NCBI GenBank assembly: GCA_039683095.1
Contig: JBDKSB010000013.1
Location: forward strand, 62,001 to 126,000
Direction of reading: 5' to 3'
DNA from: Acidobacteriota bacterium
GTDB lineage: Bacteria > Acidobacteriota > Aminicenantia > Aminicenantales > Saccharicenantaceae
DNA length: 64,000 nucleotides
In this document: positions 1 to 64,000 of the stretch, piece after piece
Numbering within the stretch: the stretch's first letter is position 1
Layout of the letters: each line of letters begins with the position of its first letter
Notes under the pieces: model-generated
Told to the model about the DNA's origin: nothing
Databases searched by the model: none
Seen by the model: the letters and a program-made list of their open reading frames with translations, nothing else
Made by a program: the position numbers and the translations under genes

Positions 1-1
1 G

Positions 2-205
2 ACCGAGTCGGTCAAGCTCGGCCTCGACATCACCAAGAGCGACGCCAGGATCCTGGAGCTCGAGAAGACCATCGAGGCCCTCAAGCTGCGGCGGGCCGCC
101 CTGCTCGACCCCGGCCGGGTCGAGGCGATCGCCCGGGAGAAGCTGGGGCTGACCGATCCGCCCAACGGCGACATCGTCTTCCGGACGCCGGATAGACCCC
201 GGTGA
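2..205 (+). CDS. ftsL: Cell division protein FtsL, C-terminal part
   Basis: Partial gene: the 5' end lies outside the window and 67 residues are visible before the TGA at 203-205. The fragment is a heptad-like coiled coil (around ITKSDARILELEKTIEALKL) followed by RVEAIAREKLGL, the signature end of FtsL/FtsB-type divisome proteins. FtsL is a bitopic inner-membrane protein that joins FtsB and FtsQ and activates FtsW/FtsI; its membrane segment would be in the missing part. It lies 10 bases before a class B PBP gene, the normal dcw order (mraW-ftsL-ftsI). Identity rests on the coiled coil, the EKLGL-like ending and the position. Confidence 0.8.
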   Translation, partial: TESVKLGLDITKSDARILELEKTIEALKLRRAALLDPGRVEAIAREKLGLTDPPNGDIVFRTPDRPR

Positions 206-215
206 GGCTCAGGCC

Positions 216-1970
216 ATGAGATCCTTCTACGAGAGCGACATCCGCCGGCGGATCAAGATCCTGACCTTCGTCCTGGCCGCCTGGGGCGCCGTCGTCGCCG
301 GGCGGCTCGTCCAGATCCAGGTCTTCGGCCATGCCCGGGCCAAGGCCATCGTCCAGCGCCAGACCCAGGACAAGGTCACGATCGAGCCTCAGCGCGGCAG
401 CATCTACGACCGCAACGGCGAGATCCTGGCCTGCAGCCTGCCCTCCCCCTCCGTGGCCGTCCGCCACCTCGACAGGGAGACGCCCGGCCAGGAGCGCGAC
501 AAGGTCCTGGCGCTCAAGCGGGCCCTGGACCTTCCGGAGAGCGAGGCCTCCCGCGTCCTCGGCCGCCTGCGGGACGGGGCCAAGTACACCTACGTGAAAA
601 GCCGCATCCCCGAAGAGGAGGCCGCCCGGGCCATGGTCTTGAAGCTCCCCGGCGTCGAGCTCGAGCCGGGAACGCGGCGGTATTATCCCCACGGCGCCCT
701 GGCCGCCCACATCATCGGCGGCATGGCCCCCGACGGCGAGAACCGGACCGGGGTCGAGGCCCGCTACCACGACCGCCTGAAGGGCGAGCCGGGCCTGCAG
801 ATCACCTACGAGGTCGGCGGCGGCCGCAACTACCAGGCCCAGGTCCTCAAGTCGCCCGTGCCCGGCCGGGACCTGGTCCTGACCGTCGACTCGACCATGC
901 AGTACATCGTCGAGAAGGAGCTGGCCCGGGCGATCGTCGAACACCAGGCCGACTGGGGCTCGGTCATCGTCATGGACCCGCCGACCGGCGAGATCCTGGC
1001 CCTGGCCAACTGGCCGGCCTACGATCTCAACCAGTACCCGTATCCGCAGGAGGCCTGGATGAACCGGGCCGTCCAGGCCAGCTACGAGCCGGGCTCGACG
1101 TTCAAGATCGTCACCGCCGCGGCGGCCCGCGAGCGGGGCCGGGTCGGCTACGGGGAGATCTTCGACTGCTCGGCCGGATCCATCCGGATCGGCGGCACGA
1201 CCATCACCGACCACCAGCGCGAGGGGGTCCTGACTTTCCCCCAGGTCCTCATCCATTCCTCCAACGTCGGCACGGTCCTGTTCGCCCAGCGGTTGACCAT
1301 CCCCGAATACTGCGAGACCATCAGGGCCTTCGGGTTCGGGTCGCGGACCGGCATCGACCTGCCCCGGGAGTCCTCGGGCAAGGTCCGCCGGCCCGAGGAC
1401 TGGAACAGGAAGAACTCGCTGCCGCACGTCGCCATCGGCTACGAGGTCCAGGTCACGGCCCTCCAGACCCTTGTGGCCATGAACGCTTTCGCCATCGGCG
1501 GCCAGCGCGTCCGCCCGCACGTGGTCCGCGACGCCGACGGGACCGCGGCCGACGCGGCGGTCGAGGACGGCGACGGCTCCCGCCGGGCCGTCAGCGAGAA
1601 GATCGCCAGGGAGCTCGTCGACCGCGTCTTCTCCGAGGTCGTCGAACAGGGCACGGCCAAGGACGGCCGGATCGACGGCTTCGGCGCGGCCGGCAAGACC
1701 GGGACGGCCCAGAAATACGACGACGCCCTCAGGGCCTACACCAAGCAATACACGGCCTCGTTCGTCGGCTTCACGCCGCTCGAGAGGCCGCGCCTGTCCA
1801 TCATCGTCGTCCTCGACGCCCCCAAGGAGGCCTACTACGGCGGCCAGGCCTGCGCGCCCGTGTTCCGGGACATCGCCAGGCAGATCCTGCGCTATCTCCG
1901 GATCGCGCCGGAGCGCGCCATGCCCCCGGACGTCCCGGCGGCGGGCCGGAAGAAGGAGAAGCGGACGTGA
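216..1970 (+). CDS. ftsI: Septal peptidoglycan transpeptidase (class B PBP, FtsI/PBP3)
   Basis: 584 residues. It cross-links septal peptidoglycan in the periplasm as partner of FtsW. A single N-terminal membrane anchor (about residues 18-38) follows a short basic cytoplasmic tail. A dimerization domain comes next, then the transpeptidase domain with all three active-site motifs: STFK at 294-297 (catalytic Ser294), SSN at 348-350 and KTGT at 494-497. No PASTA domain is visible at the C-terminus, which ends in a Lys/Arg-rich tail. The ATG at 216 was chosen because it precedes the membrane anchor and sits just after ftsL. The gene overlaps murE by 4 bases (GTGA), implying translational coupling within the dcw operon. 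Confidence 0.95.
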   Translation: MRSFYESDIRRRIKILTFVLAAWGAVVAGRLVQIQVFGHARAKAIVQRQTQDKVTIEPQRGSIYDRNGEILACSLPSPSVAVRHLDRETPGQERDKVLALKRALDLPESEASRVLGRLRDGAKYTYVKSRIPEEEAARAMVLKLPGVELEPGTRRYYPHGALAAHIIGGMAPDGENRTGVEARYHDRLKGEPGLQITYEVGGGRNYQAQVLKSPVPGRDLVLTVDSTMQYIVEKELARAIVEHQADWGSVIVMDPPTGEILALANWPAYDLNQYPYPQEAWMNRAVQASYEPGSTFKIVTAAAARERGRVGYGEIFDCSAGSIRIGGTTITDHQREGVLTFPQVLIHSSNVGTVLFAQRLTIPEYCETIRAFGFGSRTGIDLPRESSGKVRRPEDWNRKNSLPHVAIGYEVQVTALQTLVAMNAFAIGGQRVRPHVVRDADGTAADAAVEDGDGSRRAVSEKIARELVDRVFSEVVEQGTAKDGRIDGFGAAGKTGTAQKYDDALRAYTKQYTASFVGFTPLERPRLSIIVVLDAPKEAYYGGQACAPVFRDIARQILRYLRIAPERAMPPDVPAAGRKKEKRT

Positions 1971-3430
1971 AGCTCGACGAGGTCCTGCGCGACATCCCCG
2001 TCATCGCCCGCTCCGGCGGCGGCGAGGACATCTCCGGCATCGCCTACAACTCGAAGTCCGTCCGTCCGGGGTATCTCTTCGCCGCGCTGCCCGGCGCGGC
2101 CCGCAACGGCATGGACTTCGTGGCCGAGGCCGTCGGCAACGGCGCCGCGGCCATCCTGTCCGCCTGGCCCCGGCCGGCCGCCGTGAACGCGGCCTGGGTC
2201 CAGGTCGCCGACGCCCGGGCCGCCCTGGCCCTGGCCGCGGCCAGCTTCTTCGGTCATCCGGCCGACCGGCTGAAGATCGTCGGGGTCACCGGGACCAAGG
2301 GCAAGACGACGACCACCTTCATCCTCGAGGAGATCCTGCGGGCGGCCGGCGCGGCGGCGGGCCTGATCGGGACCATCGAATACCGCCGCCCGGGCTGGCG
2401 GATGGATGCGCCGCGGACGACCCCGGAGTCCTCCGACCTCCAGGCCATGCTCCGGGACTTCCTCGACCACGGGGTCAGCCACGTCGTCATGGAGGTCTCG
2501 TCGCACGCCCTCGAGCAGAAGCGGGTCTGGGGCGTCGGCTACGACGTCGCGGTCTTCACCAACCTCAGCGGCGAGCACCTCGACTACCACCCGAGCATGG
2601 AAGCCTACTTCGAGGCCAAGAAGAAGCTCTTCTTCCTCGACCACAAGAAGAGCACGGCCGTCGTCAACTGGGACGACCCGTGGGGCCAGAGGCTGGTCGG
2701 CCAGCTGCCCATGGCCACGGTCACGTTCGGCCTCGAGCCCGCGGCCATCGTCCGGGCCCTGAAGTACGTGCCTTCCGGCGAGGGCCTGGACGCCCAGGTC
2801 ACCTACCCGGGCGGCACGATGCACGTTCAGTCGGCCCTCGTCGGCCGCCACAACCTCTACAACCTCCTGGCCGCGATCGGGGCCGCGCTCGCGCTCGGCA
2901 TCTCCGCGGCTGACATCGTCAAGGGCATCGCCGCGCTCAAGGGCGTCCCCGGACGCTTCGAGCGGGTCGCCAACCGCCGCGGCCTGTCCGTCGTCGTGGA
3001 CTACGCCCACACGGACCGGGCCCTCGAGAGCCTGCTCATGACCGCCCGCGAGCTCAAGCCCCGCCGCGTCGTCCTCGTCTTCGGCGCCGGCGGCGACCGC
3101 GACCGGGAGAAGCGGGAGCGCATGGGCCGCGTCGCCGCCCGCCTGGCGGACTGGACGGTGCTGACCTCCGACAATCCCCGCTCCGAAGATCCCCGGGACA
3201 TCATCGCCGCCATCGAGCAGGGCTTCGCCAAGGAAGGCGCCCGGTCCTACGAGATCGAGCCCGATCGCCGGCAGGCCATCGGCCGGGCCCTGGCCGCGGC
3301 CAACAAGGGGGACATCGTCCTCATCGCCGGCAAGGGCCACGAGACCTACCAGGTCTTCAAGGACCGGACCGTCCATTTCAGCGACATCGAGGTCGTCGAA
3401 GAGACGCTGCGCGGGCTGGAGGCCGCCTGA
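1967..3430 (+). CDS. murE: UDP-MurNAc-tripeptide ligase MurE (meso-DAP-adding type)
   Basis: 487 residues. It adds the third residue to UDP-MurNAc-L-Ala-D-Glu in the cytoplasm, using ATP. The Mur-ligase P-loop GVTGTKGKTTTT starts at residue 106. The C-terminal domain carries DNPR at 402-405, the motif that in characterised MurE enzymes selects meso-diaminopimelate over lysine, so a DAP-type wall is predicted. The start is GTG at 1967, overlapping the ftsI stop in a GTGA. murF follows 2 bases after the stop. Length and domain order (N-terminal UDP-binding, central ATPase, C-terminal) are normal for the family. Confidence 0.96.
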   Translation: MKLDEVLRDIPVIARSGGGEDISGIAYNSKSVRPGYLFAALPGAARNGMDFVAEAVGNGAAAILSAWPRPAAVNAAWVQVADARAALALAAASFFGHPADRLKIVGVTGTKGKTTTTFILEEILRAAGAAAGLIGTIEYRRPGWRMDAPRTTPESSDLQAMLRDFLDHGVSHVVMEVSSHALEQKRVWGVGYDVAVFTNLSGEHLDYHPSMEAYFEAKKKLFFLDHKKSTAVVNWDDPWGQRLVGQLPMATVTFGLEPAAIVRALKYVPSGEGLDAQVTYPGGTMHVQSALVGRHNLYNLLAAIGAALALGISAADIVKGIAALKGVPGRFERVANRRGLSVVVDYAHTDRALESLLMTARELKPRRVVLVFGAGGDRDREKRERMGRVAARLADWTVLTSDNPRSEDPRDIIAAIEQGFAKEGARSYEIEPDRRQAIGRALAAANKGDIVLIAGKGHETYQVFKDRTVHFSDIEVVEETLRGLEAA

Positions 3431-3432
3431 CC

Positions 3433-4821
3433 ATGGCCGCGCTGAGGCTCGACGAAGTCGCCCGGATCGCCGGCGGGGCCATCCTCCGGGGCGGGCCCGC
3501 GCTGACTTTCGCGAGCTACGCCATCGACTCCCGGCTCTGCGCTCCGGGCAGCCTCTTCTTCGCCGTTCCCGGACGCCGCGACGGCCACGATTTCGTCGCC
3601 GCCGCCGCCGCGGCCGGGGCCGCCGGGGCGGTCGTGGCCAGGCCCGTCGCCGCGGACCTGCCGCCGGGATTCGGGCTGGTGCTGGTCCGGGACACCGTCG
3701 CGGCCCTCCAGGCCCTGGCCCGCGAGGTCCTGGTCCGCCGGCCGGTCAAGGTCGTCGGCATCACCGGCAGCGTCGGCAAGACGACGACCAAGGAATTCGC
3801 CGCGGCGCTGCTGGCGGCCCGCTTCCGGGTCATCAAGTCCGAGGGGAATTTCAACAATTACCTCGGCCTGGCCCTGTCGGTCCTGCGCTTCGAGCCCGGC
3901 CTCGAGGTCGCCGTCCTCGAGATGGGCATGAGCGCGCCAGGGGAGATCCTGGCCCTGACCCGCGTCGCCCCGCCCGACGTCGCCGTGATCACGAACGTCA
4001 GCCCGGTCCATCTCCAGTTCTTCGCCGACCTGGCCGGGATCGCCCGGGCCAAGAAGGAGATCCTCGACGGGGCCAAGCCGGGCGCGGCGGCCGTCCTCAA
4101 CGGCGACGACCCGCTCGTCCTGGACATCGCCTCCGGGTTCCCCGGCCGGAAGATCCTCTTCGGCCAGGCCCCGGGCTGCGAGGTCCGGGCCGAGGACATC
4201 GCCTCCAGGGGCTACGAGGGCTTCGAGTTCCTGCTTCGCTATGGACGGGAATCCGGCCGGGTGGCCCTGCCCTGCGTCAACCGGGCCGCGGTGCCCGACC
4301 TTCTGGCCGCCGCGGCCGTGGCCCTGTCCCTGGGGCTGCGCCTGGACGAGATCCGTCCGGCGATCCGGGACCTGAGGCCGTTCGCCGGGCGAGGCTCGGT
4401 CCACGAAGCGGGCCGGGGCCTCCGCATCTATGACGATTCCTACAATTCGAATCCCCGGGCCCTCGAGGCCGCGCTGGCCAGCCTGGCCGTCCTGCCGGCC
4501 GCCCGCCGGGTGGCCGTGCTGGCCGACATGCTCGAGCTCGGCCAGGGCGGGCCGGAGTTCCACCGCCAGGCCGGCGAGACCGCGGCCCGAACGGGCTGGG
4601 ACGTCCTGGTCGCGATCGGCCCCCTGGCGGCCTTCATCGCCGACGGCGCGGCGGCGGCCGGCATGCCGGCCGCGGCCATCCACCGCTTCGACGACGCCGG
4701 GAGCGCGGCGGCGGCCATCGCCTCGATCGTCCGGGACGGCGATCTCGTCCTGGTCAAAGGATCGCGCGGCATGAGGACCGAGGGCGTGGTCGAGGCCCTC
4801 AAGGCCCGAGGAAAGGAGTAG
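3433..4821 (+). CDS. murF: UDP-MurNAc-tripeptide--D-Ala-D-Ala ligase MurF
   Basis: 462 residues. It adds the D-Ala-D-Ala dipeptide to complete the cytoplasmic UDP-MurNAc-pentapeptide. The Mur-ligase P-loop GITGSVGKTTTK begins at residue 109, and the MurF-typical stretch SEGNFNNYLGL follows. The central DDSYNSNP motif (near residues 335-342) binds nucleotide and substrate in this family. Its stop codon is embedded in the Shine-Dalgarno sequence (AAAGGAG) of mraY, so mraY translation is probably coupled. No ddl gene (supplier of D-Ala-D-Ala) is in this cluster. Confidence 0.95.
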   Translation: MAALRLDEVARIAGGAILRGGPALTFASYAIDSRLCAPGSLFFAVPGRRDGHDFVAAAAAAGAAGAVVARPVAADLPPGFGLVLVRDTVAALQALAREVLVRRPVKVVGITGSVGKTTTKEFAAALLAARFRVIKSEGNFNNYLGLALSVLRFEPGLEVAVLEMGMSAPGEILALTRVAPPDVAVITNVSPVHLQFFADLAGIARAKKEILDGAKPGAAAVLNGDDPLVLDIASGFPGRKILFGQAPGCEVRAEDIASRGYEGFEFLLRYGRESGRVALPCVNRAAVPDLLAAAAVALSLGLRLDEIRPAIRDLRPFAGRGSVHEAGRGLRIYDDSYNSNPRALEAALASLAVLPAARRVAVLADMLELGQGGPEFHRQAGETAARTGWDVLVAIGPLAAFIADGAAAAGMPAAAIHRFDDAGSAAAAIASIVRDGDLVLVKGSRGMRTEGVVEALKARGKE

Positions 4822-4824
4822 GCC

Positions 4825-5913
4825 GTGCTGTACTGGCTCCTCGTCCCCCTCAGCAAGAGCTTCTTCCTGTTCAACGTCTTCCGCTACATCACCGTGCGCA
4901 CGGCCCTGGCCGGGATCACCGCCCTGGTCCTGATGTTCGCCCTGGGCCCCTGGTTCATCCGCCGCCTCGAGCGGGGCCGGATCGGCCAGGAGATCCGGAG
5001 CGACGGCCCGAAGACCCATCTCGCCAAGAAGGGAACGCCTTCCATGGGCGGCGTGCTGATCATCTTCAGCACGGCCGTCACGACGCTCATCTGGGGCGAC
5101 CTCAGCAACGCCTACGTCTGGGTGGCCATGGGGTCGATGATCCTGTTCGGCCTGGTCGGCTTCGCCGACGACATCCTCAAGGTCCGCCGGAAACGGTCCC
5201 TGGGCCTGCGGCCCTGGCAGAAGATGGCGCTCCAGGTCGTCCTGGCCGCGGCGGTCGGGCTCGTCCTCGTCTGGCTCGGCCTGCACGGCCAGTTCCGGCT
5301 CTACCTGAGCTTCCCCTTCTTCAAGAACTGGATCCCCTACCTCGGCTGGTTCTACCTGCCCTGGATCATGTTCATCCTGGTCGGCTCCTCCAACGCCGTC
5401 AACCTGGCCGACGGCCTGGACGGCCTGGCCATCGGCCTGACCCTGATCAGCATCACCGCCCTGACGGCCCTGACCTACGTCGCCGGCAACGTCAAGTGGT
5501 CCGGCTACCTCAACATCCCCTACGTGCCGCCGGCGGCCGAGCTGACCGTCTTCGCCGGCGCCCTGGCCGGCGCCTGCCTCGGCTTCCTCTGGTTCAACTG
5601 CCATCCGGCCCAGATCTTCATGGGCGACGTCGGCGCCCTGTCGCTCGGCGCGACCATGGCCGTCATCGCCCTGCTGATCAAGCAGGAGTTCCTGCTCTTC
5701 ACCGTGGCCGGCGTCTTCATACTGGAGGCCCTCTCGGTCCTCCTCCAGGTCTCGTACTTCAAGATCAGCGGGGGCAAGCGCGTCTTCCGGATGGCCCCGC
5801 TCCACCACCACTTCGAGCTGTCCGGCTGGCCGGAGAGCCGGGTGGTCGTCCGGTTCTGGATCCTGGGCATCATCTTCGCCCTGTTCAGCCTGTCGACCCT
5901 GAAACTGAGATAG
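4825..5913 (+). CDS. mraY: Phospho-MurNAc-pentapeptide translocase MraY
   Basis: 362 residues, the usual length. This integral inner-membrane enzyme transfers phospho-MurNAc-pentapeptide to undecaprenyl phosphate, making lipid I. About ten hydrophobic segments are evident. Signatures include KKGTPSMGG early, the catalytic-site Asp pair in FADDILK, NLADGLDGLA, and the cytoplasmic HHHFE motif near residue 320. The start is GTG at 4825; the ribosome site AAAGGAG at 4812-4818 overlaps the murF stop. murD follows after 2 bases. Confidence 0.96.
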   Translation: MLYWLLVPLSKSFFLFNVFRYITVRTALAGITALVLMFALGPWFIRRLERGRIGQEIRSDGPKTHLAKKGTPSMGGVLIIFSTAVTTLIWGDLSNAYVWVAMGSMILFGLVGFADDILKVRRKRSLGLRPWQKMALQVVLAAAVGLVLVWLGLHGQFRLYLSFPFFKNWIPYLGWFYLPWIMFILVGSSNAVNLADGLDGLAIGLTLISITALTALTYVAGNVKWSGYLNIPYVPPAAELTVFAGALAGACLGFLWFNCHPAQIFMGDVGALSLGATMAVIALLIKQEFLLFTVAGVFILEALSVLLQVSYFKISGGKRVFRMAPLHHHFELSGWPESRVVVRFWILGIIFALFSLSTLKLR

Positions 5914-5915
5914 CC

Positions 5916-7289
5916 ATGGAGCTCAGCGGCAAGAACGTCCTGATCGTCGGCTTCGAGCGGACCGGCGAGGCCCTGGCCCGCTTCCTCGTCGGCCGCGGGG
6001 CCCGGGTCCGGGTCACGGAGAAGAAGCCGGCCGAGGCCTTCGGGCCGAAGATCAGGGAGTTCGCCGCGCTCGGCGTGGCCTTCGAGACCGGCGGCCACCG
6101 GCCGGAGTCCTTCCTGGCCGCCGACCTCATCGTCCCCAGCCCCGGCGTCCCGCCCATCGCCGAGATCCGGGCCGCCCGCGACAAGGGCGTGCCGGTCCTG
6201 TCGGAGATCGAGCTGGCCTATCTCTTCCTGCGTGGCCGGATCATCGGCGTCACCGGCTCGAACGGCAAGTCGACGACGGTCACGCTCGTCCACCGCATCC
6301 TCGCCGACGCCGGCCTGCGGGCCCGCCTGGCCGGGAACATCGGCACGCCGCTCATCTCCTTCGTCGACAGGAGCCGCGACGACGATCTCTACGTCACCGA
6401 GATCTCCAGCTTCCAGCTCGAGTACACCGAGCGCTTCACCCCGGCCGTGGCCGCCCTGCTCAACGTCTCCGAGAACCACATCGACTGGCACGGCACGTTC
6501 GAGAACTACTTCGCGGCCAAGAAGAAGCTCATCACCCGGATGGGACCGGAAGGCCGGGCCGTGCTCAACCGCGACGACGCCGCGGTCTGGGGGCTCCGGT
6601 CCGAGACCCGGGCCGAAGTCCACGGCTTCAGCCGCAGGCGCCGGCCGGCCCGCGGCGCCTTCGTCGACGACGGCTGGGTCGTCGTCCGCGACGGCGCGGC
6701 CGAGCGGGTCCTGCCCGTCTCCCGCATCCCCCTGCCCGGCGCCCACAACCTGGAGAACGTCCTGGCCGCCGCCGTCATCGGCCGCCTCCTGGGCGCCGGC
6801 CCGGCCTCGATGGGCCGGACGATCCGGTCCTTCCACGGCCTCGAGCACCGGCTCGAGGACGTCCTGACCGTCCGCGGCGTGCGCTTCGTCAACGACTCCA
6901 AGGCGACGACCGTCGACGCCACGCTCAAGGCCCTGGCCAGCTTCGACCGCCCGATCGTCCTCGTCCTCGGCGGCCGCGGCAAGGGCGGCGATTTCGGGCC
7001 GCTCCGCCCCGCGGTCCGCCGGCAGGTTCGCTCGGTCGTCCTCGTGGGCGAGGCCGCGGACAAGATCGAAAAGGCCCTCGGCGGCGCGGCGCCGGTCGAC
7101 CGCGCGGCCGATTACCGCGAGGTCGTCCGCGCGGCCTTCGCCCGGGCCCGCAGAGGCGACGTCGTCCTCCTGGCCCCGGCCGCCACGAGCTGGGACATGT
7201 TCAGGAACTTCGAGGAGCGCGGCCGGACCTTCAAGCGGGAGGTCCGGCGTCTGGCCGCGGGCCTGCGGAAGAACGGAGCCGGACGATGA
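5916..7289 (+). CDS. murD: UDP-MurNAc-L-alanine--D-glutamate ligase MurD
   Basis: 457 residues from the ATG at 5916. An open frame extends upstream into mraY, but only this start gives a normal MurD N-terminus (a Rossmann-like GFERTGEALARFL near residue 11). The ATP-binding motif GVTGSNGKSTT is present around residue 112, followed by SENHIDWHG and the C-terminal ligase domain with NDSKATTVDAT. It adds D-Glu to UDP-MurNAc-L-Ala. It lies 2 bases after mraY and overlaps ftsW by ATGA. Confidence 0.95.
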   Translation: MELSGKNVLIVGFERTGEALARFLVGRGARVRVTEKKPAEAFGPKIREFAALGVAFETGGHRPESFLAADLIVPSPGVPPIAEIRAARDKGVPVLSEIELAYLFLRGRIIGVTGSNGKSTTVTLVHRILADAGLRARLAGNIGTPLISFVDRSRDDDLYVTEISSFQLEYTERFTPAVAALLNVSENHIDWHGTFENYFAAKKKLITRMGPEGRAVLNRDDAAVWGLRSETRAEVHGFSRRRRPARGAFVDDGWVVVRDGAAERVLPVSRIPLPGAHNLENVLAAAVIGRLLGAGPASMGRTIRSFHGLEHRLEDVLTVRGVRFVNDSKATTVDATLKALASFDRPIVLVLGGRGKGGDFGPLRPAVRRQVRSVVLVGEAADKIEKALGGAAPVDRAADYREVVRAAFARARRGDVVLLAPAATSWDMFRNFEERGRTFKREVRRLAAGLRKNGAGR

Positions 7290-8404
7290 GCGCCGTCCGC
7301 CGGCTGGGCATCGACCTGCCGCTGCTCGCGGCCGCGCTGGCCCTGGCCTGCTTCGGCGTCTTCTTCGTCTTCAGCTCGTCGGGCTTCATGGCCCGCGAGA
7401 AATACAACCAGTCCTTCCACTTCATGGTCCAGCAGGTCCTCGGCGCCGTGGCCGGGCTCCTGATCGTCGCCTTCCTGGTCAAGGTCAAGAAATCGTTCTT
7501 CCTTCAGCCGGCCTTCGTTTACGGCCTCCTCGGCCTGACCATCGCCATGCTGGCCCTCTGCCTGGCCATGCCCAGCGTGGCCCGGACCAATCGCTGGCTG
7601 GTCCTGGGCGGCATTCGCTTCCAGCCTTCGGAGCTGGCCAAGATCAGCCTCATCCTCTTCCTGGCCACCTACGCCGAGGCCAGGAAGGACACGCTCAACC
7701 AGCCGAAGACCCTGGCCTGGCCGGTGGCCGTCGTCGTCGCCACCGTGGTCCTCGTGCTCATCGAGCCCGACTTCGGGACGGCCGTCCTGCTGGCCGGCAT
7801 CGCCGCGATGGTCCTGTTCATGGGCGGGCTGAAGTTCCGTTACATCGCCGCCGCCGGGCTGGTGGCCGGCGCCCTGTTCGGCTTCTATCTCGTCAAGGCC
7901 GACTACCGGGTCCAGCGGCTCCAGGGCTTCCTGTCGTCCGAGAAGGACGTCCTGGGCAGCGGCTACCAGGTCGACCAGTCCAAGCTGGCGTTCGGCACGG
8001 GCGGGCTCATCGGGGTCGGCCCCGGCCAGTCCACCCAGAAGCTCAACTTCCTGCCCTTCGCCCACACGGACTTCATCTTCGCCATCGTGGGCGAGGAGAC
8101 CGGGCTCGCCGGGACCCTGTCCATCCTCGGCCTGTACCTGTTCTTCCTCTGGCGGGGCCTGAAGATCTCCCTCACGGCGCCGAGCCCGGCCTACAAGATG
8201 ATCGCCGCGGGCCTGACCCTGCTCATCGTCGCCCAGGCTCTCATGAACATGTCGATCGTCCTCGGCCTCGGGCCGGCCAAGGGCACGCCCCTGCCCCTGC
8301 TGTCCTACGGGCGGTCCTCTCTCCTCTGCACATTGGCCGCGGTCGGCCTGCTCCTCCACATCAGCGGGAAGCGGGGCGACACGTGGGGAACGGTGAAGAT
8401 ATGA
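7286..8404 (+). CDS. ftsW: Septal peptidoglycan polymerase FtsW (SEDS family)
   Basis: 372 residues with about ten transmembrane segments. SEDS glycosyltransferases polymerise lipid II at the septum together with the cognate class B PBP, here ftsI at 216. Typical sequence is seen in RTNRWLVLGGIRFQPSELAK (the conserved R-W...QPSE signature) and, near the end, GLGPAKGTPLPLLSYG. The position between murD and murG is the classical dcw position for ftsW rather than rodA. It overlaps both neighbours by 4 bases. Confidence 0.95.
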   Translation: MSAVRRLGIDLPLLAAALALACFGVFFVFSSSGFMAREKYNQSFHFMVQQVLGAVAGLLIVAFLVKVKKSFFLQPAFVYGLLGLTIAMLALCLAMPSVARTNRWLVLGGIRFQPSELAKISLILFLATYAEARKDTLNQPKTLAWPVAVVVATVVLVLIEPDFGTAVLLAGIAAMVLFMGGLKFRYIAAAGLVAGALFGFYLVKADYRVQRLQGFLSSEKDVLGSGYQVDQSKLAFGTGGLIGVGPGQSTQKLNFLPFAHTDFIFAIVGEETGLAGTLSILGLYLFFLWRGLKISLTAPSPAYKMIAAGLTLLIVAQALMNMSIVLGLGPAKGTPLPLLSYGRSSLLCTLAAVGLLLHISGKRGDTWGTVKI

Positions 8405-9501
8405 AGCGGCCCAAGGTCATCATCAGCGGCGGGGGCACGGGGGGCCACCTCTACCCCGCCCTGGTCGTCGGCCGCAAGCTCTCGGCCCTGGCCCCGGAGA
8501 TCGAGCTGACCTACGTCGGGACCGGGCGCGAGGTCGAGGGCCGGATCATGGCCGGCCAGGGCGTGCGCTTCATCCCCATGCGCATCGAGGGCCTCAAGGG
8601 CCGCGGCCTCAGGAGCCTGCGCGGCCTCCTGATCCTGCCGCTCGCCTTCGTCCAGTCGCTCGGCATCCTGCTCCGGACCCGGCCATCGCTCGTCATCGGC
8701 GTCGGCGGCTACAGCTCGGGGCCGATCGTGCTGCTGGCCTCCTGGCTCCGCATCCCGACGGTCATCCTGGAGCAGAACGTCCGGCCCGGGTTCACCAACC
8801 GCCTGCTCGTCGGCTGGGTCCGGCGGGCCGTCGCCGCCTTCCCCTCGACCCTGCCTTACCTCAGGGGCCGGGGCGTCGTCCTCGGCAATCCCGTCCGCGA
8901 GGAATTCTACCGGCTGCCGGCGAAAACGCGCGGCCCGGCGCTCGACGTCCTCGTCTTCGGCGGCAGCCAGGGCTCCCATTTCCTCAACACCCGCGTCGTC
9001 GAGGCCCTGCCGCTCCTGGCCGCGGCGAAGGGCCGGCTCCGCCTGACCCATCAGACCGGCACGGCCGACCTGGACGCCGTCGCCGCCGCCTACAAGGCGG
9101 GCGGCTTCGCCCAGGCCGAGGTGGCCGCCTATATCCCCGATATGCCCGCCTATTTCGGCCGGGCCGACCTGGTCGTCTGCCGGGCCGGGGCGACCACCCT
9201 GGCCGAGCTCATCGCCGCCCGCAAGGCGGCCATCCTCGTCCCCTTCGCCGGGGCCGCGGAGGACCATCAGACCGTCAACGCCCGCGAGCTCGGGTCGGTC
9301 GGCGCGGCCGTCGTCCTGTCCGAGGCCGAAGCCACGGCCGGGGCGCTGGCCGCCCGGATCCTCCGCTTCCTCGACCAGCCCGGGGACCTCGACGGCATGG
9401 AGCGGAACGCGGCCCGGCTGCAGCCCGAGGACCCGGCCGGACGGATCGCCGCCCTCTGCCTGTCCCTGATGAAGCGCCCGCCCAAGGGGGCCGCGTCGTG
9501 A
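8401..9501 (+). CDS. murG: Lipid II synthase MurG (GlcNAc transferase)
   Basis: 366 residues from the ATG at 8401, which overlaps the ftsW stop (ATGA). An in-frame GTG 18 bases upstream is less likely because it would add residues before the conserved N-terminal beta strand. GT28 signatures are clear: GGGTGGHLYPAL at residues 11-22, GGYSSGP, and the UDP-GlcNAc-binding CRAGATTLAEL near residue 260. It transfers GlcNAc to lipid I at the inner face of the cytoplasmic membrane, giving lipid II. It overlaps murC by GTGA. Confidence 0.95.
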   Translation: MKRPKVIISGGGTGGHLYPALVVGRKLSALAPEIELTYVGTGREVEGRIMAGQGVRFIPMRIEGLKGRGLRSLRGLLILPLAFVQSLGILLRTRPSLVIGVGGYSSGPIVLLASWLRIPTVILEQNVRPGFTNRLLVGWVRRAVAAFPSTLPYLRGRGVVLGNPVREEFYRLPAKTRGPALDVLVFGGSQGSHFLNTRVVEALPLLAAAKGRLRLTHQTGTADLDAVAAAYKAGGFAQAEVAAYIPDMPAYFGRADLVVCRAGATTLAELIAARKAAILVPFAGAAEDHQTVNARELGSVGAAVVLSEAEATAGALAARILRFLDQPGDLDGMERNAARLQPEDPAGRIAALCLSLMKRPPKGAAS

Positions 9502-10886
9502 CCAAGAAAGGCTATCGCAAGCTCAACCGCATCCACATGGTCGGCATCGGCGGCACGGGCATGAACGGCATCGCCGAGGTCCTGCTCAACCTCGGCTACG
9601 CGGTCTCCGGCTCGGACCTCCAGGAGAACGACGCCACCCGCCGGCTCCGGGCCCTCGGCGCCCGGATCGCCATCGGCCACCGGGCCGAGAACGTCCAGGC
9701 TGCGGACGTCGTCGTCATCTCCTCGGCCGTGCGCGAGGACAACGTCGAGGTCGAGCAGGCCCGGGCCAGCCTCATCCCCGTCATCCCCCGGGCCGAGATG
9801 CTGGCCGAGCTGATGCGGATGAAGAACGGCGTCGCCGTGGCCGGGTCCCACGGCAAGACGACGACGACGTCGATGACGGCCCTCGTCCTCGAGGCCGGCG
9901 GCTTCGACCCGACCATCATCGTCGGCGGCCGCCTGAACAAGATCGGGGCCAACGCCAAGCTCGGCGCCGGGGATTTCATGGTCGCCGAGGCCGACGAGAG
10001 CGACCGCTCCTTCCTCCTCCTCTCGCCCTTCATCGCCGTGCTGACCAACATCGACGAGGAGCACCTCGACCAGTACCGCGGCGTCGACGACCTCAAGACG
10101 ACCTTCGTCAATTTCGCCAACAAGGTCCCCTTTTACTGCCCGGTCATCCTCTGCCTGGACGATCCCAACCTCCAGAGCATCATCCCCCAGATCGAGCGCC
10201 GGGTCATCACCTACGGCTTTTCGGCCCAGTCCGACCTGACCGCCCGCGACTGCGTCTTCGACGAGTTCCGCAGCGCCTCCGTTCTCTTCGCCCAGGGCAA
10301 GGCCCTCGGGCCGCTGAAGCTCCAGGTCCCGGGGATGCACAACATCCTCAACGCCATGGCCGCGGCCGCCGTCGGCCTCGACCTGGGCATCCCGGCCCGG
10401 ACGATCCTCGAGGCCCTCGAGAGCTACACCGGGACGGGCCGGCGCTTCGAGCTGCGCAAGGTCGTCGACGACATCATGGTCGTCGAGGACTACGCCCACC
10501 ATCCGACCGAGATCAAGGCGACGCTCGAGGCGGCCAAGCGCGGCTGGCCCCGCCGGGTCGTGGCCGTCTTCCAGCCCCACCGCTACACCCGCCTGTCAAA
10601 GCTGATGACCGCCTTCGCCACGGCCTTCAACCAGGCCGACGTCCTGGTCCTGACCGAGATCTTCCCGGCCGGCGAGGAGCCCATCCCCGGCGTCACCGGC
10701 CGGGCCCTCTACGAGGAGGTCCGCCAGTTCGGGCACAAGCAGGTCCACTACGAGCCCGACCCGAAGAACATCGCGGCCCTGCTGCGGACGATCCTCGCCC
10801 CCGGCGACCTGCTGCTCGTCCTCGGGGCCGGCAACATCAACCGGACCATCCCCGACATCATCGCCCGCCTGGAGGCCAGGGACTGA
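9498..10886 (+). CDS. murC: UDP-MurNAc--L-alanine ligase MurC
   Basis: 462 residues, starting with GTG at 9498 within the murG stop. It adds L-Ala to UDP-MurNAc, the first peptide-stem step. The N-terminal MVGIGGTGMNGIAEVL is typical of MurC, the P-loop GSHGKTTTTSM is near residue 115, and EADESDRSF follows. The YAHHPTEI motif near residue 330 is characteristic of the MurC/Mpl branch. murB, which supplies UDP-MurNAc and usually follows murC, is absent here; ftsQ starts one base after the stop. Confidence 0.95.
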   Translation: MTKKGYRKLNRIHMVGIGGTGMNGIAEVLLNLGYAVSGSDLQENDATRRLRALGARIAIGHRAENVQAADVVVISSAVREDNVEVEQARASLIPVIPRAEMLAELMRMKNGVAVAGSHGKTTTTSMTALVLEAGGFDPTIIVGGRLNKIGANAKLGAGDFMVAEADESDRSFLLLSPFIAVLTNIDEEHLDQYRGVDDLKTTFVNFANKVPFYCPVILCLDDPNLQSIIPQIERRVITYGFSAQSDLTARDCVFDEFRSASVLFAQGKALGPLKLQVPGMHNILNAMAAAAVGLDLGIPARTILEALESYTGTGRRFELRKVVDDIMVVEDYAHHPTEIKATLEAAKRGWPRRVVAVFQPHRYTRLSKLMTAFATAFNQADVLVLTEIFPAGEEPIPGVTGRALYEEVRQFGHKQVHYEPDPKNIAALLRTILAPGDLLLVLGAGNINRTIPDIIARLEARD

Positions 10887-10887
10887 C

Positions 10888-11748
10888 ATGGCGACCGTCA
10901 TCGGAGACCTGGGCCGGGAGAGGAAGCCGCCTCTCTTCGCCCGCCGCTTCGGCCCCGGGCCAGGCGCCCGGGCCCTGCAGAAGAGCCGGCGCCGCCGCGC
11001 CTTCGGGGTCCGCCAGGTCCTGGCCCTGCTGGCGCTCCAGGCCGCCTTCTTCGTCGCCCTCCACGAGGCCTGGCTCTTCCTGGTCACCTGGGACGAGCTG
11101 GCCATCCGCAAGGTCACGGCCGTCTCCTCCCGGCCCGATCTCAAGCGGGCGATCGAGGCCTACTACGCCGGGCCGAGGCTCGGCAACATCCTCCTCTGCG
11201 ACCTCGAGGCCGTGCGGATGCAGGTCCGGCGGCTGGCCTGGGTCAAGGACGCCGCCGTCCAGAAGGTCTTCCCCTCGGGCCTGCGCATCACCGTCGTCGA
11301 GCGGACGCCGTTCGCCCTGCTCGAGCGGGACGGCCTGCGCCTGGCCGACGGGGAGGGCCGCTCCCTAGAACCGGTCTATTCGCCCGACGAATACGCCCTG
11401 CCGGTCGTCTCCGACGAGACCGGCTTCGCCGCCGGGTTCGACGAGAAGTGGGAAGCGGCCAGCCGCTGCCTCCGGAGCCTGCCGCCGGCCGAACAGGGGC
11501 GGCTGGCCGGCGTCCGCTGCAGCGACTACGGCACGCTCGAGCTCGCTTTCCGCGGCGACCCGGTGCGGATCGTCGTTTCCGCCGCCTCGCCGGCGGAGGG
11601 CCTGGCCGCCTTCCGGGCCGGCCGGGCCGGCTGGGAGGGTCTCTTCGGGCCTCTGGCGCTGGCCAACATGAGCTTCGACGGCCGGGTCTACCTGAGGCCA
11701 GCCGAGCCGGCCGGGGACGGCTCCCCCCAACCTGACAAAGGAGACTGA
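10888..11748 (+). CDS. ftsQ: Cell division protein FtsQ
   Basis: 286 residues. A basic cytoplasmic tail of about 45 residues (KSRRRRAFGVRQ) precedes one membrane segment (about residues 48-68). A FtsQ-type POTRA domain (KVTAVSSRPDLKRAIEAYYA onward) and the beta domain with VVERTPFALLERDG follow in the periplasm. FtsQ links early and late divisome proteins through FtsB/FtsL. Sequence is poorly conserved, as usual, so the call rests on topology, the POTRA pattern and its place between murC and ftsA. Confidence 0.88.
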   Translation: MATVIGDLGRERKPPLFARRFGPGPGARALQKSRRRRAFGVRQVLALLALQAAFFVALHEAWLFLVTWDELAIRKVTAVSSRPDLKRAIEAYYAGPRLGNILLCDLEAVRMQVRRLAWVKDAAVQKVFPSGLRITVVERTPFALLERDGLRLADGEGRSLEPVYSPDEYALPVVSDETGFAAGFDEKWEAASRCLRSLPPAEQGRLAGVRCSDYGTLELAFRGDPVRIVVSAASPAEGLAAFRAGRAGWEGLFGPLALANMSFDGRVYLRPAEPAGDGSPQPDKGD

Positions 11749-11751
11749 GGC

Positions 11752-12975
11752 ATGCCCAAGAACAGCTACATCGTCGCCTTCGACATCGGGACGCGCAAGG
11801 TCGTGGCCATCATCGGCGAGGTCACCGAGGAGCGCAAGATCGAGGTCATCGGCATCGGCACGGCCGACTCGCACGGCCTGCGCAAGGGCGTCGTCGTCGA
11901 CCTCGAGGCCACGACCTCGGCCATCAAGAAGGCCCAGGAGGAGGCCGAGCTCATGGCCGGCGTCGAGATCGACTCGGCTTTCTTCGGCATCTCCGGGGCC
12001 CACATCAAGAGCTTCAACAGCCGCGGCGTCGTCGCCGTCTCGGGCAAGAACCGGGAGATCACCCGGGAGGACGTCCGCCGTGTCGTCGACCAGTCCAAGG
12101 CCATCCCCATCCCCCCGGACCGGGACATCATCCACATCATCCCCCAGGAGTTCATCGTCGACGACCAGGACGGCATCAAGGACCCGGTCGGCATGAGCGG
12201 CATCAAGCTCGAGGTCAACGTCCACATCATCACGGCCGCCCTGACCTCGCTCCAGAACCTCAAGAGCTGCGTCGAGCGGGCCGGCATCGGCATCGAGGAG
12301 ATCGTCCTCAACCAGATCGCCACGGCCCAGTCCGTCCTGACCCAGGACGAGCGCGAGCTCGGCGTCGGCCAGATCGACATCGGCGCCGGCACGACCGAGG
12401 TGGCCATCTACGAGCGCGGCAGCCTCTGGTACACGGCCACCATCCCCATCGGCGGCGACAACTTCACCAACGACATCGCCGTCGGCCTGCGCACGCCCAT
12501 CCCCGAGGCCGAGCGGATCAAGAAGAAGTACGGCTGCATCGCCGGGCCGCCCGTCGAGGAGCAGGAGACGATCGAGGTGCCCTCGGTCGGCAAGGGCCGC
12601 AAGCCCCGGGTCCTGTCGCGCCAGCTCCTGGCCGACATCATCCAGCCCCGGGCCGAGGAGATCTTCCGCCTGGTCGACTCCGACATCAAGCGCATGGGCT
12701 ATGACAAGTCCCTCAACTCGGGCATCGTGCTGACCGGCGGCACGGCCCTCCTCGAGGGCCTCGAAGAGGTGGCCGAGGAGATCTTCGACCTGCCGGTGCG
12801 GCGCGGCGACCCGGGCGGCGTCGGCGGCCTCGTCGACCGCGTCTCCACCCCCGACTTCGCGACGGCCGTGGGCCTGGTGCTCTACGGCTTTCACATCTGG
12901 CAGGACCGCGGGCTGGCCAAGGACCGCAAGAAGGGCGCCTTCGCCAGGTTCAAGGACTGGTTCAAGGAAGGATAA
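11752..12975 (+). CDS. ftsA: Cell division actin-like protein FtsA
   Basis: 407 residues. This actin-like ATPase tethers FtsZ filaments to the membrane and recruits later divisome proteins. Actin-fold signatures include [15 protein letters not shown] at the N-terminus, the 1C (SHS2) insertion around [29 protein letters not shown], and the adenosine motif [14 protein letters not shown]. The end ([16 protein letters not shown]) is a basic amphipathic helix, the expected membrane-targeting sequence. A strong ribosome site (AAAGGAG) lies just upstream. Confidence 0.96.
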
Positions 12976-12985
12976 GGAGGACATC

Positions 12986-14224
12986 ATGAGCGACGAATCC
13001 CGGCTGAAATTCCGCCTGGTCGAAGACCAGCTCGGGGCCAAGATCAAGGTCGTCGGTCTCGGCGGGGGCGGCGGCAACGCGGTCAACCGCATGATCGAGC
13101 ACGGCGTCCAGGGCGTCGAGTTCATCGCCGTCAACACCGACGCCCAGGCCCTCAACAGCAACCGGGCCCGGACGAAGATCCAGATCGGCGGCCAGCTGAC
13201 CAAGGGGCTCGGCTCGGGCGGCCGGCCCGAGACGGGGCGCCAGGCGGCCATGGAGGACACCGAGAAGCTGCTCGAGGTCCTCCAGGGCGCCGACATGGTC
13301 TTCCTGACGACGGGCCTCGGCGGCGGGACGGGCACGGGCGCGACCCCGATCGTCGCCAACCTGGCCGCCGAGCTCGACGTCCTGGTCATCGCCATCGTCA
13401 CCCTGCCCTTCGGCTTCGAGGGCCGGGTCCGGACGCGCCAGGCCGAGGAAGGGCTCAAGGAGCTCAAGTCGGCCGTGGACACGGTCATAGCCATCCCCAA
13501 CGAGCGGCTGCTCCAGACGGTCAGCATCAACACCTCGGTCCAGGACGCCTTCCGGCTGGCCGACGACATCCTGCGCCAGGCCGCCCAGGGCATCTCCGAT
13601 CTCATCACCAAGCCCGGCCTCATCAACCTCGACTTCGCCGACGTCAAGTCGGTCATGAAGGGCATGGGCATGGCCTTCATGGGCACGGGCCTGGCCACGG
13701 GCGAGAACCGGGCCCTCGAGGCCGCCGAGAAGGCGATCTCCTCGCCGCTCCTCATCGACACCTCGATCGAGGGCGCCCACGGCGTCCTCATCAACATCAC
13801 CGGCGGCAAGACGATGACCCTCCACGAGGTCTCCAAGGCCTCGCAGCTCATCCACAGCATGGCCGACCCCGACGCCAACATCATCTTCGGCACGGTCATC
13901 GACGAGGGCATGAAGGACACGGTCAAGGTCACCGTCATCGCCACCGGGTTCGAGCAATCTCCGGAGAAGGCCCTGGCCGCCGCCCCGCCGACCCCGGCCG
14001 GGATCGAAGAGCCGGCCCCCGGGCCGGCCCGCTCCAGGACGCCGGCCCCCTTCCCCGTCTCCCAGCAGACCCCGCCCTACCTGTTCGAGCCGCGGGCGAC
14101 CGCGGCGCCGGCCTGGGACCCGCCGGCCGCCGCCGACAAGCAGTGGGAGACGTACGAGACGCCCTCGTTCATCCGCCGGACCAAGCACTCGACGATGAGG
14201 AAGTCGCCCCATGACATCAGCTGA
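12986..14224 (+). CDS. ftsZ: Cell division GTPase FtsZ
   Basis: 412 residues. This tubulin-like GTPase forms the Z ring. GTP-binding signatures are [13 protein letters not shown] at about residues 18-30 and the tubulin motif GGGTGTG near residue 112; NLDFADV in the catalytic T7 region is intact. A variable Ala/Pro-rich linker (about 325-390) leads to [11 protein letters not shown], matching the conserved C-terminal peptide that binds FtsA. A further ten or so residues (ending KSPHDIS) extend past it, and their codons overlap the start of hutI by 14 bases. The ribosome site AAGGAGG lies upstream of the ATG. Confidence 0.97.
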
Positions 14225-15491
14225 TCTCGTCGTCGCCGGCTGCCGCGAGCTCGTCACCTGCGCCGGGCCCCTGCCCAGGCGCGGCCCGGACCTGCGGCGG
14301 ATCGGCGCGGTGGAGAACGGCTGGGTGGCGTCTTCCGGGGGCACGATCGTCTTCGCCGGGACCGAGGAGGACTTCCACGCCGGCGTCGCCCCCGAGCCGG
14401 CGGCGGTCACGGTCGACGCCCGGGGCTTCGTGGCCCTGCCCGGCTTCGTCGACGCCCACACCCATCTCCCCTTCGCCGGGGACCGGGCCCGGGAATTCGG
14501 CCTGCGCATCCAGGGCTGGACCTACCAGCAGCTGGCCGAGCGCGGCATGGGCATCCAGACGACGGTCAAGGCGACGCGGGCGGCCTCGCTCGACGACCTC
14601 CTCGCCCTGACCCTCAAGCGCCTCGACCGCATGCTCCTCACGGGCACGACGACCGCCGAGGCCAAGAGCGGCTACGGCCTCAACCTCGAGGATGAGGTGA
14701 AGCAGCTCGAGGCCCTGCGCGACGCCGCCGCCCTCCACCCCGTCGACATCGTCCCGACCTTCATGGGCGCCCACGACATCCCGCCCGAATACCGCGACCG
14801 GCGCGGCGAGTACGTCCGCCTGCTCGTCGAGACCCTCATCCCCGAGGTCGGCCGGCGCGGCCTGGCCGAGTTCTTCGACGTCTTCTGCGAGCCGAGCGCC
14901 TTCACCCTCGAGGAGACCGGGACGCTCGTCGCCGCGGCCAAGGCGGCCGGCTTCAAGATCAAGGTCCACGCCGACGAATTCGTCTCCCTCGGCGGGGCCG
15001 AGCTCGCCGTCGGGGCCGGGGCCGTCTCGGCCGAGCATCTCATCGCCGTCTCCGACGAGGGCATCTCGCGCCTCGCGGCCAGCGACACGGCGGCCATCCT
15101 CCTGCCGGGCGTGCCGTTCTTCCTGATGATGGACAGGCGCGCGCCCGCCCGCCGCCTCATCGACGCCGGGGCGGCCGTGGCCCTGGCCTCCGATTTCAAC
15201 CCCGGGAGCTCGCACATCGGCTCGATGCCGTTCGTCCTGCAGCTCGGCGTCTTCACGCTGGGGATGACGGTCGAGGAGGCCATCACGGCCTGCACCGCCA
15301 ACGCGGCCTACGCCATCCGGCGTCACGACGCAGTGGGCAGCCTCGAGCCCGGGAAAAAGATGGACCTGCTGCTGTGCGACGTCCCCGATCACGTCTCGCT
15401 GGCTTACGAGGCCGGGCGCAACCCGGTCCGGACCGTGATCAAGAACGGCCGGGTCGTCGTCGAGGACGGCCGCCGGGTGGCGGCCCGCTGA
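14211..15491 (+). CDS. hutI: Imidazolonepropionase HutI
   Basis: 426 residues, an amidohydrolase-fold metal enzyme. It hydrolyses 4-imidazolone-5-propanoate to N-formimidoyl-L-glutamate, the third step of histidine degradation. The metal-binding H-x-H is in [15 protein letters not shown], the HutI-specific KSGYGLN follows, and further ligands appear in KVHADEF, AEHL and [10 protein letters not shown]. The start at 14211 lies inside the last codons of ftsZ. No hutH, hutU or formiminotransferase gene is nearby, so the rest of the pathway must be elsewhere or absent. Position at the end of a dcw operon is unusual. Confidence 0.93.
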
Positions 15492-15572
15492 TGTCGCCCC
15501 GCCTCGATCCCCGCCGCTACGTCATCCGCCTGGCCTGGCTCGGCCGCCGCCCCGCTCACGCCGCCCTGGCCC

Positions 15573-16007
15573 TCAATCCCCGTCCGGCTCGAGGGCGAGC
15601 TTCAGGAAGCCGCTGGCCTCGTCCTTTTTCCTGCCGATATCGTCCCTGAACCGGACCAGGGTGATCTCGCAGGTCACCGAAACCACCGCTTCCTTCAGAT
15701 GCCCGCCCCGGACGGCCAGGTCCTTACCTGCCAACGAGACATGGGCGTGGACGAAGGGATGTCCGTCCACCTTGGTGATATTGCCCGCGAGGGAGACGAT
15801 CTCCGACGGCCCCGGCAGCGTGGTCCAGACATGGCTTTTGGCCGCGGCGTCGAACCAGCCGATCTCGGCCTCTCCGGCCGCGCCCAGGCCCTGGAAGTAC
15901 CCGCCCCCGATGCCGTCGCGCTCGCAGAGGGCCGCGAGCGTCTCGACGATCTTCTCTCCGGCGTCCAGCCGGACGACATAGGTCGATCCCAGCACGAAAT
16001 ACTTCAT
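15573..16007 (-). CDS. PPC-domain (DUF296) protein
   Basis: 144 residues from the ATG at 16007, preceded by GGGGAGG. The whole protein is one PPC/DUF296 domain: the N-terminal YVVRLDAGEKIVETL strand-helix, GIGGGYFQGLGA, and the HPFVHAHVSL...RGGHL histidine cluster that binds metal in characterised bacterial members. Archaeal and bacterial single-domain homologues form trimers; plant AHL proteins use the same domain with a DNA-binding AT-hook, which is lacking here. The molecular role is unknown. It lies 56 bases downstream of the permease gene on the same strand and may be co-transcribed with it. Confidence 0.8.
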   Translation of the reverse strand: MKYFVLGSTYVVRLDAGEKIVETLAALCERDGIGGGYFQGLGAAGEAEIGWFDAAAKSHVWTTLPGPSEIVSLAGNITKVDGHPFVHAHVSLAGKDLAVRGGHLKEAVVSVTCEITLVRFRDDIGRKKDEASGFLKLALEPDGD

Positions 16008-16063
16008 GCCGTCCTCCCCGGGGGACCGTCCCCGAAGGGGGACCGCCCCTCTTGCCTTGGCGA

Positions 16064-17449
16064 TCAGGCGGCCGGCTTGGCCGCCTTGTCGAGCTTGGTC
16101 TTCCAGTACAGGTAGGCCGGGATGCCCAGGCAGATGATGAGCAGCCCGAACATGGCGTTCTTGAAGGAGCCGAGGAGCGCGCCCACCGCGACGTAGATGG
16201 CCGCCAGGACGAAGAGGACGGGCGTCACCGGGTAGCCCCAGGTCTTGTAGGGCCGTTCGAGGTCCGGCCGCTTCTTCCGCAGGACGATGACCGAGAAGAC
16301 GGTCATGCCGAAGAAGATCCACTCGCCGAAGATGACGTAGGTGAAGAGCTGCTTGAACGTACCGGTCAGGGTCAGCACGATGCTCCAGGCGGTGATGGCC
16401 ATGATCGAGACGTGAGGGGTCAGGAACTTGGGATGGCACTCGGCGATCTTCTTGAAGAACATGCCGTCGCGGGCCATGGCGAAATAGACCCGCGGGGAGG
16501 TCAGCATGTTCTGGTTGGCCGCGCCGAGGATGGAGAAGAGGATCAGGAAGGTGATGAGCGAGGCCCAGAAGGGGCCGCCGATGATCTGCATGACGTCGAG
16601 GGCGACCCGGCCTTCCGAGGCGGCGATCTTGCCGACCGGCATGATGTAGAGGTAGGCCAGGTTGGCCAGGACATAGAGGACGATGACGGCCACGGTGCCG
16701 ATCAGGATGCCGAGGGGCAGGTTCTTCTTCGGGTTCTTGACCTCGCCGGCGCTGTAGGTGGCCGCTTCCCAGCCCTTGTAGGCCCAGAGCGAAGCGACCA
16801 GCCCGATGCCGAAGGCGCCGAGCAGCCCGAAATTGAACGGTCCCGGGCCCGGCTCGACGAAGTTCCGGACCTGGCCGTGGCCCTTGGCGAAGAAGAAGAC
16901 GCCGATGCAGATGATGCCGATGGCGCCCATCTTGAGATAGGTCGTCCAGTTCTGGAGCTTCGAGCCCCAGCGCAGGCCGACGTAGTTGACCGCGCCGAGG
17001 AAGAGGACGAAGGCGGCGGCGATGATCTTCATGACGACCGGCGACATGTCGACGAAGCGGGGCAGGATGTTGTGCGAGAAGGCCACGGCCAGGGTGGCGA
17101 TGGAGCCCGAGTCGATGACCAGGAACAGGGTCCAGCCGAAAAGGAAGGACAGGAGCGGGCCGTAGGCCTCCCGGAGGTAGATGTAGATGCCGCCGGCTTC
17201 GGGCATGGCCGCGCCGAGCTCGGCGAAGGCCACGGCGCCGAAGAAGCTGAACATGCCCCCGACGACCCAGACGAGGAGCATCAGGAGCGGCGAAGGCACG
17301 GCCGCGGCGATCTCGGAGGGGGACAGGAAGATGCCCGAACCGACGACGCCGCCGATGACGATCATGACGACGTCCCAGAGAGACAGGATGCGCGGCAGCG
17401 CGATCTTGGTCTTGTCGACGGGAACGCAGACTTGGGGGTTCTGGTCCAT
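16064..17449 (-). CDS. APC-superfamily amino acid permease
   Basis: 461 residues with about twelve transmembrane segments; probably an inner-membrane amino-acid transporter. The first helix carries the APC motif GGVVGSGIFLSPSEIA, where the unwound GSGIF segment binds the substrate alpha-carboxyl and amino groups. FAELGAAMPEAGGIYIYLREAYG follows, in TM2 and the adjoining loop typical of the LAT/APC branch. Substrate cannot be told from sequence. The ATG at 17449 has an AAAAGGAG site 10 bases upstream and a good promoter at 17490-17518. The PPC-domain gene follows. Confidence 0.88.
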   Translation of the reverse strand: MDQNPQVCVPVDKTKIALPRILSLWDVVMIVIGGVVGSGIFLSPSEIAAAVPSPLLMLLVWVVGGMFSFFGAVAFAELGAAMPEAGGIYIYLREAYGPLLSFLFGWTLFLVIDSGSIATLAVAFSHNILPRFVDMSPVVMKIIAAAFVLFLGAVNYVGLRWGSKLQNWTTYLKMGAIGIICIGVFFFAKGHGQVRNFVEPGPGPFNFGLLGAFGIGLVASLWAYKGWEAATYSAGEVKNPKKNLPLGILIGTVAVIVLYVLANLAYLYIMPVGKIAASEGRVALDVMQIIGGPFWASLITFLILFSILGAANQNMLTSPRVYFAMARDGMFFKKIAECHPKFLTPHVSIMAITAWSIVLTLTGTFKQLFTYVIFGEWIFFGMTVFSVIVLRKKRPDLERPYKTWGYPVTPVLFVLAAIYVAVGALLGSFKNAMFGLLIICLGIPAYLYWKTKLDKAAKPAA

Positions 17450-17489
17450 GCGGCTTAACTCCTTTTAACCGGAACGTCCATAGCGCGGA

Positions 17490-17518
17490 ATTCTATCAAG
17501 AGCCGGGAAAAAGCGCAA
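17490..17518 (-). promoter_or_regulatory. Sigma-70-like promoter of the permease gene
   Basis: On the minus strand, TTGCGC (17513-17518), a 17-base spacer and TAGAAT (17490-17495) with an extended TGA before the -10. The sppA promoter has the same TGATAGAAT core. The start codon lies about 40 bases downstream. Confidence 0.6.
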
Positions 17519-17629
17519 TCGCGGTTTGCCTGAGGAATTCGGACGCTTCGGGAAGGGCCGGGACGCGACGCGCGGCCCTTGTCATCCATCCCGCCATAGC
17601 CCCCCGAGGAGCGGCCGGCGACAGCGCCG

Positions 17630-19150
17630 TCAGCGCAGGCGGTCCAGCATCCGGTACTGGACGGCCTCGGAGACGTGGGCCGCGGCGATCCCGTCGCTCC
17701 CTTCGAGGTCGGCGATCGTCCGGGCCACCTTGAGGACGCGGTCGTAGGCCCGGGCGCTGAAGCCGAGCTTGGTCACGGCCGTCTCCAGGAGGGCCTCGGC
17801 CTCGCCGGGAAGCCGGCAGAACTGCTTGACCTCCTTCGGCCCCATCCGGGCGTTGGCGAAGATGCGGCGCCCGGCTAACCGGGCCGACTGCCGGGCCCGG
17901 GCCGCCGTCACCCGGGCCCGGATGGCGGCCGAGCTCTCGGCCGGCGTCCGGGAGACGATGTCACGGAACTTGACCTCCGGGACCTCGAGCTGGATGTCGA
18001 TGCGGTCGAGGAGCGGCCCGGAGATCTTCGAATAATAGCGGGCCTTCTCGCTCTCCGTGCAGTCGGCCTCGCGGCCGAGGAGGCCGCGGCGGACGTCGGC
18101 GCAGGGGTTCATGGCCGCGACCAGCATGAAGGCCGCCGGGAACTCGACCGAGTAGCCCGACCGGGCCACGGTGACCCGGCCGTCCTCGACCGGCTGGCGC
18201 AGATCCTCGAGGACCTTGCGCTTGAACTCCGGCAGCTCGTCGAGGAAGAGCAGTCCGTGGTGGGCCAGGCTGACCTCGCCCGGCTTGGGCGTCAGGCCGC
18301 CGCCGACGAGGCCGGCGTCCGAGACCGTGTGGTGCGGGGCCCGGAACGGCCGCGTGGCCACCGTCCCCGAGCCGGCCAGCAGGCCGGCCGCGCTGTAAAC
18401 GCGCGTCACTTCGAGCATCTCGTCGTAGGACATCTCCGGCAGGATGGTCGGCAGGCGCCGGGCCAGCATGGTCTTGCCCGCCCCGGGCGGCCCGACAAGG
18501 AGGACGTTGTGGGCGCCGGCCGCGGCCACCTCGAGGGCCCGCTTGACGTGCTGCTGGCCCTTGACGTCCTCGAAGTCGACCGGGTAGGCGGCCGGCCCGA
18601 CGAGCTCCCTCTCGTCGAAGCGGCAGGGGGCGACGTCGCCCGGCTCGCGGAGGAGGCGGACGACGCGGACGATGTCGTCAAGGGCGAAGACCTCGATCTC
18701 CCGGACCAGGGCCGCTTCCCGGGCGTTCACGGCCGGCACGACGATGCCGCGGAACCCGGCCCGCCTGGCCATCAGGGCGATGGGCAGGACGCCGCGCACC
18801 GGCTTGAGCCGGCCGTCCAGGGCCAGCTCGCCGACGAAGAGATAGTCGCCGAGACGGGCCGCCGGCACGACGTCGAGGTAGGCAAGGAAGCCCAGGGCTA
18901 TGGGCAAGTCGAAGGCGGAGCCCTCCTTCCGCCGGTCGGCCGGGGCCAGGTTGATGGTTATGCGCTTGGACGCGAGGTCGTAGCCGCAGTTCTTGAGGGC
19001 CGCCCGGACCCGCTCCTTGCTCTCCCGGACGGCCGCGTCAGGCAGACCGACGGTGACGAAGGTCGGGAAGCCGGGACAGATGTCGACCTCGACCTCGACA
19101 GGGTAGGCCTCGATCCCGTGGAGAGCGGCGCTGGTGATACGGTACAGCAT
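17630..19150 (-). CDS. comM: ComM/YifB-family Mg-chelatase-like AAA+ ATPase
   Basis: 506 residues, the standard length. An N-terminal ChlI (Lon-protease-like fold) domain contains SKERVRAALKNCGYDLASKR and FDLPIALGFLA. A central AAA+ module has Walker A GPPGAGKTMLARRL (about residue 217), Walker B-like LLFLDELPEFKR and the sensor region AAMNPC. The C-terminal Mg_chelatase domain is around GFSARAYDRVLKVARTIADL. In gamma-proteobacteria ComM is a hexameric branch-migration helicase promoting integration of DNA during transformation. The same role is inferred here, and the window's type IV pilus genes would fit DNA uptake. Confidence 0.9.
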   Translation of the reverse strand: MLYRITSAALHGIEAYPVEVEVDICPGFPTFVTVGLPDAAVRESKERVRAALKNCGYDLASKRITINLAPADRRKEGSAFDLPIALGFLAYLDVVPAARLGDYLFVGELALDGRLKPVRGVLPIALMARRAGFRGIVVPAVNAREAALVREIEVFALDDIVRVVRLLREPGDVAPCRFDERELVGPAAYPVDFEDVKGQQHVKRALEVAAAGAHNVLLVGPPGAGKTMLARRLPTILPEMSYDEMLEVTRVYSAAGLLAGSGTVATRPFRAPHHTVSDAGLVGGGLTPKPGEVSLAHHGLLFLDELPEFKRKVLEDLRQPVEDGRVTVARSGYSVEFPAAFMLVAAMNPCADVRRGLLGREADCTESEKARYYSKISGPLLDRIDIQLEVPEVKFRDIVSRTPAESSAAIRARVTAARARQSARLAGRRIFANARMGPKEVKQFCRLPGEAEALLETAVTKLGFSARAYDRVLKVARTIADLEGSDGIAAAHVSEAVQYRMLDRLR

Positions 19151-19201
19151 GGGGCCCGTCTATAAAGGACGCGCGGGCCCGCTGGTTGCGTCTCGCGGCG
19201 G

Positions 19202-19975
19202 CTACTTGCCGACGTACTCCCGGGACAGCCGCTCGAGCTCCTCCTCGATCTCCTTGCGGGACTTGACCGTGATCCGGGTCGTGTAGTTCGGCACCGGCGC
19301 CGGCGGCGCGGGCGGGGCGACCGGCGGCTCGAGCGGGACGGGCGCCGCGATCGTGGCGGGCTCGGCCTCGGGCCGGGGCCTGGGGCCGAAGAGCCGGTCC
19401 CGGACGATGGGCACGGTCAGCTTGGAGATCTCGCGCAGGGTCTCGAAGACGCCGACGCCGTTGACGGCCACGGCCTCGACCCAGGGCGAGCGGCGGGGGT
19501 TGAGCAGGTTGTTGAAGGTCTCGACGGGGATGAGGTATTCCAGGTCCCGCTTGTTGTACTGGAAGACGAGCGGGATCTTCATCAGGTCGATGTCGTTCTG
19601 GACGCAGTTGCGGCGCAGGCCGTCGAAGCTCTCGAGGTTCGCGTCGAGCAGCGGGATCTGGGAATCGGCGACGAAGACGATGCCGTCGGCGCCGCGCAGG
19701 ACGCTCTTGCGCGAGGCCTCGTAGAAGACCTGGCCCGGGGCGGACATCAGCTGGAAATGGACCTTGAAATCGGCGATCATCCCGGCCCGGATGGGCAGGA
19801 GGTCGAAGAAATAGGTCCGGTCCGTATCCGTCTCGAGGCAGACGAGCTCGCCGCGGGAGGCGCTGTCGAGCTTGTAGTAGATGTAGCGGAGGTTGGTCGT
19901 CTTGCCGCTCAAGCCGGGGCCGTAATAGACGATCTTGATGGCGATCGACTTGGTGGCGTAATTGATGAATGGCAT
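19202..19975 (-). CDS. mglA: MglA-type small Ras-like GTPase with C-terminal extension
   Basis: 257 residues. The first ~195 form an MglA-like G domain: FINYATKSIAIKIVYYGPGL with P-loop GPGLSGKT (residues 19-26), the PGQ variant of the G3 motif in APGQVFYEASR, and NKRDL as G4. MglA in Myxococcus sets cell polarity for type IV pili and gliding. Unlike MglA, this protein has a Pro/Ala/Val-rich linker (about 205-230) and a basic/acidic C-terminal helix (VKSRKEIEEELERLSREYVG). No mglB partner is adjacent. It has its own promoter and lies 51 bases upstream of the ComM gene on the same strand. Confidence 0.87.
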   Translation of the reverse strand: MPFINYATKSIAIKIVYYGPGLSGKTTNLRYIYYKLDSASRGELVCLETDTDRTYFFDLLPIRAGMIADFKVHFQLMSAPGQVFYEASRKSVLRGADGIVFVADSQIPLLDANLESFDGLRRNCVQNDIDLMKIPLVFQYNKRDLEYLIPVETFNNLLNPRRSPWVEAVAVNGVGVFETLREISKLTVPIVRDRLFGPRPRPEAEPATIAAPVPLEPPVAPPAPPAPVPNYTTRITVKSRKEIEEELERLSREYVGK

Positions 19976-19997
19976 GGTGCTTCCCGTTGTTGCGGCT

Positions 19998-20027
19998 ATT
20001 ATGCCAAAAACCGGACGAACCTATCAA
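19998..20027 (-). promoter_or_regulatory. Promoter of the mglA-like gene
   Basis: Minus strand: TTGATA (20022-20027), 18-base spacer, CATAAT (19998-20003) preceded by TGG, an extended -10. It is back-to-back with the promoter of the plus-strand gene at 20091. Confidence 0.65.
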
Positions 20028-20050
20028 GTCCGATGACCGCCCCGCGCGTG

Positions 20051-20059
20051 TGGTAAAAT
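20051..20059 (+). promoter_or_regulatory. Extended -10 promoter for the LOG-like gene and truA
   Basis: TGGTAAAAT: a TG dinucleotide, one base, then TAAAAT (20054-20059), 5 of 6 matches to the -10 consensus. No convincing -35 is seen, which extended -10 promoters tolerate. The ATG at 20091 with a GGGAGAGG site follows at a normal distance. Confidence 0.5.
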
Positions 20060-20090
20060 GGGGCGGACGATCGAACGGGAGAGGACGCCC

Positions 20091-20558
20091 ATGAAAGATC
20101 TCCGCAAGAGGATCCGCGTCGCCGTGATCGGCGGCAGCCGGCCCGGCCGGCAGGCCGTCGAGGCGGCCGTCGAAGTCGGCCGGCTCATCGCCCGGGCCGG
20201 GGCCGTCGTCGTCTGCGGCGGGCTCGGCGGGGTCATGGAAGCGGCCTCGCGCGGCGCCCGCGAGGAAGGAGGCCTGGTCGTCGGGATCCTGCCCGGCAGT
20301 TCGCCGGCCGACGCCAATCCCTGGGTCGACGTGCCCATCGCCACCGGCCTGGGCTACACCCGCAACGCCCTGGTGGTCATGAACGCCGACGCGGTCATCG
20401 CCGTGGACGGCGAGTACGGCACGCTGTCCGAGATCGCTTACGGCAAGATCCACGGCAAGCGGGTCGTCGGGCTCGGCTCCTGGGAGGTCAAGGGCGTCGA
20501 AGCGGCGGCCACGCCCGAAGAGGCGGTCCGCCGGGCCCTCGAGGGGCTGGCCGGCTGA
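20091..20558 (+). CDS. LOG/TIGR00725-family nucleotide-binding-like protein
   Basis: 155 residues from the ATG at 20091 with upstream GGGAGAGG. It has the Rossmann-like fold of the 'lysine decarboxylase-like' (LOG) superfamily in its short TIGR00725 form: VAVIGGSRPG near the N-terminus, VVCGGLGGVMEAASRGA, then GYTRNALVVMNADAVIAVDGEYGTLSEIA, equivalent to the PGGxGTxxE signature of LOG proteins but written DGEYGTLSE. Cytokinin-activating LOG enzymes are phosphoribohydrolases; whether this branch shares that activity is unknown. It is one base from truA and probably co-transcribed with it. Confidence 0.75.
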   Translation: MKDLRKRIRVAVIGGSRPGRQAVEAAVEVGRLIARAGAVVVCGGLGGVMEAASRGAREEGGLVVGILPGSSPADANPWVDVPIATGLGYTRNALVVMNADAVIAVDGEYGTLSEIAYGKIHGKRVVGLGSWEVKGVEAAATPEEAVRRALEGLAG

Positions 20559-20559
20559 G

Positions 20560-21288
20560 ATGAAGAACTACCGGATCGTCCTCGGCTACGACGGCACGGA
20601 TTTCAAGGGCTGGCAGCGCCAGCCCGAGGCCCGGACGATCCAGGGCGTCCTCGAGGCGGCTCTCCACAAGATCACCGGGAAGAGGACCGTCGTCCACGGC
20701 GCGGGCCGGACCGACGCCGGCGTCCACGCCCTGGGACAGGTGGCCAGCTTCCGGGGCGCCTTCAAGCTCTCCGGCGAGGTCCTCCTCCGGGCGCTCAACG
20801 CCGTGCTGCCGGGGGACGTCCGGGTTTTCTCCCTGGAGGAGGCGCCGCCGGAATTCCACGCCCGCAAGTCCGCCCGGTCGAAGCTCTACCGCTACCGGAT
20901 CGTCCACGCGCCCCAGCCGAGCCCGCTCGACCGGCGCTACGTCCTGCACTGGCCCTACCCGCTCCGGACCGGCAAGATGCGGCAGGCGGCCCGCCTGTTC
21001 GCCCGGACGGCCGATTTCACCGCCTTCTCCTCGAACCGGGACCGCTCCCCTGTCCGGACCGTCACCCGGTCCGAGCTGCGGATCTCCGGCGACGAGATCG
21101 TCTACACGATCGAAGCCTCGGGCTTCCTCCGCTACATGGTCCGGACGATCGTCGGCACGCTCCTCGAGGTCGGGCGGGGCCGGCTGGAGCCGGAGGAGCT
21201 GGACGGGATCTTCAGGCGCAAGGACCGCTCCCTGGCCGGGCCGACGGCCGCGGCCAGGGGCCTGACCCTCGTCCGGATCGACTACTGA
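20560..21288 (+). CDS. truA: tRNA pseudouridine(38-40) synthase TruA
   Basis: 242 residues. It isomerises uridines 38-40 in the tRNA anticodon stem-loop. The N-terminal YDGTDFKGWQRQP is the TruA signature, and the catalytic Asp52 sits in GRTDAGVHA. RFLRYMVR-like sequence (GFLRYMVRTIVGTLLEVG) and the closing GLTLVRIDY are typical. It follows the LOG-like gene by one base. Its last 7 bases overlap the convergent rimI gene. Confidence 0.95.
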   Translation: MKNYRIVLGYDGTDFKGWQRQPEARTIQGVLEAALHKITGKRTVVHGAGRTDAGVHALGQVASFRGAFKLSGEVLLRALNAVLPGDVRVFSLEEAPPEFHARKSARSKLYRYRIVHAPQPSPLDRRYVLHWPYPLRTGKMRQAARLFARTADFTAFSSNRDRSPVRTVTRSELRISGDEIVYTIEASGFLRYMVRTIVGTLLEVGRGRLEPEELDGIFRRKDRSLAGPTAAARGLTLVRIDY

Positions 21289-21761
21289 TCGAGGACGAGG
21301 GCCATGACGAAGGCGTCCTCGTCCGGCCTGGTGTAATAGTTCTTCCGGACGCCCATGATCTCGAAGCCCAGCTTCTTGTAGAGGGTCAGGGCCGGCGTGT
21401 TGGACTGCCGGACCTCCAGGGTCATGAAGGCCGCGCCGGCTTCGCGGGTCTTGGCGATGGCGTGGCGCAGCATGGCCTCGCCCAGCCCCAGGCCCCGGCA
21501 GTCGGGATGGACGGCGAGGTTGTTGACCTGGACGTCGTCCCTGATCTGCCAGTAGATGATATAGCCCACGACCGTGCCGGCCGGCCGCTTGACCACAACC
21601 AGGGGGAACGAGACCGAGGTGTTCTGGATCTCGCCGAGGAAGGTGTTCTCGCTCCAGGGATTGGAAAAGGACAGGGTCTCGATGGCCCGGACGGCGGCCA
21701 GGTCGGACTCCCTCATCCGGCGGATGAAGAAGCGCTCCCCTTCCTGGGTCAGGTCCGGCAT
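21282..21761 (-). CDS. rimI: Ribosomal-protein-alanine N-acetyltransferase RimI-like (GNAT)
   Basis: 159 residues from the ATG at 21761, which overlaps the tsaB end by 13 bases. GNAT fold: IRRMRESDLAAVRAIE at the start, the strand VNNLAVHPDCRGLGLGEAMLRHAI with the acetyl-CoA pyrophosphate loop (R-G-L-G-L-G), then VRQSNTPALTLYKKLGFE, the RimI-type motif B. RimI acetylates the N-terminus of ribosomal protein S18 in E. coli. The tsaB-rimI pairing is common in bacteria and supports the name. Confidence 0.88.
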   Translation of the reverse strand: MPDLTQEGERFFIRRMRESDLAAVRAIETLSFSNPWSENTFLGEIQNTSVSFPLVVVKRPAGTVVGYIIYWQIRDDVQVNNLAVHPDCRGLGLGEAMLRHAIAKTREAGAAFMTLEVRQSNTPALTLYKKLGFEIMGVRKNYYTRPDEDAFVMALVLDQ

Positions 21762-22441
21762 GTCTCCTCGGCCTGGGATCTCCGGAAATAGAGCGGCTCG
21801 AGCGAGGCCGCGTCGACGCCCTTGCCCTCCCGGAGCAGGCGGCCGCCGAGACGACCCACCTCGGCCGCGATGAACGGCGAGCGGCGGGGATAGCGGGCCC
21901 GGTCCCCGACCCGCGACCGGAGCGCGTCGCCGTAGGCGGCCAGGCCGCTCCCGGCGAAGGCGATGACCCGGCCGGCGGGCAGCCGGGCAAAGAGCTCGCC
22001 CGGATCGTAGGCGCCCTGGGGCAGGACCTCGACGAGCCCGCCTTCCCGGGCCTCGAAGAGCCCGGCGTAGATCTCGCCTTTCTTGGCGTCGAGGAGCGGG
22101 CAGACGAGGCCCCCGCCTGCGCCGTCGGCGGCCAGCTTCTCGGCCAGGGCCCGGAGGGTCGAAACCGGGGCGACGGGCCGGCCCGAGGCGAAGGCCAGCG
22201 ACTTGACGGCGCCGAGGCCGATGCGGATGCCGGTGAACGAGCCGGGCCCGGCCGCCACGGCGTAGCCGTCGACGGCCCGGATGTCGCGGCCGAGCGCGCC
22301 CGTCAGGAAATCGATCGACCGGAAGAGCCGGGCCGAGTGGGTCGCGGCCGACTCGACGTTGACTTCGCCCAGGAGCGTCTCGTCCTCGAGGAGGGCCACG
22401 GAGCCCCCGGGCGTCGTCGTGTCGACTGCAAGAATGAGCAC
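21749..22441 (-). CDS. tsaB: tRNA t6A-modification accessory protein TsaB
   Basis: 230 residues. TsaB is an inactive ASKHA-fold homologue of TsaD and part of the TsaB-D-E complex that makes threonylcarbamoyladenosine-37 in ANN-decoding tRNAs. Visible signatures: ILAVDTTTPGGSVAL at the N-terminus, THSARLFRSIDFLT, and AAGPGSFTGIRIGLGAVKSLA (the GPGSFTGxRxG signature). It lies 21 bases downstream of the dehydrogenase gene and overlaps rimI. Confidence 0.93.
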   Translation of the reverse strand: MLILAVDTTTPGGSVALLEDETLLGEVNVESAATHSARLFRSIDFLTGALGRDIRAVDGYAVAAGPGSFTGIRIGLGAVKSLAFASGRPVAPVSTLRALAEKLAADGAGGGLVCPLLDAKKGEIYAGLFEAREGGLVEVLPQGAYDPGELFARLPAGRVIAFAGSGLAAYGDALRSRVGDRARYPRRSPFIAAEVGRLGGRLLREGKGVDAASLEPLYFRRSQAEETCRT

Positions 22442-22462
22442 GGCCGGCTGCCTGAAGCCTGC

Positions 22463-23578
22463 CTAGAGCTTGGCGGCGATAGCCCGGCCGACGTCGAGGC
22501 TGGTCGCTTTTCCGCCCATGTCGTAGGTCCGGACCTGGCCCTCCCTGATGACCTCGGCGACGGCGGCCTCGATGGCCGCGCCCTTGGCCGTTTCGCCGAT
22601 CCAGTCGAGCATCATCTTGGCGGCCAGGACCGTGGCGATGGGGTTGACCTTGTACATCCCCGCGTATTTCGGGGCCGAGCCGTGGGTCGGCTCGAAGACG
22701 CCGTACTTGTCGCCGATGTTGCCGCTGCAGGCGAAGCCCAGGCCGCCGACGAGCTGGGCCGCCAGGTCGGAGACGATGTCGCCGAAGAGGTTCTCGGCCA
22801 CGAGGATATCGTAGTCGTGGGGGTTCTTGAGCAGCCACATGCAGATGGCGTCGACGTTGGCGTCCCAGAACTTGATGTCGGGATAGCCCTTGGCGACCTC
22901 GCGGGCCGTGTCGAGCATCAGGCCGCCGGTCTCGCGCAGGACGTTTGGCTTCTCGATCAGGGTGACCGACTTGCGGTGATACTTGCGGGCGAACTCGAAG
23001 GCCGCCCGGACGATGCGGGCGCAGGCCGGCTTGGTCATGATCCGGGTCGAGATGGCGATCTCGCCGGCCGGGACGTCCTTGAACCGCTTCATCTTGGGGT
23101 TCGTCAGCAGGGCGTCGCGGACGACCTGGGACAGGGGGAAGAACTCGACCCCGGCGTACAGGCCCTCGGTGTTCTCGCGGAAGATGACCAGGTCGATGCC
23201 TTCCTTGTAGTTCAGGGGGTTGCCAGCGTAGGCCTTGCAGGGCCTCAGGTTCTGGTAGAGGTCGAACTCCTGGCGCAGCCGGACGATCGGGCTGAAATAG
23301 GACAGGCCCTTGCCCCGGAGCGACGGGTCGAGCTCGCGGTCGGCGTCTTCCCTGGGCTTCGAGGTGATGGCGCCGAAGAGGCAGGCATCGGTCTCCCGCA
23401 GGAGCTTGAGGGTCCGGTCTGGCAGTGGGTTCCCCTCCTTGCACCAGAATTCCCAGCCGATGTCGCCATAGATGAACTGGGCGTCCAGGCCGATCTTATT
23501 GAGGACGATCATCGTCGCTTCGACGACGTCCTTCCCCACCCCGTCGCCGGGGAGAACAGCGATCCTGTACTTGGGCAT
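22463..23578 (-). CDS. Isocitrate/homoisocitrate/isopropylmalate dehydrogenase family enzyme
   Basis: 371 residues from the ATG at 23578. Beta-decarboxylating dehydrogenase fold: [14 protein letters not shown] at the start, [13 protein letters not shown], and the phosphorylation-loop region [14 protein letters not shown]. The metal/cofactor part is [20 protein letters not shown], ending with [12 protein letters not shown]. The ENTEGLY form is seen in isocitrate, homoisocitrate and archaeal-type isopropylmalate dehydrogenases, whereas standard bacterial LeuB has a different sequence there. Two bases separate it from the LeuD-like gene, so its substrate should be the product of that dehydratase (3-isopropylmalate, homoisocitrate or methylmalate type). 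Exact substrate not settled. Confidence 0.85.
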
Positions 23579-23580
23579 GG

Positions 23581-24072
23581 TCACTCCTTTTCGAGCTTTT
23601 TCTTCGTGTATTCGATCAGGCCGCCGGCGGCGATGATGCCGAGCACGGATTCCGGCAGGGGGCTGAAATGGAAGAGCCCCCTGGCCGAGCTGATCTCGCC
23701 GCGGGCGAAGTCGATGTCGGCCGAGTCGCCCGTTTCCAGGGCGTCGACGGCCTCGGCGCACTGGAGGACGGCCAGGCCGAGGTTGATGGCGTTGCGGAAG
23801 TAGATGCGGGCGAAGGACTTGGCCACGACGGCCTGGACCCCGGCGGCCTTGAGGCAGGCGGCGGCCTGCTCCCGGGACGAGCCGCAACCGAAGTTCTTGC
23901 CGGCGACGACGACGTCGCCCGGCTTGACCTTGGCCGCGAAGCCGGGATCGAGGTCTTCCATGGCGTGCTTGGCCATCTCCTCGGGCGTCATGATCTGGTA
24001 GGTGTAGCGGCCGGGGAAGATGACGTCGGTGTTGACGCTGTCGCCGTATTTCCAGACCTTGCCTTGGCTCAT
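23581..24072 (-). CDS. leuD: 3-isopropylmalate dehydratase/homoaconitase-family small subunit
   Basis: 163 residues from the ATG at 24072, overlapping the large-subunit stop by ATGA. This is the aconitase swivel domain of the short (archaeal-like, about 160-residue) LeuD class: WKYGDSVNTDVIFPGRY, then AGKNFGCGSSREQAA, FARIYFRNAINLGL and the closing AAGGLIEY. The loop after PGR reads YTYQ, with no arginine. As I recall, methanogen homoaconitase has an arginine in this loop and isopropylmalate isomerase does not, which would favour a leucine- or citramalate-type substrate, but this is weak evidence. It acts only with the large subunit next door. Confidence 0.87.
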   Translation of the reverse strand: MSQGKVWKYGDSVNTDVIFPGRYTYQIMTPEEMAKHAMEDLDPGFAAKVKPGDVVVAGKNFGCGSSREQAAACLKAAGVQAVVAKSFARIYFRNAINLGLAVLQCAEAVDALETGDSADIDFARGEISSARGLFHFSPLPESVLGIIAAGGLIEYTKKKLEKE

Positions 24073-25322
24073 GAGAACTCCCTCGGATCGGTGATCCGCC
24101 CGGTGACGGCGGTCGCGGCGGCCGTGGCCGGCGAGGCGAGATAGATCTCGGAATCGCGGTTCCCCATGCGGCCGCGGAAGTTGCGGTTCGAGGTGCTCAG
24201 GCAGGCCTCGCCGGCGGCCATGAGGCCCTCGTGGGCGCCGAGGCACGGCCCGCAGCCGGAATTGAGGATGACGCAGCCGGCCTCGACGAGGGCCGACAGG
24301 GCGCCGGATGCGAGGGCCTCGCGATAGACCTGCCAGGAGGCCGGCAGGACCAGGGCCCGCACGGCGGGATGGACCTTGCGGCCCCTGAGGATCGCGGCCG
24401 CGGCCTCGAGGTCCTCGAGCCGGCCGTTGGTGCAGGTGCCGATCAGGACCTGGTTGACGGGCTTGCCCGCGACGGCGGCGACCGGCTTGACGTTGTCGAC
24501 CGTGTGCGGGCAAGCGACCTGGGGCTCGAGCGCGCCGAGGTCGACGGCCAGGACCGACTCGTACCGGGCGTCGGGATCGGACGACAGGGCCGTGAAGGGC
24601 TGCCGGGCCCGGCCTTCGAGCCACTTCAGGGCCTTGTCGTCCGGGGCGAAGTAGCCGTTCTTGGCCCCCATCTCGGCCGACATGTTGGCCAGGGTCAGGC
24701 GGGCCCCGACGCTGAAGCCGCCGGCGGACGGCCCGGCGAACTCGACGGCCTTGTAGTTGGCCATCTCGGCGCCGTGGTCGCCGATGAGCTTCAGGCTGAG
24801 GTCCTTGGCGAAGACGCCGCGCCCCAGGCGGCCGGAGAGGTCGATGCGCATGGTCTCCGGGACGCGGAGCCAGATCTCGCCGGTGGCCCAGGTGCAGGCG
24901 GTCTCCGTCCGGCCGATGCCGGTGGCGAAGGCGCCGAGGGCCCCGTAGCTCGGGGTGTGGGAGTCGCTGCCGACGATGACCAGGCCCGGCAGGGCGAAGC
25001 CCTGTTCGGGCAGGACCTGGTGGCAGACGCCCGCGTTGATATCGAAGAAGTTCGGGATGCCCTGCTCGGCGACGAACTCGCGGATGGACTTGTGGTTCTG
25101 GGCGTACTTCTCGTCGGCGGCCGGGACGACGTGGTCGAGGACGATGACGATCCGGCCCGGCGCCTTGACCTTCCCGACGCCGAGCTTCCGGAACTCCTTG
25201 ATGATGGCCGCGGAGTTGTCGTGCGACAGGACGTAGTCGGGCGAGACGGTGACGACCTCGCCCGCCTGGACGTCCTTGCCGGCCTTGCGGCCGAGGACCT
25301 TTTCCGACAGCGTCTTTCCCAC
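24069..25322 (-). CDS. leuC: 3-isopropylmalate dehydratase/homoaconitase-family large subunit
   Basis: 417 residues, starting with GTG at 25322 behind a GGAGG site. It is the [4Fe-4S] aconitase-type catalytic subunit in its short, LeuC2-like form. Cluster ligands are seen in LIGTCTNGR and NSGCGPCLG. Other signatures are SHDNSAAIIKEF, ILDHVVPAADEKYAQNHK, VVGSDSHTPSYGALGAFATGIGRTE and RNFRGRMGN. It isomerises 2-substituted malates through a dehydrated intermediate. The operon order is large subunit, small subunit, dehydrogenase; no leuA-type synthase lies in the window. Confidence 0.88.
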   Translation of the reverse strand: MGKTLSEKVLGRKAGKDVQAGEVVTVSPDYVLSHDNSAAIIKEFRKLGVGKVKAPGRIVIVLDHVVPAADEKYAQNHKSIREFVAEQGIPNFFDINAGVCHQVLPEQGFALPGLVIVGSDSHTPSYGALGAFATGIGRTETACTWATGEIWLRVPETMRIDLSGRLGRGVFAKDLSLKLIGDHGAEMANYKAVEFAGPSAGGFSVGARLTLANMSAEMGAKNGYFAPDDKALKWLEGRARQPFTALSSDPDARYESVLAVDLGALEPQVACPHTVDNVKPVAAVAGKPVNQVLIGTCTNGRLEDLEAAAAILRGRKVHPAVRALVLPASWQVYREALASGALSALVEAGCVILNSGCGPCLGAHEGLMAAGEACLSTSNRNFRGRMGNRDSEIYLASPATAAATAVTGRITDPREFS

Positions 25323-25479
25323 GTTCGACCTCCTGAAACCCCATTTTATGGGGCGCCGGAGGCCTTGTCAACGCGTCCGGCGATCGCCTGGCCGAGGGCG
25401 TCGTCGACGCGAGCCTAAGCGCTGATCCAGCCGGTCCGAAGACGGGCGAGATGAGTCTCGGGGGGAAGCGACCTCGAGG

Positions 25480-25872
25480 CTATTCCAACCAGACCTTGAT
25501 GACGGCTCCATCGTCGCCCTTGATCTCGACGAGCGCCAGCGGCCCGGCCTTCTTCAGCGCGCTCCAGACGGCCTTGAGGTCGATCTCGCAGCAGTCCTCG
25601 TCGAGCTTGAAGCGCCGGCAGTCCTTCGAGCCGAGGACGGCCTCGATGAGGGCGACGGGCAGGGTGATCCTGACGCCGGCCTCGCCCGAGCCGGCGTCCT
25701 GGATCGTGACCTTGAGCCAGCGGGGCTCCCGGTCCCGGCTCCTCTCGGGGGCGGGAGAGTTCTTCACGGCGTTCTGGATGACCCGGAAGTCGTTGCGCCT
25801 GGCGGCCCCGGCCGGGACGGCCGGGACGGCGACGCTCAGGATGAGAATGGCCGCGAACGCTGTCCTCTTCAT
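25480..25872 (-). CDS. Exported protein with C-terminal domain shared with its neighbour
   Basis: 130 residues from the ATG at 25872, with GGAGG upstream. A signal peptide of about 22 residues (MKRTAFAAILILSVAVPAVP) is followed by a linker. The C-terminal ~80 residues begin RWLKVTIQDAGSGEAGVRIT and end GDDGAVIKVWLE. That segment aligns along its length with the C-terminal domain of the next gene upstream (25895-26758), so the two are paralogous in this part. The pattern (a beta strand, an I-P-hhLA helix, a second helix, then an acidic turn and strand) resembles the SHOCT-like/LiaX-type domain of Bacillota, from memory only. Function unknown; probably envelope-located and last in the sigma-factor operon. 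Confidence 0.7.
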   Translation of the reverse strand: MKRTAFAAILILSVAVPAVPAGAARRNDFRVIQNAVKNSPAPERSRDREPRWLKVTIQDAGSGEAGVRITLPVALIEAVLGSKDCRRFKLDEDCCEIDLKAVWSALKKAGPLALVEIKGDDGAVIKVWLE

Positions 25873-25894
25873 GACGATCCTCCTTGTCTCTCCG

Positions 25895-26758
25895 TCAATC
25901 GATCCAGATCTCGATGACCGAGCCATCCTCGCCGGCGATGCGCAGGAGGCTCTCCTTGGACTTGGCCAGCTCGCTCATTATCTTGGCGATGTCGTAGCCC
26001 TTTTTGCGCATGGCCGCCTTGGCGTCCTCGTCCATGGCGTTCAGGGCCAGGTCGGCCAGGGCGAAGGGGATGTTGATCGAAAAGGCCGGTTCCTTCCGGC
26101 CGGCTTCCCGGATCCGGATCCGGAGCATGCGGACCGTCGATTCCACGCGGGGCTTTCTCTCCTCGGCCGACTTGAGGCTCTCCGGCGAGACGCGCAGCAG
26201 GGCGATGCGGGCCCGGTCGAGGAGCTCGGGGTCCTTCTCGGTCTCGACGACCCTCGCCAGGACGGGGGCGGCCTTGGCGGCCTCCTTCTTGTCGGAAACG
26301 AAGCTCAGCTTGTAGGCCGCGTAGTACCGGACGACCTTGTTCGCGTGGTCGAGCCGGCTCTCGATGTCCCGGAGGGCGGACTCGTCCCCGCCCTGGTACA
26401 GGTCGAAGGCCAGGTCGACGATCGAACCTTCCGATTCCTCGACGAGGCTGGGTTTGGCGTCCTCCAGCCGGATATAGCTCTTATAGGCCCGCAGGGCGTC
26501 CTTCTCCCGGCCGCCCATGCCGCTCAGGCACTCTCCCTTATAGAAGAGGACCTGGCCGGCCAGCGGGCTCGAGGGGAACTTGTCGATGAGCTCGTCGATC
26601 TTGTCGAGGGCCGCCGTCCAGCTCTTGTCGAAGACGAGGAGCTTGGCCTCGCGGAAGAGGGATTCATCCGTCGCCGCCTGGACGCTGGCCCTGAGGGAGG
26701 CCGCCTGCCCCAGCCCGAGAGCCAGGACCAGACAGAATGTCAGGGTGGTTTTTCTCAT
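25895..26758 (-). CDS. Exported TPR/HEAT-like repeat protein with shared C-terminal domain
   Basis: 287 residues. Signal peptide (about 1-24, MRKTTLTFCLVLALGLGQAA), then TPR-like helices (about 35-100; LFYKGECLSG, ALRAYKSYIRL). HEAT-like repeats follow (about 120-190; VVRYYAAYKLSFV, LLDRARIALLRVS). The C-terminal domain from about 208 begins RMLRIRIREAGRKEPAFSIN and ends GEDGSVIEIWID, homologous to the end of the neighbouring 130-residue protein. Its start lies one base after the stop of the membrane protein upstream, so it is translationally coupled to the sigma operon. Probably periplasmic; no known function recognised. Confidence 0.7.
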   Translation of the reverse strand: MRKTTLTFCLVLALGLGQAASLRASVQAATDESLFREAKLLVFDKSWTAALDKIDELIDKFPSSPLAGQVLFYKGECLSGMGGREKDALRAYKSYIRLEDAKPSLVEESEGSIVDLAFDLYQGGDESALRDIESRLDHANKVVRYYAAYKLSFVSDKKEAAKAAPVLARVVETEKDPELLDRARIALLRVSPESLKSAEERKPRVESTVRMLRIRIREAGRKEPAFSINIPFALADLALNAMDEDAKAAMRKKGYDIAKIMSELAKSKESLLRIAGEDGSVIEIWID

Positions 26759-26759
26759 G

Positions 26760-27566
26760 TCAGATCCCGCTTTGCAGTTCTTTCTTGACCAGGTTGATCT
26801 TGAGGAGAAGCTGGCGCTCCTCGACATAGCTTCGGATCCTCCCGAGCTCGGCGGCCGGCAGCTCGTTGTCGATCTGGGAGAGCTCGAGGAAGAGCGTCTC
26901 GATCTGGTCGCAGATGGCTTTGGCCTTGGCCATCTGGAGCGTCTCGAGCTGGGCGTTGAGGTATTTCTTCTTTTGCAGCAGGTCCCGGGCCCGTTCCGTA
27001 CGGACGGCCGCCGGCACGACGGGGCCTTCGCCGGCCGATTCGAAGACATCGAGGAGCACGTATTGGCTCTTCTCCAGGTAATCGAGCGTGTTCCGGCGGG
27101 CCATCTCGCGCTCGGCCCGGTCCAGGAATTCGCCGGAGGCGTAATAGGCGTCGTCGCGGCCCGGGCGCGAGCCCGGGGCCTTCAGGACGACGTACATGGC
27201 GACGGCGCCGACGGCCAGGCCGGCGGCCAGGCCGGCCAGCGCGGGCCGCATCCGGAAGGCCGCCGGCCAGGACAGGCGGGCCCGGGAGCGCGCCCTCCCG
27301 GGGACGGCCTTTTCTCCCCCGGCCATGGCCAGGCCGGCGATGATGGCCGGCAGGGAGTCCCAGTCGACCGAATCGGCCGCCCGGCGGATCTCGGCCCGGA
27401 CGGCCGCCGTCTCCCCGAGGAGCCGGTCGACGGCCGCGGCCGCCGCCCCGGCCCGGCTTCCGTGGCTGTTCCCCTTCTTTTCGTCCATCGCCTTTCTCCT
27501 TCCCTCCCCCGGTCCCTCCGCGAGGATGTCGGCCCACTCCGTCCCGGCCGTCTTGCGCCGGCTCAT
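26760..27566 (-). CDS. Putative anti-sigma factor (single-pass membrane protein)
   Basis: 268 residues from the ATG at 27566, overlapping the sigma-factor stop by ATGA. The layout is that of an anti-sigma factor: a cytoplasmic N-terminal ~105 residues, one transmembrane helix (about 108-128) flanked by arginines, and a ~140-residue extracytoplasmic helical domain (DLLQKKKYLNAQLETLQMAK). The N-terminal part has no cysteines, so it lacks the zinc-binding (ZAS) motif of most ECF anti-sigma factors, and no other known anti-sigma domain was recognised. The call rests on position directly after an ECF sigma gene and on topology. Confidence 0.6.
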   Translation of the reverse strand: MSRRKTAGTEWADILAEGPGEGRRKAMDEKKGNSHGSRAGAAAAAVDRLLGETAAVRAEIRRAADSVDWDSLPAIIAGLAMAGGEKAVPGRARSRARLSWPAAFRMRPALAGLAAGLAVGAVAMYVVLKAPGSRPGRDDAYYASGEFLDRAEREMARRNTLDYLEKSQYVLLDVFESAGEGPVVPAAVRTERARDLLQKKKYLNAQLETLQMAKAKAICDQIETLFLELSQIDNELPAAELGRIRSYVEERQLLLKINLVKKELQSGI

Positions 27567-28156
27567 GACTCGATCCCCAGGACCGGCGCCAGGCGCTTCC
27601 GGAGATTCTGGACGGCCTTGAAATGGAGGGACTTGGCCGTCCCGATCGAGATCTCCATGGCCTCGGAGATCTCGTTGAACTGGAGCTCGTTGTAATGTCT
27701 CATGATGAAGACCATCTTCTGGCGCTCGGCCAGCGTGTCCACGGACCGGGCGAAGGCCTGCCGCAGATCCGTGGCGGCCGAATCGCCCTCGCGGACCGGA
27801 TCGGCTGCCACCTGGATCTCGTCGACCGGCGTCGTCGTCTCCCACTCCCGCCGCTTCTTCCTGTTCTTGCGGTAATGGTCGATGCTGATGTTCTTGGCCA
27901 TCTGCAGGAGCCAGCCCTGGAACGAGTTGCCGGGCTTGTACATTCCGGCCTTCTGGTAGAGCCGGAGGAAGGTCTCCTGGACCGCGTCGAGGGCGTCTTC
28001 GCGGTCGCGCAGGATGGAGTAGGTCATGACGAACACCTTCCGCTGATAGAGCCTCGTGATCGTCATGAACGCCTCGCGGTCCCCGTCCCGGACCTTCTCG
28101 AGGAGCGCGGCGATCTCCGCCGCTCCGACCTCTTTTTCCACGGGGACTTCACTCAT
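27563..28156 (-). CDS. ECF (RpoE-like) RNA polymerase sigma factor
   Basis: 197 residues. Region 2 is clear: LYQRKVFVMTYSILRDREDA then LDAVQETFLRLYQ, with SFQGWLLQMAKNISIDHYRK covering region 2.4. A linker of about 40 residues leads to region 4 (TLAERQKMVFIMRHYNELQF, ISEAMEISIGTAKSLHFKAV), the -35-binding helix-turn-helix. No extra domain is present. It is first in a four-gene operon with the putative membrane anti-sigma factor and two exported proteins, suggesting control of an envelope response. The promoter seen at 28194-28221 looks sigma-70-like rather than autoregulatory. Confidence 0.93.
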   Translation of the reverse strand: MSEVPVEKEVGAAEIAALLEKVRDGDREAFMTITRLYQRKVFVMTYSILRDREDALDAVQETFLRLYQKAGMYKPGNSFQGWLLQMAKNISIDHYRKNRKKRREWETTTPVDEIQVAADPVREGDSAATDLRQAFARSVDTLAERQKMVFIMRHYNELQFNEISEAMEISIGTAKSLHFKAVQNLRKRLAPVLGIES

Positions 28157-28193
28157 GGGCCCTCATAGGGATCAACGAACCCGGACCGCCCAA

Positions 28194-28221
28194 AGTTTAC
28201 GCCTTCGCGAGACGATATCAA
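28194..28221 (-). promoter_or_regulatory. Promoter of the ECF sigma operon
   Basis: Minus strand: TTGATA (28216-28221), 16-base spacer, TAAACT (28194-28199), about 38 bases before the sigma start codon. It matches the housekeeping consensus; no ECF-type GGAAC/GTC pair is evident. Confidence 0.45.
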
Positions 28222-28333
28222 GCCGCGGTCAGGGACGAGATCCCCGCCCCCGCCGGAGGATGGAGAGAGGACGGGCCCGTGGAGGCGCCGGCCTCCCGGC
28301 GGAGGGCCGGTCCCGGAGGGAACCCGGAGGCGA

Positions 28334-28639
28334 TCAGAAGCGAGAGAAGCCGCGGCGGTCGCCGCCGCCGCCGCCGGGAAAGCGCCGGTCGGCGCCGGGC
28401 CCTTCGGCCCGCGGCCGGGCGTCGTTGACGATGAGCTTGCGGCCGTCGAACTCCGTCCCGTTGAGCTTGCCTTTGGCATCCTGGGCGGCCTCCGGCGTCG
28501 CCATCTCGACGAAGCCGAAACCGCGGCCCTGCAGGATGTTGACCGATGCGACCTCGCCGTGCTGGGCGAACAGCTGCTTCAGCGCGTCTTCGGTGGTCCG
28601 GTAGTTGAGGTTCCCGACGTAGAGCTTTGAAAGCGACAT
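28334..28639 (-). CDS. Small RRM-domain RNA-binding protein
   Basis: 101 residues from the ATG at 28639, preceded by AGGAGGT. A single RNA recognition motif: RNP-2 KLYVGNL near residue 6, RNP-1 GRGFGFVEM near residue 39, and the closing LNGTEFDGRKLIVNDARPR. A Gly/Arg/Phe-rich tail (about 83-101) ends GDRRGFSRF. This is the cyanobacterial/delta-proteobacterial Rbp class, often induced by cold and thought to act as an RNA chaperone. It lies upstream of the sigma operon on the same strand, 177 bases apart, and is divergent from sppA. Confidence 0.9.
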   Translation of the reverse strand: MSLSKLYVGNLNYRTTEDALKQLFAQHGEVASVNILQGRGFGFVEMATPEAAQDAKGKLNGTEFDGRKLIVNDARPRAEGPGADRRFPGGGGGDRRGFSRF

Positions 28640-28670
28640 TCCCCACACCTCCTGTTTTTCCCGAGAGCCC

Positions 28671-28699
28671 ATTGTCCATATTTCACGGATTGAAATCAA
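28671..28699 (-). promoter_or_regulatory. Candidate promoter of the RRM gene
   Basis: Minus strand: TTGATT (28694-28699), 17-base spacer, GACAAT (28671-28676) directly preceded by ATG. Its -35 overlaps the -35 of the divergent sppA promoter. Confidence 0.45.
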
Positions 28700-28717
28700 G
28701 CACGTTTCTGATAGAAT
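28690..28717 (+). promoter_or_regulatory. Promoter of sppA
   Basis: TTGAAA (28690-28695), 16-base spacer, TAGAAT (28712-28717) with an extended TGA. The start codon at 28748, with GGAGGAG upstream, gives a leader of about 24 bases. Confidence 0.6.
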
Positions 28718-28747
28718 CGAGAAGCCCGGAAACGGAGGAGCATCCCG

Positions 28748-30466
28748 ATGAAGAAATCCACGTACATCGTCCTCATCGTCCTGTTCTTCCTGGCCCTGGC
28801 GGCCGTGGGCACGTTCTTCGTACTGGTCGAGGACGTCGGAGGGCGGGCCGTCGAGATCCCGGCCCGCGGCTACCTCGACGTGCGCCTCTCCGGCGAGATC
28901 GCCGAGATCGCGCCGCCCGACGCCCTGGTTGCCTTTATCACGGGGACGAGGCCGCTGGCCGTCCACGACTTCTGGGCCAACCTGCGGAAAGCCAAGGTCG
29001 ACGACCGGGTCCAGGCCGTCGTCCTGCGCCTCGGCCTCATGCAGTGCGACTGGGCCAAGGCCAACGAGATGCGCGAGGCCGTCCTCGACTTCCGCCGCTC
29101 GGGCAAGAAGGCCTATGCCGTGATCGAGGAGGCGCCCGATTTCGACATGGAGTACTTCCTGGCCACGGCCTGCGACCGGATCATCCTCCATCCCCTGGGC
29201 TGGCTGGGCGTCAACGGCATCGGCGGCTACGTCCCGTTCCTGAAGGGGACCCTGGACAAGCTCGGCATCCGTGCTGAGTTCGAGCACGTCGAGGAGTACA
29301 AGACCGCCTACAACATGTTCACCGAGAAGGGCTTCACCCCGGCCCATCGCGAGGAGACGGAATCCTATTACGGCGACCTCTTCGCCCAGTACGTGAGCGC
29401 CGTCGCCAAGGCCAGGGGCAAGACCGAGGCCGAGTTCCGGGCCCTGGTCGACCGCGGCTTTTTCCAGGGCGACGAGGCCAAGGCGGCCGGCCTGGTCGAC
29501 GATTGCCTTTACGAGGACGAGATCCAGGAGCTTCTCCGCCGCAACGGCGGGACGACCGCCCCGGTCCGGTTCGACGACTACACGCGGGTCAAGCCCTCGT
29601 CGCTCGGCCTGGAGACCGGCCCCCACACGGTCGCCCTGATCTACGCCGTGGGCACGATCATGACCGGCGAGAGCCTGTCCCCGATCATGGGCGGCTCGAC
29701 GGTGGCCCGCTGGATCCGGACGGCCCGCACCGACCCGGGCATCAAGGCCATCGTCCTGCGGATCGACAGCCCCGGCGGGTCGTCGGTCGGCTCGGACGTC
29801 ATCTGGCGCGAGGTCGCCCTGGCCAAGAAGGCCAAGCCGGTCATCGTCTCCATGTCGGACGTGGCCGGATCCGGCGGCTACTGGATCGCCATGTCGGCGA
29901 CCAGGATCGTGGCCGCGCCCCAGACCCTGACCGGGTCCATCGGCGTCCTGGCCGGCAAGTTCAGCATCGACGGGCTGCTGAGCAAGCTCGGCGTGACCGC
30001 GGAAAAGGTCACCTTCGGCGAGAAGGCCGACGTCTTCTCGGTCTTCCGGCCGTTCACGGACCGGGAGCGCAAGATCCTCAAGGACGAGATCCTCTGGACC
30101 TACGAGCAGTTCCTGACCCGGACGGCCGAGGGCCGGGGCCTGACCCGGGACCAGGTCAACGCCGTCGGCAAGGGCCGCATCTGGACGGGGCGTCAGGCCA
30201 AGGGCCTCAAGCTGGTCGACGAGCTCGGCGGCCTGACCATGGCTATCGGCATCGCCAAGAAGGAGGCCGGGATCGACGCCGACGAGGACGTCCGCCTGGA
30301 CGTCTGGCCGCGGAAACGGACCTTCTGGCAGTCGCTCCTCAGCCGGCCCGGGTTGGGGGCCGAGATCAAGAGCGCGGCGGGGCGCGACCGGATCCTGGAG
30401 ACCGCCCGGATGATGAACCAGACCCGGATCTGGGCCGTCATGCCCTTCTGGGTCAAGCCGCAGTAG
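28748..30466 (+). CDS. sppA: Signal peptide peptidase SppA, long (67 kDa) type
   Basis: 572 residues. This membrane-anchored serine protease degrades leftover signal peptides at the periplasmic face. One N-terminal membrane helix (about 5-27) is followed by two tandem Clp/crotonase-like domains, as in E. coli SppA. The catalytic Lys185 lies in the N-terminal domain (EEYKTAYNMF) and the nucleophile Ser375 in the C-terminal domain (DVAGSGGYWIA). DSPGGSSVGSDVIW and PQTLTGSIGVLAGK are family signatures. It has its own promoter and is divergent from the RRM gene. Confidence 0.95.
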   Translation: MKKSTYIVLIVLFFLALAAVGTFFVLVEDVGGRAVEIPARGYLDVRLSGEIAEIAPPDALVAFITGTRPLAVHDFWANLRKAKVDDRVQAVVLRLGLMQCDWAKANEMREAVLDFRRSGKKAYAVIEEAPDFDMEYFLATACDRIILHPLGWLGVNGIGGYVPFLKGTLDKLGIRAEFEHVEEYKTAYNMFTEKGFTPAHREETESYYGDLFAQYVSAVAKARGKTEAEFRALVDRGFFQGDEAKAAGLVDDCLYEDEIQELLRRNGGTTAPVRFDDYTRVKPSSLGLETGPHTVALIYAVGTIMTGESLSPIMGGSTVARWIRTARTDPGIKAIVLRIDSPGGSSVGSDVIWREVALAKKAKPVIVSMSDVAGSGGYWIAMSATRIVAAPQTLTGSIGVLAGKFSIDGLLSKLGVTAEKVTFGEKADVFSVFRPFTDRERKILKDEILWTYEQFLTRTAEGRGLTRDQVNAVGKGRIWTGRQAKGLKLVDELGGLTMAIGIAKKEAGIDADEDVRLDVWPRKRTFWQSLLSRPGLGAEIKSAAGRDRILETARMMNQTRIWAVMPFWVKPQ

Positions 30467-30528
30467 GACGGGCTCTTCGAATTTCGGGGGATCCCTCTCT
30501 TAAAGCGACTTCCCTGGGGTGCAGCCCC

Positions 30529-33441
30529 TCAATAGGCGAATGACGAGGGGCAGATCGTCTTGAATTCGCAGGCCGAGCAGCTGTGCCAGTCAGGCCTGGC
30601 CCCGAAGTCGCCCGCCTTGATGCCCTCGGCCGCCTCGCGGATCTTCTCCGCCGCCCGGGCCAGCTCCTGCGGCCCCTTCGCGGCCCGGCCGACGATGTCC
30701 GATTCGAGGAAATGGAGCCTGGTCTCGGCCGGGGCCATTCCCTCCGTTTTCAGGAAAGACAGGGCGTAGACGTCCATCTGGAGGCTGTCGGCCGCGGCCC
30801 GGTCGGCCTCCTTCCGGGAGGCGACCTCGGCCGTCTTGTAGTCGATGATGACCGCCCCGGCGTCCTCGAAGTCGACCCGGTCGAACCGGCCCGAGAAGCG
30901 CAGCCCGCGCTCCTGCCAGCGGAAGGGCCGTTCCAGGAAAGCAGGCCGCCGGCCGGACCCTTCCTCGCGCTCGAAGAAGAGGCGCAGGGCCTTCTCCCCC
31001 GCCGCCTTGCGCAGCTCCTCGTGCTCGCGGCTGAGGAACCCCTCGTTGACCCAGCTGGCCCGGTAATCGTTGAGCACGTCCTCGATCGTGACGGCCCGGC
31101 CGTGCATCCGCTTCTTGAGGTAATCGTAAACGACCCCGTGGAGGACCCGGCCGAAGACGATGGCGTGGTGGGGCAGGATGGGCACGCGCATGTCGTGGCG
31201 GAACTTGTACTTGAGCGGGCAGAGGAGATAGTCCTCGATCCGGACGAAGCTTAGCCGCGGCGTCCCGGACGGACGGACGGACGCCGGCGCCGCCGGCCGG
31301 CCCGCGGCCAGGGCGTAGCGGCGGATCTCCTCGAGCACGGAGGCCTTGAGCACGTCCTCGGGCATCTTGGGGATGTCCAGGGCCTCGAGGATGAAGGGGC
31401 TGATCCGCTTGAACCGCTTCGTCCCGTAGTCCCGGGCCCAGGTCATGTAGAGAGCCCGCCTGGCCCGGGTCATGGCCACGTAGAAGAGCCGCCGCTCCTC
31501 CTGGACGTAGTTCTCCCGTCCCGGCAGGGTCTCCTTGAGGACGCCGTCCGGCACGGGGATGCGGTCGCGCCTCTCCCGGCCCGGGAAGCGGTCCTCGATC
31601 AGGCCGACGATGAAGACGGTCCCGAACTCGAGCCCCTTGGCCTTATGGACGGTCAGGACGCTGACGGCGTCCTCGTCGAGCTCGGCCTCCGACGTGGCCG
31701 GATTGTCGCCGACCTCGGCCAGGAGGTCGAGGTAGCGCGCGAAGGAGCGGATCGAGGCGTTCTCGACGAACTCGGAGAAGCCCTTTATCTTGTCGAAGAA
31801 CAGGCGGACGTTCTTGACCCGGACCTCGGACTCCAGGGTCATCGGCTCGACCAGGGCCTTGAGGTAGCCGGTCCGCTCGAGGAAGGCGTAGACGACCTCG
31901 CCGGCGCTCTTGGCCCCGGCCAGCTCGGCGAAGGCCGCGATGTCGGCGAAAACGCGCCGGATCGTCTCCGCGGTCGGCGCCGCGATCTCGACCGGGCTCG
32001 GACCGGCGGCGATCGTCTTGAAGACGTCGTGGAGGCTGATGTTCTTCTTCTCGGCGTAGCCGGCGACGCGGCTGAGGTCGTACGCGTCGGCCCTGTAGAC
32101 GTCCGATAGGGCCAGGTAGAAGAGATCGCGGCTGTTCTCGAAATCCGTCAGCGCCCGGATGAAGGCGACGAGGACCTTGATCTCCTCCTGCTGGTAGAGG
32201 CCGCGGCTGCCGGAGAAGCGGTAGGGGATCTGCTTCATGTTGAAGGAGCGCAGGTACGGGTCGGCGTCGGCGTTGCGGCGGACGAGCACGGCCATGTCCC
32301 GCCAGGCCGCGCCCTGCCCGCGGATCCCGAGGATCCGGCCGGCCACGGCGTCGGCTTCGTGGGCCAGGGTGTCGAAGGACAGCATGTGGATGCTCTTGGC
32401 CCGGCCGCGCGAGGCCGCCCTGAGCCGCTTGTCGACCCGGTCCTGGGCTTCGAGCCGGTTCGGATCGTTGTGCCGGATGAGGCGATAGGAGGCGTCGAGG
32501 ATGGGCTGGGTGGAGCGGTAGTTGCGCGTCAGGACGATCCGCTCCGCCTCCGGGTAGACCGCCTCGAAGCCGAGGATGTTGCTGAGCGAGGCGCCGCGGA
32601 AGCGGAAGATGCTCTGGTCGTCGTCGCCCACCACGGTCAGGTTCCGGTGCTCCGCGGCCAGCATCTTGACCAGCTCGAACTGGACATAGTTCGTGTCCTG
32701 GAATTCGTCGACGAGGATGTAGCGGTAGCGGCGGCGGACCTCGTCGAGGACCGAGGGGCGGCGGCGTAGCAGGTCGACGACGAGCGTCACCTGGTCCTCG
32801 AAGTCGATCAGGCCCCGGTCCTTGAGCAGGGCCTGGTAGGCGGCGAAGACCCGGGCGATCTCCAGGTGCTTGCGGGCCGTTTCCCGGGCGGCCTCGTCAG
32901 CGGCCCGGCGGCCGAGATCCTCGGCGTAGCGGATATAGTCCTCGGGCCGGACGTCCTCCTGCTTCAGACGGCGGATGGCCTCGAGCACCTCCTGGATGTG
33001 CCGGGTCGGCTGGCCGAGGGGCCGGTAATAGTCGAGCGGCAGGCGGAACAGGTTCTCGCGGAAGAAAACGGCCTGGTCGACGTCGGCCAGCAGCCGGAAG
33101 TCCGGCGGATAGCCGGCGTCCAGGGCGTAGTCGCGCAGGACGCGCTCGCCGAAGGAGTTGAACGTGCTGATCTCGGCGAAGGACGAGGTGTAGGGCACCA
33201 GGACGTCGACCCGGGCCTCCATCTCGCTGGCGGCCTTCTCGGTGAAGGTCACGGCCAGGATCTGGTCGGGCCGGGCGGCCTTGGCCGCGATCAGCCGGGC
33301 GATGCGGTGGGTCAGGACCTTGGTCTTGCCCGTCCCGGCGCCGGCGACGATGAGCAGCGGCCCCCCGCCGTGCAGGACGGCCCGGCGCTGGGCGGGATTG
33401 AGGCCCTCGAGCAGGGCCTTTTCCTCCGGCGGGCGTGGCAT
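30529..33441 (-). CDS. UvrD-like helicase fused to RecB-type Fe-S nuclease
   Basis: 970 residues. The N-terminal ~680 form a superfamily 1A helicase: QRRAVLHGGGPLLIVAGAGTGKT (motif I), DEFQDTN (motif II), GDDDQSIFRFRGA (motif III) and VAMTRARRALYM (motif VI). The C-terminal ~240 form a PD-(D/E)XK nuclease: FGRVLHGVVYDYLKKR, GRFDRVDFED with IDYKTAE, and four cysteines in the AddB/Cas4 iron-staple arrangement (LLCPLKYK plus CSACEFKTICPSS). This combination occurs in AddA/RecB/AdnAB enzymes that resect double-strand breaks. No partner subunit is adjacent, so it may act alone or with a distant partner. Confidence 0.88.
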   Translation of the reverse strand: MPRPPEEKALLEGLNPAQRRAVLHGGGPLLIVAGAGTGKTKVLTHRIARLIAAKAARPDQILAVTFTEKAASEMEARVDVLVPYTSSFAEISTFNSFGERVLRDYALDAGYPPDFRLLADVDQAVFFRENLFRLPLDYYRPLGQPTRHIQEVLEAIRRLKQEDVRPEDYIRYAEDLGRRAADEAARETARKHLEIARVFAAYQALLKDRGLIDFEDQVTLVVDLLRRRPSVLDEVRRRYRYILVDEFQDTNYVQFELVKMLAAEHRNLTVVGDDDQSIFRFRGASLSNILGFEAVYPEAERIVLTRNYRSTQPILDASYRLIRHNDPNRLEAQDRVDKRLRAASRGRAKSIHMLSFDTLAHEADAVAGRILGIRGQGAAWRDMAVLVRRNADADPYLRSFNMKQIPYRFSGSRGLYQQEEIKVLVAFIRALTDFENSRDLFYLALSDVYRADAYDLSRVAGYAEKKNISLHDVFKTIAAGPSPVEIAAPTAETIRRVFADIAAFAELAGAKSAGEVVYAFLERTGYLKALVEPMTLESEVRVKNVRLFFDKIKGFSEFVENASIRSFARYLDLLAEVGDNPATSEAELDEDAVSVLTVHKAKGLEFGTVFIVGLIEDRFPGRERRDRIPVPDGVLKETLPGRENYVQEERRLFYVAMTRARRALYMTWARDYGTKRFKRISPFILEALDIPKMPEDVLKASVLEEIRRYALAAGRPAAPASVRPSGTPRLSFVRIEDYLLCPLKYKFRHDMRVPILPHHAIVFGRVLHGVVYDYLKKRMHGRAVTIEDVLNDYRASWVNEGFLSREHEELRKAAGEKALRLFFEREEGSGRRPAFLERPFRWQERGLRFSGRFDRVDFEDAGAVIIDYKTAEVASRKEADRAAADSLQMDVYALSFLKTEGMAPAETRLHFLESDIVGRAAKGPQELARAAEKIREAAEGIKAGDFGARPDWHSCSACEFKTICPSSFAY

Positions 33442-33456
33442 GGCGGCGGGCCGGGC

Positions 33457-33750
33457 CTACTTCTTGCCGGCCGGCGGGGCGGGATCGACGACGATCTTCT
33501 CGCCGGGCGCGGCCAGGCCGAGCTTCTCCCGGGCCGGCTTCTCGACGGCCCGCGGGTCGGTCTCGAGCCGGCGGATCTCCGCTTCGAGGCGGTCCCGCTC
33601 GACCTCTAGGGCCCGGATCCGCTCGGCCCGGGCGGCCAGCTCGCGGCGGGACCGGCGCAGCTCCATGACGCCCTTCTTGCCGAACAGGGCCGTGAAGACC
33701 ATGATCAGGAGAACGCAGACGCCGCCGAGAACGAGGATCTTCTTTTTCAC
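33457..33750 (-). CDS. ftsB: Divisome protein FtsB (septum formation initiator)
   Basis: 97 residues. An N-terminal membrane helix (about 5-23, KKKILVLGGVCVLLIMVF) is followed by a coiled coil (LAARAERIRALEVERDRLEA) and the FtsB/DivIC signature KPAREKLGLAAPGE. It bridges FtsL and FtsQ. The start is GTG at 33750, overlapping the phosphohexomutase stop by GTGA. It stands apart from the dcw cluster at 1-14224 but supplies the missing FtsQLB partner. Confidence 0.88.
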   Translation of the reverse strand: MKKKILVLGGVCVLLIMVFTALFGKKGVMELRRSRRELAARAERIRALEVERDRLEAEIRRLETDPRAVEKPAREKLGLAAPGEKIVVDPAPPAGKK

Positions 33751-35150
33751 CGGACCGCCTCGATCCCCTTCTTCAGGATCGCGGCGACCTCGTCGCCGGA
33801 CTCCGCCTCCGCGTAGCAGCGGATCACCGGCTCGGTCCCCGACTGGCGCAGGACGACCCAGCGGCCCTGGCCGAAGTTCAGCCGGAGCCCGTCGAGCGTC
33901 TCCGCGGCCTCGACCTTGCGCCGTCCCAGTTTCGAGGGCGGTTCCTGGACGAGCGCCTTGAGCTTCTTGGCCCGCTCCGGGGTCAGGGGCAGCGTCCGCT
34001 GGCCGCCGGTCAGGGTCCCGTAGTCCCGGACGAGCTCCTCGCGCAGGGCCCCGAGGCTGCGGCCCGTCGCGGCGATCATCTCGGCCACCAGCAGGCCGGC
34101 GAAGATGCCGTCCTTCTCGGGCAGGTGGTCCCTGACGGCGATGCAGGCGCTCTCCTCGCCGCCGAACATGATCTGGCCCTTGAGGTAGAGGTCGGCCATG
34201 TACTTGAAGCCGACCTTCGTCTCCGTCAGCGGCAGGTCGTGCCGGCGGGCGATGCGGTCGAGGAGATGGGTGGTCGTGAACGACCGGGCCACGCCGCCGC
34301 GCCAGCCCTTGACCTCGACGAGGTAGCGCAGCAGCAGCGCCAGGATGATGTTAGGGTGGACGAAGCCGCCCTGCTCGTCGATGATGCCGAAGCGGTCGCC
34401 GTCGGCGTCGGTGGCCAGGCCGACGCGGCACCCGGTCGCGACGACGTGGGCCTTTAGCTCGGCCAGGTTCTCCTCGGTGCAGGAAGGGCTGACCCCGCCG
34501 AAGTAGGGATCGACGTAGCCGTGGAGGCCCTCGACCTCGATCCCGTTCTCCTCGAGGATCTCGTCCAGGTACTCGCGGCTAGTGCCGTAGAGCGGGTCGG
34601 CGGCGACCTTGAGGCCGGCCCGGCGCATGGCGTCGAAGTCGATCCGGCTCTGCAGATGGGCCAGGTAGTCGGCCTGGAGGTCGATGCGGGAGATGTCGGC
34701 GTCGATGAGATGCGTGGTCAGGCCGGAAAAGCGGGGCATCAGCCGGCGGACCTCGGCTTCGATGGCGTCGGTCACTTCGGGCATGGCCGGAGCGCCCGCG
34801 GCCCCGTTGAACTTGAGGCCGTTGTAGCGGGGCGGGTTGAACGAGGCGGTAAAATTGATGCCGCCCTGGCATTTTCTCTTGATAATCTGGCAGGCCAGGG
34901 CCTGGGAGGGCGCGTCGCGGTCGGCCAGGAGGACCTGGATCCCGTTGCGGGCCAGGAGCTTGGCCGCCTCGAACGCGTAGCGGTCCGAGAGGAACCGCGT
35001 GTCGTAGCCGACGACCACGGCGACCGGGGCGTCGCCGTAGCGGCCCTTGAGGTAGTTGGCGGCCGCCTGGATGACGACGCGGACGTTGTGGAAGGTGAAG
35101 TCCTCGCCCATCACCCCGCGCCAGCCGGATGTGCCGAAACGGATGATCAT
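33747..35150 (-). CDS. Phosphoglucomutase/phosphomannomutase family protein
   Basis: 467 residues from the ATG at 35150. It has the four-domain alpha-D-phosphohexomutase fold. IRFGTSGWRGVMGEDF is the typical start, and the phosphoserine loop reads GGINFTASFNPPRYNG; the usual TASHNP has Phe instead of His here, but the serine is kept. Metal loop DADGDRFGI and sugar-binding GGEESA are present. It interconverts hexose 1- and 6-phosphates, probably for surface glycan or glycogen precursors; the exact sugar cannot be told. It is co-transcribed with ftsB and the helicase-nuclease gene. Confidence 0.87.
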   Translation of the reverse strand: MIIRFGTSGWRGVMGEDFTFHNVRVVIQAAANYLKGRYGDAPVAVVVGYDTRFLSDRYAFEAAKLLARNGIQVLLADRDAPSQALACQIIKRKCQGGINFTASFNPPRYNGLKFNGAAGAPAMPEVTDAIEAEVRRLMPRFSGLTTHLIDADISRIDLQADYLAHLQSRIDFDAMRRAGLKVAADPLYGTSREYLDEILEENGIEVEGLHGYVDPYFGGVSPSCTEENLAELKAHVVATGCRVGLATDADGDRFGIIDEQGGFVHPNIILALLLRYLVEVKGWRGGVARSFTTTHLLDRIARRHDLPLTETKVGFKYMADLYLKGQIMFGGEESACIAVRDHLPEKDGIFAGLLVAEMIAATGRSLGALREELVRDYGTLTGGQRTLPLTPERAKKLKALVQEPPSKLGRRKVEAAETLDGLRLNFGQGRWVVLRQSGTEPVIRCYAEAESGDEVAAILKKGIEAVR

Positions 35151-35210
35151 TGTCTGGAAATTAGCACAAACTCCCCCCAAAAGCAACGCGCCGGCCCTCA
35201 TTCCCCGCGG

Positions 35211-35912
35211 TCATTTCCTTTTGAGGATCTCCCCGGTCATGGGGACGAAGCGGACGTCGAGGACGCGCTCGACGCGGGGCCGGCCGGCGTGTTTCGTGAT
35301 CACGGTCAGGCGCTGGAACGCCGCAGGGTCGCCGAGCGGGATGATCAGGCGGCCTCCCTCCGCCAGCTGGGCGAACAGGGCCGGCGGGACCTCCGGCGCG
35401 GCGGCCGTGACCATCACCGCGTCGAAGGGGGCCTCCTCGGGCCAGCCGAAGAAGCCGTCCCCGGCCCGGACGTGGACGTTGGCGAAGCCGAGACGCCCGA
35501 GGAGGGCGGCGGCCCGCCGGGCCAGCCCGGCCTCGATCTCGATGGTGAAGACGCTCGCGGCCAGGCGTCCGAGCACGGCCGCCTGGTACCCGGACCCCGT
35601 GCCGACCTCGAGCACCTTCTCCCGCCCCCGGAGCTTCAGGCACTCGGTCATGAAGGCGACGACGTAGGGCTGGGAGATGGTCTGCCCTGCCCCGATCGGC
35701 ACGGGATGGTCCTCATAGGCCTGGCCGGCGGCTTCCGCCGGGACGAAGAGGTGGCGGGGGATCTCGGCCATGGCCGCGAGGACGCGGGAGTCGCGGACGC
35801 CCCGGGCCGCGATCTGGAGCATGACCATGGCCTTCCGCCTGGCGGCGAAGTCCGCCTCGGTCTGCGCCGGGCTGCCGGCGCCCGCGGCGGCCAGGAGCAG
35901 GCCCAGGGCCAT
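35211..35912 (-). CDS. pcm: Protein-L-isoaspartate O-methyltransferase
   Basis: 233 residues from the ATG at 35912; the open frame continues 105 bases upstream and the start is uncertain. It methylates isoaspartyl residues in aged proteins with SAM. The core matches Pcm: ARGVRDSRVLAAMAEIPRHL, GQTISQPYVVAFMTE, motif I VLEVGTGSGYQAAVL, and MVTAAAPEVPPALFAQL. Residues ALGLLLAAAGAGSPAQ before the domain look like a signal sequence, as in periplasmic Pcm variants. Convergence is absent; the gene is divergent from coaD. Confidence 0.88.
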   Translation of the reverse strand: MALGLLLAAAGAGSPAQTEADFAARRKAMVMLQIAARGVRDSRVLAAMAEIPRHLFVPAEAAGQAYEDHPVPIGAGQTISQPYVVAFMTECLKLRGREKVLEVGTGSGYQAAVLGRLAASVFTIEIEAGLARRAAALLGRLGFANVHVRAGDGFFGWPEEAPFDAVMVTAAAPEVPPALFAQLAEGGRLIIPLGDPAAFQRLTVITKHAGRPRVERVLDVRFVPMTGEILKRK

Positions 35913-36093
35913 CACCCCCAGCGGTGACAGCGGGTTAGGGCGGAGATGATTCTGTCCCCTCCCTGTCGGGTCCCCCTCGTCTGCCGAGCCCCTCATGGGC
36001 GGTCCCTCCGCCCCCAATTATGGCACATCCCGGCGCGGCGAACCAGCCCCTTCCGGAGGGCGCTTTGGGGGCCTTCTCCCCCCGGGATTTTCG

Positions 36094-36122
36094 TTGACAA
36101 TCACCTGATTTCATGATATTTG
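36094..36122 (+). promoter_or_regulatory. Promoter of the coaD-pilMNOPQ unit
   Basis: Perfect -35 TTGACA (36094-36099), 17-base spacer, TATTTG (36117-36122). It precedes the coaD ATG by about 38 bases. No terminator is seen between coaD and pilM, so it may also drive the pilus genes. Confidence 0.6.
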
Positions 36123-36160
36123 GATAAGCAAATCCGATGTGGAACTAACTGGGAGTCGAG

Positions 36161-36667
36161 ATGCCGGAAAAGAATGCCATCTACCCCGGATCGTTCGACC
36201 CCATCACCAACGGCCATGTGGACATAATCGAGCGCGGGCTCAAGATCTTCGACCGGGTGGTCGTGGCCGTCCTGAAAAACCCCAAAAAGCACCCTCTCTT
36301 TACGACTAAAGAGAGGGTAAAAATGATCCAAGAGATCTTTGCTTCGAGGCCGGAGGTCGAGGTCCGGGCTTTCGACGGCCTGCTCGTCGATTTCGCCCGG
36401 GACCAGGGGACGACCGTGGTCATCCGGGGCCTGCGGGCCCTCTCGGACTTCGAATACGAATTCCAGATGGCCCTGATGAACCGGAGCCTGGCCCCGGACA
36501 TTGAGACGTTCTTCATGATGCCGAGCGTCGATTATACGTTCCTCAGCTCGAGCGTGGTCCAGGAGGTCGCCGGCCTAGGCGGCTCGGTCGAGGGCCTCGT
36601 TCCCGGGTCCGTGGTCCGGAAGCTCCGGGACAAGTTGCGCAGGTCGAAAAAGGTCCAAATCCCATAA
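36161..36667 (+). CDS. coaD: Phosphopantetheine adenylyltransferase CoaD
   Basis: 168 residues, normal length. It transfers AMP from ATP to 4'-phosphopantetheine in coenzyme A synthesis. Nucleotidyltransferase motif YPGSFDPITNGHVDII at residues 8-23 contains the T/HxGH element. VVIRGLRALSDFEYEFQMA and the C-terminal LSSSVVQEVA (ISSTxVRE-like) are family signatures. The gene is only 12 bases before pilM. CoaBC, two steps earlier in the same pathway, is at 45749-46960. Confidence 0.95.
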   Translation: MPEKNAIYPGSFDPITNGHVDIIERGLKIFDRVVVAVLKNPKKHPLFTTKERVKMIQEIFASRPEVEVRAFDGLLVDFARDQGTTVVIRGLRALSDFEYEFQMALMNRSLAPDIETFFMMPSVDYTFLSSSVVQEVAGLGGSVEGLVPGSVVRKLRDKLRRSKKVQIP

Positions 36668-36679
36668 AGGCGGGCAAAC

Positions 36680-37759
36680 ATGTTCGGACTCTCTCGGGAA
36701 AAAAGCGTGGTCGGGCTGGATATTGGATCCTACGCCGTCAAGGCCGTCGAGCTCCGCTCCCGGAAGAAGGGCGGCGAGGAGGCCTACGACCTCGTCAAGA
36801 TCGGCTACGAGCCGCTGCCCCATGACGCCATCGTCGAGGGCACGATCATCGACTCCTCCGCGGTCGTCGAGACCATCCGCCTCGTCTTCGAGGAGAACAA
36901 GATCTCGACCAAGGACGTGGCCATCTCCATCTCCGGCAACTCGGTCATCATCAAGAAGATCTCCCTCCCGGTCATGGAGAAGCAGGAGCTGGCCGAAAGC
37001 ATCATCTGGGAGGCCAAGCACAACATTCCCTACCCCTACGAGGAGACGAACGTCGACTACGCCATCCTCAAGCCGTCGCGATCGACGGACGAGAAGAACC
37101 TCGACATCCTGCTCGTCGCCGCCAAGAAGGACAAGATAGCCAACTACAGCAACGTCATCGCCCAGGCCCGCAAGAACCTGCAAAGCATCGAGGTCGACGT
37201 CTTCGCCCTGCAGAACGTCCTCGAGATCTCCTACCCGGAGAGCTTCTCCGGCAAGACGATCGCCCTGATCAACATCGGGGCCAACATCACCAACGTCGTC
37301 ATCGTCGAGCGCGGCACGCCGCAGCTGTTCCGCGACCTGTCCCTCGGCGGCTTCTTCTTCACCGAGAACATCCGCAAGGAGCTCAGCATTTCCTTCGAGG
37401 AGGCCGAGAAGCTCCTCAAGGGCATCCCCGGCAAGGCCGCGGCCCCGGACCAGTTCACGGCGCTCCTCCAGATGAACGTCCGGGACCTCCTTGACGAGAT
37501 CGAGAAGACCTTCTCGTTCTACGAGGCCTCGGAGAAGCGGGAGCGGAAGATCGAGCAGATCATCCTCAGCGGCGGGCTGGCCAATGTCCAGAACATGGTC
37601 AGCGCCTTCGAGACCAAGTTCCGGATCAAGACGGAGATCCTCAATCCCTTCAGCAATATCCGGGTCGATGACAAGAAGTTCGACGCGGTCTACTTCACGG
37701 ACATGGCGCCGATCTTCGGCGTCGCCGTCGGCTTGGCAACCCGAAAGGTGGAGAAGTAA
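36680..37759 (+). CDS. pilM: Type IV pilus assembly ATP-binding protein PilM
   Basis: 359 residues. This cytoplasmic actin-like protein binds the N-terminal tail of PilN and forms the inner-membrane alignment platform of the pilus machine. Signatures are VVGLDIGSYAVKAVEL at the N-terminus, the PilM-typical QELAESIIWEAKHNIPYP, LINIGANITNVVIVERG, and the adenosine-site IILSGGLANVQN. The gene starts 12 bases after coaD and is followed by pilN after 2 bases. Confidence 0.94.
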   Translation: MFGLSREKSVVGLDIGSYAVKAVELRSRKKGGEEAYDLVKIGYEPLPHDAIVEGTIIDSSAVVETIRLVFEENKISTKDVAISISGNSVIIKKISLPVMEKQELAESIIWEAKHNIPYPYEETNVDYAILKPSRSTDEKNLDILLVAAKKDKIANYSNVIAQARKNLQSIEVDVFALQNVLEISYPESFSGKTIALINIGANITNVVIVERGTPQLFRDLSLGGFFFTENIRKELSISFEEAEKLLKGIPGKAAAPDQFTALLQMNVRDLLDEIEKTFSFYEASEKRERKIEQIILSGGLANVQNMVSAFETKFRIKTEILNPFSNIRVDDKKFDAVYFTDMAPIFGVAVGLATRKVEK

Positions 37760-37761
37760 CC

Positions 37762-38403
37762 ATGATACGGATCAATCTCCTCAAGCCGGAAACCAGGGAC
37801 AAGGAACCGATCGTCGCCCCGGGCGCCGTCGAGGAAGGCGGCCGGGGGGGCAGGAAGGGGCCGAACGTCGGCAACCTCATCTTCCTCGCCCTCGTCATCG
37901 CCCTTGGAGCGTTCTACTTCTTCCAGAAGAAGGCCATGGACCAGGAGCGGGCGCTGCTGGCCTCGGCCCGGCAGGAGAAGGCCAAGCTCGCCTACGTCGA
38001 GGACGCGCTGAAGAAGCAGCAGGCGGCCCGGGAAGCCCTGGACAAGAAGATCACCCTCATCGAGAGCCTCAACGCCCAGCGCGACATGGCCCCCCGCCTC
38101 CTGGACGAATTCAGCCGACGGCTCCCCGATTGGGTCTGGCTGACCGAGGTCGTCTATGACGCCAAGGGCATCTCTCTCAAGGGCCGGGCCCTGTCCAACA
38201 ACCTGATCGCCGACTACATCACCAACCTCGAAGCCAGCCCCCAGGTCATGAACGTCAACCTCGTCGCCTCGACGCAGAGGACCGTCCAGGGCGACCAGTA
38301 CCTGGAGTTCCAGCTGCGGGCCATGGTCGAAAGGAAGCCGGAGCCCGTCCCGCCGCCGCCCGGCCCGGCCGAGCCGGCCGCCAAGAAAGGGGTGAAGAAA
38401 TGA
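37762..38403 (+). CDS. pilN: Type IV pilus inner-membrane protein PilN
   Basis: 213 residues. The N-terminal MIRINLLKPE is the conserved INLLP-like motif that inserts into PilM. A Gly-rich linker, a membrane helix (about 34-53) and a coiled coil (LASARQEKAKLAYVEDALKK) follow. The ferredoxin-like periplasmic domain (PDWVWLTEVVYDAKGISLKG) comes next, with a Pro/Lys tail. It pairs with PilO; the genes overlap by ATGA. Confidence 0.9.
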   Translation: MIRINLLKPETRDKEPIVAPGAVEEGGRGGRKGPNVGNLIFLALVIALGAFYFFQKKAMDQERALLASARQEKAKLAYVEDALKKQQAAREALDKKITLIESLNAQRDMAPRLLDEFSRRLPDWVWLTEVVYDAKGISLKGRALSNNLIADYITNLEASPQVMNVNLVASTQRTVQGDQYLEFQLRAMVERKPEPVPPPPGPAEPAAKKGVKK

Positions 38404-38984
38404 AAAACTGGCCCTGGTACGGACACCTCGTCTTCGCCGTCTTCATCTTCGCCCTGGCCTTCATGTTCTACTTCAAGCCCCAGGACGCCAAGCTCAGGGC
38501 CCTGAAGGCCGACCGGGTCAAGGTCGAGCAGGAGGTCCAGAACCTGAAGCAGAAGAAGCGCGAGCTGGACAAGATCGAGGCCGACATCGCCGCCATGACG
38601 GCCAAGCTCAAGACCCTAGAGGTCAACATCCCCCAGAGGAAAGAGATCGCGGACATCCTGCGGCAGATCCAGGCCCTGGCCTATGATTCCCGGCTGGACG
38701 TTCTCCGCTTCGCCCCGGGCCAGGAGGTCGCCAAGGACTTCTACGCCGAGTGGCCCATCCCCATCCAGGTCTCCGGGAACTACCATAACCTCGGGCTCTT
38801 CTTCGACAAGCTCAGCAAGTTCGCCCGGGTCTTCACCATCGACAACTTCAGCATCAAGTCCCTGAGCCGGCAGACCGATCTGAACACGATCTCCGCCAAC
38901 TGGACGGCCAAGACCTACTTCTTCGCCGAGCCGGCGGCGGCCGCGGCGCCGGCCAAAAAACAGCAAGCGAGGCCCAAACGATGA
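38400..38984 (+). CDS. pilO: Type IV pilus inner-membrane protein PilO
   Basis: 194 residues. A short cytoplasmic start, one membrane helix (about 8-23), a coiled coil (VEQEVQNLKQKKRELDKIEA) and the PilO core with IPQRKEIADILRQIQALAYD. PIPIQVSGNYHNLGLFFDKL follows (the Y-H-x-L-G-x-F motif of PilO). It heterodimerises with PilN and contacts PilP. It overlaps pilP by ATGA. Confidence 0.92.
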   Translation: MKNWPWYGHLVFAVFIFALAFMFYFKPQDAKLRALKADRVKVEQEVQNLKQKKRELDKIEADIAAMTAKLKTLEVNIPQRKEIADILRQIQALAYDSRLDVLRFAPGQEVAKDFYAEWPIPIQVSGNYHNLGLFFDKLSKFARVFTIDNFSIKSLSRQTDLNTISANWTAKTYFFAEPAAAAAPAKKQQARPKR

Positions 38985-39442
38985 AAAAAACCGCCGTTCT
39001 TCTGATCGGTATCGTCTGCGCGGGCCTGGTCCCTCTCCTCGCCCAGGAAACGCCCCGGGCCCAGGAGCAGGCCCCGCCGTCCGCGGCCATGCCGGCCCTG
39101 ACCGTCCAGACGGGCTTCACTTACAGTCCCGAGGGGCGCCGCGACCCGTTCAAGGACCTCCTGGCCGGCCGCGACCTCAGGGAGAAGAACGCCGTCGGCG
39201 AAGAGCAGTACTTCATCGACGACCTCATCCTCTTCGGCATCGTCAAGAACAAGAGCGTCTACACCGCCCTGATCGGCATGCCCCAGGGCTTTCCCATGTT
39301 CGCCAAGGTCGGTGACAAGTTCGCGGACGGATACGTCCTGTCCATCAGCGATACGCAGGTGGTCCTGCGCAAGACCCACGAGCGGGGGATCCCCCTCATG
39401 AGGCCGAGAGACGTCATCAAGGAAATCACGGAGGAGCTGTAA
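38981..39442 (+). CDS. pilP: Type IV pilus assembly protein PilP
   Basis: 153 residues. An N-terminal signal or anchor (about 1-20; no lipobox cysteine placed as in typical PilP lipoproteins) is followed by the PilP-type SPEGRRDPFKDLLAG and a small beta domain: DDLILFGIVKNKSVYTALIG, then FAKVGDKFADGYVLSISDTQ. PilP connects the PilN/PilO pair to the N-terminal domains of the PilQ secretin. The lack of a lipobox suggests it is periplasmic or anchored by its uncleaved helix. Confidence 0.88.
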   Translation: MKKTAVLLIGIVCAGLVPLLAQETPRAQEQAPPSAAMPALTVQTGFTYSPEGRRDPFKDLLAGRDLREKNAVGEEQYFIDDLILFGIVKNKSVYTALIGMPQGFPMFAKVGDKFADGYVLSISDTQVVLRKTHERGIPLMRPRDVIKEITEEL

Positions 39443-39443
39443 C

Positions 39444-41804
39444 ATGAAAAAGAGAACCCTTCCGGCCGTCCTCGCCGGGCTGTGCGTGCTCGGCCTCCTT
39501 GGCCTGAACGCCCAGGCGCCGGCCCCCGCCGTGCATATCAGCAAGATCCAGGTCCTGCCGGGCGCGCTCGCGACCAGGCTGGTCCTCGAGACCGACGGGC
39601 CGCTGGCCGTCGACCGGGCCTATTATCCGGCCGAGACGCCGCGGACGCTCGTCCTCGACATCGCCAGGGCCTCGACGGCCGCCGCGCCGGCCCTCCCCTC
39701 CTCCGGGACCGGGCTCGTGCGGGACGTCCAGGTCGAGAAGGCCGGGGCCGACGCGCTCCGCCTCCTCGTCCGTCTGGCCGAGCGCGTGCCGGCCCGGCTC
39801 GTCCGGGAAGCCGGACGGACCGTGGTCGAGCTCAACGGCATCCAGAGGGGCCAGGCCGGCTACGTCATCGACGCCGCGACGCAGGCCGAGCTCGACCGCA
39901 AGGCCAAGAGCGAGATCCGGCTCAGCCGGGTCGACACGGCCGCCGGCGCCGAATCGCTGTCGGTCACGGCCGCCCTGACCGGCTCGGTCGTCACCCAGGT
40001 CTTCGCCCTGGAGAACCCGCCGCGCCTGGTCGTCGACCTCTTCGATACGCTCCTCTCCACCAAGTCCGACGTCTGGCCGATCGACGACCCGCGCTCCACG
40101 GTCCAGCGGGTCCGGGTCGCCCAGTTCCAGACCGCCGGCCCGCGCCCCATCACCCGGATGGTCTTCGACCTCAAGGAGGCCGGCCTCTACGACCTGGATT
40201 CCCGCGGCAACGGCCTGGTCGTGTCCTTCTTCGCCGCCGCGGCCGCCGCGCCGGCCGCGCTGGTGCAGCCGGCCCCGGCCTCCGCGCCGGCCCCGGTGCC
40301 CGCGCCGGCCCGGACGGAGCCCGCCCGGCCCGAGCCCGCCGCCCCGAAGGTCGAGCCCAAGCCCGAGCCCGGGGCCGAGGCGAAGGCCGCGGCCAGGGAG
40401 GTCCCGGTGACGACGCTCTGCGCGCCGTCGTCGAACCCCGCTCCCGCCCCCGCCGCCGCGCCGGCCCCGAAGGCCCAGCAGAAAGCCGTCGTCGTCGACG
40501 ACAAGTCGGTCAAGTTCCAGCCGAGGACGATCGCGGCCGACGAGGACAAGTACTCCGGCGAGGTCCTCAGCCTCAAGCTCAAGGATTCCGACCTCCGCGA
40601 CGTCGTCCTTTACCTGGCCGAGTTCGCCGGCCTGAACGTCGTCTTCGATCCCGACGTCCGCGGCACGGTCACCGTCAACCTGCAGCTCGTCCCCTGGGAC
40701 CAGGCCCTGGACATCATCCTCAAGCAGAACAAGATGGGCAAGACGATCGAGGGCAACATCCTGCGGGTCGCCCCCGTCTCGGTCCTGACGCGCGAGGAAG
40801 AGGAGCAGCGCCGGCTCAAGGAGAGCAAGGAGCTGTCCGGGCCGGTCACGGTCAAGACCATCACCCTGTCCTATTCCAAGGCCAAGGACGTGAACACCCT
40901 GCTGCGGTCCAAGCTCTCCAGCCGGGGCGAGATCATCGTCGACGAGCGGACCAACACGCTGCTCATCTCCGAGGTCCGCGACAAGCTCGAGCTGCTCGAG
41001 AAGCTCATCAGCGTCGTTGACACGCCGACGCCCCAGGTTTCCATCGAAGCCCGCGTGGTCGAGGCCTCGACCACGTTCGTCCGCAACCTGGGCATCCAGT
41101 GGGGCTTCAACGCGGAGGCGAGCCAGTATTACGGCAACGCCACCAACCTCCAGTTCCCCAACAGCATCCAGGTCGACGGCGCCATCATCCCGCAGGGCAC
41201 CGTGACCAAGGGCATCGGCGGCCCTCTCGGCGGCTACGCCGTCAACCTGCCGGCCCCGTCCTTCAACTCGGCCCTCGGCCTGTCCTTCGCCAACGTCCTC
41301 GATTCCTTCCGGGTCGACGTCGCCCTGTCGGCCCTGGAGACGGCCGGCGACGGCAAGATCATCTCCCGGCCCTCCGTCGTCACCCAGAACAACCAGCAGG
41401 CCGAGATCATCCAGGGCCGCCAGATCCCCGTGCAGACCGTGGCCAACTTCACGGTGACGACCCGGTACGTCAACGCCGCCCTCGAGCTGCGGGCCACGCC
41501 GCAGATCACCGCCGAGGGGACGATCATCATGAACATCGAGATCCAGAACAACGCGGCCGACTTCGCCAACCTCGTCAACGGCATCCCGCCGATCACCATG
41601 CAGAGCGCCAAGACCACGGTCATGGTCCCCGACGGCGGCACGACGGTCATCGGCGGCATCTACCGGACGGAGGACTCGGTGACGCGGGAGCGCACGCCGT
41701 TCCTGAACCAGATCCCGATCCTGGGCACCCTGTTCAAGAACTTCGCCCGGACAAAGACCAGCCGGGAGCTGCTCATCTTCATCACGCCCCGGATCATCAA
41801 GTAA
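39444..41804 (+). CDS. pilQ: Type IV pilus secretin PilQ
   Basis: 786 residues. A signal peptide (about 1-25) is followed by two AMIN domains (about 30-115 and 150-265) that bind peptidoglycan. An Ala/Pro-rich linker (about 265-350) leads to the STN/N0 domain (LKLKDSDLRDVVLYLAEFAG, from about 373) and the N1/NolW domain (LSYSKAKDVNTLLRSKLSSR). The secretin core from about 590 has ISRPSVVTQNNQQAEIIQG and VPDGGTTVIGGIYRT. It forms the outer-membrane channel through which the pilus leaves the cell. It is co-transcribed with pilM-P and a lipoprotein gene. Confidence 0.95.
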   Translation: MKKRTLPAVLAGLCVLGLLGLNAQAPAPAVHISKIQVLPGALATRLVLETDGPLAVDRAYYPAETPRTLVLDIARASTAAAPALPSSGTGLVRDVQVEKAGADALRLLVRLAERVPARLVREAGRTVVELNGIQRGQAGYVIDAATQAELDRKAKSEIRLSRVDTAAGAESLSVTAALTGSVVTQVFALENPPRLVVDLFDTLLSTKSDVWPIDDPRSTVQRVRVAQFQTAGPRPITRMVFDLKEAGLYDLDSRGNGLVVSFFAAAAAAPAALVQPAPASAPAPVPAPARTEPARPEPAAPKVEPKPEPGAEAKAAAREVPVTTLCAPSSNPAPAPAAAPAPKAQQKAVVVDDKSVKFQPRTIAADEDKYSGEVLSLKLKDSDLRDVVLYLAEFAGLNVVFDPDVRGTVTVNLQLVPWDQALDIILKQNKMGKTIEGNILRVAPVSVLTREEEEQRRLKESKELSGPVTVKTITLSYSKAKDVNTLLRSKLSSRGEIIVDERTNTLLISEVRDKLELLEKLISVVDTPTPQVSIEARVVEASTTFVRNLGIQWGFNAEASQYYGNATNLQFPNSIQVDGAIIPQGTVTKGIGGPLGGYAVNLPAPSFNSALGLSFANVLDSFRVDVALSALETAGDGKIISRPSVVTQNNQQAEIIQGRQIPVQTVANFTVTTRYVNAALELRATPQITAEGTIIMNIEIQNNAADFANLVNGIPPITMQSAKTTVMVPDGGTTVIGGIYRTEDSVTRERTPFLNQIPILGTLFKNFARTKTSRELLIFITPRIIK

Positions 41805-41818
41805 CAGGAGAACGAGAC

Positions 41819-42421
41819 ATGAGCAAGATGACAACGACTCTCAAGGTCCTGGCGGCCGCGGCCGCCTTCCTCATGCTGGCCGGATGCAACAAGATCTCCC
41901 GGGAGGCCGAATCCAGCAGCATGATCATCATCGAGAGCCTCACCGGCACGACGGTCGACGGAGATGAGGTCGCCTATCTCCAGTCCGACGTCCTCGACAG
42001 CGACGGCCTCGTCCGGGTCAGCAACGCCACGGCCAACATCCTGGTCAGCCTGGTCAACCCCAACTCGGGAAGCGGGCCCTCGCAGTTCAACGACGTCGTG
42101 CTGACGAACTATCGCGTCACCTACGAGCTGGCGAGCGGGCCGGGCACGCCGGGCACCGACGTCCCCCTGCCCTTCGACGGCAACTTCTCGACCGTCCTTT
42201 GCGCCGTCGACGATACGACGTCCATCCCCTTCGTGGTCGTCACCGAGGCGGCCAAGCAGGCCGCCCCGCTGGTCGGCCTGATCGGCACGAGCACGGTCCT
42301 CGAGCGGCGGGCCAAGATCGAGATCTTCGGCCACGACCTGTCGGACCATCCGGTCACGGCGACCGGCTACCTGACGATCTACTTCGCCGATTACCAGACC
42401 GTGGCGCCGATCAAGAAGTAA
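41819..42421 (+). CDS. Putative lipoprotein at the end of the pil operon
   Basis: 200 residues. A basic start and hydrophobic segment lead to the lipobox LMLAGC, with lipidation predicted at Cys23. The mature part is beta-rich and carries repeats of hydrophobic/polar alternation (ANILVSLVNP, DVVLTNYRVTYEL, ATGYLTIYFADYQ), with no TPR repeats as in PilF/Tgl. I do not recognise the family. It lies 14 bases after pilQ with GGAG upstream and before the operon terminator, so a role near the secretin (for example a pilotin-like part) is possible but unproven. Confidence 0.72.
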   Translation: MSKMTTTLKVLAAAAAFLMLAGCNKISREAESSSMIIIESLTGTTVDGDEVAYLQSDVLDSDGLVRVSNATANILVSLVNPNSGSGPSQFNDVVLTNYRVTYELASGPGTPGTDVPLPFDGNFSTVLCAVDDTTSIPFVVVTEAAKQAAPLVGLIGTSTVLERRAKIEIFGHDLSDHPVTATGYLTIYFADYQTVAPIKK

Positions 42422-42445
42422 CCTCTCCCGTCCGCGTCAGACCAT

Positions 42446-42474
42446 GGCCCGTCCTCCGGGACGGGCCTTTTTTT
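42446..42474 (+). terminator. Rho-independent terminator of the coaD-pil operon
   Basis: A perfect 8-bp stem GGCCCGTC/GACGGGCC (42446-42453 and 42460-42467) with a 6-base loop is followed by seven T residues (42468-42474). The roughly 230 bases from here to 42703 hold no gene I can support. Confidence 0.92.
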
Positions 42475-42703
42475 GTATTCCGCATAACGACGCCGGTCCG
42501 GTCAGACAGGATGCCCGGCAGAGGCCGCCGAAGAAGGGGCCGCGGGGTGCGTCGGAGCGAGCATAAAGCGGCGATTCAGCCGGCATCGGGACGGAGACGG
42601 ACACGTCGGCTCCGGACCGTGACGGCGTGAAGGATCACCGCAGCGAGCGGAGACGATCCCCGAGGCCCCTCGGCGGCCGGTCATGACGGGCCCGGAAAGT
42701 CCG

Positions 42704-44926
42704 CTAATTTTCCGGGGATTCCTCTCTCCGGCCTGGCTCAGGGCATGGACCCTGATCGCCGAAGGGCGAGTAGGAGAAGGTCACCGTCTTTTTCAGGCGG
42801 ATCTTCGGCAGTGTCTCGTCGAGGGCCCGGTCGATCGCTGCCCGGTCGGCGGCCTTGAGGATGAACTGGACGCGGGAGACGTCCCGGATGCGGGCCACCG
42901 GGGCGAAGGCCGGCCCCAGGACCTCGAGCCCCGGGGCGTTCTTCTGAAGGAGCGCCCGAAGCTCGCGCGACCTCGCCCCCAGGGAGCGGACATCGCGCCC
43001 CTGCAGGACGACCTCGGCCAGGCTGGCGAACGGCGGGTAGCCAAGGACCCGGCGGAACTCGATCTCCCGGTCGTAGAAGGCCGCGTAGTCGCCGGCCGCC
43101 GCCGCCGCGATCGCGAAATGCACGGGCCCGGCCGTCTGGACGACGGCCTCCGCGTCTTCGGCGTCGCGGACGAATTCGAGCATCGCCGAGACGGCCTCGA
43201 AGGTCTTCTGCGACGCCCGGTAGTCGGAGAAGCCCAGGAGGTATTCGGGCCGGAGGACGCCGACCAGGCCGGCCTTGGGCACGCCGGGCTGGTGGACAAG
43301 GAGCTGGGTCCCGACGAGGAGCGGGACCTTGCCCCTGGCGAACTCGGCCAGGAGGCGCTCCCGGTCCTCCGGCTTCGAGGCCGTGTCGGCGTCGAAGCGG
43401 GCGACCGGGACCTTGGGAAACAGCCGGGCCAGCTCTTCCTCGACGGCCTGCGTTCCCGCGCCCCGGCGGACGGCCAGCTCGCCGCCGCACCGGGCGCAGG
43501 CCCGGCGCGCGTCCACGGCGTGATCGCAATAATGGCAGATCAGGCGGTCGTCGGCCTTGTGGTAGACCAGGGCGACGTCGCAGCGGGGGCAGCGCGGGAC
43601 CGAGCCGCATTTCCGGCAGACGATCTGGGCGGCGTAGCCCCGGCGGTTGAGGAAAAGGATGGCCGGCTCCCCCTTCTCCAGGCGCGCCCGGAGCCGGCGC
43701 TCGAGCTCGCGGGAGACGATCGGGGCGTCGCCGGCGTGCTCGACCACGGTCGCCGCGGGCCGCCGCGGCTCCCGCCCCACGTCGATCAGGATGCCGCGCC
43801 GCCGGGCCTCGGCCATGGCCTCGACCGTCGGCCGGGACGACCCGAGAACGGCCACTGCGCCTTCGGACCCGGCCCGCAGCACGGCGCCGCGGCGGGCGTC
43901 GTAGGCCGGGCTCTCGGCCTGGGCATATGATTCCTCCTGCTCGCCGTCGACGGCGACCAGCCGCAGGGGCCCGGTCTCGACGAAGAGCGCCGAGCGCGTG
44001 CCGGACGCCAGGGCCGCCCGCCCGCTCCGGAGCGTCCGCCAGGCCTCTTCACGCTGCCGGCCGGTCATCCGGCCGTGGAAGACGACGGCCTGTCGCCCGT
44101 AATCGGCCTTGAAGCCGGAGACGAGCGACTCCGAGGGGGCCACCTCGGGCTGGAGAAAGAGCACGCGCCCGCCCGCCCCGACGGCGCGCCGCACCAGGGC
44201 CTGGAAAGCCGCCCGGCGCGGTCCGTCCGAGCCGAAGAGGTACCAGGCGCCGGCCCGGCCGTCGACGATCGCCCGCTCGACCGGTGCCAATGCGCCGGCC
44301 TCGCGGAGCGACTCGGGGAAGGCCAGCCCCAGTTGAACCGCGCCGGCGGCGCTTTCCCCCGCCTGGACGGGCCGCGGGGCCGCTCCGGCCTTGTGCTCGA
44401 CCGCGACGAGCCCGGTCCTCTCCATCCGCGAAACGAGGCCGGAGACGTCGCCGCCATCGAGCTTCCGCCGCAGGGCCAGCGGGCTCAGGCCCTTGGGCGC
44501 GACCGCCAGGGCCCGGGCCAGGACCCGGGCCTTCGGGCCCAGACCGCCCTTCTCGAGCGCGTCCCGCCCGGCCTCGGTCAGGGCGACGACGACCCGCGTC
44601 TTGACGGCGAGCGAAGGCGGCAGGGCCGTCTGGAGGATCTCGCCCCACGAGGAGCGGAACTCGGCGCTCAGGCGGCCGGTGAACTCGAGGAAGCGCTCGT
44701 CCCTGAAGGGCCGGTCGTCGAGGACCTGGAGAAGCTCCTTGACCTTGACCCCCTCCGCCGGCGGCTCAGGCGTGACCGCGACGATGAAGCCGTTCTGCCG
44801 GCGGGCCCCGAGCGGCGCGACCACCCGCGCCCCGGGCCGGGCCGCGGCCCGGAAGGCCTCCGGGACGGCGTAGAGAAAGGACTGCTCGAGGGGCAGCGGA
44901 AAGACGACCCGGGCGAAGACCGTCAT
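42704..44926 (-). CDS. priA: PriA-family primosomal protein N' with degenerate helicase motifs
   Basis: 740 residues from the ATG at 44926 (ATGA overlap with udg). The N-terminal 3'-DNA-binding domain (FARVVFPLPLEQSFLYAVPE, VAPLGARRQNGFIVAV) and the zinc-binding domain with eight cysteines in four CxxC pairs (CRKCGSVPRCPRCD onward) are intact. GGELAVRRGAGTQAVEEELA also follows PriA. The ATPase motifs are lost: Walker A reads GSDGPRRA in place of GVTGSGKTE, the DEEH box reads DGEQ, motif III GSATPS reads GSSRPT, and the QVAGRAGR motif VI is absent. The frame is open throughout, so this is not a frameshift. It probably still binds forks or primosome partners but should not unwind DNA. Confidence 0.88.
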   Translation of the reverse strand: MTVFARVVFPLPLEQSFLYAVPEAFRAAARPGARVVAPLGARRQNGFIVAVTPEPPAEGVKVKELLQVLDDRPFRDERFLEFTGRLSAEFRSSWGEILQTALPPSLAVKTRVVVALTEAGRDALEKGGLGPKARVLARALAVAPKGLSPLALRRKLDGGDVSGLVSRMERTGLVAVEHKAGAAPRPVQAGESAAGAVQLGLAFPESLREAGALAPVERAIVDGRAGAWYLFGSDGPRRAAFQALVRRAVGAGGRVLFLQPEVAPSESLVSGFKADYGRQAVVFHGRMTGRQREEAWRTLRSGRAALASGTRSALFVETGPLRLVAVDGEQEESYAQAESPAYDARRGAVLRAGSEGAVAVLGSSRPTVEAMAEARRRGILIDVGREPRRPAATVVEHAGDAPIVSRELERRLRARLEKGEPAILFLNRRGYAAQIVCRKCGSVPRCPRCDVALVYHKADDRLICHYCDHAVDARRACARCGGELAVRRGAGTQAVEEELARLFPKVPVARFDADTASKPEDRERLLAEFARGKVPLLVGTQLLVHQPGVPKAGLVGVLRPEYLLGFSDYRASQKTFEAVSAMLEFVRDAEDAEAVVQTAGPVHFAIAAAAAGDYAAFYDREIEFRRVLGYPPFASLAEVVLQGRDVRSLGARSRELRALLQKNAPGLEVLGPAFAPVARIRDVSRVQFILKAADRAAIDRALDETLPKIRLKKTVTFSYSPFGDQGPCPEPGRREESPEN

Positions 44927-45771
44927 TTTCTGCCGAGCAGGGCCATGACCTTCTGCATGTCCTCCCAGACCATCCGCCGGAGCTCGCGGTTGTTCTCGTT
45001 CCGGACGAGGTAGGACGGGTGGAACGTCGGCATGACCGGGATGCCGCGGTATTCCCCGAAGCGGCCGCGCCGGGCCGTCATGCCCTCGCGGCCGGGCGCG
45101 AAGAAGTCCGTCGGGGTCTTGCCCAGGGTGACGATGGCCTTCGGCCGGATGAGCTCGATCTGGCGGACGAGATAGGGCGAGCAGGCCTCGATCTCGTCGC
45201 CGTGGGGGACGCGGTTCTCCGGCGGCCGGCACTTGACCATGTTGGCGATGTAGACCTCGTCCTCGCGGAAGGTCATGGCGGCGATGATCCGGCGCAGCAG
45301 CTGCCCGGCCCTTCCGACGAACGGCCGGCCCTGGAGGTCTTCGTCGCGGCCTGGACCCTCGCCAATGAACATAAGCTCGGCCGAGGGATTGCCCTCGCCG
45401 GGCACGGCCTTCGTCCGGAACCGGTGGAGGGCGCAGCGCGTGCAGGCCCGGACCTGCCGCTCGATCTCCTCGAGGGCCGCCCGCTCGGCGTCCGTCTGCG
45501 GCGGCCGGCCGGCCAGGGAGGCCGGGGAAGGCGCGGGAGCGGCGGCGGCGGCCGGAGCCGGCTGGAGCCCCGTCCCGCGGCGGGCCGAAGGAGCCGCCGG
45601 CGCGGCCGGCCGGGACGACGCCCGGGCCGCGGTCCCGGCCGGGGGCCGGTACGTCCCGCGGCGCGGCTCCTCACCGGGCCGGCGCAGCACGAACCCGGCC
45701 CCGGCCTCGGCCAGGAAGTCGACGTGGGCCTTGAGGTCCTCGCGGATCTCAGCGGCGCTTTTTTTTGTCAA
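44923..45771 (-). CDS. udg: Family 4 uracil-DNA glycosylase (Fe-S)
   Basis: 282 residues. It removes uracil from DNA. After about 40 residues comes an Ala/Pro-rich low-complexity linker (about 50-90), then the glycosylase domain. Fe-S ligands are in CTRCALH, MVKCRPP and IEACSPY. Motif 1 is GEGPGRDEDLQGRPFVGRAG and motif 3 contains HPSYLVRN. The start appears to be TTG at 45769-45771, with GAGG six bases upstream; the gene would then overlap coaBC by 23 bases. No ATG or GTG lies close downstream in frame. Confidence 0.9.
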   Translation of the reverse strand: MTKKSAAEIREDLKAHVDFLAEAGAGFVLRRPGEEPRRGTYRPPAGTAARASSRPAAPAAPSARRGTGLQPAPAAAAAPAPSPASLAGRPPQTDAERAALEEIERQVRACTRCALHRFRTKAVPGEGNPSAELMFIGEGPGRDEDLQGRPFVGRAGQLLRRIIAAMTFREDEVYIANMVKCRPPENRVPHGDEIEACSPYLVRQIELIRPKAIVTLGKTPTDFFAPGREGMTARRGRFGEYRGIPVMPTFHPSYLVRNENNRELRRMVWEDMQKVMALLGRK

Positions 45772-46960
45772 GGAGAGCCTCGATGCGGTCGAAGATGATG
45801 CGCCCGATCTCGCGCTTGCTGAGCAGGCCGGTCGCCTGAACCTGGCCGGACGGGGCGATGATCAGGGCCTCGTTCGCGTCGGTCCCGAACCCCCGGCCGC
45901 CGCCGACGGCGTTGGCCACCATGAGGTCGGCTTTCTTCGCCGCCATCTTCCGCCGGGCGTGTTCGGCGACGTCGTGGGTCTCGGCGGCGAACCCGACCAG
46001 GACCTGGCCGGGCTTCCTCGACCGGCCGAGCCGGGCCAGGATGTCGGGGGTCCGTTCGACCGCCAGGGACAGGCCGATCTCCTCCTTGGCCGCCTTGCGC
46101 CGGCGCGCGTCCTTGAACCGGAAATCGGAGACCGCGGCGGCCATGACGACGATGTCGGCCTTCGGGAAGGCCTTCAGGCAGGCTCTCTCCATCTCGGCTG
46201 CGGTCTCGACGGCCACCGTCCGCGCGCCGGCCGGCGGGACCAGCCCCGTCGGGCCGGAGACGAGGACCGTCCTGGCGCCGCGGGCGACCGCCTCGCGGGC
46301 CAGCTCGTAGCCCATCTTGCCCGACGACGGGTTGGAGAGGAAGCGGACCGGGTCGAGGTGCTCGCGCGTCGGCCCGGCCGTGACCAGGACGGTCCGGCCG
46401 GCCAGGCTCTTCGTCCTGGCCAGGATCCGCAAGCCTTCCTGGACGATCGTCCCGGGCTCGGCCAGCCGGCCCCAGCCGGCGTCGCCGCAGGCGAGATAGC
46501 CCTTCTCCGCCTCGACGAACTCGGCGCCGAGGGCCTTGAGGCGGCAGATGTTGGCCTGGGTCGCCCGGTCGAGGTACATGGCCTCGTTCATGGCCGGGGC
46601 GACGAGCACCGGCGCCGTCGTGGCCAGGAACAGGGTCGACAGGAAATCGTCGGCCACGCCGCCGGCGAACTTGCCGATGACGTTGGCCGTGGCCGGGGCG
46701 ACGCACAGGAGGGCGATCTCCCTGGCCAGGGCCACGTGCCGGATCGACCTCGCTTCCGGCTCCTCGAACGTGTCGACGATGGTCTTCGTGCCGGCCAGCG
46801 AGCTGAAGAGCAGGGGCGAGATGAGCCGGGCCGCGTTCGGGGTCATGACCACCTGGACCGCGATCCCCGCCTTCTGGAAGCCGCGGACGACCTCGCAGGC
46901 CTTGTAGAGGCCGATCGACGACGACACGCCCAGGGCGATCTTGGTCTTTCTCCCGGTCAT
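45749..46960 (-). CDS. coaBC: Bifunctional phosphopantothenoylcysteine synthetase/decarboxylase CoaBC
   Basis: 403 residues. The N-terminal CoaC flavoprotein domain has ALGVSSSIGLYKACEVVRGF, the active-site His in RHVALAREI, PAMN in VAPAMNEAMY and the catalytic Cys in LACGDAGWGRL. The C-terminal CoaB synthetase domain starts GPTREHLDPVRFLSNPSSGK and includes VVMAAAVSDFR. It carries out two successive steps, phosphopantothenate to 4'-phosphopantetheine. It overlaps gmk by ATGA. coaD of the same pathway is at 36161. Confidence 0.95.
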   Translation of the reverse strand: MTGRKTKIALGVSSSIGLYKACEVVRGFQKAGIAVQVVMTPNAARLISPLLFSSLAGTKTIVDTFEEPEARSIRHVALAREIALLCVAPATANVIGKFAGGVADDFLSTLFLATTAPVLVAPAMNEAMYLDRATQANICRLKALGAEFVEAEKGYLACGDAGWGRLAEPGTIVQEGLRILARTKSLAGRTVLVTAGPTREHLDPVRFLSNPSSGKMGYELAREAVARGARTVLVSGPTGLVPPAGARTVAVETAAEMERACLKAFPKADIVVMAAAVSDFRFKDARRRKAAKEEIGLSLAVERTPDILARLGRSRKPGQVLVGFAAETHDVAEHARRKMAAKKADLMVANAVGGGRGFGTDANEALIIAPSGQVQATGLLSKREIGRIIFDRIEALLDKKKRR

Positions 46961-47565
46961 GGCCGCCCCTTGGCGAAGCTGCGCAGGATGGGCCTCAGCC
47001 GCCCGGACATGGCCTCGGGGCGGTGCCGCGCGGCGCCGATGATGGTCTTGAGGTCGGCCACGGCCCGGGCGAGATCGTCGTTGACCACGACGTAGTCGAA
47101 CTCGGCGTAGGCCCGGACCTCGGCCCGGGCGTTCCGCAGCCGGCGCTCGACCGCCTCGCGGCTGTCCTCGCCGCGGGCCATGAGGCGGCGGCGGAGCTCC
47201 GACGCGACGGGCGGCATGATGAAGACGAGGACGGCCCCCTCGACCCGGGCCCGGACCTGCCGGGCGCCCTGGACGTCGATGTCGAGGATGATGTCGCCGC
47301 GGCGGCCCTTCGTCTCGACCTCGGCCCGGGCCGTCCCGTAGAGATTGCCGTGGACCCGGGCGTGTTCGAGGAAGCGCTTCTCCCGGACCATGCGCTCGAA
47401 GACGAGCTCGGAGACGAAGTGGTAGTCCAGGCCGTCCTTTTCCGAGGGCCGGCGCGGCCGGGTCGTGTGCGAGACGGAGAACTCCAAACCGCCGAGGGCC
47501 CGGCGGACCCGCTTGATGAGGGTCGATTTGCCGCAGCCGGACGGCCCGGTGATGACGAAGACCAT
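46957..47565 (-). CDS. gmk: Guanylate kinase
   Basis: 202 residues from the ATG at 47565; the open frame runs further upstream through yicC in another reading, but this ATG gives the standard start. P-loop GPSGCGKST at residues 7-15, GMP-binding SHTTRPRRPSEKDGLDYHFV, and LDIDVQGARQVR are all typical. It phosphorylates GMP to GDP. The yicC-gmk-coaBC order is a conserved bacterial block (rpoZ, often between gmk and coaBC, is missing). Confidence 0.95.
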   Translation of the reverse strand: MVFVITGPSGCGKSTLIKRVRRALGGLEFSVSHTTRPRRPSEKDGLDYHFVSELVFERMVREKRFLEHARVHGNLYGTARAEVETKGRRGDIILDIDVQGARQVRARVEGAVLVFIMPPVASELRRRLMARGEDSREAVERRLRNARAEVRAYAEFDYVVVNDDLARAVADLKTIIGAARHRPEAMSGRLRPILRSFAKGRP

Positions 47566-47578
47566 GGCGTCGACTCCC

Positions 47579-48457
47579 CTATTCGATGTTCTGGACGTGC
47601 TGGCGGATGCTCTCGAGCTCGTTCTTGATGGCCAGGCTCTCGCGGGTGATGCGGATGTCCTGGGACTTGGAGGCCAGCGTGTTGGCCTCGCGGTTGAGCT
47701 CCTGGGCCAGGAAATCGAGCTGGCGCCCGACCGGCTCGCCGACCCTGGGCGAGAGGAAGGACTCGAACGAGTCGAGGTGGGTCTTGAGCCGGCCGATCTC
47801 CTCGGCCAGGTCGTAGCGCTGGGCCAGGATCGAGGCCTCCTCGGCCAGCTTGCCTTCAGAGACCTGGGCGCCGCCGTTGAGACCGGCCAGCCGCTTCTCG
47901 ATCCGGGCCTTGAGGCGGGCAGGCTGGCGCCTGAACTGGGCCTCGGCCCGGGCGACGGAGCGCCTGACGGCGGCGATGTGGGTCCGGAGGAGCCGGGCCG
48001 TCTCCCGGCCCTCGCGGCGACGCAGGGCCAGGACGTCGTCGAGCGTCCGGACGAACGAGCGCTCGAGGAAGGCCGCGTCCCGGGCGCTGAGGGCCCGGCG
48101 GCCGACATCGATGAGCTGGGGCACGCGGAAGAGGCTGTCGAGCGAGATCTCGAGCCGCAGCCCGGTCCGCCGGCTGACCCGGTCGAGGGAGCGCAGGATC
48201 TTCTCGAGCAGGCCCTCGTTCAGGGAGAAGTCCCAGCCCGCGGCGCCGAGCGGCGTCAGGTCGATGAAGACCTCGACCCGGCCGCGCCGGATCTTCTTCT
48301 CGCAGAGGGCCCTGAGGCGGCCTTCGGCCTCGCCCAGAGGAGCGCCCTTGTAGGACCAGTCGAAGAAGCGATGGTTCAGGGTCTTGACGCCGATCTTCAG
48401 CCGCATCGACGGCGACACGAAGCTCTTTTCGGCGAATCCGGTCATGCCCAGGATCAT
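47579..48457 (-). CDS. yicC: YicC-family endoribonuclease
   Basis: 292 residues. Signatures: MTGFAEKS at the start, LKIGVKTLNHRFFDW, IRRGRVEVFIDL, then the C-terminal domain with EEASILAQRYDLAEEIGRLK and DFLAQELNREANTLASKS. E. coli YicC cleaves certain small regulatory RNAs and stimulates RyhB decay; the family was formerly known only as stress-related. It lies 13 bases before gmk, the usual neighbour. Confidence 0.93.
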   Translation of the reverse strand: MILGMTGFAEKSFVSPSMRLKIGVKTLNHRFFDWSYKGAPLGEAEGRLRALCEKKIRRGRVEVFIDLTPLGAAGWDFSLNEGLLEKILRSLDRVSRRTGLRLEISLDSLFRVPQLIDVGRRALSARDAAFLERSFVRTLDDVLALRRREGRETARLLRTHIAAVRRSVARAEAQFRRQPARLKARIEKRLAGLNGGAQVSEGKLAEEASILAQRYDLAEEIGRLKTHLDSFESFLSPRVGEPVGRQLDFLAQELNREANTLASKSQDIRITRESLAIKNELESIRQHVQNIE

Positions 48458-48503
48458 GATGCGTTCTCTCCTCGCTCGTCCCGCGCCCGCCGCCCGTCCC
48501 CGC

Positions 48504-49529
48504 TCACTCGCCCCCGAAGAGGGCCCGGGCGATGCCGTAGGCGTTCAGGCTCGAGCCGACGGTCAGGTTGTCGGCGATGGCCCAGAACCAGAAGCCCCGA
48601 GGCAGGACCGGATCCTTCTTGATCGGCCCCAGGTGGATGCGCTCCTTGCCGGCGACGGCCGCGGGCGAGACGGCCGCTTCGCCGCCCGCCGGAACGTGAA
48701 GCACGGGGTCCTGCCGGAGCGCGGCCTCGACCTCGCCGATCGAGGCGTCGCGGCCGATCTCGGCGTGGACCATGATCGAATAGGTGTGGAAGACCGGGGC
48801 CAGGACGATGGACAGGGCGAGCGGGACCGGCTCCGGCCCGAGCACCCGGCCGACCTCGGCCGTGACCCGGCTCTCGAGGGCGGAGAAGCCGTTCTTGTCG
48901 GGCTTGGAGGTGCGGGCCAGAAGGTTGAAGGCGACCTGGTCGGGGAAGACCCTTTTCGACATGGCCGAGCTCCCGAGCATGGCATAGCTCTGCTCGGCCA
49001 GCTCCTGGATGCCTTCTTCGGCGTAAGCCGAGACGGGCTCGAGGACGAAGGCGATGGCCTGCTCGATGCCGAAGCCGGCCCGGAGGGACGCGAGCAGGTG
49101 CGAGAGGACGATCGTCGCCGGGTGCGGATTGGCGACGAGGGAGGTCTTGGCCCGCCGCAGGACCGCCTCGTTGATGCCGGCCACGACGAGCGGCACGGCG
49201 GGGTCGGCGTTGAAGGTCTCCGCCAGGTCCACGGCCAGGTATTCCTTTTCGCCGGCCATCTGACCGCAGCGGCGGTTGGTCTTCTCGTCGGCGGCCAGGA
49301 AGACCAGGTCCAGGCCATCGAGCGCGGCCGGCGTCAGGGCGTGGACGACCTTGGCCTCGCCGCGGAACTGGCCGAGCTTGCTGTACTCCTCCTCGACCTC
49401 GGGATCGAAGAGCTCGAGCGAGGCCAGGGGGAACTTCCGGACCGTCAGGACCTCGAGGATCTCCTTGCCTCTCAGCGTATCGGAGCCGACGAGCCCCAGG
49501 CGGGGTTTGCGGGATTTGGGCGGGGTCAT
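48504..49529 (-). CDS. Aspartate-semialdehyde dehydrogenase-like (USG-1-type) protein lacking the catalytic Cys
   Basis: 341 residues with the ASADH two-domain layout: N-terminal Rossmann part (RLGLVGSDTLRGKEILEVL), then DLVFLAADEKTNRR, and a dimerization domain with PVFHTYSIMVHAEI and the closing DNLTVGSSLNAYGIAR. At the position of the catalytic cysteine the sequence reads VANPHPATI, not N-x-x-C-T/S, so phosphorylating dehydrogenase activity is unlikely. E. coli USG-1 is a similar ASADH relative of unknown role. It sits 8 bases after the DUF465 gene and 46 before yicC. Confidence 0.8.
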   Translation of the reverse strand: MTPPKSRKPRLGLVGSDTLRGKEILEVLTVRKFPLASLELFDPEVEEEYSKLGQFRGEAKVVHALTPAALDGLDLVFLAADEKTNRRCGQMAGEKEYLAVDLAETFNADPAVPLVVAGINEAVLRRAKTSLVANPHPATIVLSHLLASLRAGFGIEQAIAFVLEPVSAYAEEGIQELAEQSYAMLGSSAMSKRVFPDQVAFNLLARTSKPDKNGFSALESRVTAEVGRVLGPEPVPLALSIVLAPVFHTYSIMVHAEIGRDASIGEVEAALRQDPVLHVPAGGEAAVSPAAVAGKERIHLGPIKKDPVLPRGFWFWAIADNLTVGSSLNAYGIARALFGGE

Positions 49530-49537
49530 CGAGGTCC

Positions 49538-49759
49538 TTATCGGGTCTGGAGGTATTCGGCCATCAGCTGGTACATCCGGTCCTTCAGGGCGAGCTTCTT
49601 CTTTTTGATCTCCCGCTCCCGGTCGGCGTCGGCCGGCGAGGGATGGGACTTGCCGCGGAGCGCCTCGAGGGCCTTGTCGCAGGCCTGGTGGTCGTCGTGG
49701 GCCCGGCGAAATTCCGCGTTCTCCCTGAGGAGAAGCTCTTTGAGCGCCTGTTCATCCAT
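49538..49759 (-). CDS. DUF465 (YdcH-like) small helical protein
   Basis: 73 residues, nearly all helical. The pattern LLLRENAEFRRAHDDHQACD then EREIKKKKLALKDRMYQLMA matches the YdcH/DUF465 family (L-x-K-E/K-K-L-x-L-K-D motif). Function unknown in all members known to me. First gene of the ydcH-asd-like-yicC-gmk-coaBC-udg-priA operon; GGAGGGA lies before the ATG and a promoter is seen at 49781-49809. Confidence 0.8.
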   Translation of the reverse strand: MDEQALKELLLRENAEFRRAHDDHQACDKALEALRGKSHPSPADADREREIKKKKLALKDRMYQLMAEYLQTR

Positions 49760-49780
49760 ACGTTCGTTCCCTCCGCGGCC

Positions 49781-49809
49781 AGAATATCATATCGACCGGG
49801 TCGTTTCAA
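49781..49809 (-). promoter_or_regulatory. Promoter of the DUF465-to-priA operon
   Basis: Minus strand: TTGAAA (49804-49809), 17-base spacer, TATTCT (49781-49786) with an extended TGA. The predicted leader is about 15 bases, containing GGAGGGA. Confidence 0.55.
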
Positions 49810-49816
49810 TTTGGGG

Positions 49817-49860
49817 CGGGAACGGCTTTCGGGGACTTCCCCCGCAGGGATCCGTTCCTC
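49817..49860. repeat. Nested inverted repeat beside the operon promoter
   Basis: Outer arms 49817-49825 and 49852-49860 (GGAACGG against CCGTTCC, 9 pairs with one G-T). Inner arms 49830-49834 and 49840-49844 (CGGGG against CCCCG). It lies just upstream of the -35 of the minus-strand operon. No T-run follows on either strand, so it is not a simple terminator. Confidence 0.5.
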
Positions 49861-49976
49861 CCGGGGTCGGCGGGCAGGCGCCGGAAGTATGGGCCCACTC
49901 CGGGGAAGCCAGTATCGCATGTTCTCCCCGGTTTCCGGGCCGAGAGTCCGGCGCTTGGGGCATCCGGCTCGGAATA

Positions 49977-50005
49977 TTGACTTTATCGGGTGGAATATTT
50001 ATACT
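49977..50005 (+). promoter_or_regulatory. Promoter of the tRNA-Phe gene
   Basis: TTGACT (49977-49982), a 17-base spacer and TATACT (50000-50005): close to consensus at both boxes with ideal spacing, about 36 bases before the mature tRNA 5' end. Confidence 0.75.
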
Positions 50006-50041
50006 TGTCCCGCCGTCGGGCGCTCGTTCGGCGGTCCAAAT

Positions 50042-50114
50042 GGCTAGGTAGCTCAGTTGGTAGAGCGAAGGACTGAAAATCCTTGCGTCGGCGGTTCAAT
50101 TCCGTCCCTAGCCA
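50042..50114 (+). tRNA. tRNA-Phe (GAA)
   Basis: 73 bases. Acceptor arms GGCTAGG (50042-50048) and CCTAGCC (50107-50113) pair fully, with discriminator A at 50114. The D arm is GCTCAGTTGGTAGAGC. The anticodon arm AAGGA-CTGAAAA-TCCTT has GAA in the loop, and the T loop is TTCAATT. The 3' CCA is not encoded: the discriminator is followed at once by six T residues, which may also help end transcription. Confidence 0.96.
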
Positions 50115-50308
50115 TTTTTTCTTTTCTATCCCGGTGATCGTCCCCATCCGCCGTTTCCCGCCGGCGAGGACGATGCCGCCGGCCCGGCTCCCCGGAGACT
50201 CCTTTTGAGGGTTTTTTTCCGGTCCCGGTAATTTTCGCCCTCCAAAACGCTCTTTTATATACCATGGCCGATTTCTGCGCTTGCCGGAAGGAAGGAGGCA
50301 ACGTGGGA

Positions 50309-50707
50309 ATGACAGGAGCGTTGCCGGCCGGAGGGCTCCGGCCTGACCGCCGGCGGCCGGGAGGCGAGCTGATGGAAGAAGGAGAAAAGGACTTGGACAA
50401 GGCATCCGGCGTCATCCTCGTGCGGCCCGGCGGCATCGAAACACGATTTCCGACCTTTGAGGAAGCCACCGCCGCCGGCGAAGAGTTCCTGCTCGCGCAC
50501 CCGTCGGAGTGCAGCGTCGCGCTCTACGAGCTCGACGAGGTCGGCCGGGAGGCCCGGACCAGGAAGATCTTCCATTGGCGGGACGATTTCTTCCATTACC
50601 TTGACGCCGCGGGCGGGGGGCGCGTCGTCGCGAAAGTCTTCAGGCGACCCTGCCGCCGGCCGACGGAGGCCGGGGAAAGCGGGCCGGGTCTCAGGACGGC
50701 GGACTGA
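50309..50707 (+). CDS. Small hypothetical protein
   Basis: 132 residues from the ATG at 50309. The start is uncertain: AGGAGG at 50293-50298 suits either the GTG at 50303 or this ATG, while GGGAGG at 50359-50364 would suit an ATG at 50372 (111 residues). A TATATA -10-like box at 50256-50261 argues against starts before about 50270. The conserved-looking part is SGVILVRPGGIETRFPTFEE through RKIFHWRDDFFHYLDAAGG; the ends are Arg/Gly-rich. No family recognised. The next small gene follows after 22 bases. Confidence 0.55.
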   Translation: MTGALPAGGLRPDRRRPGGELMEEGEKDLDKASGVILVRPGGIETRFPTFEEATAAGEEFLLAHPSECSVALYELDEVGREARTRKIFHWRDDFFHYLDAAGGGRVVAKVFRRPCRRPTEAGESGPGLRTAD

Positions 50708-50729
50708 CAGGCTGGTCCGGGAGGCAGGA

Positions 50730-50966
50730 ATGACGCGCTTTCACTCTCCCTTCGACGGGAAAAGGTTCATCGGGGACAACAGGTTGAAGATCTTCCACGA
50801 TTCGGTCTATGAGGCCCCGCTGATGATCTCGGGCGGCTGCGGGATCGATCGCATCCCCGCGGAGGAGGTCCGGCTCTTCTCCCCGGACACGGCCGGGGAG
50901 GCGAAGCGCCGGGGATTCGTCCCCTGCCCGCATTGCCGGCACGGCGAGGAGCACGCCCACGAATGA
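50730..50966 (+). CDS. Small protein resembling the Ada-type zinc-binding module
   Basis: 78 residues from the ATG at 50730, preceded by GGGAGGCAG. The central pattern reads like the Ada N-terminal metal domain: an F/Y-H start (KIFHDSVY), a Cys (SGGCGIDRIP), VRLFSPDTAGEAKRRGF, then the closing PCPHC. Three cysteines and a histidine could bind zinc; Ada itself uses four cysteines. A His/Glu-rich tail ends the protein. Stand-alone and with no methyltransferase domain, so a DNA-repair role should not be assumed. Confidence 0.55.
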   Translation: MTRFHSPFDGKRFIGDNRLKIFHDSVYEAPLMISGGCGIDRIPAEEVRLFSPDTAGEAKRRGFVPCPHCRHGEEHAHE

Positions 50967-50996
50967 GGCGGGCGGGCCCGGGCCGGCGGCCGCGGT

Positions 50997-52289
50997 CTAG
51001 AACTTATAGCTGACCGAGACCGACGGGACGACGATGTGCATCCCGTACCTGATATCGTAGGTCTCGGAATCCTGGACGCGCTCCCGGCCCGCATAGTACT
51101 CCAGCCCGAAATCCAGCTGCAGGCCGCCGCTGAGGGTCTTGCCCAGGCCGAGGCACACCGTGTTATAGGTGAAGTTCGGCAGGAAGACGTTGAGGGTCGA
51201 GGCCGGCCCCGGCGCGGGGTCGTGGTAGCAGCCGGCCCGCAGGGCCGTGGTCGCGTTCAGCTTGAATTCCGCCCCGATCCGGAGCTGGGTCCTGTCGGCC
51301 CAGTCGAAGGCCCGGACGTCGTTGCCGTTCGCCGTCATGATGGCCGCCCAGGCCGGATCCAAATAGTCCGTGGCGATGTGGTCGAGCTTCGACCACTGGG
51401 TCCATTGGACGTCGGCGCTCAGGACGAGCCGCGGGACGGGCCGGAAGGCGACGCCGCCGGCGATCCAGAGCGGCCAGGTCATCTTGCGCTCGAGCCGCGA
51501 GGCGCCGGGCAGGCCGTACATCGGGAGATAGGACATCAGGGCCGAGCCCTTGTAGGTCATGGTCGACGGCGTCCGCACCGTCAGGCCGAGGCTGAGCCGG
51601 TCGCTGGGCCGGGCCAGGACGCCGAAGGTCGCCCCGACCGCCCAGCCGTTCATGTTCTCCTCGTACTGGCCGAGGTCGACGGTCCCCTCGCCCAGGTCGG
51701 CCGACCCGGCCGGCATCTTGAGGCTGAAATTCCCATACTGGATGTTGACCGTGGCCCCGACGGAGATCCGGTCGCCGAGCTTCACGGCCACGAGCGGGGA
51801 GAGGGAGAAAACCCAGATCTTGCTCGACCAGTCGTACGTCGTCCCGCCGGCCAGGTCCGCGAAGTCGGCGCCGTTCCATTTCGTCCCCATGCCGGAGGGC
51901 GTGCCGAAGCCCAGGCCGACGACGACCTTGCGGCCGACCGGCCTGTAGTAGGCCCCCAGGAAGCCCAGGTAATTGGCCTTCCTGGTCCTGGCGTCAACGG
52001 CCGGCGGAGGATACTCCGGGATGTAGACAAATCCCGGCTTGATCGAGAGGCCGTAGCTCGTCTTCGGCATGAGGTCGGTCGCAAAAAAGCCGTAGGTCGT
52101 CTGCCTGAACCAGGCCGCGCCGGCGGGGTTCCAGAACACGGCGCTGAAATCGTCGGCGACGCCCACGAACGCGCCGCCCATGGCCTGGGCCCGCGAGCCG
52201 AGGCTGTTCAGGTTGAGGCCGTTCGCCGGCGCGATCGAGGGCAGAACGGCAAGGGCCGCCAGGGCCGCTATCAGGATCTTCTTGGTCAT
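50997..52289 (-). CDS. FadL/OmpP1-family outer-membrane channel
   Basis: 430 residues. A signal peptide (about 1-22) is followed by the FadL hatch signature NGLNLNSLGSRAQAMGGAFV and DDFSAVFWNPAGAAW, which plugs the barrel. A ~14-strand beta-barrel pattern comes next, ending VSVSYKF with a C-terminal Phe as in BAM substrates. Members import long-chain fatty acids or aromatic hydrocarbons across the outer membrane; the substrate here is unknown. TATAAT at 52323-52328 (minus strand) is probably its -10. Confidence 0.88.
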   Translation of the reverse strand: MTKKILIAALAALAVLPSIAPANGLNLNSLGSRAQAMGGAFVGVADDFSAVFWNPAGAAWFRQTTYGFFATDLMPKTSYGLSIKPGFVYIPEYPPPAVDARTRKANYLGFLGAYYRPVGRKVVVGLGFGTPSGMGTKWNGADFADLAGGTTYDWSSKIWVFSLSPLVAVKLGDRISVGATVNIQYGNFSLKMPAGSADLGEGTVDLGQYEENMNGWAVGATFGVLARPSDRLSLGLTVRTPSTMTYKGSALMSYLPMYGLPGASRLERKMTWPLWIAGGVAFRPVPRLVLSADVQWTQWSKLDHIATDYLDPAWAAIMTANGNDVRAFDWADRTQLRIGAEFKLNATTALRAGCYHDPAPGPASTLNVFLPNFTYNTVCLGLGKTLSGGLQLDFGLEYYAGRERVQDSETYDIRYGMHIVVPSVSVSYKF

Positions 52290-52322
52290 GATCTGTGTCT
52301 CCGTTGCGCGAAGGTGCGGCCT

Positions 52323-52328
52323 ATTATA
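52323..52328 (-). promoter_or_regulatory. Consensus -10 box upstream of the FadL-like gene
   Basis: A perfect TATAAT on the minus strand, 34 bases before the start codon. No good -35 is visible 16-18 bases upstream. Confidence 0.45.
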
Positions 52329-52372
52329 TTACGAACCGGGCGAAAGGGGCACGCGGCGGCGGTGCCGGCCGC

Positions 52373-54958
<2,586 letters not shown>

Positions 54959-54990
54959 CGGGGGCTCCTCCTGCGGCGACGATCTTTTCT

Positions 54991-55019
54991 ATTAAAGGCC
55001 CCCGTCGCGGCCCTGTCAA
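54991..55019 (-). promoter_or_regulatory. Promoter of clpB
   Basis: Minus strand: TTGACA (55014-55019), a 17-base spacer and TTTAAT (54991-54996), 32 bases upstream of the start codon. Strong match to the housekeeping consensus. Confidence 0.7.
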
Positions 55020-55059
55020 GGCGGCGCGGGGCGCCTCGCCGCGGCCCGGCTCGCCCCCC

Positions 55060-55087
55060 TTGACAAGCGCCGGAAAATACATATTTA
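55060..55087 (+). promoter_or_regulatory. Promoter of the acidic small protein gene
   Basis: TTGACA (55060-55065), a 16-base spacer and TATTTA (55082-55087). The predicted start site lies only about 12 bases before the ATG at 55106. Confidence 0.55.
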
Positions 55088-55105
55088 TTGTCGTAGAGGC
55101 GTGTT

Positions 55106-55459
55106 ATGGAAGAATTGGAAGTCACGAGCTGGCTGACGCTCGATGCGATCCGGAAGTCGAAGAGCGCGGAGGTCGTCGAGACGGTCGGGAACCTGCAGAC
55201 GGGCCATTCCAAGTCCGTGTTCGTCGTCATCGAGGACGATTTCCTGGAGCTCGTCTACAGCGACGCCGCTTCCAGCACCATCCGCCGCTTCGACGACCGC
55301 GGCGATTTCGACGATGCCGTCGAGGAACGGAAGGCCGGGGACGGCGAGGAGCACTTGGCGGACGACGGCGACGAGGGCTACGACAAGGACGAGGACGAAG
55401 AGGACGACGAGGACATAGAGGACGGCTTCTCCGTCGAGGATGAGTCCGAGACCTACTGA
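55106..55459 (+). CDS. Small protein with strongly acidic C-terminal tail
   Basis: 117 residues. The first ~70 could form a small beta-rich domain (EVTSWLTLDAIRKSKSAEVV, SVFVVIEDDFLELVYSDAAS). From about residue 75 the chain is dominated by Asp and Glu (KDEDEEDDEDIEDG) and is probably disordered. No family recognised. It has its own promoter, divergent from clpB, and a GAGG site seven bases before the ATG. The acidic tail could bind basic proteins or metal, but nothing here decides. Confidence 0.65.
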   Translation: MEELEVTSWLTLDAIRKSKSAEVVETVGNLQTGHSKSVFVVIEDDFLELVYSDAASSTIRRFDDRGDFDDAVEERKAGDGEEHLADDGDEGYDKDEDEEDDEDIEDGFSVEDESETY

Positions 55460-55514
55460 CCCGGCCTATTCATAAGAACGCCCCGCTTTCCTCCGTCTCT
55501 TTTATCGGGCCTTC

Positions 55515-58148
55515 TTACCCTCCGGGCGAACCGATCCGGCCCTTGAGCCCGGCCAGGATATTCAGCGCTTCGATCGGCGTCAGGGACGCAGGGTCGAGCC
55601 CCTCGATCTCCTCCTTAAGCTCCCGCAGCAGGGAGTATTCCCGGTCCTCGGCGAAGAGCAGGAGCTGGTTCCGGTCCCCGGAGGGCCGGGCCCGCCGGGC
55701 CAGCCGCGGCAGGCCGGATTCATCGAGCTCCTGCTTCTCCAGGTTGAACAGGATCTCCCGGGCCCGGTCGATGACGTCCCGGGGCAGTCCGGCCAGCTTG
55801 GCCACGTGGATGCCGTAGCTCCGGTCGGACGGGCCGGGCACGATCTTGCGCAGGAAGACGACCTCGTCCCGCCATTCCCTGACGGAGACGTGGCAGTTCT
55901 TGATCCGCGGCAGGGTCAGGGCCAGCTCGGTCAGCTCGTGGTAATGGGTGGCGAACAGGGTCCGCGGCCGGATGTCGGGCCGCTCGTGGAGGCGCTCGGC
56001 CACGGCCCAGGCGATGCTCAGCCCGTCGAAGGTGCTCGTGCCCCGGCCGACCTCGTCGAGCAGGATGAGGCTCCGGGACGTGGCGTTGTGGAGGATCGCG
56101 GCCGTCTCCAGCATCTCGACCATGAAGGTCGACTGCCCGACGCTGAGGAAGTCCATGGCCCCGATCCGGGTGAAGACGCGGTCGACCAGGCCGATCCGGG
56201 CCGAGCGGGCCGGGACAAAGGCGCCCATCTGGCCGAGGAGGACGATGAGCGCCGCCTGGCGCAGGAAGGTCGATTTGCCGCCCATGTTCGGGCCGGTGAT
56301 GATCAGGATCTGATTCCCGGCGGCGTCGAGCTCGAGGTCGTTGGGGATGAAGGGCTCGGCCTGGCTTGTCTCGATGACGGGGTGGCGGCCGTCCTCGATC
56401 CGGAGGACGTCCTCCTCGTCGACGACCGGGCGGACGTAGCCGCGCCGGGCGGCGCACTCGGCCAGGGCCAGGACGACGTCGAGGGCGGCGACGTCGGCGG
56501 CGATCCGCTGCAGGCGGGCTGTCTCCCGGGCCACGGCCTCGCGGACCTCGAGGAAGAGGCGGTGCTCGAGGAGGCCGATGCGCTCCTCGGCGTGGAGGAC
56601 CTTGTCCTCGTACTCCTTGAGCTCGGGCGTCAGGAAGCGCTCCGCGTTGACCGTCGTCTGCTTGCGCATGTAGTCGGCCGGGACCTGGGGCAGGTTGGGC
56701 TTGGTCACCTCGATGAAGTAGCCGAAGACCTTGTTGTAGCGGACCTTGAGCGAGCCGATGCCCGTGCGCCCGCGCTCCCGGCTCTCGAGCTCGGCGATGA
56801 AGCCCTTGCCCGAGCGGCTGACCGCCCGCAGGCCGTCGAGCTCGGCGTTCCAGCCGTCCTTGATGATCCCGCCCTCGGTCAGGAGGAAGGCGGGCTCGTC
56901 CAGGATGGCCTTGTCGACGAGGGCGGCGATGTCGGCGGCGTTGTCCCAGCGGCCGGCCATGTCCTTCAGGAGGCCCGAGGAGAACGCCCCGAGCCCGCGC
57001 TCGAGGGCCGGCAGCGGGACGAGCGAAGCCTTGAGGGCCACGAGGTCGCGCGGATGGGCGGCGGCCAGGGCGATCTTGCCCACCAGGCGCTCCAGGTCGT
57101 GGACACCCTTGAGCGTTTCCCGGAGCTCGCGGCGGGCGATGGTCGCGCCCAGCCCCTCGGCCACGGCGTCCTGGCGGCGGACGATCTCGGCGACGTCCCG
57201 CAGGGGCCGGAGGAGCCAGGACCGGAGCAGGCGGCCGCCCGGCGCGGTCACGGTGAAATCGATGACGTCGAGGAGGGTGCCCTTGACCCGTCCGTCGCGG
57301 AGGTTGCGGACAAGCTCGAGGTTGCGGACGGTCGCGGCGTCGAGGACGAGATAGCCAGCGGCGTTGAGGTAGGAGAGGCGCTGGACGAGGGCCAGGGAAT
57401 CTTGCCTGACGCGCTTGGCGTAGGCGATGAGCGCGCCCGCGGCGGCCGCGGCCCGGGGCTTGTCTTCGAGACCGAAGGCGGCCAGCGACCTGGTCCCGAA
57501 ATGCTCCAGGACGACGCGGGCCGCCTGGGGCGGGTCGAAGAGCCAGGCTTCGGCCGGGCTGAGGGCGGCGCCGTTCGAACCGTCGGCCGGCAGGACGCGC
57601 CGCAGGGACTCCTCGGCGCCCTCGGGATAGAGGATCTCCTTCGGCCCGGCCTTGAAGATCTCGTCGGCCAGCAGCCTGGCCTCGGCCCAACCGCCCTCGA
57701 GGGTCCGCACCTCCCCGGCCGAGAGGTCGAGCAGGGCCATGCCCCAGCCGCCGTCGTCGAGGGCCAGGGAGGCGATGAAGGTGTTCTCCTTGGCCTCCTC
57801 GGTCTCGATCTCGACGGCCGTGCCCGGCGTCAGGACCTTGATGACCTCGCGCCGCACGACCCCCTTGGCCGCCTTGGGGTCCTCGACCTGCTCGCAAACG
57901 GCCACCTTGAAGCCATGCTTCAGGAGCTTGGGCAGGTAGGCATTGACGGCGTGATAGGGCACGCCGCACATCGGCACCTTCTGCCGCGAGGTCAGGGCGA
58001 TGCCGAGGACCGGAGCGGCGGTCCGGGCGTCCTCGTAGAACATCTCGTAGAAGTCGCCCAGGCGGAAGAAGAGCAGCGCGCCGGGATGGAGCTCCTTGAT
58101 GCGGAAGTACTGCTCCATCATAGGGGTCAGGGAGTTTTCGTTGGCCAT
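55515..58148 (-). CDS. mutS: DNA mismatch repair protein MutS
   Basis: 877 residues from the ATG at 58148; the open frame continues upstream but this gives the normal N-terminus. The mismatch-reading Phe33-Tyr34-Glu35 is in RLGDFYEMF. Connector, lever and clamp domains follow, then the ABC ATPase with Walker A GPNMGGKSTFLRQ, DEVGRGTSTFDGL (Walker B and signature region) and FATHYHELTEL. The end (LTPIEALNILAGLKG) is typical MutS1. It recognises base mismatches as a dimer and recruits MutL. mutL is not in the window. Confidence 0.96.
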   Translation of the reverse strand: MANENSLTPMMEQYFRIKELHPGALLFFRLGDFYEMFYEDARTAAPVLGIALTSRQKVPMCGVPYHAVNAYLPKLLKHGFKVAVCEQVEDPKAAKGVVRREVIKVLTPGTAVEIETEEAKENTFIASLALDDGGWGMALLDLSAGEVRTLEGGWAEARLLADEIFKAGPKEILYPEGAEESLRRVLPADGSNGAALSPAEAWLFDPPQAARVVLEHFGTRSLAAFGLEDKPRAAAAAGALIAYAKRVRQDSLALVQRLSYLNAAGYLVLDAATVRNLELVRNLRDGRVKGTLLDVIDFTVTAPGGRLLRSWLLRPLRDVAEIVRRQDAVAEGLGATIARRELRETLKGVHDLERLVGKIALAAAHPRDLVALKASLVPLPALERGLGAFSSGLLKDMAGRWDNAADIAALVDKAILDEPAFLLTEGGIIKDGWNAELDGLRAVSRSGKGFIAELESRERGRTGIGSLKVRYNKVFGYFIEVTKPNLPQVPADYMRKQTTVNAERFLTPELKEYEDKVLHAEERIGLLEHRLFLEVREAVARETARLQRIAADVAALDVVLALAECAARRGYVRPVVDEEDVLRIEDGRHPVIETSQAEPFIPNDLELDAAGNQILIITGPNMGGKSTFLRQAALIVLLGQMGAFVPARSARIGLVDRVFTRIGAMDFLSVGQSTFMVEMLETAAILHNATSRSLILLDEVGRGTSTFDGLSIAWAVAERLHERPDIRPRTLFATHYHELTELALTLPRIKNCHVSVREWRDEVVFLRKIVPGPSDRSYGIHVAKLAGLPRDVIDRAREILFNLEKQELDESGLPRLARRARPSGDRNQLLLFAEDREYSLLRELKEEIEGLDPASLTPIEALNILAGLKGRIGSPGG

Positions 58149-58158
58149 CGGAGCCCTC

Positions 58159-58187
58159 ACTATACCCACCGCCCCCCGTTTTTGCAA
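58159..58187 (-). promoter_or_regulatory. Promoter of mutS with very short predicted leader
   Basis: Minus strand: TTGCAA (58182-58187), 17-base spacer, TATAGT (58159-58164). The expected start site lies only about 4 bases before the ATG at 58148, so the GAGGG near the -10 may not act as a ribosome site. Confidence 0.5.
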
Positions 58188-58269
58188 CTTCGGCGGCCGG
58201 GTCATCCCGGTGTCCGCGGCCCCCGGCCCGGGGCGCTTCCCCCGCGCCGGGAACGGCGCTTTCCGGAGT

Positions 58270-58296
58270 TTGACACCCGGGGGACGGTAGTGTAAT
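58270..58296 (+). promoter_or_regulatory. Candidate promoter of pgsA
   Basis: TTGACA (58270-58275), a short 15-base spacer, and TGTAAT (58291-58296). Transcription would start within one or two bases of the GTG start codon at 58305, predicting a leaderless message. Confidence 0.45.
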
Positions 58297-58304
58297 CTCG
58301 GGGA

Positions 58305-58850
58305 GTGAATATCCCGAACTATCTCACCCTGGCGAGGATCGTGGCCATCCCGGCCATGGTCGCCGCCCAGCTGATCCAATTCCGGGGGCACGACCTGGTG
58401 GCCTGCGCCATCTTCGTCTTCGCCTCGCTGACGGACTGGCTGGACGGCTGGCTGGCCCGCCGGAAAGGCCTGGTCACCGTCCTCGGCCAGCTGCTCGACC
58501 CCACCGCCGACAAGCTCCTCATCGCCTCGGCGCTGATCTGTCTCGTCGAGCTCGGCCGGGTGCCGGCCTGGGCGGCCATCGTCATCATCGGGCGGGAGAT
58601 CGCCGTGACGGGCTTCCGGGCCATGGCCTCGTCCAAGGGCATCAACATCCCGGCTTCGGCCTTCGGCAAGGCCAAGATGGGCAGCGAATCGTGGGTCGTC
58701 GGGGCCCTGGTCCTGGGACCGCTCTACCTGGGCAGGTTCTACATCGTGGCCAGGGTCGGGCTGTGGCTCGTTTTCGTCCTGGCCGTCGTCTCCGCCGTCG
58801 AATATTTCGTCCGCTTCGGGCCGCGGGTCATCTCACAGCCCGCCGAATAG
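58305..58850 (+). CDS. pgsA: CDP-diacylglycerol--glycerol-3-phosphate phosphatidyltransferase
   Basis: 181 residues, starting with GTG at 58305. This inner-membrane enzyme makes phosphatidylglycerol phosphate, the committed step to phosphatidylglycerol and cardiolipin. The full CDP-alcohol phosphotransferase motif is present: Asp44, Asp47-Gly48, Ala51-Arg52, Gly61, Asp65, Asp69. Four to five membrane helices are evident. No separate ribosome site at normal distance is visible. Its last 18 bases overlap the convergent fabD gene. Confidence 0.9.
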   Translation: MNIPNYLTLARIVAIPAMVAAQLIQFRGHDLVACAIFVFASLTDWLDGWLARRKGLVTVLGQLLDPTADKLLIASALICLVELGRVPAWAAIVIIGREIAVTGFRAMASSKGINIPASAFGKAKMGSESWVVGALVLGPLYLGRFYIVARVGLWLVFVLAVVSAVEYFVRFGPRVISQPAE

Positions 58851-59762
58851 GGCCGCCCGCGCCTTCTCGACGCCCTCCCAGCTCTCCGCGTTGTGGAGCG
58901 CCGGCGCCTTGTCCCAGCCCCGGGCGATGCGCTTGAGGAGGCCGGTCAGGACCTTGCCCGGCCCGCACTCGACGCAGGCGTCGACCCCCAGGTCCCTCAG
59001 CACGGCCATGGATCTCGTCCACAGCACCGCCCGGCTGACCTGCCGCTTGAGGGCGTCGCGGGCCTCCTCGCCGGTCCGGACGAGCGCGGCGTCGACGTTG
59101 GTGACGATCGGAAAGCGCAGCGGGCCGAAGGCCGCGGCGTCGAGATCGGCGGCCAGCCGTTCCTCGGCCGGCCGCATCAGCCGGGAGTGGAAGGGCGCGC
59201 TGACCGGCAGCATCACGGACCGCGGCGCGCGGATCGCCGCCAGGGCCTCCTCGAGCGCGGCCTTCTCGCCGGAGATGACGATCTGATCGTCGCTGTTCCA
59301 GTTGGCGATCTGGACGACGCCCGAGCGCACGCCGGCCAGCCGCCGCTCGACCTCGTCGCCCGGGACGCCGAGCACGGCCGCCATGCCGCCGGCGCCCACG
59401 GGCACGGCCTCCTGCATGAGGCGGCCGCGCTTGTGGACGAGCCGGACGGCGTCCTCGAAGCCCAAGCTGCCCGCCGCGACCAGGGCCGAGTACTCGCCCA
59501 GGCTGTGGCCCGCCGCCACGGCCGGGTCCCGGCCGAGGAGCAGGCACGCGGCCGTGCTGACGACCAGGAGGGCGGGCTGGGTGTTCCGGGTCAGCCGCAG
59601 CTCCTCCTCGGGCCCCTCGAAACAGAGCCTGGAGAGCGGGAAGCCCAGGGCCGCGTCCGCCTGCTCAAAAAGCCCCCGGACCTCGGCCGAACGGTCGTAG
59701 AGGTCCTTGCCCATGCCGACGGCCTGCGATCCCTGTCCGGGAAAGAGATAGGCGATGGTCAT
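58833..59762 (-). CDS. fabD: Malonyl-CoA--ACP transacylase FabD
   Basis: 309 residues from the ATG at 59762, which overlaps the upstream stop by ATGA; an in-frame TTG three codons earlier is less likely. Signatures: AYLFPGQGSQAVGMG, the nucleophile Ser87 in AAGHSLGEYSALVAAG, and a histidine in SAPFHSRLMRPAEE that completes the dyad. It loads malonyl groups onto acyl carrier protein for fatty acid synthesis. No other fab genes are nearby; it is last in the tamB-bamA-surA-like transcript. Confidence 0.94.
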   Translation of the reverse strand: MTIAYLFPGQGSQAVGMGKDLYDRSAEVRGLFEQADAALGFPLSRLCFEGPEEELRLTRNTQPALLVVSTAACLLLGRDPAVAAGHSLGEYSALVAAGSLGFEDAVRLVHKRGRLMQEAVPVGAGGMAAVLGVPGDEVERRLAGVRSGVVQIANWNSDDQIVISGEKAALEEALAAIRAPRSVMLPVSAPFHSRLMRPAEERLAADLDAAAFGPLRFPIVTNVDAALVRTGEEARDALKRQVSRAVLWTRSMAVLRDLGVDACVECGPGKVLTGLLKRIARGWDKAPALHNAESWEGVEKARAALFGGL

Positions 59763-60397
59763 TTCAGGCAATCCTTCTTGATCTGGATGTCGGCCTGCTT
59801 CCGCAGGTCGTTGAGCCAGGCGGCTTTGCGCTGGTCCAGGCGCTCGCCGCGGAGGCGCGTCTCGATCGCGTCGGCGACCTTGTCCAGCGGTTCCGCCGTG
59901 GCCCCCCGCTGGGCCTGCTCGGGCAGGTAGATGTCCCGGTAGTACCGCTCGATCTCCGTCACCGAAACCGGGATGGACTGGCTGAAGCGCATGTCCAGGG
60001 CCCGCCGGCAGATGAGGCGCTCCTCGAGATAGGGCTCGAGGTCGGCGGCGGCCAGGCCGAACTTGGCCAGCTTGGCCGCGAAGGCTGCCTCGCCGACGGA
60101 CCGGCGCACCTCGGCGACCGCGGCATCGAGCTCCTCGCCGCTGACTCCCCTGTTCTCGCGGGACAGGTCCAGGACGATCTTCCGTTCGATCAGGGCGTCC
60201 AGGGCGGCCCGCCGCGGGTCCGCTCCGGGCTCGGCGGCCTGCGCGCCGGCCAGCCCGAACTCGGCCGCGACCTCGACGTCGAGCAGGGTGATGATCTCGC
60301 CGTTGACGACGGCGACGACGCAGTTGACCGTCTGGGCCGGTCCGGCCGCGGCCGCGGCGAACGCCAGGGCCAGGAGTAGCCAGGTCCTCTTGAGCAT
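59759..60397 (-). CDS. SurA-like periplasmic chaperone without a parvulin domain
   Basis: 212 residues from the ATG at 60397; an ATG nine bases upstream abuts GAGG with no spacing and is less likely. Signal peptide (about 1-22, LLLALAFAAAAAGPAQ), then a SurA-N-like domain: VNCVVAVVNGEIITLLDVEV is the typical start, with LDALIERKIVLDLSRENRGV. A helical end (ERLDQRKAAWLNDLRKQADI) closes the domain. No PPIase (parvulin) domain is present. Such proteins hold outer-membrane proteins in transit to the BAM complex, and the gene directly follows an Omp85 gene, which supports that role. Confidence 0.8.
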   Translation of the reverse strand: MLKRTWLLLALAFAAAAAGPAQTVNCVVAVVNGEIITLLDVEVAAEFGLAGAQAAEPGADPRRAALDALIERKIVLDLSRENRGVSGEELDAAVAEVRRSVGEAAFAAKLAKFGLAAADLEPYLEERLICRRALDMRFSQSIPVSVTEIERYYRDIYLPEQAQRGATAEPLDKVADAIETRLRGERLDQRKAAWLNDLRKQADIQIKKDCLK

Positions 60398-60414
60398 CCT
60401 TGTCATCCTCGCTG

Positions 60415-63195
60415 CTAGAAGATGTTGCCGATCGTCAGGAAGATGAGCGCGCGGCCGCGCTTGTCCTGGGGGTCGAAGTCCCAGAGCTTCCAGGCGACCT
60501 CCAGCCGGACGGGCCCGAGGGCGGTCCGGTAGCGGATGCCTCCGCCGACGGCGCCCTCGAGGTCGAACGGACGGAAGTCCTTGAGGCCGGAGAAGACGTT
60601 GCCCAGGTCGAAGAAGGCGGCCAGGCGCAGGTCCCGCCAGGGCCGGAAAACGGGGAATGTCAGCTCCGTGTTGATGAGGACCAGGGCCTCCCCGCCGTAG
60701 GGCTTGAGCGTCGTCGGATCGATGGGCCCGAGCATCTCGAACTCCTCGCCCCGGAAGGTGTTGCTGCCGCCGGCGAAGAACCGTTCCGGCAGGTGGCTCA
60801 GGCCGTTGGCCAGCCCCAGGCGCGCCGTCAGGCCGAGGTTGAAGGTCGAGGTCAGGGGCCGGAAGTACTGGCCCTTGAGGAAGATCTTCTGGTAGTTGGA
60901 CTCCGTGCCGAACAGGGGCAGGCCCACCTCGCCGACGGCGCTCAGGAACCAGCCCCGGCTCGGGTTCAGGGTGTCGTCCCGCCGTTCCCAGCTCATGCTG
61001 ACCGAGGCCAGGGCGGCCGAGTACGGCAGGAAGCGGCGGTCGATATCAGGCGGCAGATCGCTGAGGTCGGGAGTCTCGGGCAGGGACGTCCTCGTCAGGC
61101 TCAGCGACCCGAGCAGCAGGCGCGACCGTCTCAGGGCCTTGACCAGGCTGAGGCTGACGCCGCGCCGGTCGAGCACGAAGGCCGTCCGGTCCTCGCGTTC
61201 GATCCAGGCCAGGACGGTCATCGGCAGGGACAGCCTGAAGAAATACGGCTGGTTCCAGGAGACGACGGCCCGGCTCTCGACGACGCTGGTCTGGCCGACC
61301 AGGCCCGCCTGGGCGCCCAGCCCGAAGACGTTGCTGCGGATGTATTCGGCGGTGCCCCGCACCCGGAAATCCTCGGGCCCGACGCCGGCCCAGGAGCCGG
61401 TCACGGGCTCCTTCGACTCGAAACCGAGGCCGACGCCGGCGTAGTTCTTCTCCCCTTCGCGGACGGTGACGACGACGACCTCGCCGCCGGGCCCGGTCTG
61501 GACCTCCTCGACGCGGACCTCCGAGAAGATGCCGAGCGCCTCCAGCCGTCTCTTCGACGTCTGGACCTTCGCGTAGTCGGCCGGATCGCCCTTGGCGACG
61601 CGAAGCTCCCGGCGGATGACCCCCGGGCGGGTCGAACGGTTCCCCGCGACGAAGACGTCACGGATGGTGACGGGGGTACCTTCGGTGATCTCGTAGACCA
61701 GGGCGACCCGGTTCTCCGCCGGCCGCTCGACCCGGGCCGCGACTTCGCCGCCGCGGACGCCGCGGTTGAGGTAGAAGCTCTCGATCTGGCTGACGTCCCT
61801 CTGGACGTTGGGCGCGAAGTAGGCCCCGCCCTCGCGGCTGACGAGGCCGCCGGCCAGCGTCGCCGGCGGGACGATCGTGGCGCCGGTGATGCGGATGGCT
61901 TCGACGGTCGTCCGCGCCCCCTCGCGGACGTCGTAGACGGCCTTCACGCCGTCCCGGACCGGCACGAGTTCGAGCCGGACCTGAACGTCGGCGAAGCCGT
62001 TCTCCTTGTAGAACTCCTCGGTCTCCCGGGGGATGCGGAAGAGGCGGTCGTAGCTGAGAAAGGCGACGAGCGGGACGTTCTCGCGGATGGCCAGCCGGGT
62101 CTTCAGGTCGAAGCTCGAGAAGGCCCTGTTGCCGCGGAAGTCCATGCCGGCGATCTTGGATTTCCTGCCGGGCTCGACCTCGTGGATGATGCGGGTCTCG
62201 CTCTGGTCCCTCTCCACCCGGCTCTTGACCGCGGCGAAAAGATACCCCTTCCGGCGGACGTAGTTGAGGATCCGGGCCTCGCCCTCGGCCAGGCCCCATT
62301 GCTCGAAGACGCGCTCCGCCCAGATCGGGTCGAGGAGCCGGGCCGGGACCTTGGCGCCCCGGACGAGGATGGTGATCTTGTCCTGGGGCACGATCTCGAC
62401 GCGGAGGTCGACCCGGCGGTTCTGGTCGTCGAAGCTCTCCCCGGCGAGCCGGACCTCGGCCCGCCGGTAACCCGCCCGGGCCAGCCGGTCCGAGAGGCCC
62501 TGGAGGTCGGCGGCCAGGACCTGGGGGACGTAGGCGTCCCCGACGCGCGTCCTCATCTTCTTCAACAGGTCCCGCTCGGGGATCTCGGCCTTCCACTCGA
62601 CCTCGAGCCCGCCGACCCGGTAGCTCTTCCAATCAGCGGCCCGGAAGACCAGGACGGCCGTCGACGCCTCCTCGTTCTTCTCCACCTCGCAGGCGACGGC
62701 GGCGTCGAAACAACCCTCCTGGCGCAGCCCCCGGCGCACCTCCTCGACCGCCTGCGGCAGCCGGTCTTCCTGAAGGAAGGCGCCCGGGCGCTGGGACGTC
62801 AGGGCCTCGCGCAGCCGCGAGGCCGGGACGCCGGCGCCGCGGAAGCGGACGGCGTCGATGAAGACCTTCCGGACCAGGTCGAAGACGAGATCGATCCGCT
62901 CCGTGCCCGTCCGCGAGACGCGGACGTCGGCGAACAGGCCGGCCCGGAAGATCTGCTTGACGGCCTGGTCGACGAGCCGCGGGGAGAAGGCGTCCCCGGG
63001 CCGGATGGGGATGAGCTCGAGCAGTCCCGCCTCGCCGGGCCGGCCGTCGACGCGGACGACGACCCGGTCGACGACGACGCCCTCCTGGACGGGCGCGGCC
63101 GCCCCGGCCGCGGCCAGCAGGACGGCCAGGGCCAGGCCCGCCGCGGCCAGCGCCGCCGCCCGCCGCGGCCTAGAAGCGCTTGCGGAACTTGACAT
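60415..63195 (-). CDS. Omp85-family outer-membrane assembly protein (BamA/TamA type) with seven POTRA-like repeats
   Basis: 926 residues from the ATG at 63195, overlapping the tamB end by 26 bases. A signal peptide (about 1-34) leads to about seven POTRA-like repeats (roughly 40-585), each with the strand-helix-helix-strand pattern ending in a V-E-I/V-E-G-like strand. The C-terminal ~340 residues form a 16-strand barrel with the loop-6 motif in NTFRGEEFEMLG and the ending ALIFLTIGNIF. BamA normally has five POTRAs and TamA three. Position next to tamB and a SurA-like gene fits either an insertase or the TamA-TamB pair. It inserts beta-barrel proteins into the outer membrane. Confidence 0.9.
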   Translation of the reverse strand: MSSSASASRPRRAAALAAAGLALAVLLAAAGAAAPVQEGVVVDRVVVRVDGRPGEAGLLELIPIRPGDAFSPRLVDQAVKQIFRAGLFADVRVSRTGTERIDLVFDLVRKVFIDAVRFRGAGVPASRLREALTSQRPGAFLQEDRLPQAVEEVRRGLRQEGCFDAAVACEVEKNEEASTAVLVFRAADWKSYRVGGLEVEWKAEIPERDLLKKMRTRVGDAYVPQVLAADLQGLSDRLARAGYRRAEVRLAGESFDDQNRRVDLRVEIVPQDKITILVRGAKVPARLLDPIWAERVFEQWGLAEGEARILNYVRRKGYLFAAVKSRVERDQSETRIIHEVEPGRKSKIAGMDFRGNRAFSSFDLKTRLAIRENVPLVAFLSYDRLFRIPRETEEFYKENGFADVQVRLELVPVRDGVKAVYDVREGARTTVEAIRITGATIVPPATLAGGLVSREGGAYFAPNVQRDVSQIESFYLNRGVRGGEVAARVERPAENRVALVYEITEGTPVTIRDVFVAGNRSTRPGVIRRELRVAKGDPADYAKVQTSKRRLEALGIFSEVRVEEVQTGPGGEVVVVTVREGEKNYAGVGLGFESKEPVTGSWAGVGPEDFRVRGTAEYIRSNVFGLGAQAGLVGQTSVVESRAVVSWNQPYFFRLSLPMTVLAWIEREDRTAFVLDRRGVSLSLVKALRRSRLLLGSLSLTRTSLPETPDLSDLPPDIDRRFLPYSAALASVSMSWERRDDTLNPSRGWFLSAVGEVGLPLFGTESNYQKIFLKGQYFRPLTSTFNLGLTARLGLANGLSHLPERFFAGGSNTFRGEEFEMLGPIDPTTLKPYGGEALVLINTELTFPVFRPWRDLRLAAFFDLGNVFSGLKDFRPFDLEGAVGGGIRYRTALGPVRLEVAWKLWDFDPQDKRGRALIFLTIGNIF

Positions 63196-64000
63196 CGAAA
63201 CCAAGCCTTCCCCGGTCGTCCCGCCCGCCCACGAGCGAGAAGCGCCGGCTGACATCCCACTCCATCCGGAAGATGGGGGACTCGTCGATCTCGTTCCTGA
63301 CGCTCGAATTGGCCAGGATGGTCGAGTACAGCACCAGCAGGTTGTTGGAGATCTTCTTGCCTACCGTTATCCGGGCCCCGATGCCGCCCGGGCCGCTCTC
63401 CGGGACGTAGGGGTCGACCCGGAAGCGGTCGAGCGAGAGCAGGCCGCCCGTCCGCCGCTTGGCCAGGTCGGCCACCTGGTAGGTCAGGAGCGAGGCGGTG
63501 TTCAGGGCGGTGCTGCGGTCGCCCGAATATGAATAATACATCCGCCGGAACGAATCGCCCAGGGCCAGGAGCGACAGGATCTCCTCCGGCGGCAGCGGCG
63601 GCGAGGAGCCGAACTCCGGCTTGAGCCGGCTGACCGGGCCGCTCAGGGTCAGCGTCACGCGGTAGTCCTTGACGTACGTCTCGCCGCGGAAGTCGAGGAA
63701 GGCCTCCGTGTTCACCGGGTCGCCGAACCCCAGCCGGCCGTGGATGACGCGGAAGCTGCGGTCCTGGAAGTAGAGATCGCCGCTGACGAGGTTGATGTCG
63801 CCGAGGAGGGTGGGATCGTCGAAGCCGCCGGCCACGGTCAGGTTGAACCGGGCGCTGAAGCGGCCGAGCGAGTTCTCGATGGCCACGTTCTCGTCGCCGC
63901 GGAGGCGGATGTTCAGGGACATGCCGTCGAAGAACGACGGTCCCGGGGTCTGCGTCGGCGCCTGCGAGGAGAAGCTGAAGCCGTCGTAGATCTCGCGGCG
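63170..64000 (-). CDS. tamB: TamB-like (DUF490) translocation/lipid-transport protein, C-terminal part
   Basis: Partial: the gene runs off the window end and 276 codons are visible without a stop. The fragment is the TamB C-terminal domain: DPTLLGDINLVSGDLYFQDR, FGDPVNTEAFLDFRG, LTLSGPVSRLKPEFGSSPPL, PPEEILSLLALG, and IGARITVGKKISNNLLVLYS, ending FDVKFRKRF as in the family. TamB is a long beta-taco protein spanning the periplasm, now implicated in phospholipid transport to the outer membrane. It overlaps the Omp85 gene by 26 bases, so the two are translationally linked. Confidence 0.92.
   Translation of the reverse strand, partial: RREIYDGFSFSSQAPTQTPGPSFFDGMSLNIRLRGDENVAIENSLGRFSARFNLTVAGGFDDPTLLGDINLVSGDLYFQDRSFRVIHGRLGFGDPVNTEAFLDFRGETYVKDYRVTLTLSGPVSRLKPEFGSSPPLPPEEILSLLALGDSFRRMYYSYSGDRSTALNTASLLTYQVADLAKRRTGGLLSLDRFRVDPYVPESGPGGIGARITVGKKISNNLLVLYSTILANSSVRNEIDESPIFRMEWDVSRRFSLVGGRDDRGRLGFDVKFRKRF

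Follow-up and report, generated by a model that had tools for sequence, protein, structure and literature searches.

A conserved ECF sigma factor operon of Aminicenantia encoding a predicted class I anti-sigma factor with a decayed zinc module and exported proteins that share an undescribed domain

The window analyzed here is a stretch of 64,000 nucleotides from an Acidobacteriota bacterium of the class Aminicenantia, whose genome comprises 3.29 Mb in 13 contigs and has Candidatus Aminicenantes MAGs as its nearest relatives. Within the window, four consecutive genes on the minus strand encode, in this order, an ECF sigma factor, a membrane regulator, an exported TPR/HEAT-type protein and a short exported protein. 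The locus is fairly likely to be a self-contained, autoregulated ECF sigma module equipped with a membrane anti-sigma factor and with periplasmic exported partners. In outline the mechanism is a standard one; what is new is the set of exported proteins and their domain, which each locus uses two or three times and of which we found no description.

The sigma factor gene (27563..28156, minus strand) encodes a protein of 197 amino acids that contains regions 2 and 4 only and leaves no room for regions 1.1 and 3, as expected for an ECF sigma factor. Both Pfam matches exceed their cut-offs (Sigma70_r2, 55 bits; Sigma70_r4, 44.6 bits), and the match to TIGR02937 reaches 93.5 bits against a cut-off of 42.9. 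The gene is constrained among near relatives (dN/dS 0.13–0.25), and it is one of approximately 20 sigma-70-family loci in the host genome. The regulator gene (26760..27566, minus strand; 268 aa) begins within the sigma gene, with its start overlapping the sigma stop by four bases in an ATGA sequence. It is followed by the gene of the TPR/HEAT protein (25895..26758, minus strand; 287 aa) and that of the short protein (25480..25872, minus strand; 130 aa, counted from the ATG that opens the signal peptide); both products carry a signal peptide in their sequence. The coupling of the four genes proposed in an earlier note on this DNA was thus confirmed, with all four frames open at these coordinates.

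The block is conserved well beyond this genome. A profile search recovered the regulator family in 33 of the 34 family genomes and in 108 of the 142 class genomes, always in a single copy except for one class genome with two. A gene-order table, produced by a script run over ~120 loci, revealed the order sigma factor, regulator, TPR/HEAT-domain protein and short domain protein in most of them; among the 93 distinct class loci tabulated, nearly all keep the order of sigma factor, regulator and TPR/HEAT-domain protein, with or without the short domain protein and an additional domain lipoprotein upstream. This upstream gene, present ahead of the sigma gene in 33 class loci, bears the same shared domain, and the N-terminus of its product resembles a lipoprotein signal: a strict lipobox rule was passed by 22 of 36 sequences, and in most of the remainder a cysteine box is visible on inspection. 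The anti-sigma factor is hardly ever found without the TPR/HEAT-domain protein. The short gene is dispensable, since it is missing in two sister genomes (L010 and L055) that retain both the sigma factor and the regulator. Seven relatives retrieved through the sigma factor also retain the block, one of them without the short gene and another with different flanks, and the same arrangement was found in other Acidobacteriota families (loci L034–L044, L164 and L179). In a phylum sample of 199 genomes, all 16 class genomes with the regulator have the shared domain, and all five without the regulator lack it.

The earlier note had suggested that the exported genes belong with the sigma factor and had proposed a genome-wide search for the block. 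The counts above bear out this idea across the class and beyond, and the exact co-occurrence of regulator and domain in 21 class genomes contradicts the alternative raised there, that the exported genes are not conserved with the sigma factor. It is likewise barely credible that the exported proteins ride along as mere passengers of the neighborhood, their common domain reflecting nothing but a recent local duplication. The genes are indeed adjacent and compact, as such a reading would have it, but the same order recurs beyond the genus, the family and even the class, flanked by different genes, for example at locus L015, where the block lacks the leuC and sppA neighbors; the passenger explanation is already contradicted by this pattern. 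A tblastn search of plasmids returned no match, and among open-licence papers we found none on this operon.

A predicted ECF-type promoter, GTAAACTTT-N13-TCGT (28175..28200, minus strand), lies 18 bases before the sigma start codon and matches the motif GTRAACYTT-N13-YCGT exactly. Of 90 class loci, 57 carry this motif at the front of the operon, whereas about zero would be expected from simulation. In operons that open with the lipoprotein gene, the site precedes it; none of 33 intervals between lipoprotein and sigma genes contains the motif, nor does it occur within 237 kb of operon bodies. Seven of the 13 genus genomes contain a single exact copy of the motif, which in every case precedes the sigma gene. 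Such a pattern is that of an autoregulated ECF operon, and, because a conserved ECF-type motif marks the operon fronts, the operon is probably self-regulated, with its own sigma factor as the presumed reader of the site at 28175–28200. The resemblance of the motif to the general ECF consensus, in a genome with approximately 20 sigma-70-family loci, counts against this explanation.

The one further exact site in the host genome lies 49 bases ahead of a gene for a 66-aa membrane protein (G000:C9:79980-80177, plus strand; locus L192). This protein is present in 104 of 141 class genomes and has no Pfam match; a related site stands at approximately the same distance in most members of the genus and is absent from most other genera. 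Sites with one mismatch precede the genes of two DUF5916/CBM9 proteins, an HlyD-type adaptor and a DUF4097 lipoprotein in the host genome (L227, L228, L229 and L235). All of these are envelope genes, and the sites may mark a regulon or belong to other ECF sigma factors. We treat them as leads only, since many sites in the one-mismatch scan look coding or differ between sister genomes, and the same holds for any further target, given that the motif differs little from the general ECF consensus and that so many sigma-70-family loci are present in the host genome.

The membrane regulator occupies the anti-sigma position, directly downstream of the sigma gene and coupled to it, and this adjacency is conserved in the relatives. 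Taken alone, its sequence matched no family model in Pfam or NCBIfam. Judged by descent, however, it is a class I anti-sigma factor of the zinc type that has decayed in the clade of the locus, because the zinc ligands are carried by most relatives, five of eight homologues match zf-HC2, a profile of 40 relatives matches solved anti-sigma domains (RsiW, E-value 3.9e-4; RskA, structure 3hug, E-value 7.1e-4; DdvA, E-value 1.4e-3), and up to 37 of 40 family members match NCBIfam anti-sigma models. The homology that defines the class I (ASDI) family is therefore found at the level of the regulator family.

The ligands Cys4, His30, Cys34 and Cys37 are near-invariant in the 40–46 aligned sequences, and the alignment places R, K, S and S at these positions in the locus regulator, making residues 1–48 (27423..27566, minus strand) a degenerate zinc module. 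The earlier note had called the protein a non-zinc regulator, which holds for the locus protein itself, as it lacks the H-x3-C-x2-C motif and the N-terminal cysteine of zf-HC2 (PF13490), but not for its ancestry, which is that of a zinc-type class I factor with the motif present in most relatives. The motif is also lost in L009 and L053, L052 retains the histidine only, and in L055 the whole zinc segment is deleted; outside the genus, L108 has lost the motif and L094 lacks the histidine. On the tree, the distribution of the motif needs four changes, three of which are forced by well-supported branches. The loss is recent, lineage-specific and ordinary, and does not point to a regulator class of its own. 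In a published survey, the zinc motif is missing from about 44% of class I anti-sigma domains and from about half of the membrane-bound ones, and groups are often mixed (PMC7406223), which makes the loss mechanistically unremarkable.

The remainder of the regulator is well preserved. Helices 3 and 4 of the anti-sigma domain (residues 37–85; 27312..27458, minus strand) are retained and include Trp69, the tryptophan of a VDW motif in helix 4, which is invariant in 46 sequences. An AlphaFold2 model of the domain (pTM 0.42) places helices at residues 4–16, 19–33, 37–66 and 72–85, with a pLDDT of 93–97 over residues 41–80, so that helix 3 and most of helix 4 are predicted confidently; a Foldseek search with this model gave no structural match. 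In class I anti-sigma factors, helix 4 is the part that touches region 2 of the sigma factor, and helix 1 touches region 4 (PMC7406223). A single transmembrane segment, a hydrophobic stretch at approximately residues 107–128 (27183..27248, minus strand), is conserved in all homologues, and the predicted periplasmic helical part (residues 130–268; 26763..27179, minus strand) is strongly conserved.

Such decay raises the question of whether the regulator of this clade has lost its anti-sigma activity together with the zinc module, leaving the sigma factor constitutively active or controlled otherwise and the membrane protein maintained for a periplasmic function. We consider this unlikely. All four ligand positions have changed, the segment is deleted outright in L055, and residues 1–48 show a dN/dS of 0.40–1.07 in zinc-less pairs of near relatives versus 0.20–0.66 in zinc-bearing pairs, a contrast that is indicative only, since the pairs have branches in common and short segments were compared. 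However, helices 3 and 4, the invariant tryptophan, the membrane segment and the periplasmic part remain constrained (dN/dS 0.20–0.31 for the transmembrane segment and periplasmic part), the operon promoter is still conserved, and zinc-free domains are commonplace among class I anti-sigma factors, as noted above. In the favored reading, the anti-sigma factor of this clade would work with helices 3 and 4 and a remnant of helices 1 and 2.

The two exported proteins share their C-terminal domain, as the earlier note had claimed. The copies, at approximately residues 208–287 of the TPR/HEAT protein (25898..26137, minus strand) and 50–130 of the short protein (25483..25725, minus strand), which consists mostly of this domain and has orthologues, align by BLASTP with an E-value of 3e-9 at 30% identity over 86 aa, and each reaches ~80 bits with a profile built from 54 members of the domain family. 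The assignment of the longer protein to the TPR/HEAT type was likewise upheld: the signals are weak in the locus protein itself, and TPR_6 and HEAT_2 are found in all eight homologues examined. In the model of the short protein, the shared domain is mixed alpha/beta, with strands and two helices (pLDDT ~80–93). Scans of the 54 members matched no Pfam model, NCBIfam likewise offered no model of the domain, and PDB sequences gave chance matches only. Foldseek of the whole 130-residue model of the short protein, including its poorly predicted N-terminus, against the PDB gave a best E-value of 0.13, with top matches at an rmsd above 10 and thus meaningless.

A likeness of the domain to the LiaX/SHOCT-like module, suggested in the earlier note, found no support: none of the 54 members matches a SHOCT-like, DUF2089 or DUF4097 Pfam model at E-values up to 0.5. 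The published description also sets the two apart, since SHOCT-like domains are bi-helical and predicted to be intracellular (PMC11237479), in contrast to the exported domain at this locus, which is mixed alpha/beta in the model. What is common to LiaX, SHOCT-like and Toastrack (DUF4097) proteins of Bacillota and the present system is a general envelope-response theme only. The BamD and YbgF (CpoB) families were rejected for the TPR/HEAT protein as well. These are exported periplasmic TPR proteins too, and the locus protein gives weak TIGR03302 and TIGR02795 scores, but it falls far below the curated cut-offs (18.8 bits versus 81.4 and 18.3 versus 90.1) and has a HEAT-like middle and an extra C-terminal domain.

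Within the host genome the shared domain occurs at the four-gene locus only, and 81 of the 199 Acidobacteriota genomes sampled contain it. Other Acidobacteriota families encode exported proteins of ~190–240 aa with two copies of the domain (L162, L163, L165, L166, L168, L169, L170 and L172), often followed by a second similar gene. For most of them, the 8 kb read contained no sigma gene; the gene at L172 is divergent from a sigma-regulator pair. In family f30 (L175:2618-4207, plus strand; L167:3948-4808, minus strand), a TPR protein with the shared domain follows a sigma gene, and the single-pass membrane protein encoded between them lacks the zinc motif, giving a distant zinc-free version of the block.

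The role of the exported proteins admits two readings. They could be output only, with no part in sensing, and it is quite possible, if somewhat short of an even chance, that they are the response, the module producing proteins that protect the envelope, and that the periplasmic domain of the anti-sigma factor reads the signal alone, via proteolysis. Autoregulated operons often carry their own effectors, which fits this reading, as does the persistence of the sigma factor and regulator in the sister genomes that lost the short gene. Moreover, other Acidobacteriota have the double-domain proteins without a sigma gene nearby, which indicates that the domain can work without this regulator. Against it stand the near-constant company of the TPR/HEAT-domain protein and the anti-sigma factor and the restriction of the domain to this locus within the host genome.

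In the autoregulated module that we favor, the sigma factor would be held by the single-pass class I anti-sigma factor through its cytoplasmic helices, and the periplasmic helical domain would receive the signal, for which envelope stress is a reasonable candidate. The two exported proteins, or three in many relatives, one being a lipoprotein, would function beyond the membrane. Their most likely role is that of periplasmic partners that inform the anti-sigma factor about the envelope, or else that of the response, and the shared domain may be their means of communicating with one another. Once released, the sigma factor would activate its own operon from the conserved promoter, and perhaps also a small number of further envelope genes. 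A bolder version, offered only tentatively, is an undescribed envelope-sensing module, in which several exported proteins of one new domain type form a periplasmic relay that sets anti-sigma activity, and the anti-sigma domain, pared down in a single genus to a minimal form without zinc, remains able to inhibit its sigma factor.

Several known systems resemble this arrangement in part. SigW-RsiW of Bacillus subtilis and other ECF/class I pairs likewise combine an ECF sigma factor with a single-pass membrane anti-sigma factor encoded after it and an autoregulatory-type promoter, and the RsiW structure is among those matched by the family profile; the locus differs in its regulator without zinc ligands, in another periplasmic domain and in two or three dedicated exported domain proteins within the operon. 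RpoE-RseA-RseB of Escherichia coli shares an anti-sigma domain independent of zinc, a membrane anchor and an exported partner in the same operon, but the exported partners at this locus, a TPR/HEAT protein and a new domain, are different, and no match to the RseB or RseC families was found at the locus. The operon content of RskA-SigK of Mycobacterium tuberculosis differs from this locus. RskA itself, whose structure is matched by the regulator family profile, belongs to the membrane-bound class I anti-sigma factors and works without a zinc motif (PMC7406223).

If this interpretation is correct, the locus would provide a well-defined candidate envelope response pathway for the widespread and largely uncultured Aminicenantes, with a predicted promoter that is directly testable in a laboratory strain. 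The shared domain, absent from Pfam, NCBIfam and the PDB yet distributed across the phylum, poses a question of function with a clear genetic handle. Finally, the series of regulators within a single genus, from an intact zinc motif to a deleted module, offers a natural experiment that can show how much of a class I anti-sigma domain, and which of its parts, is needed.
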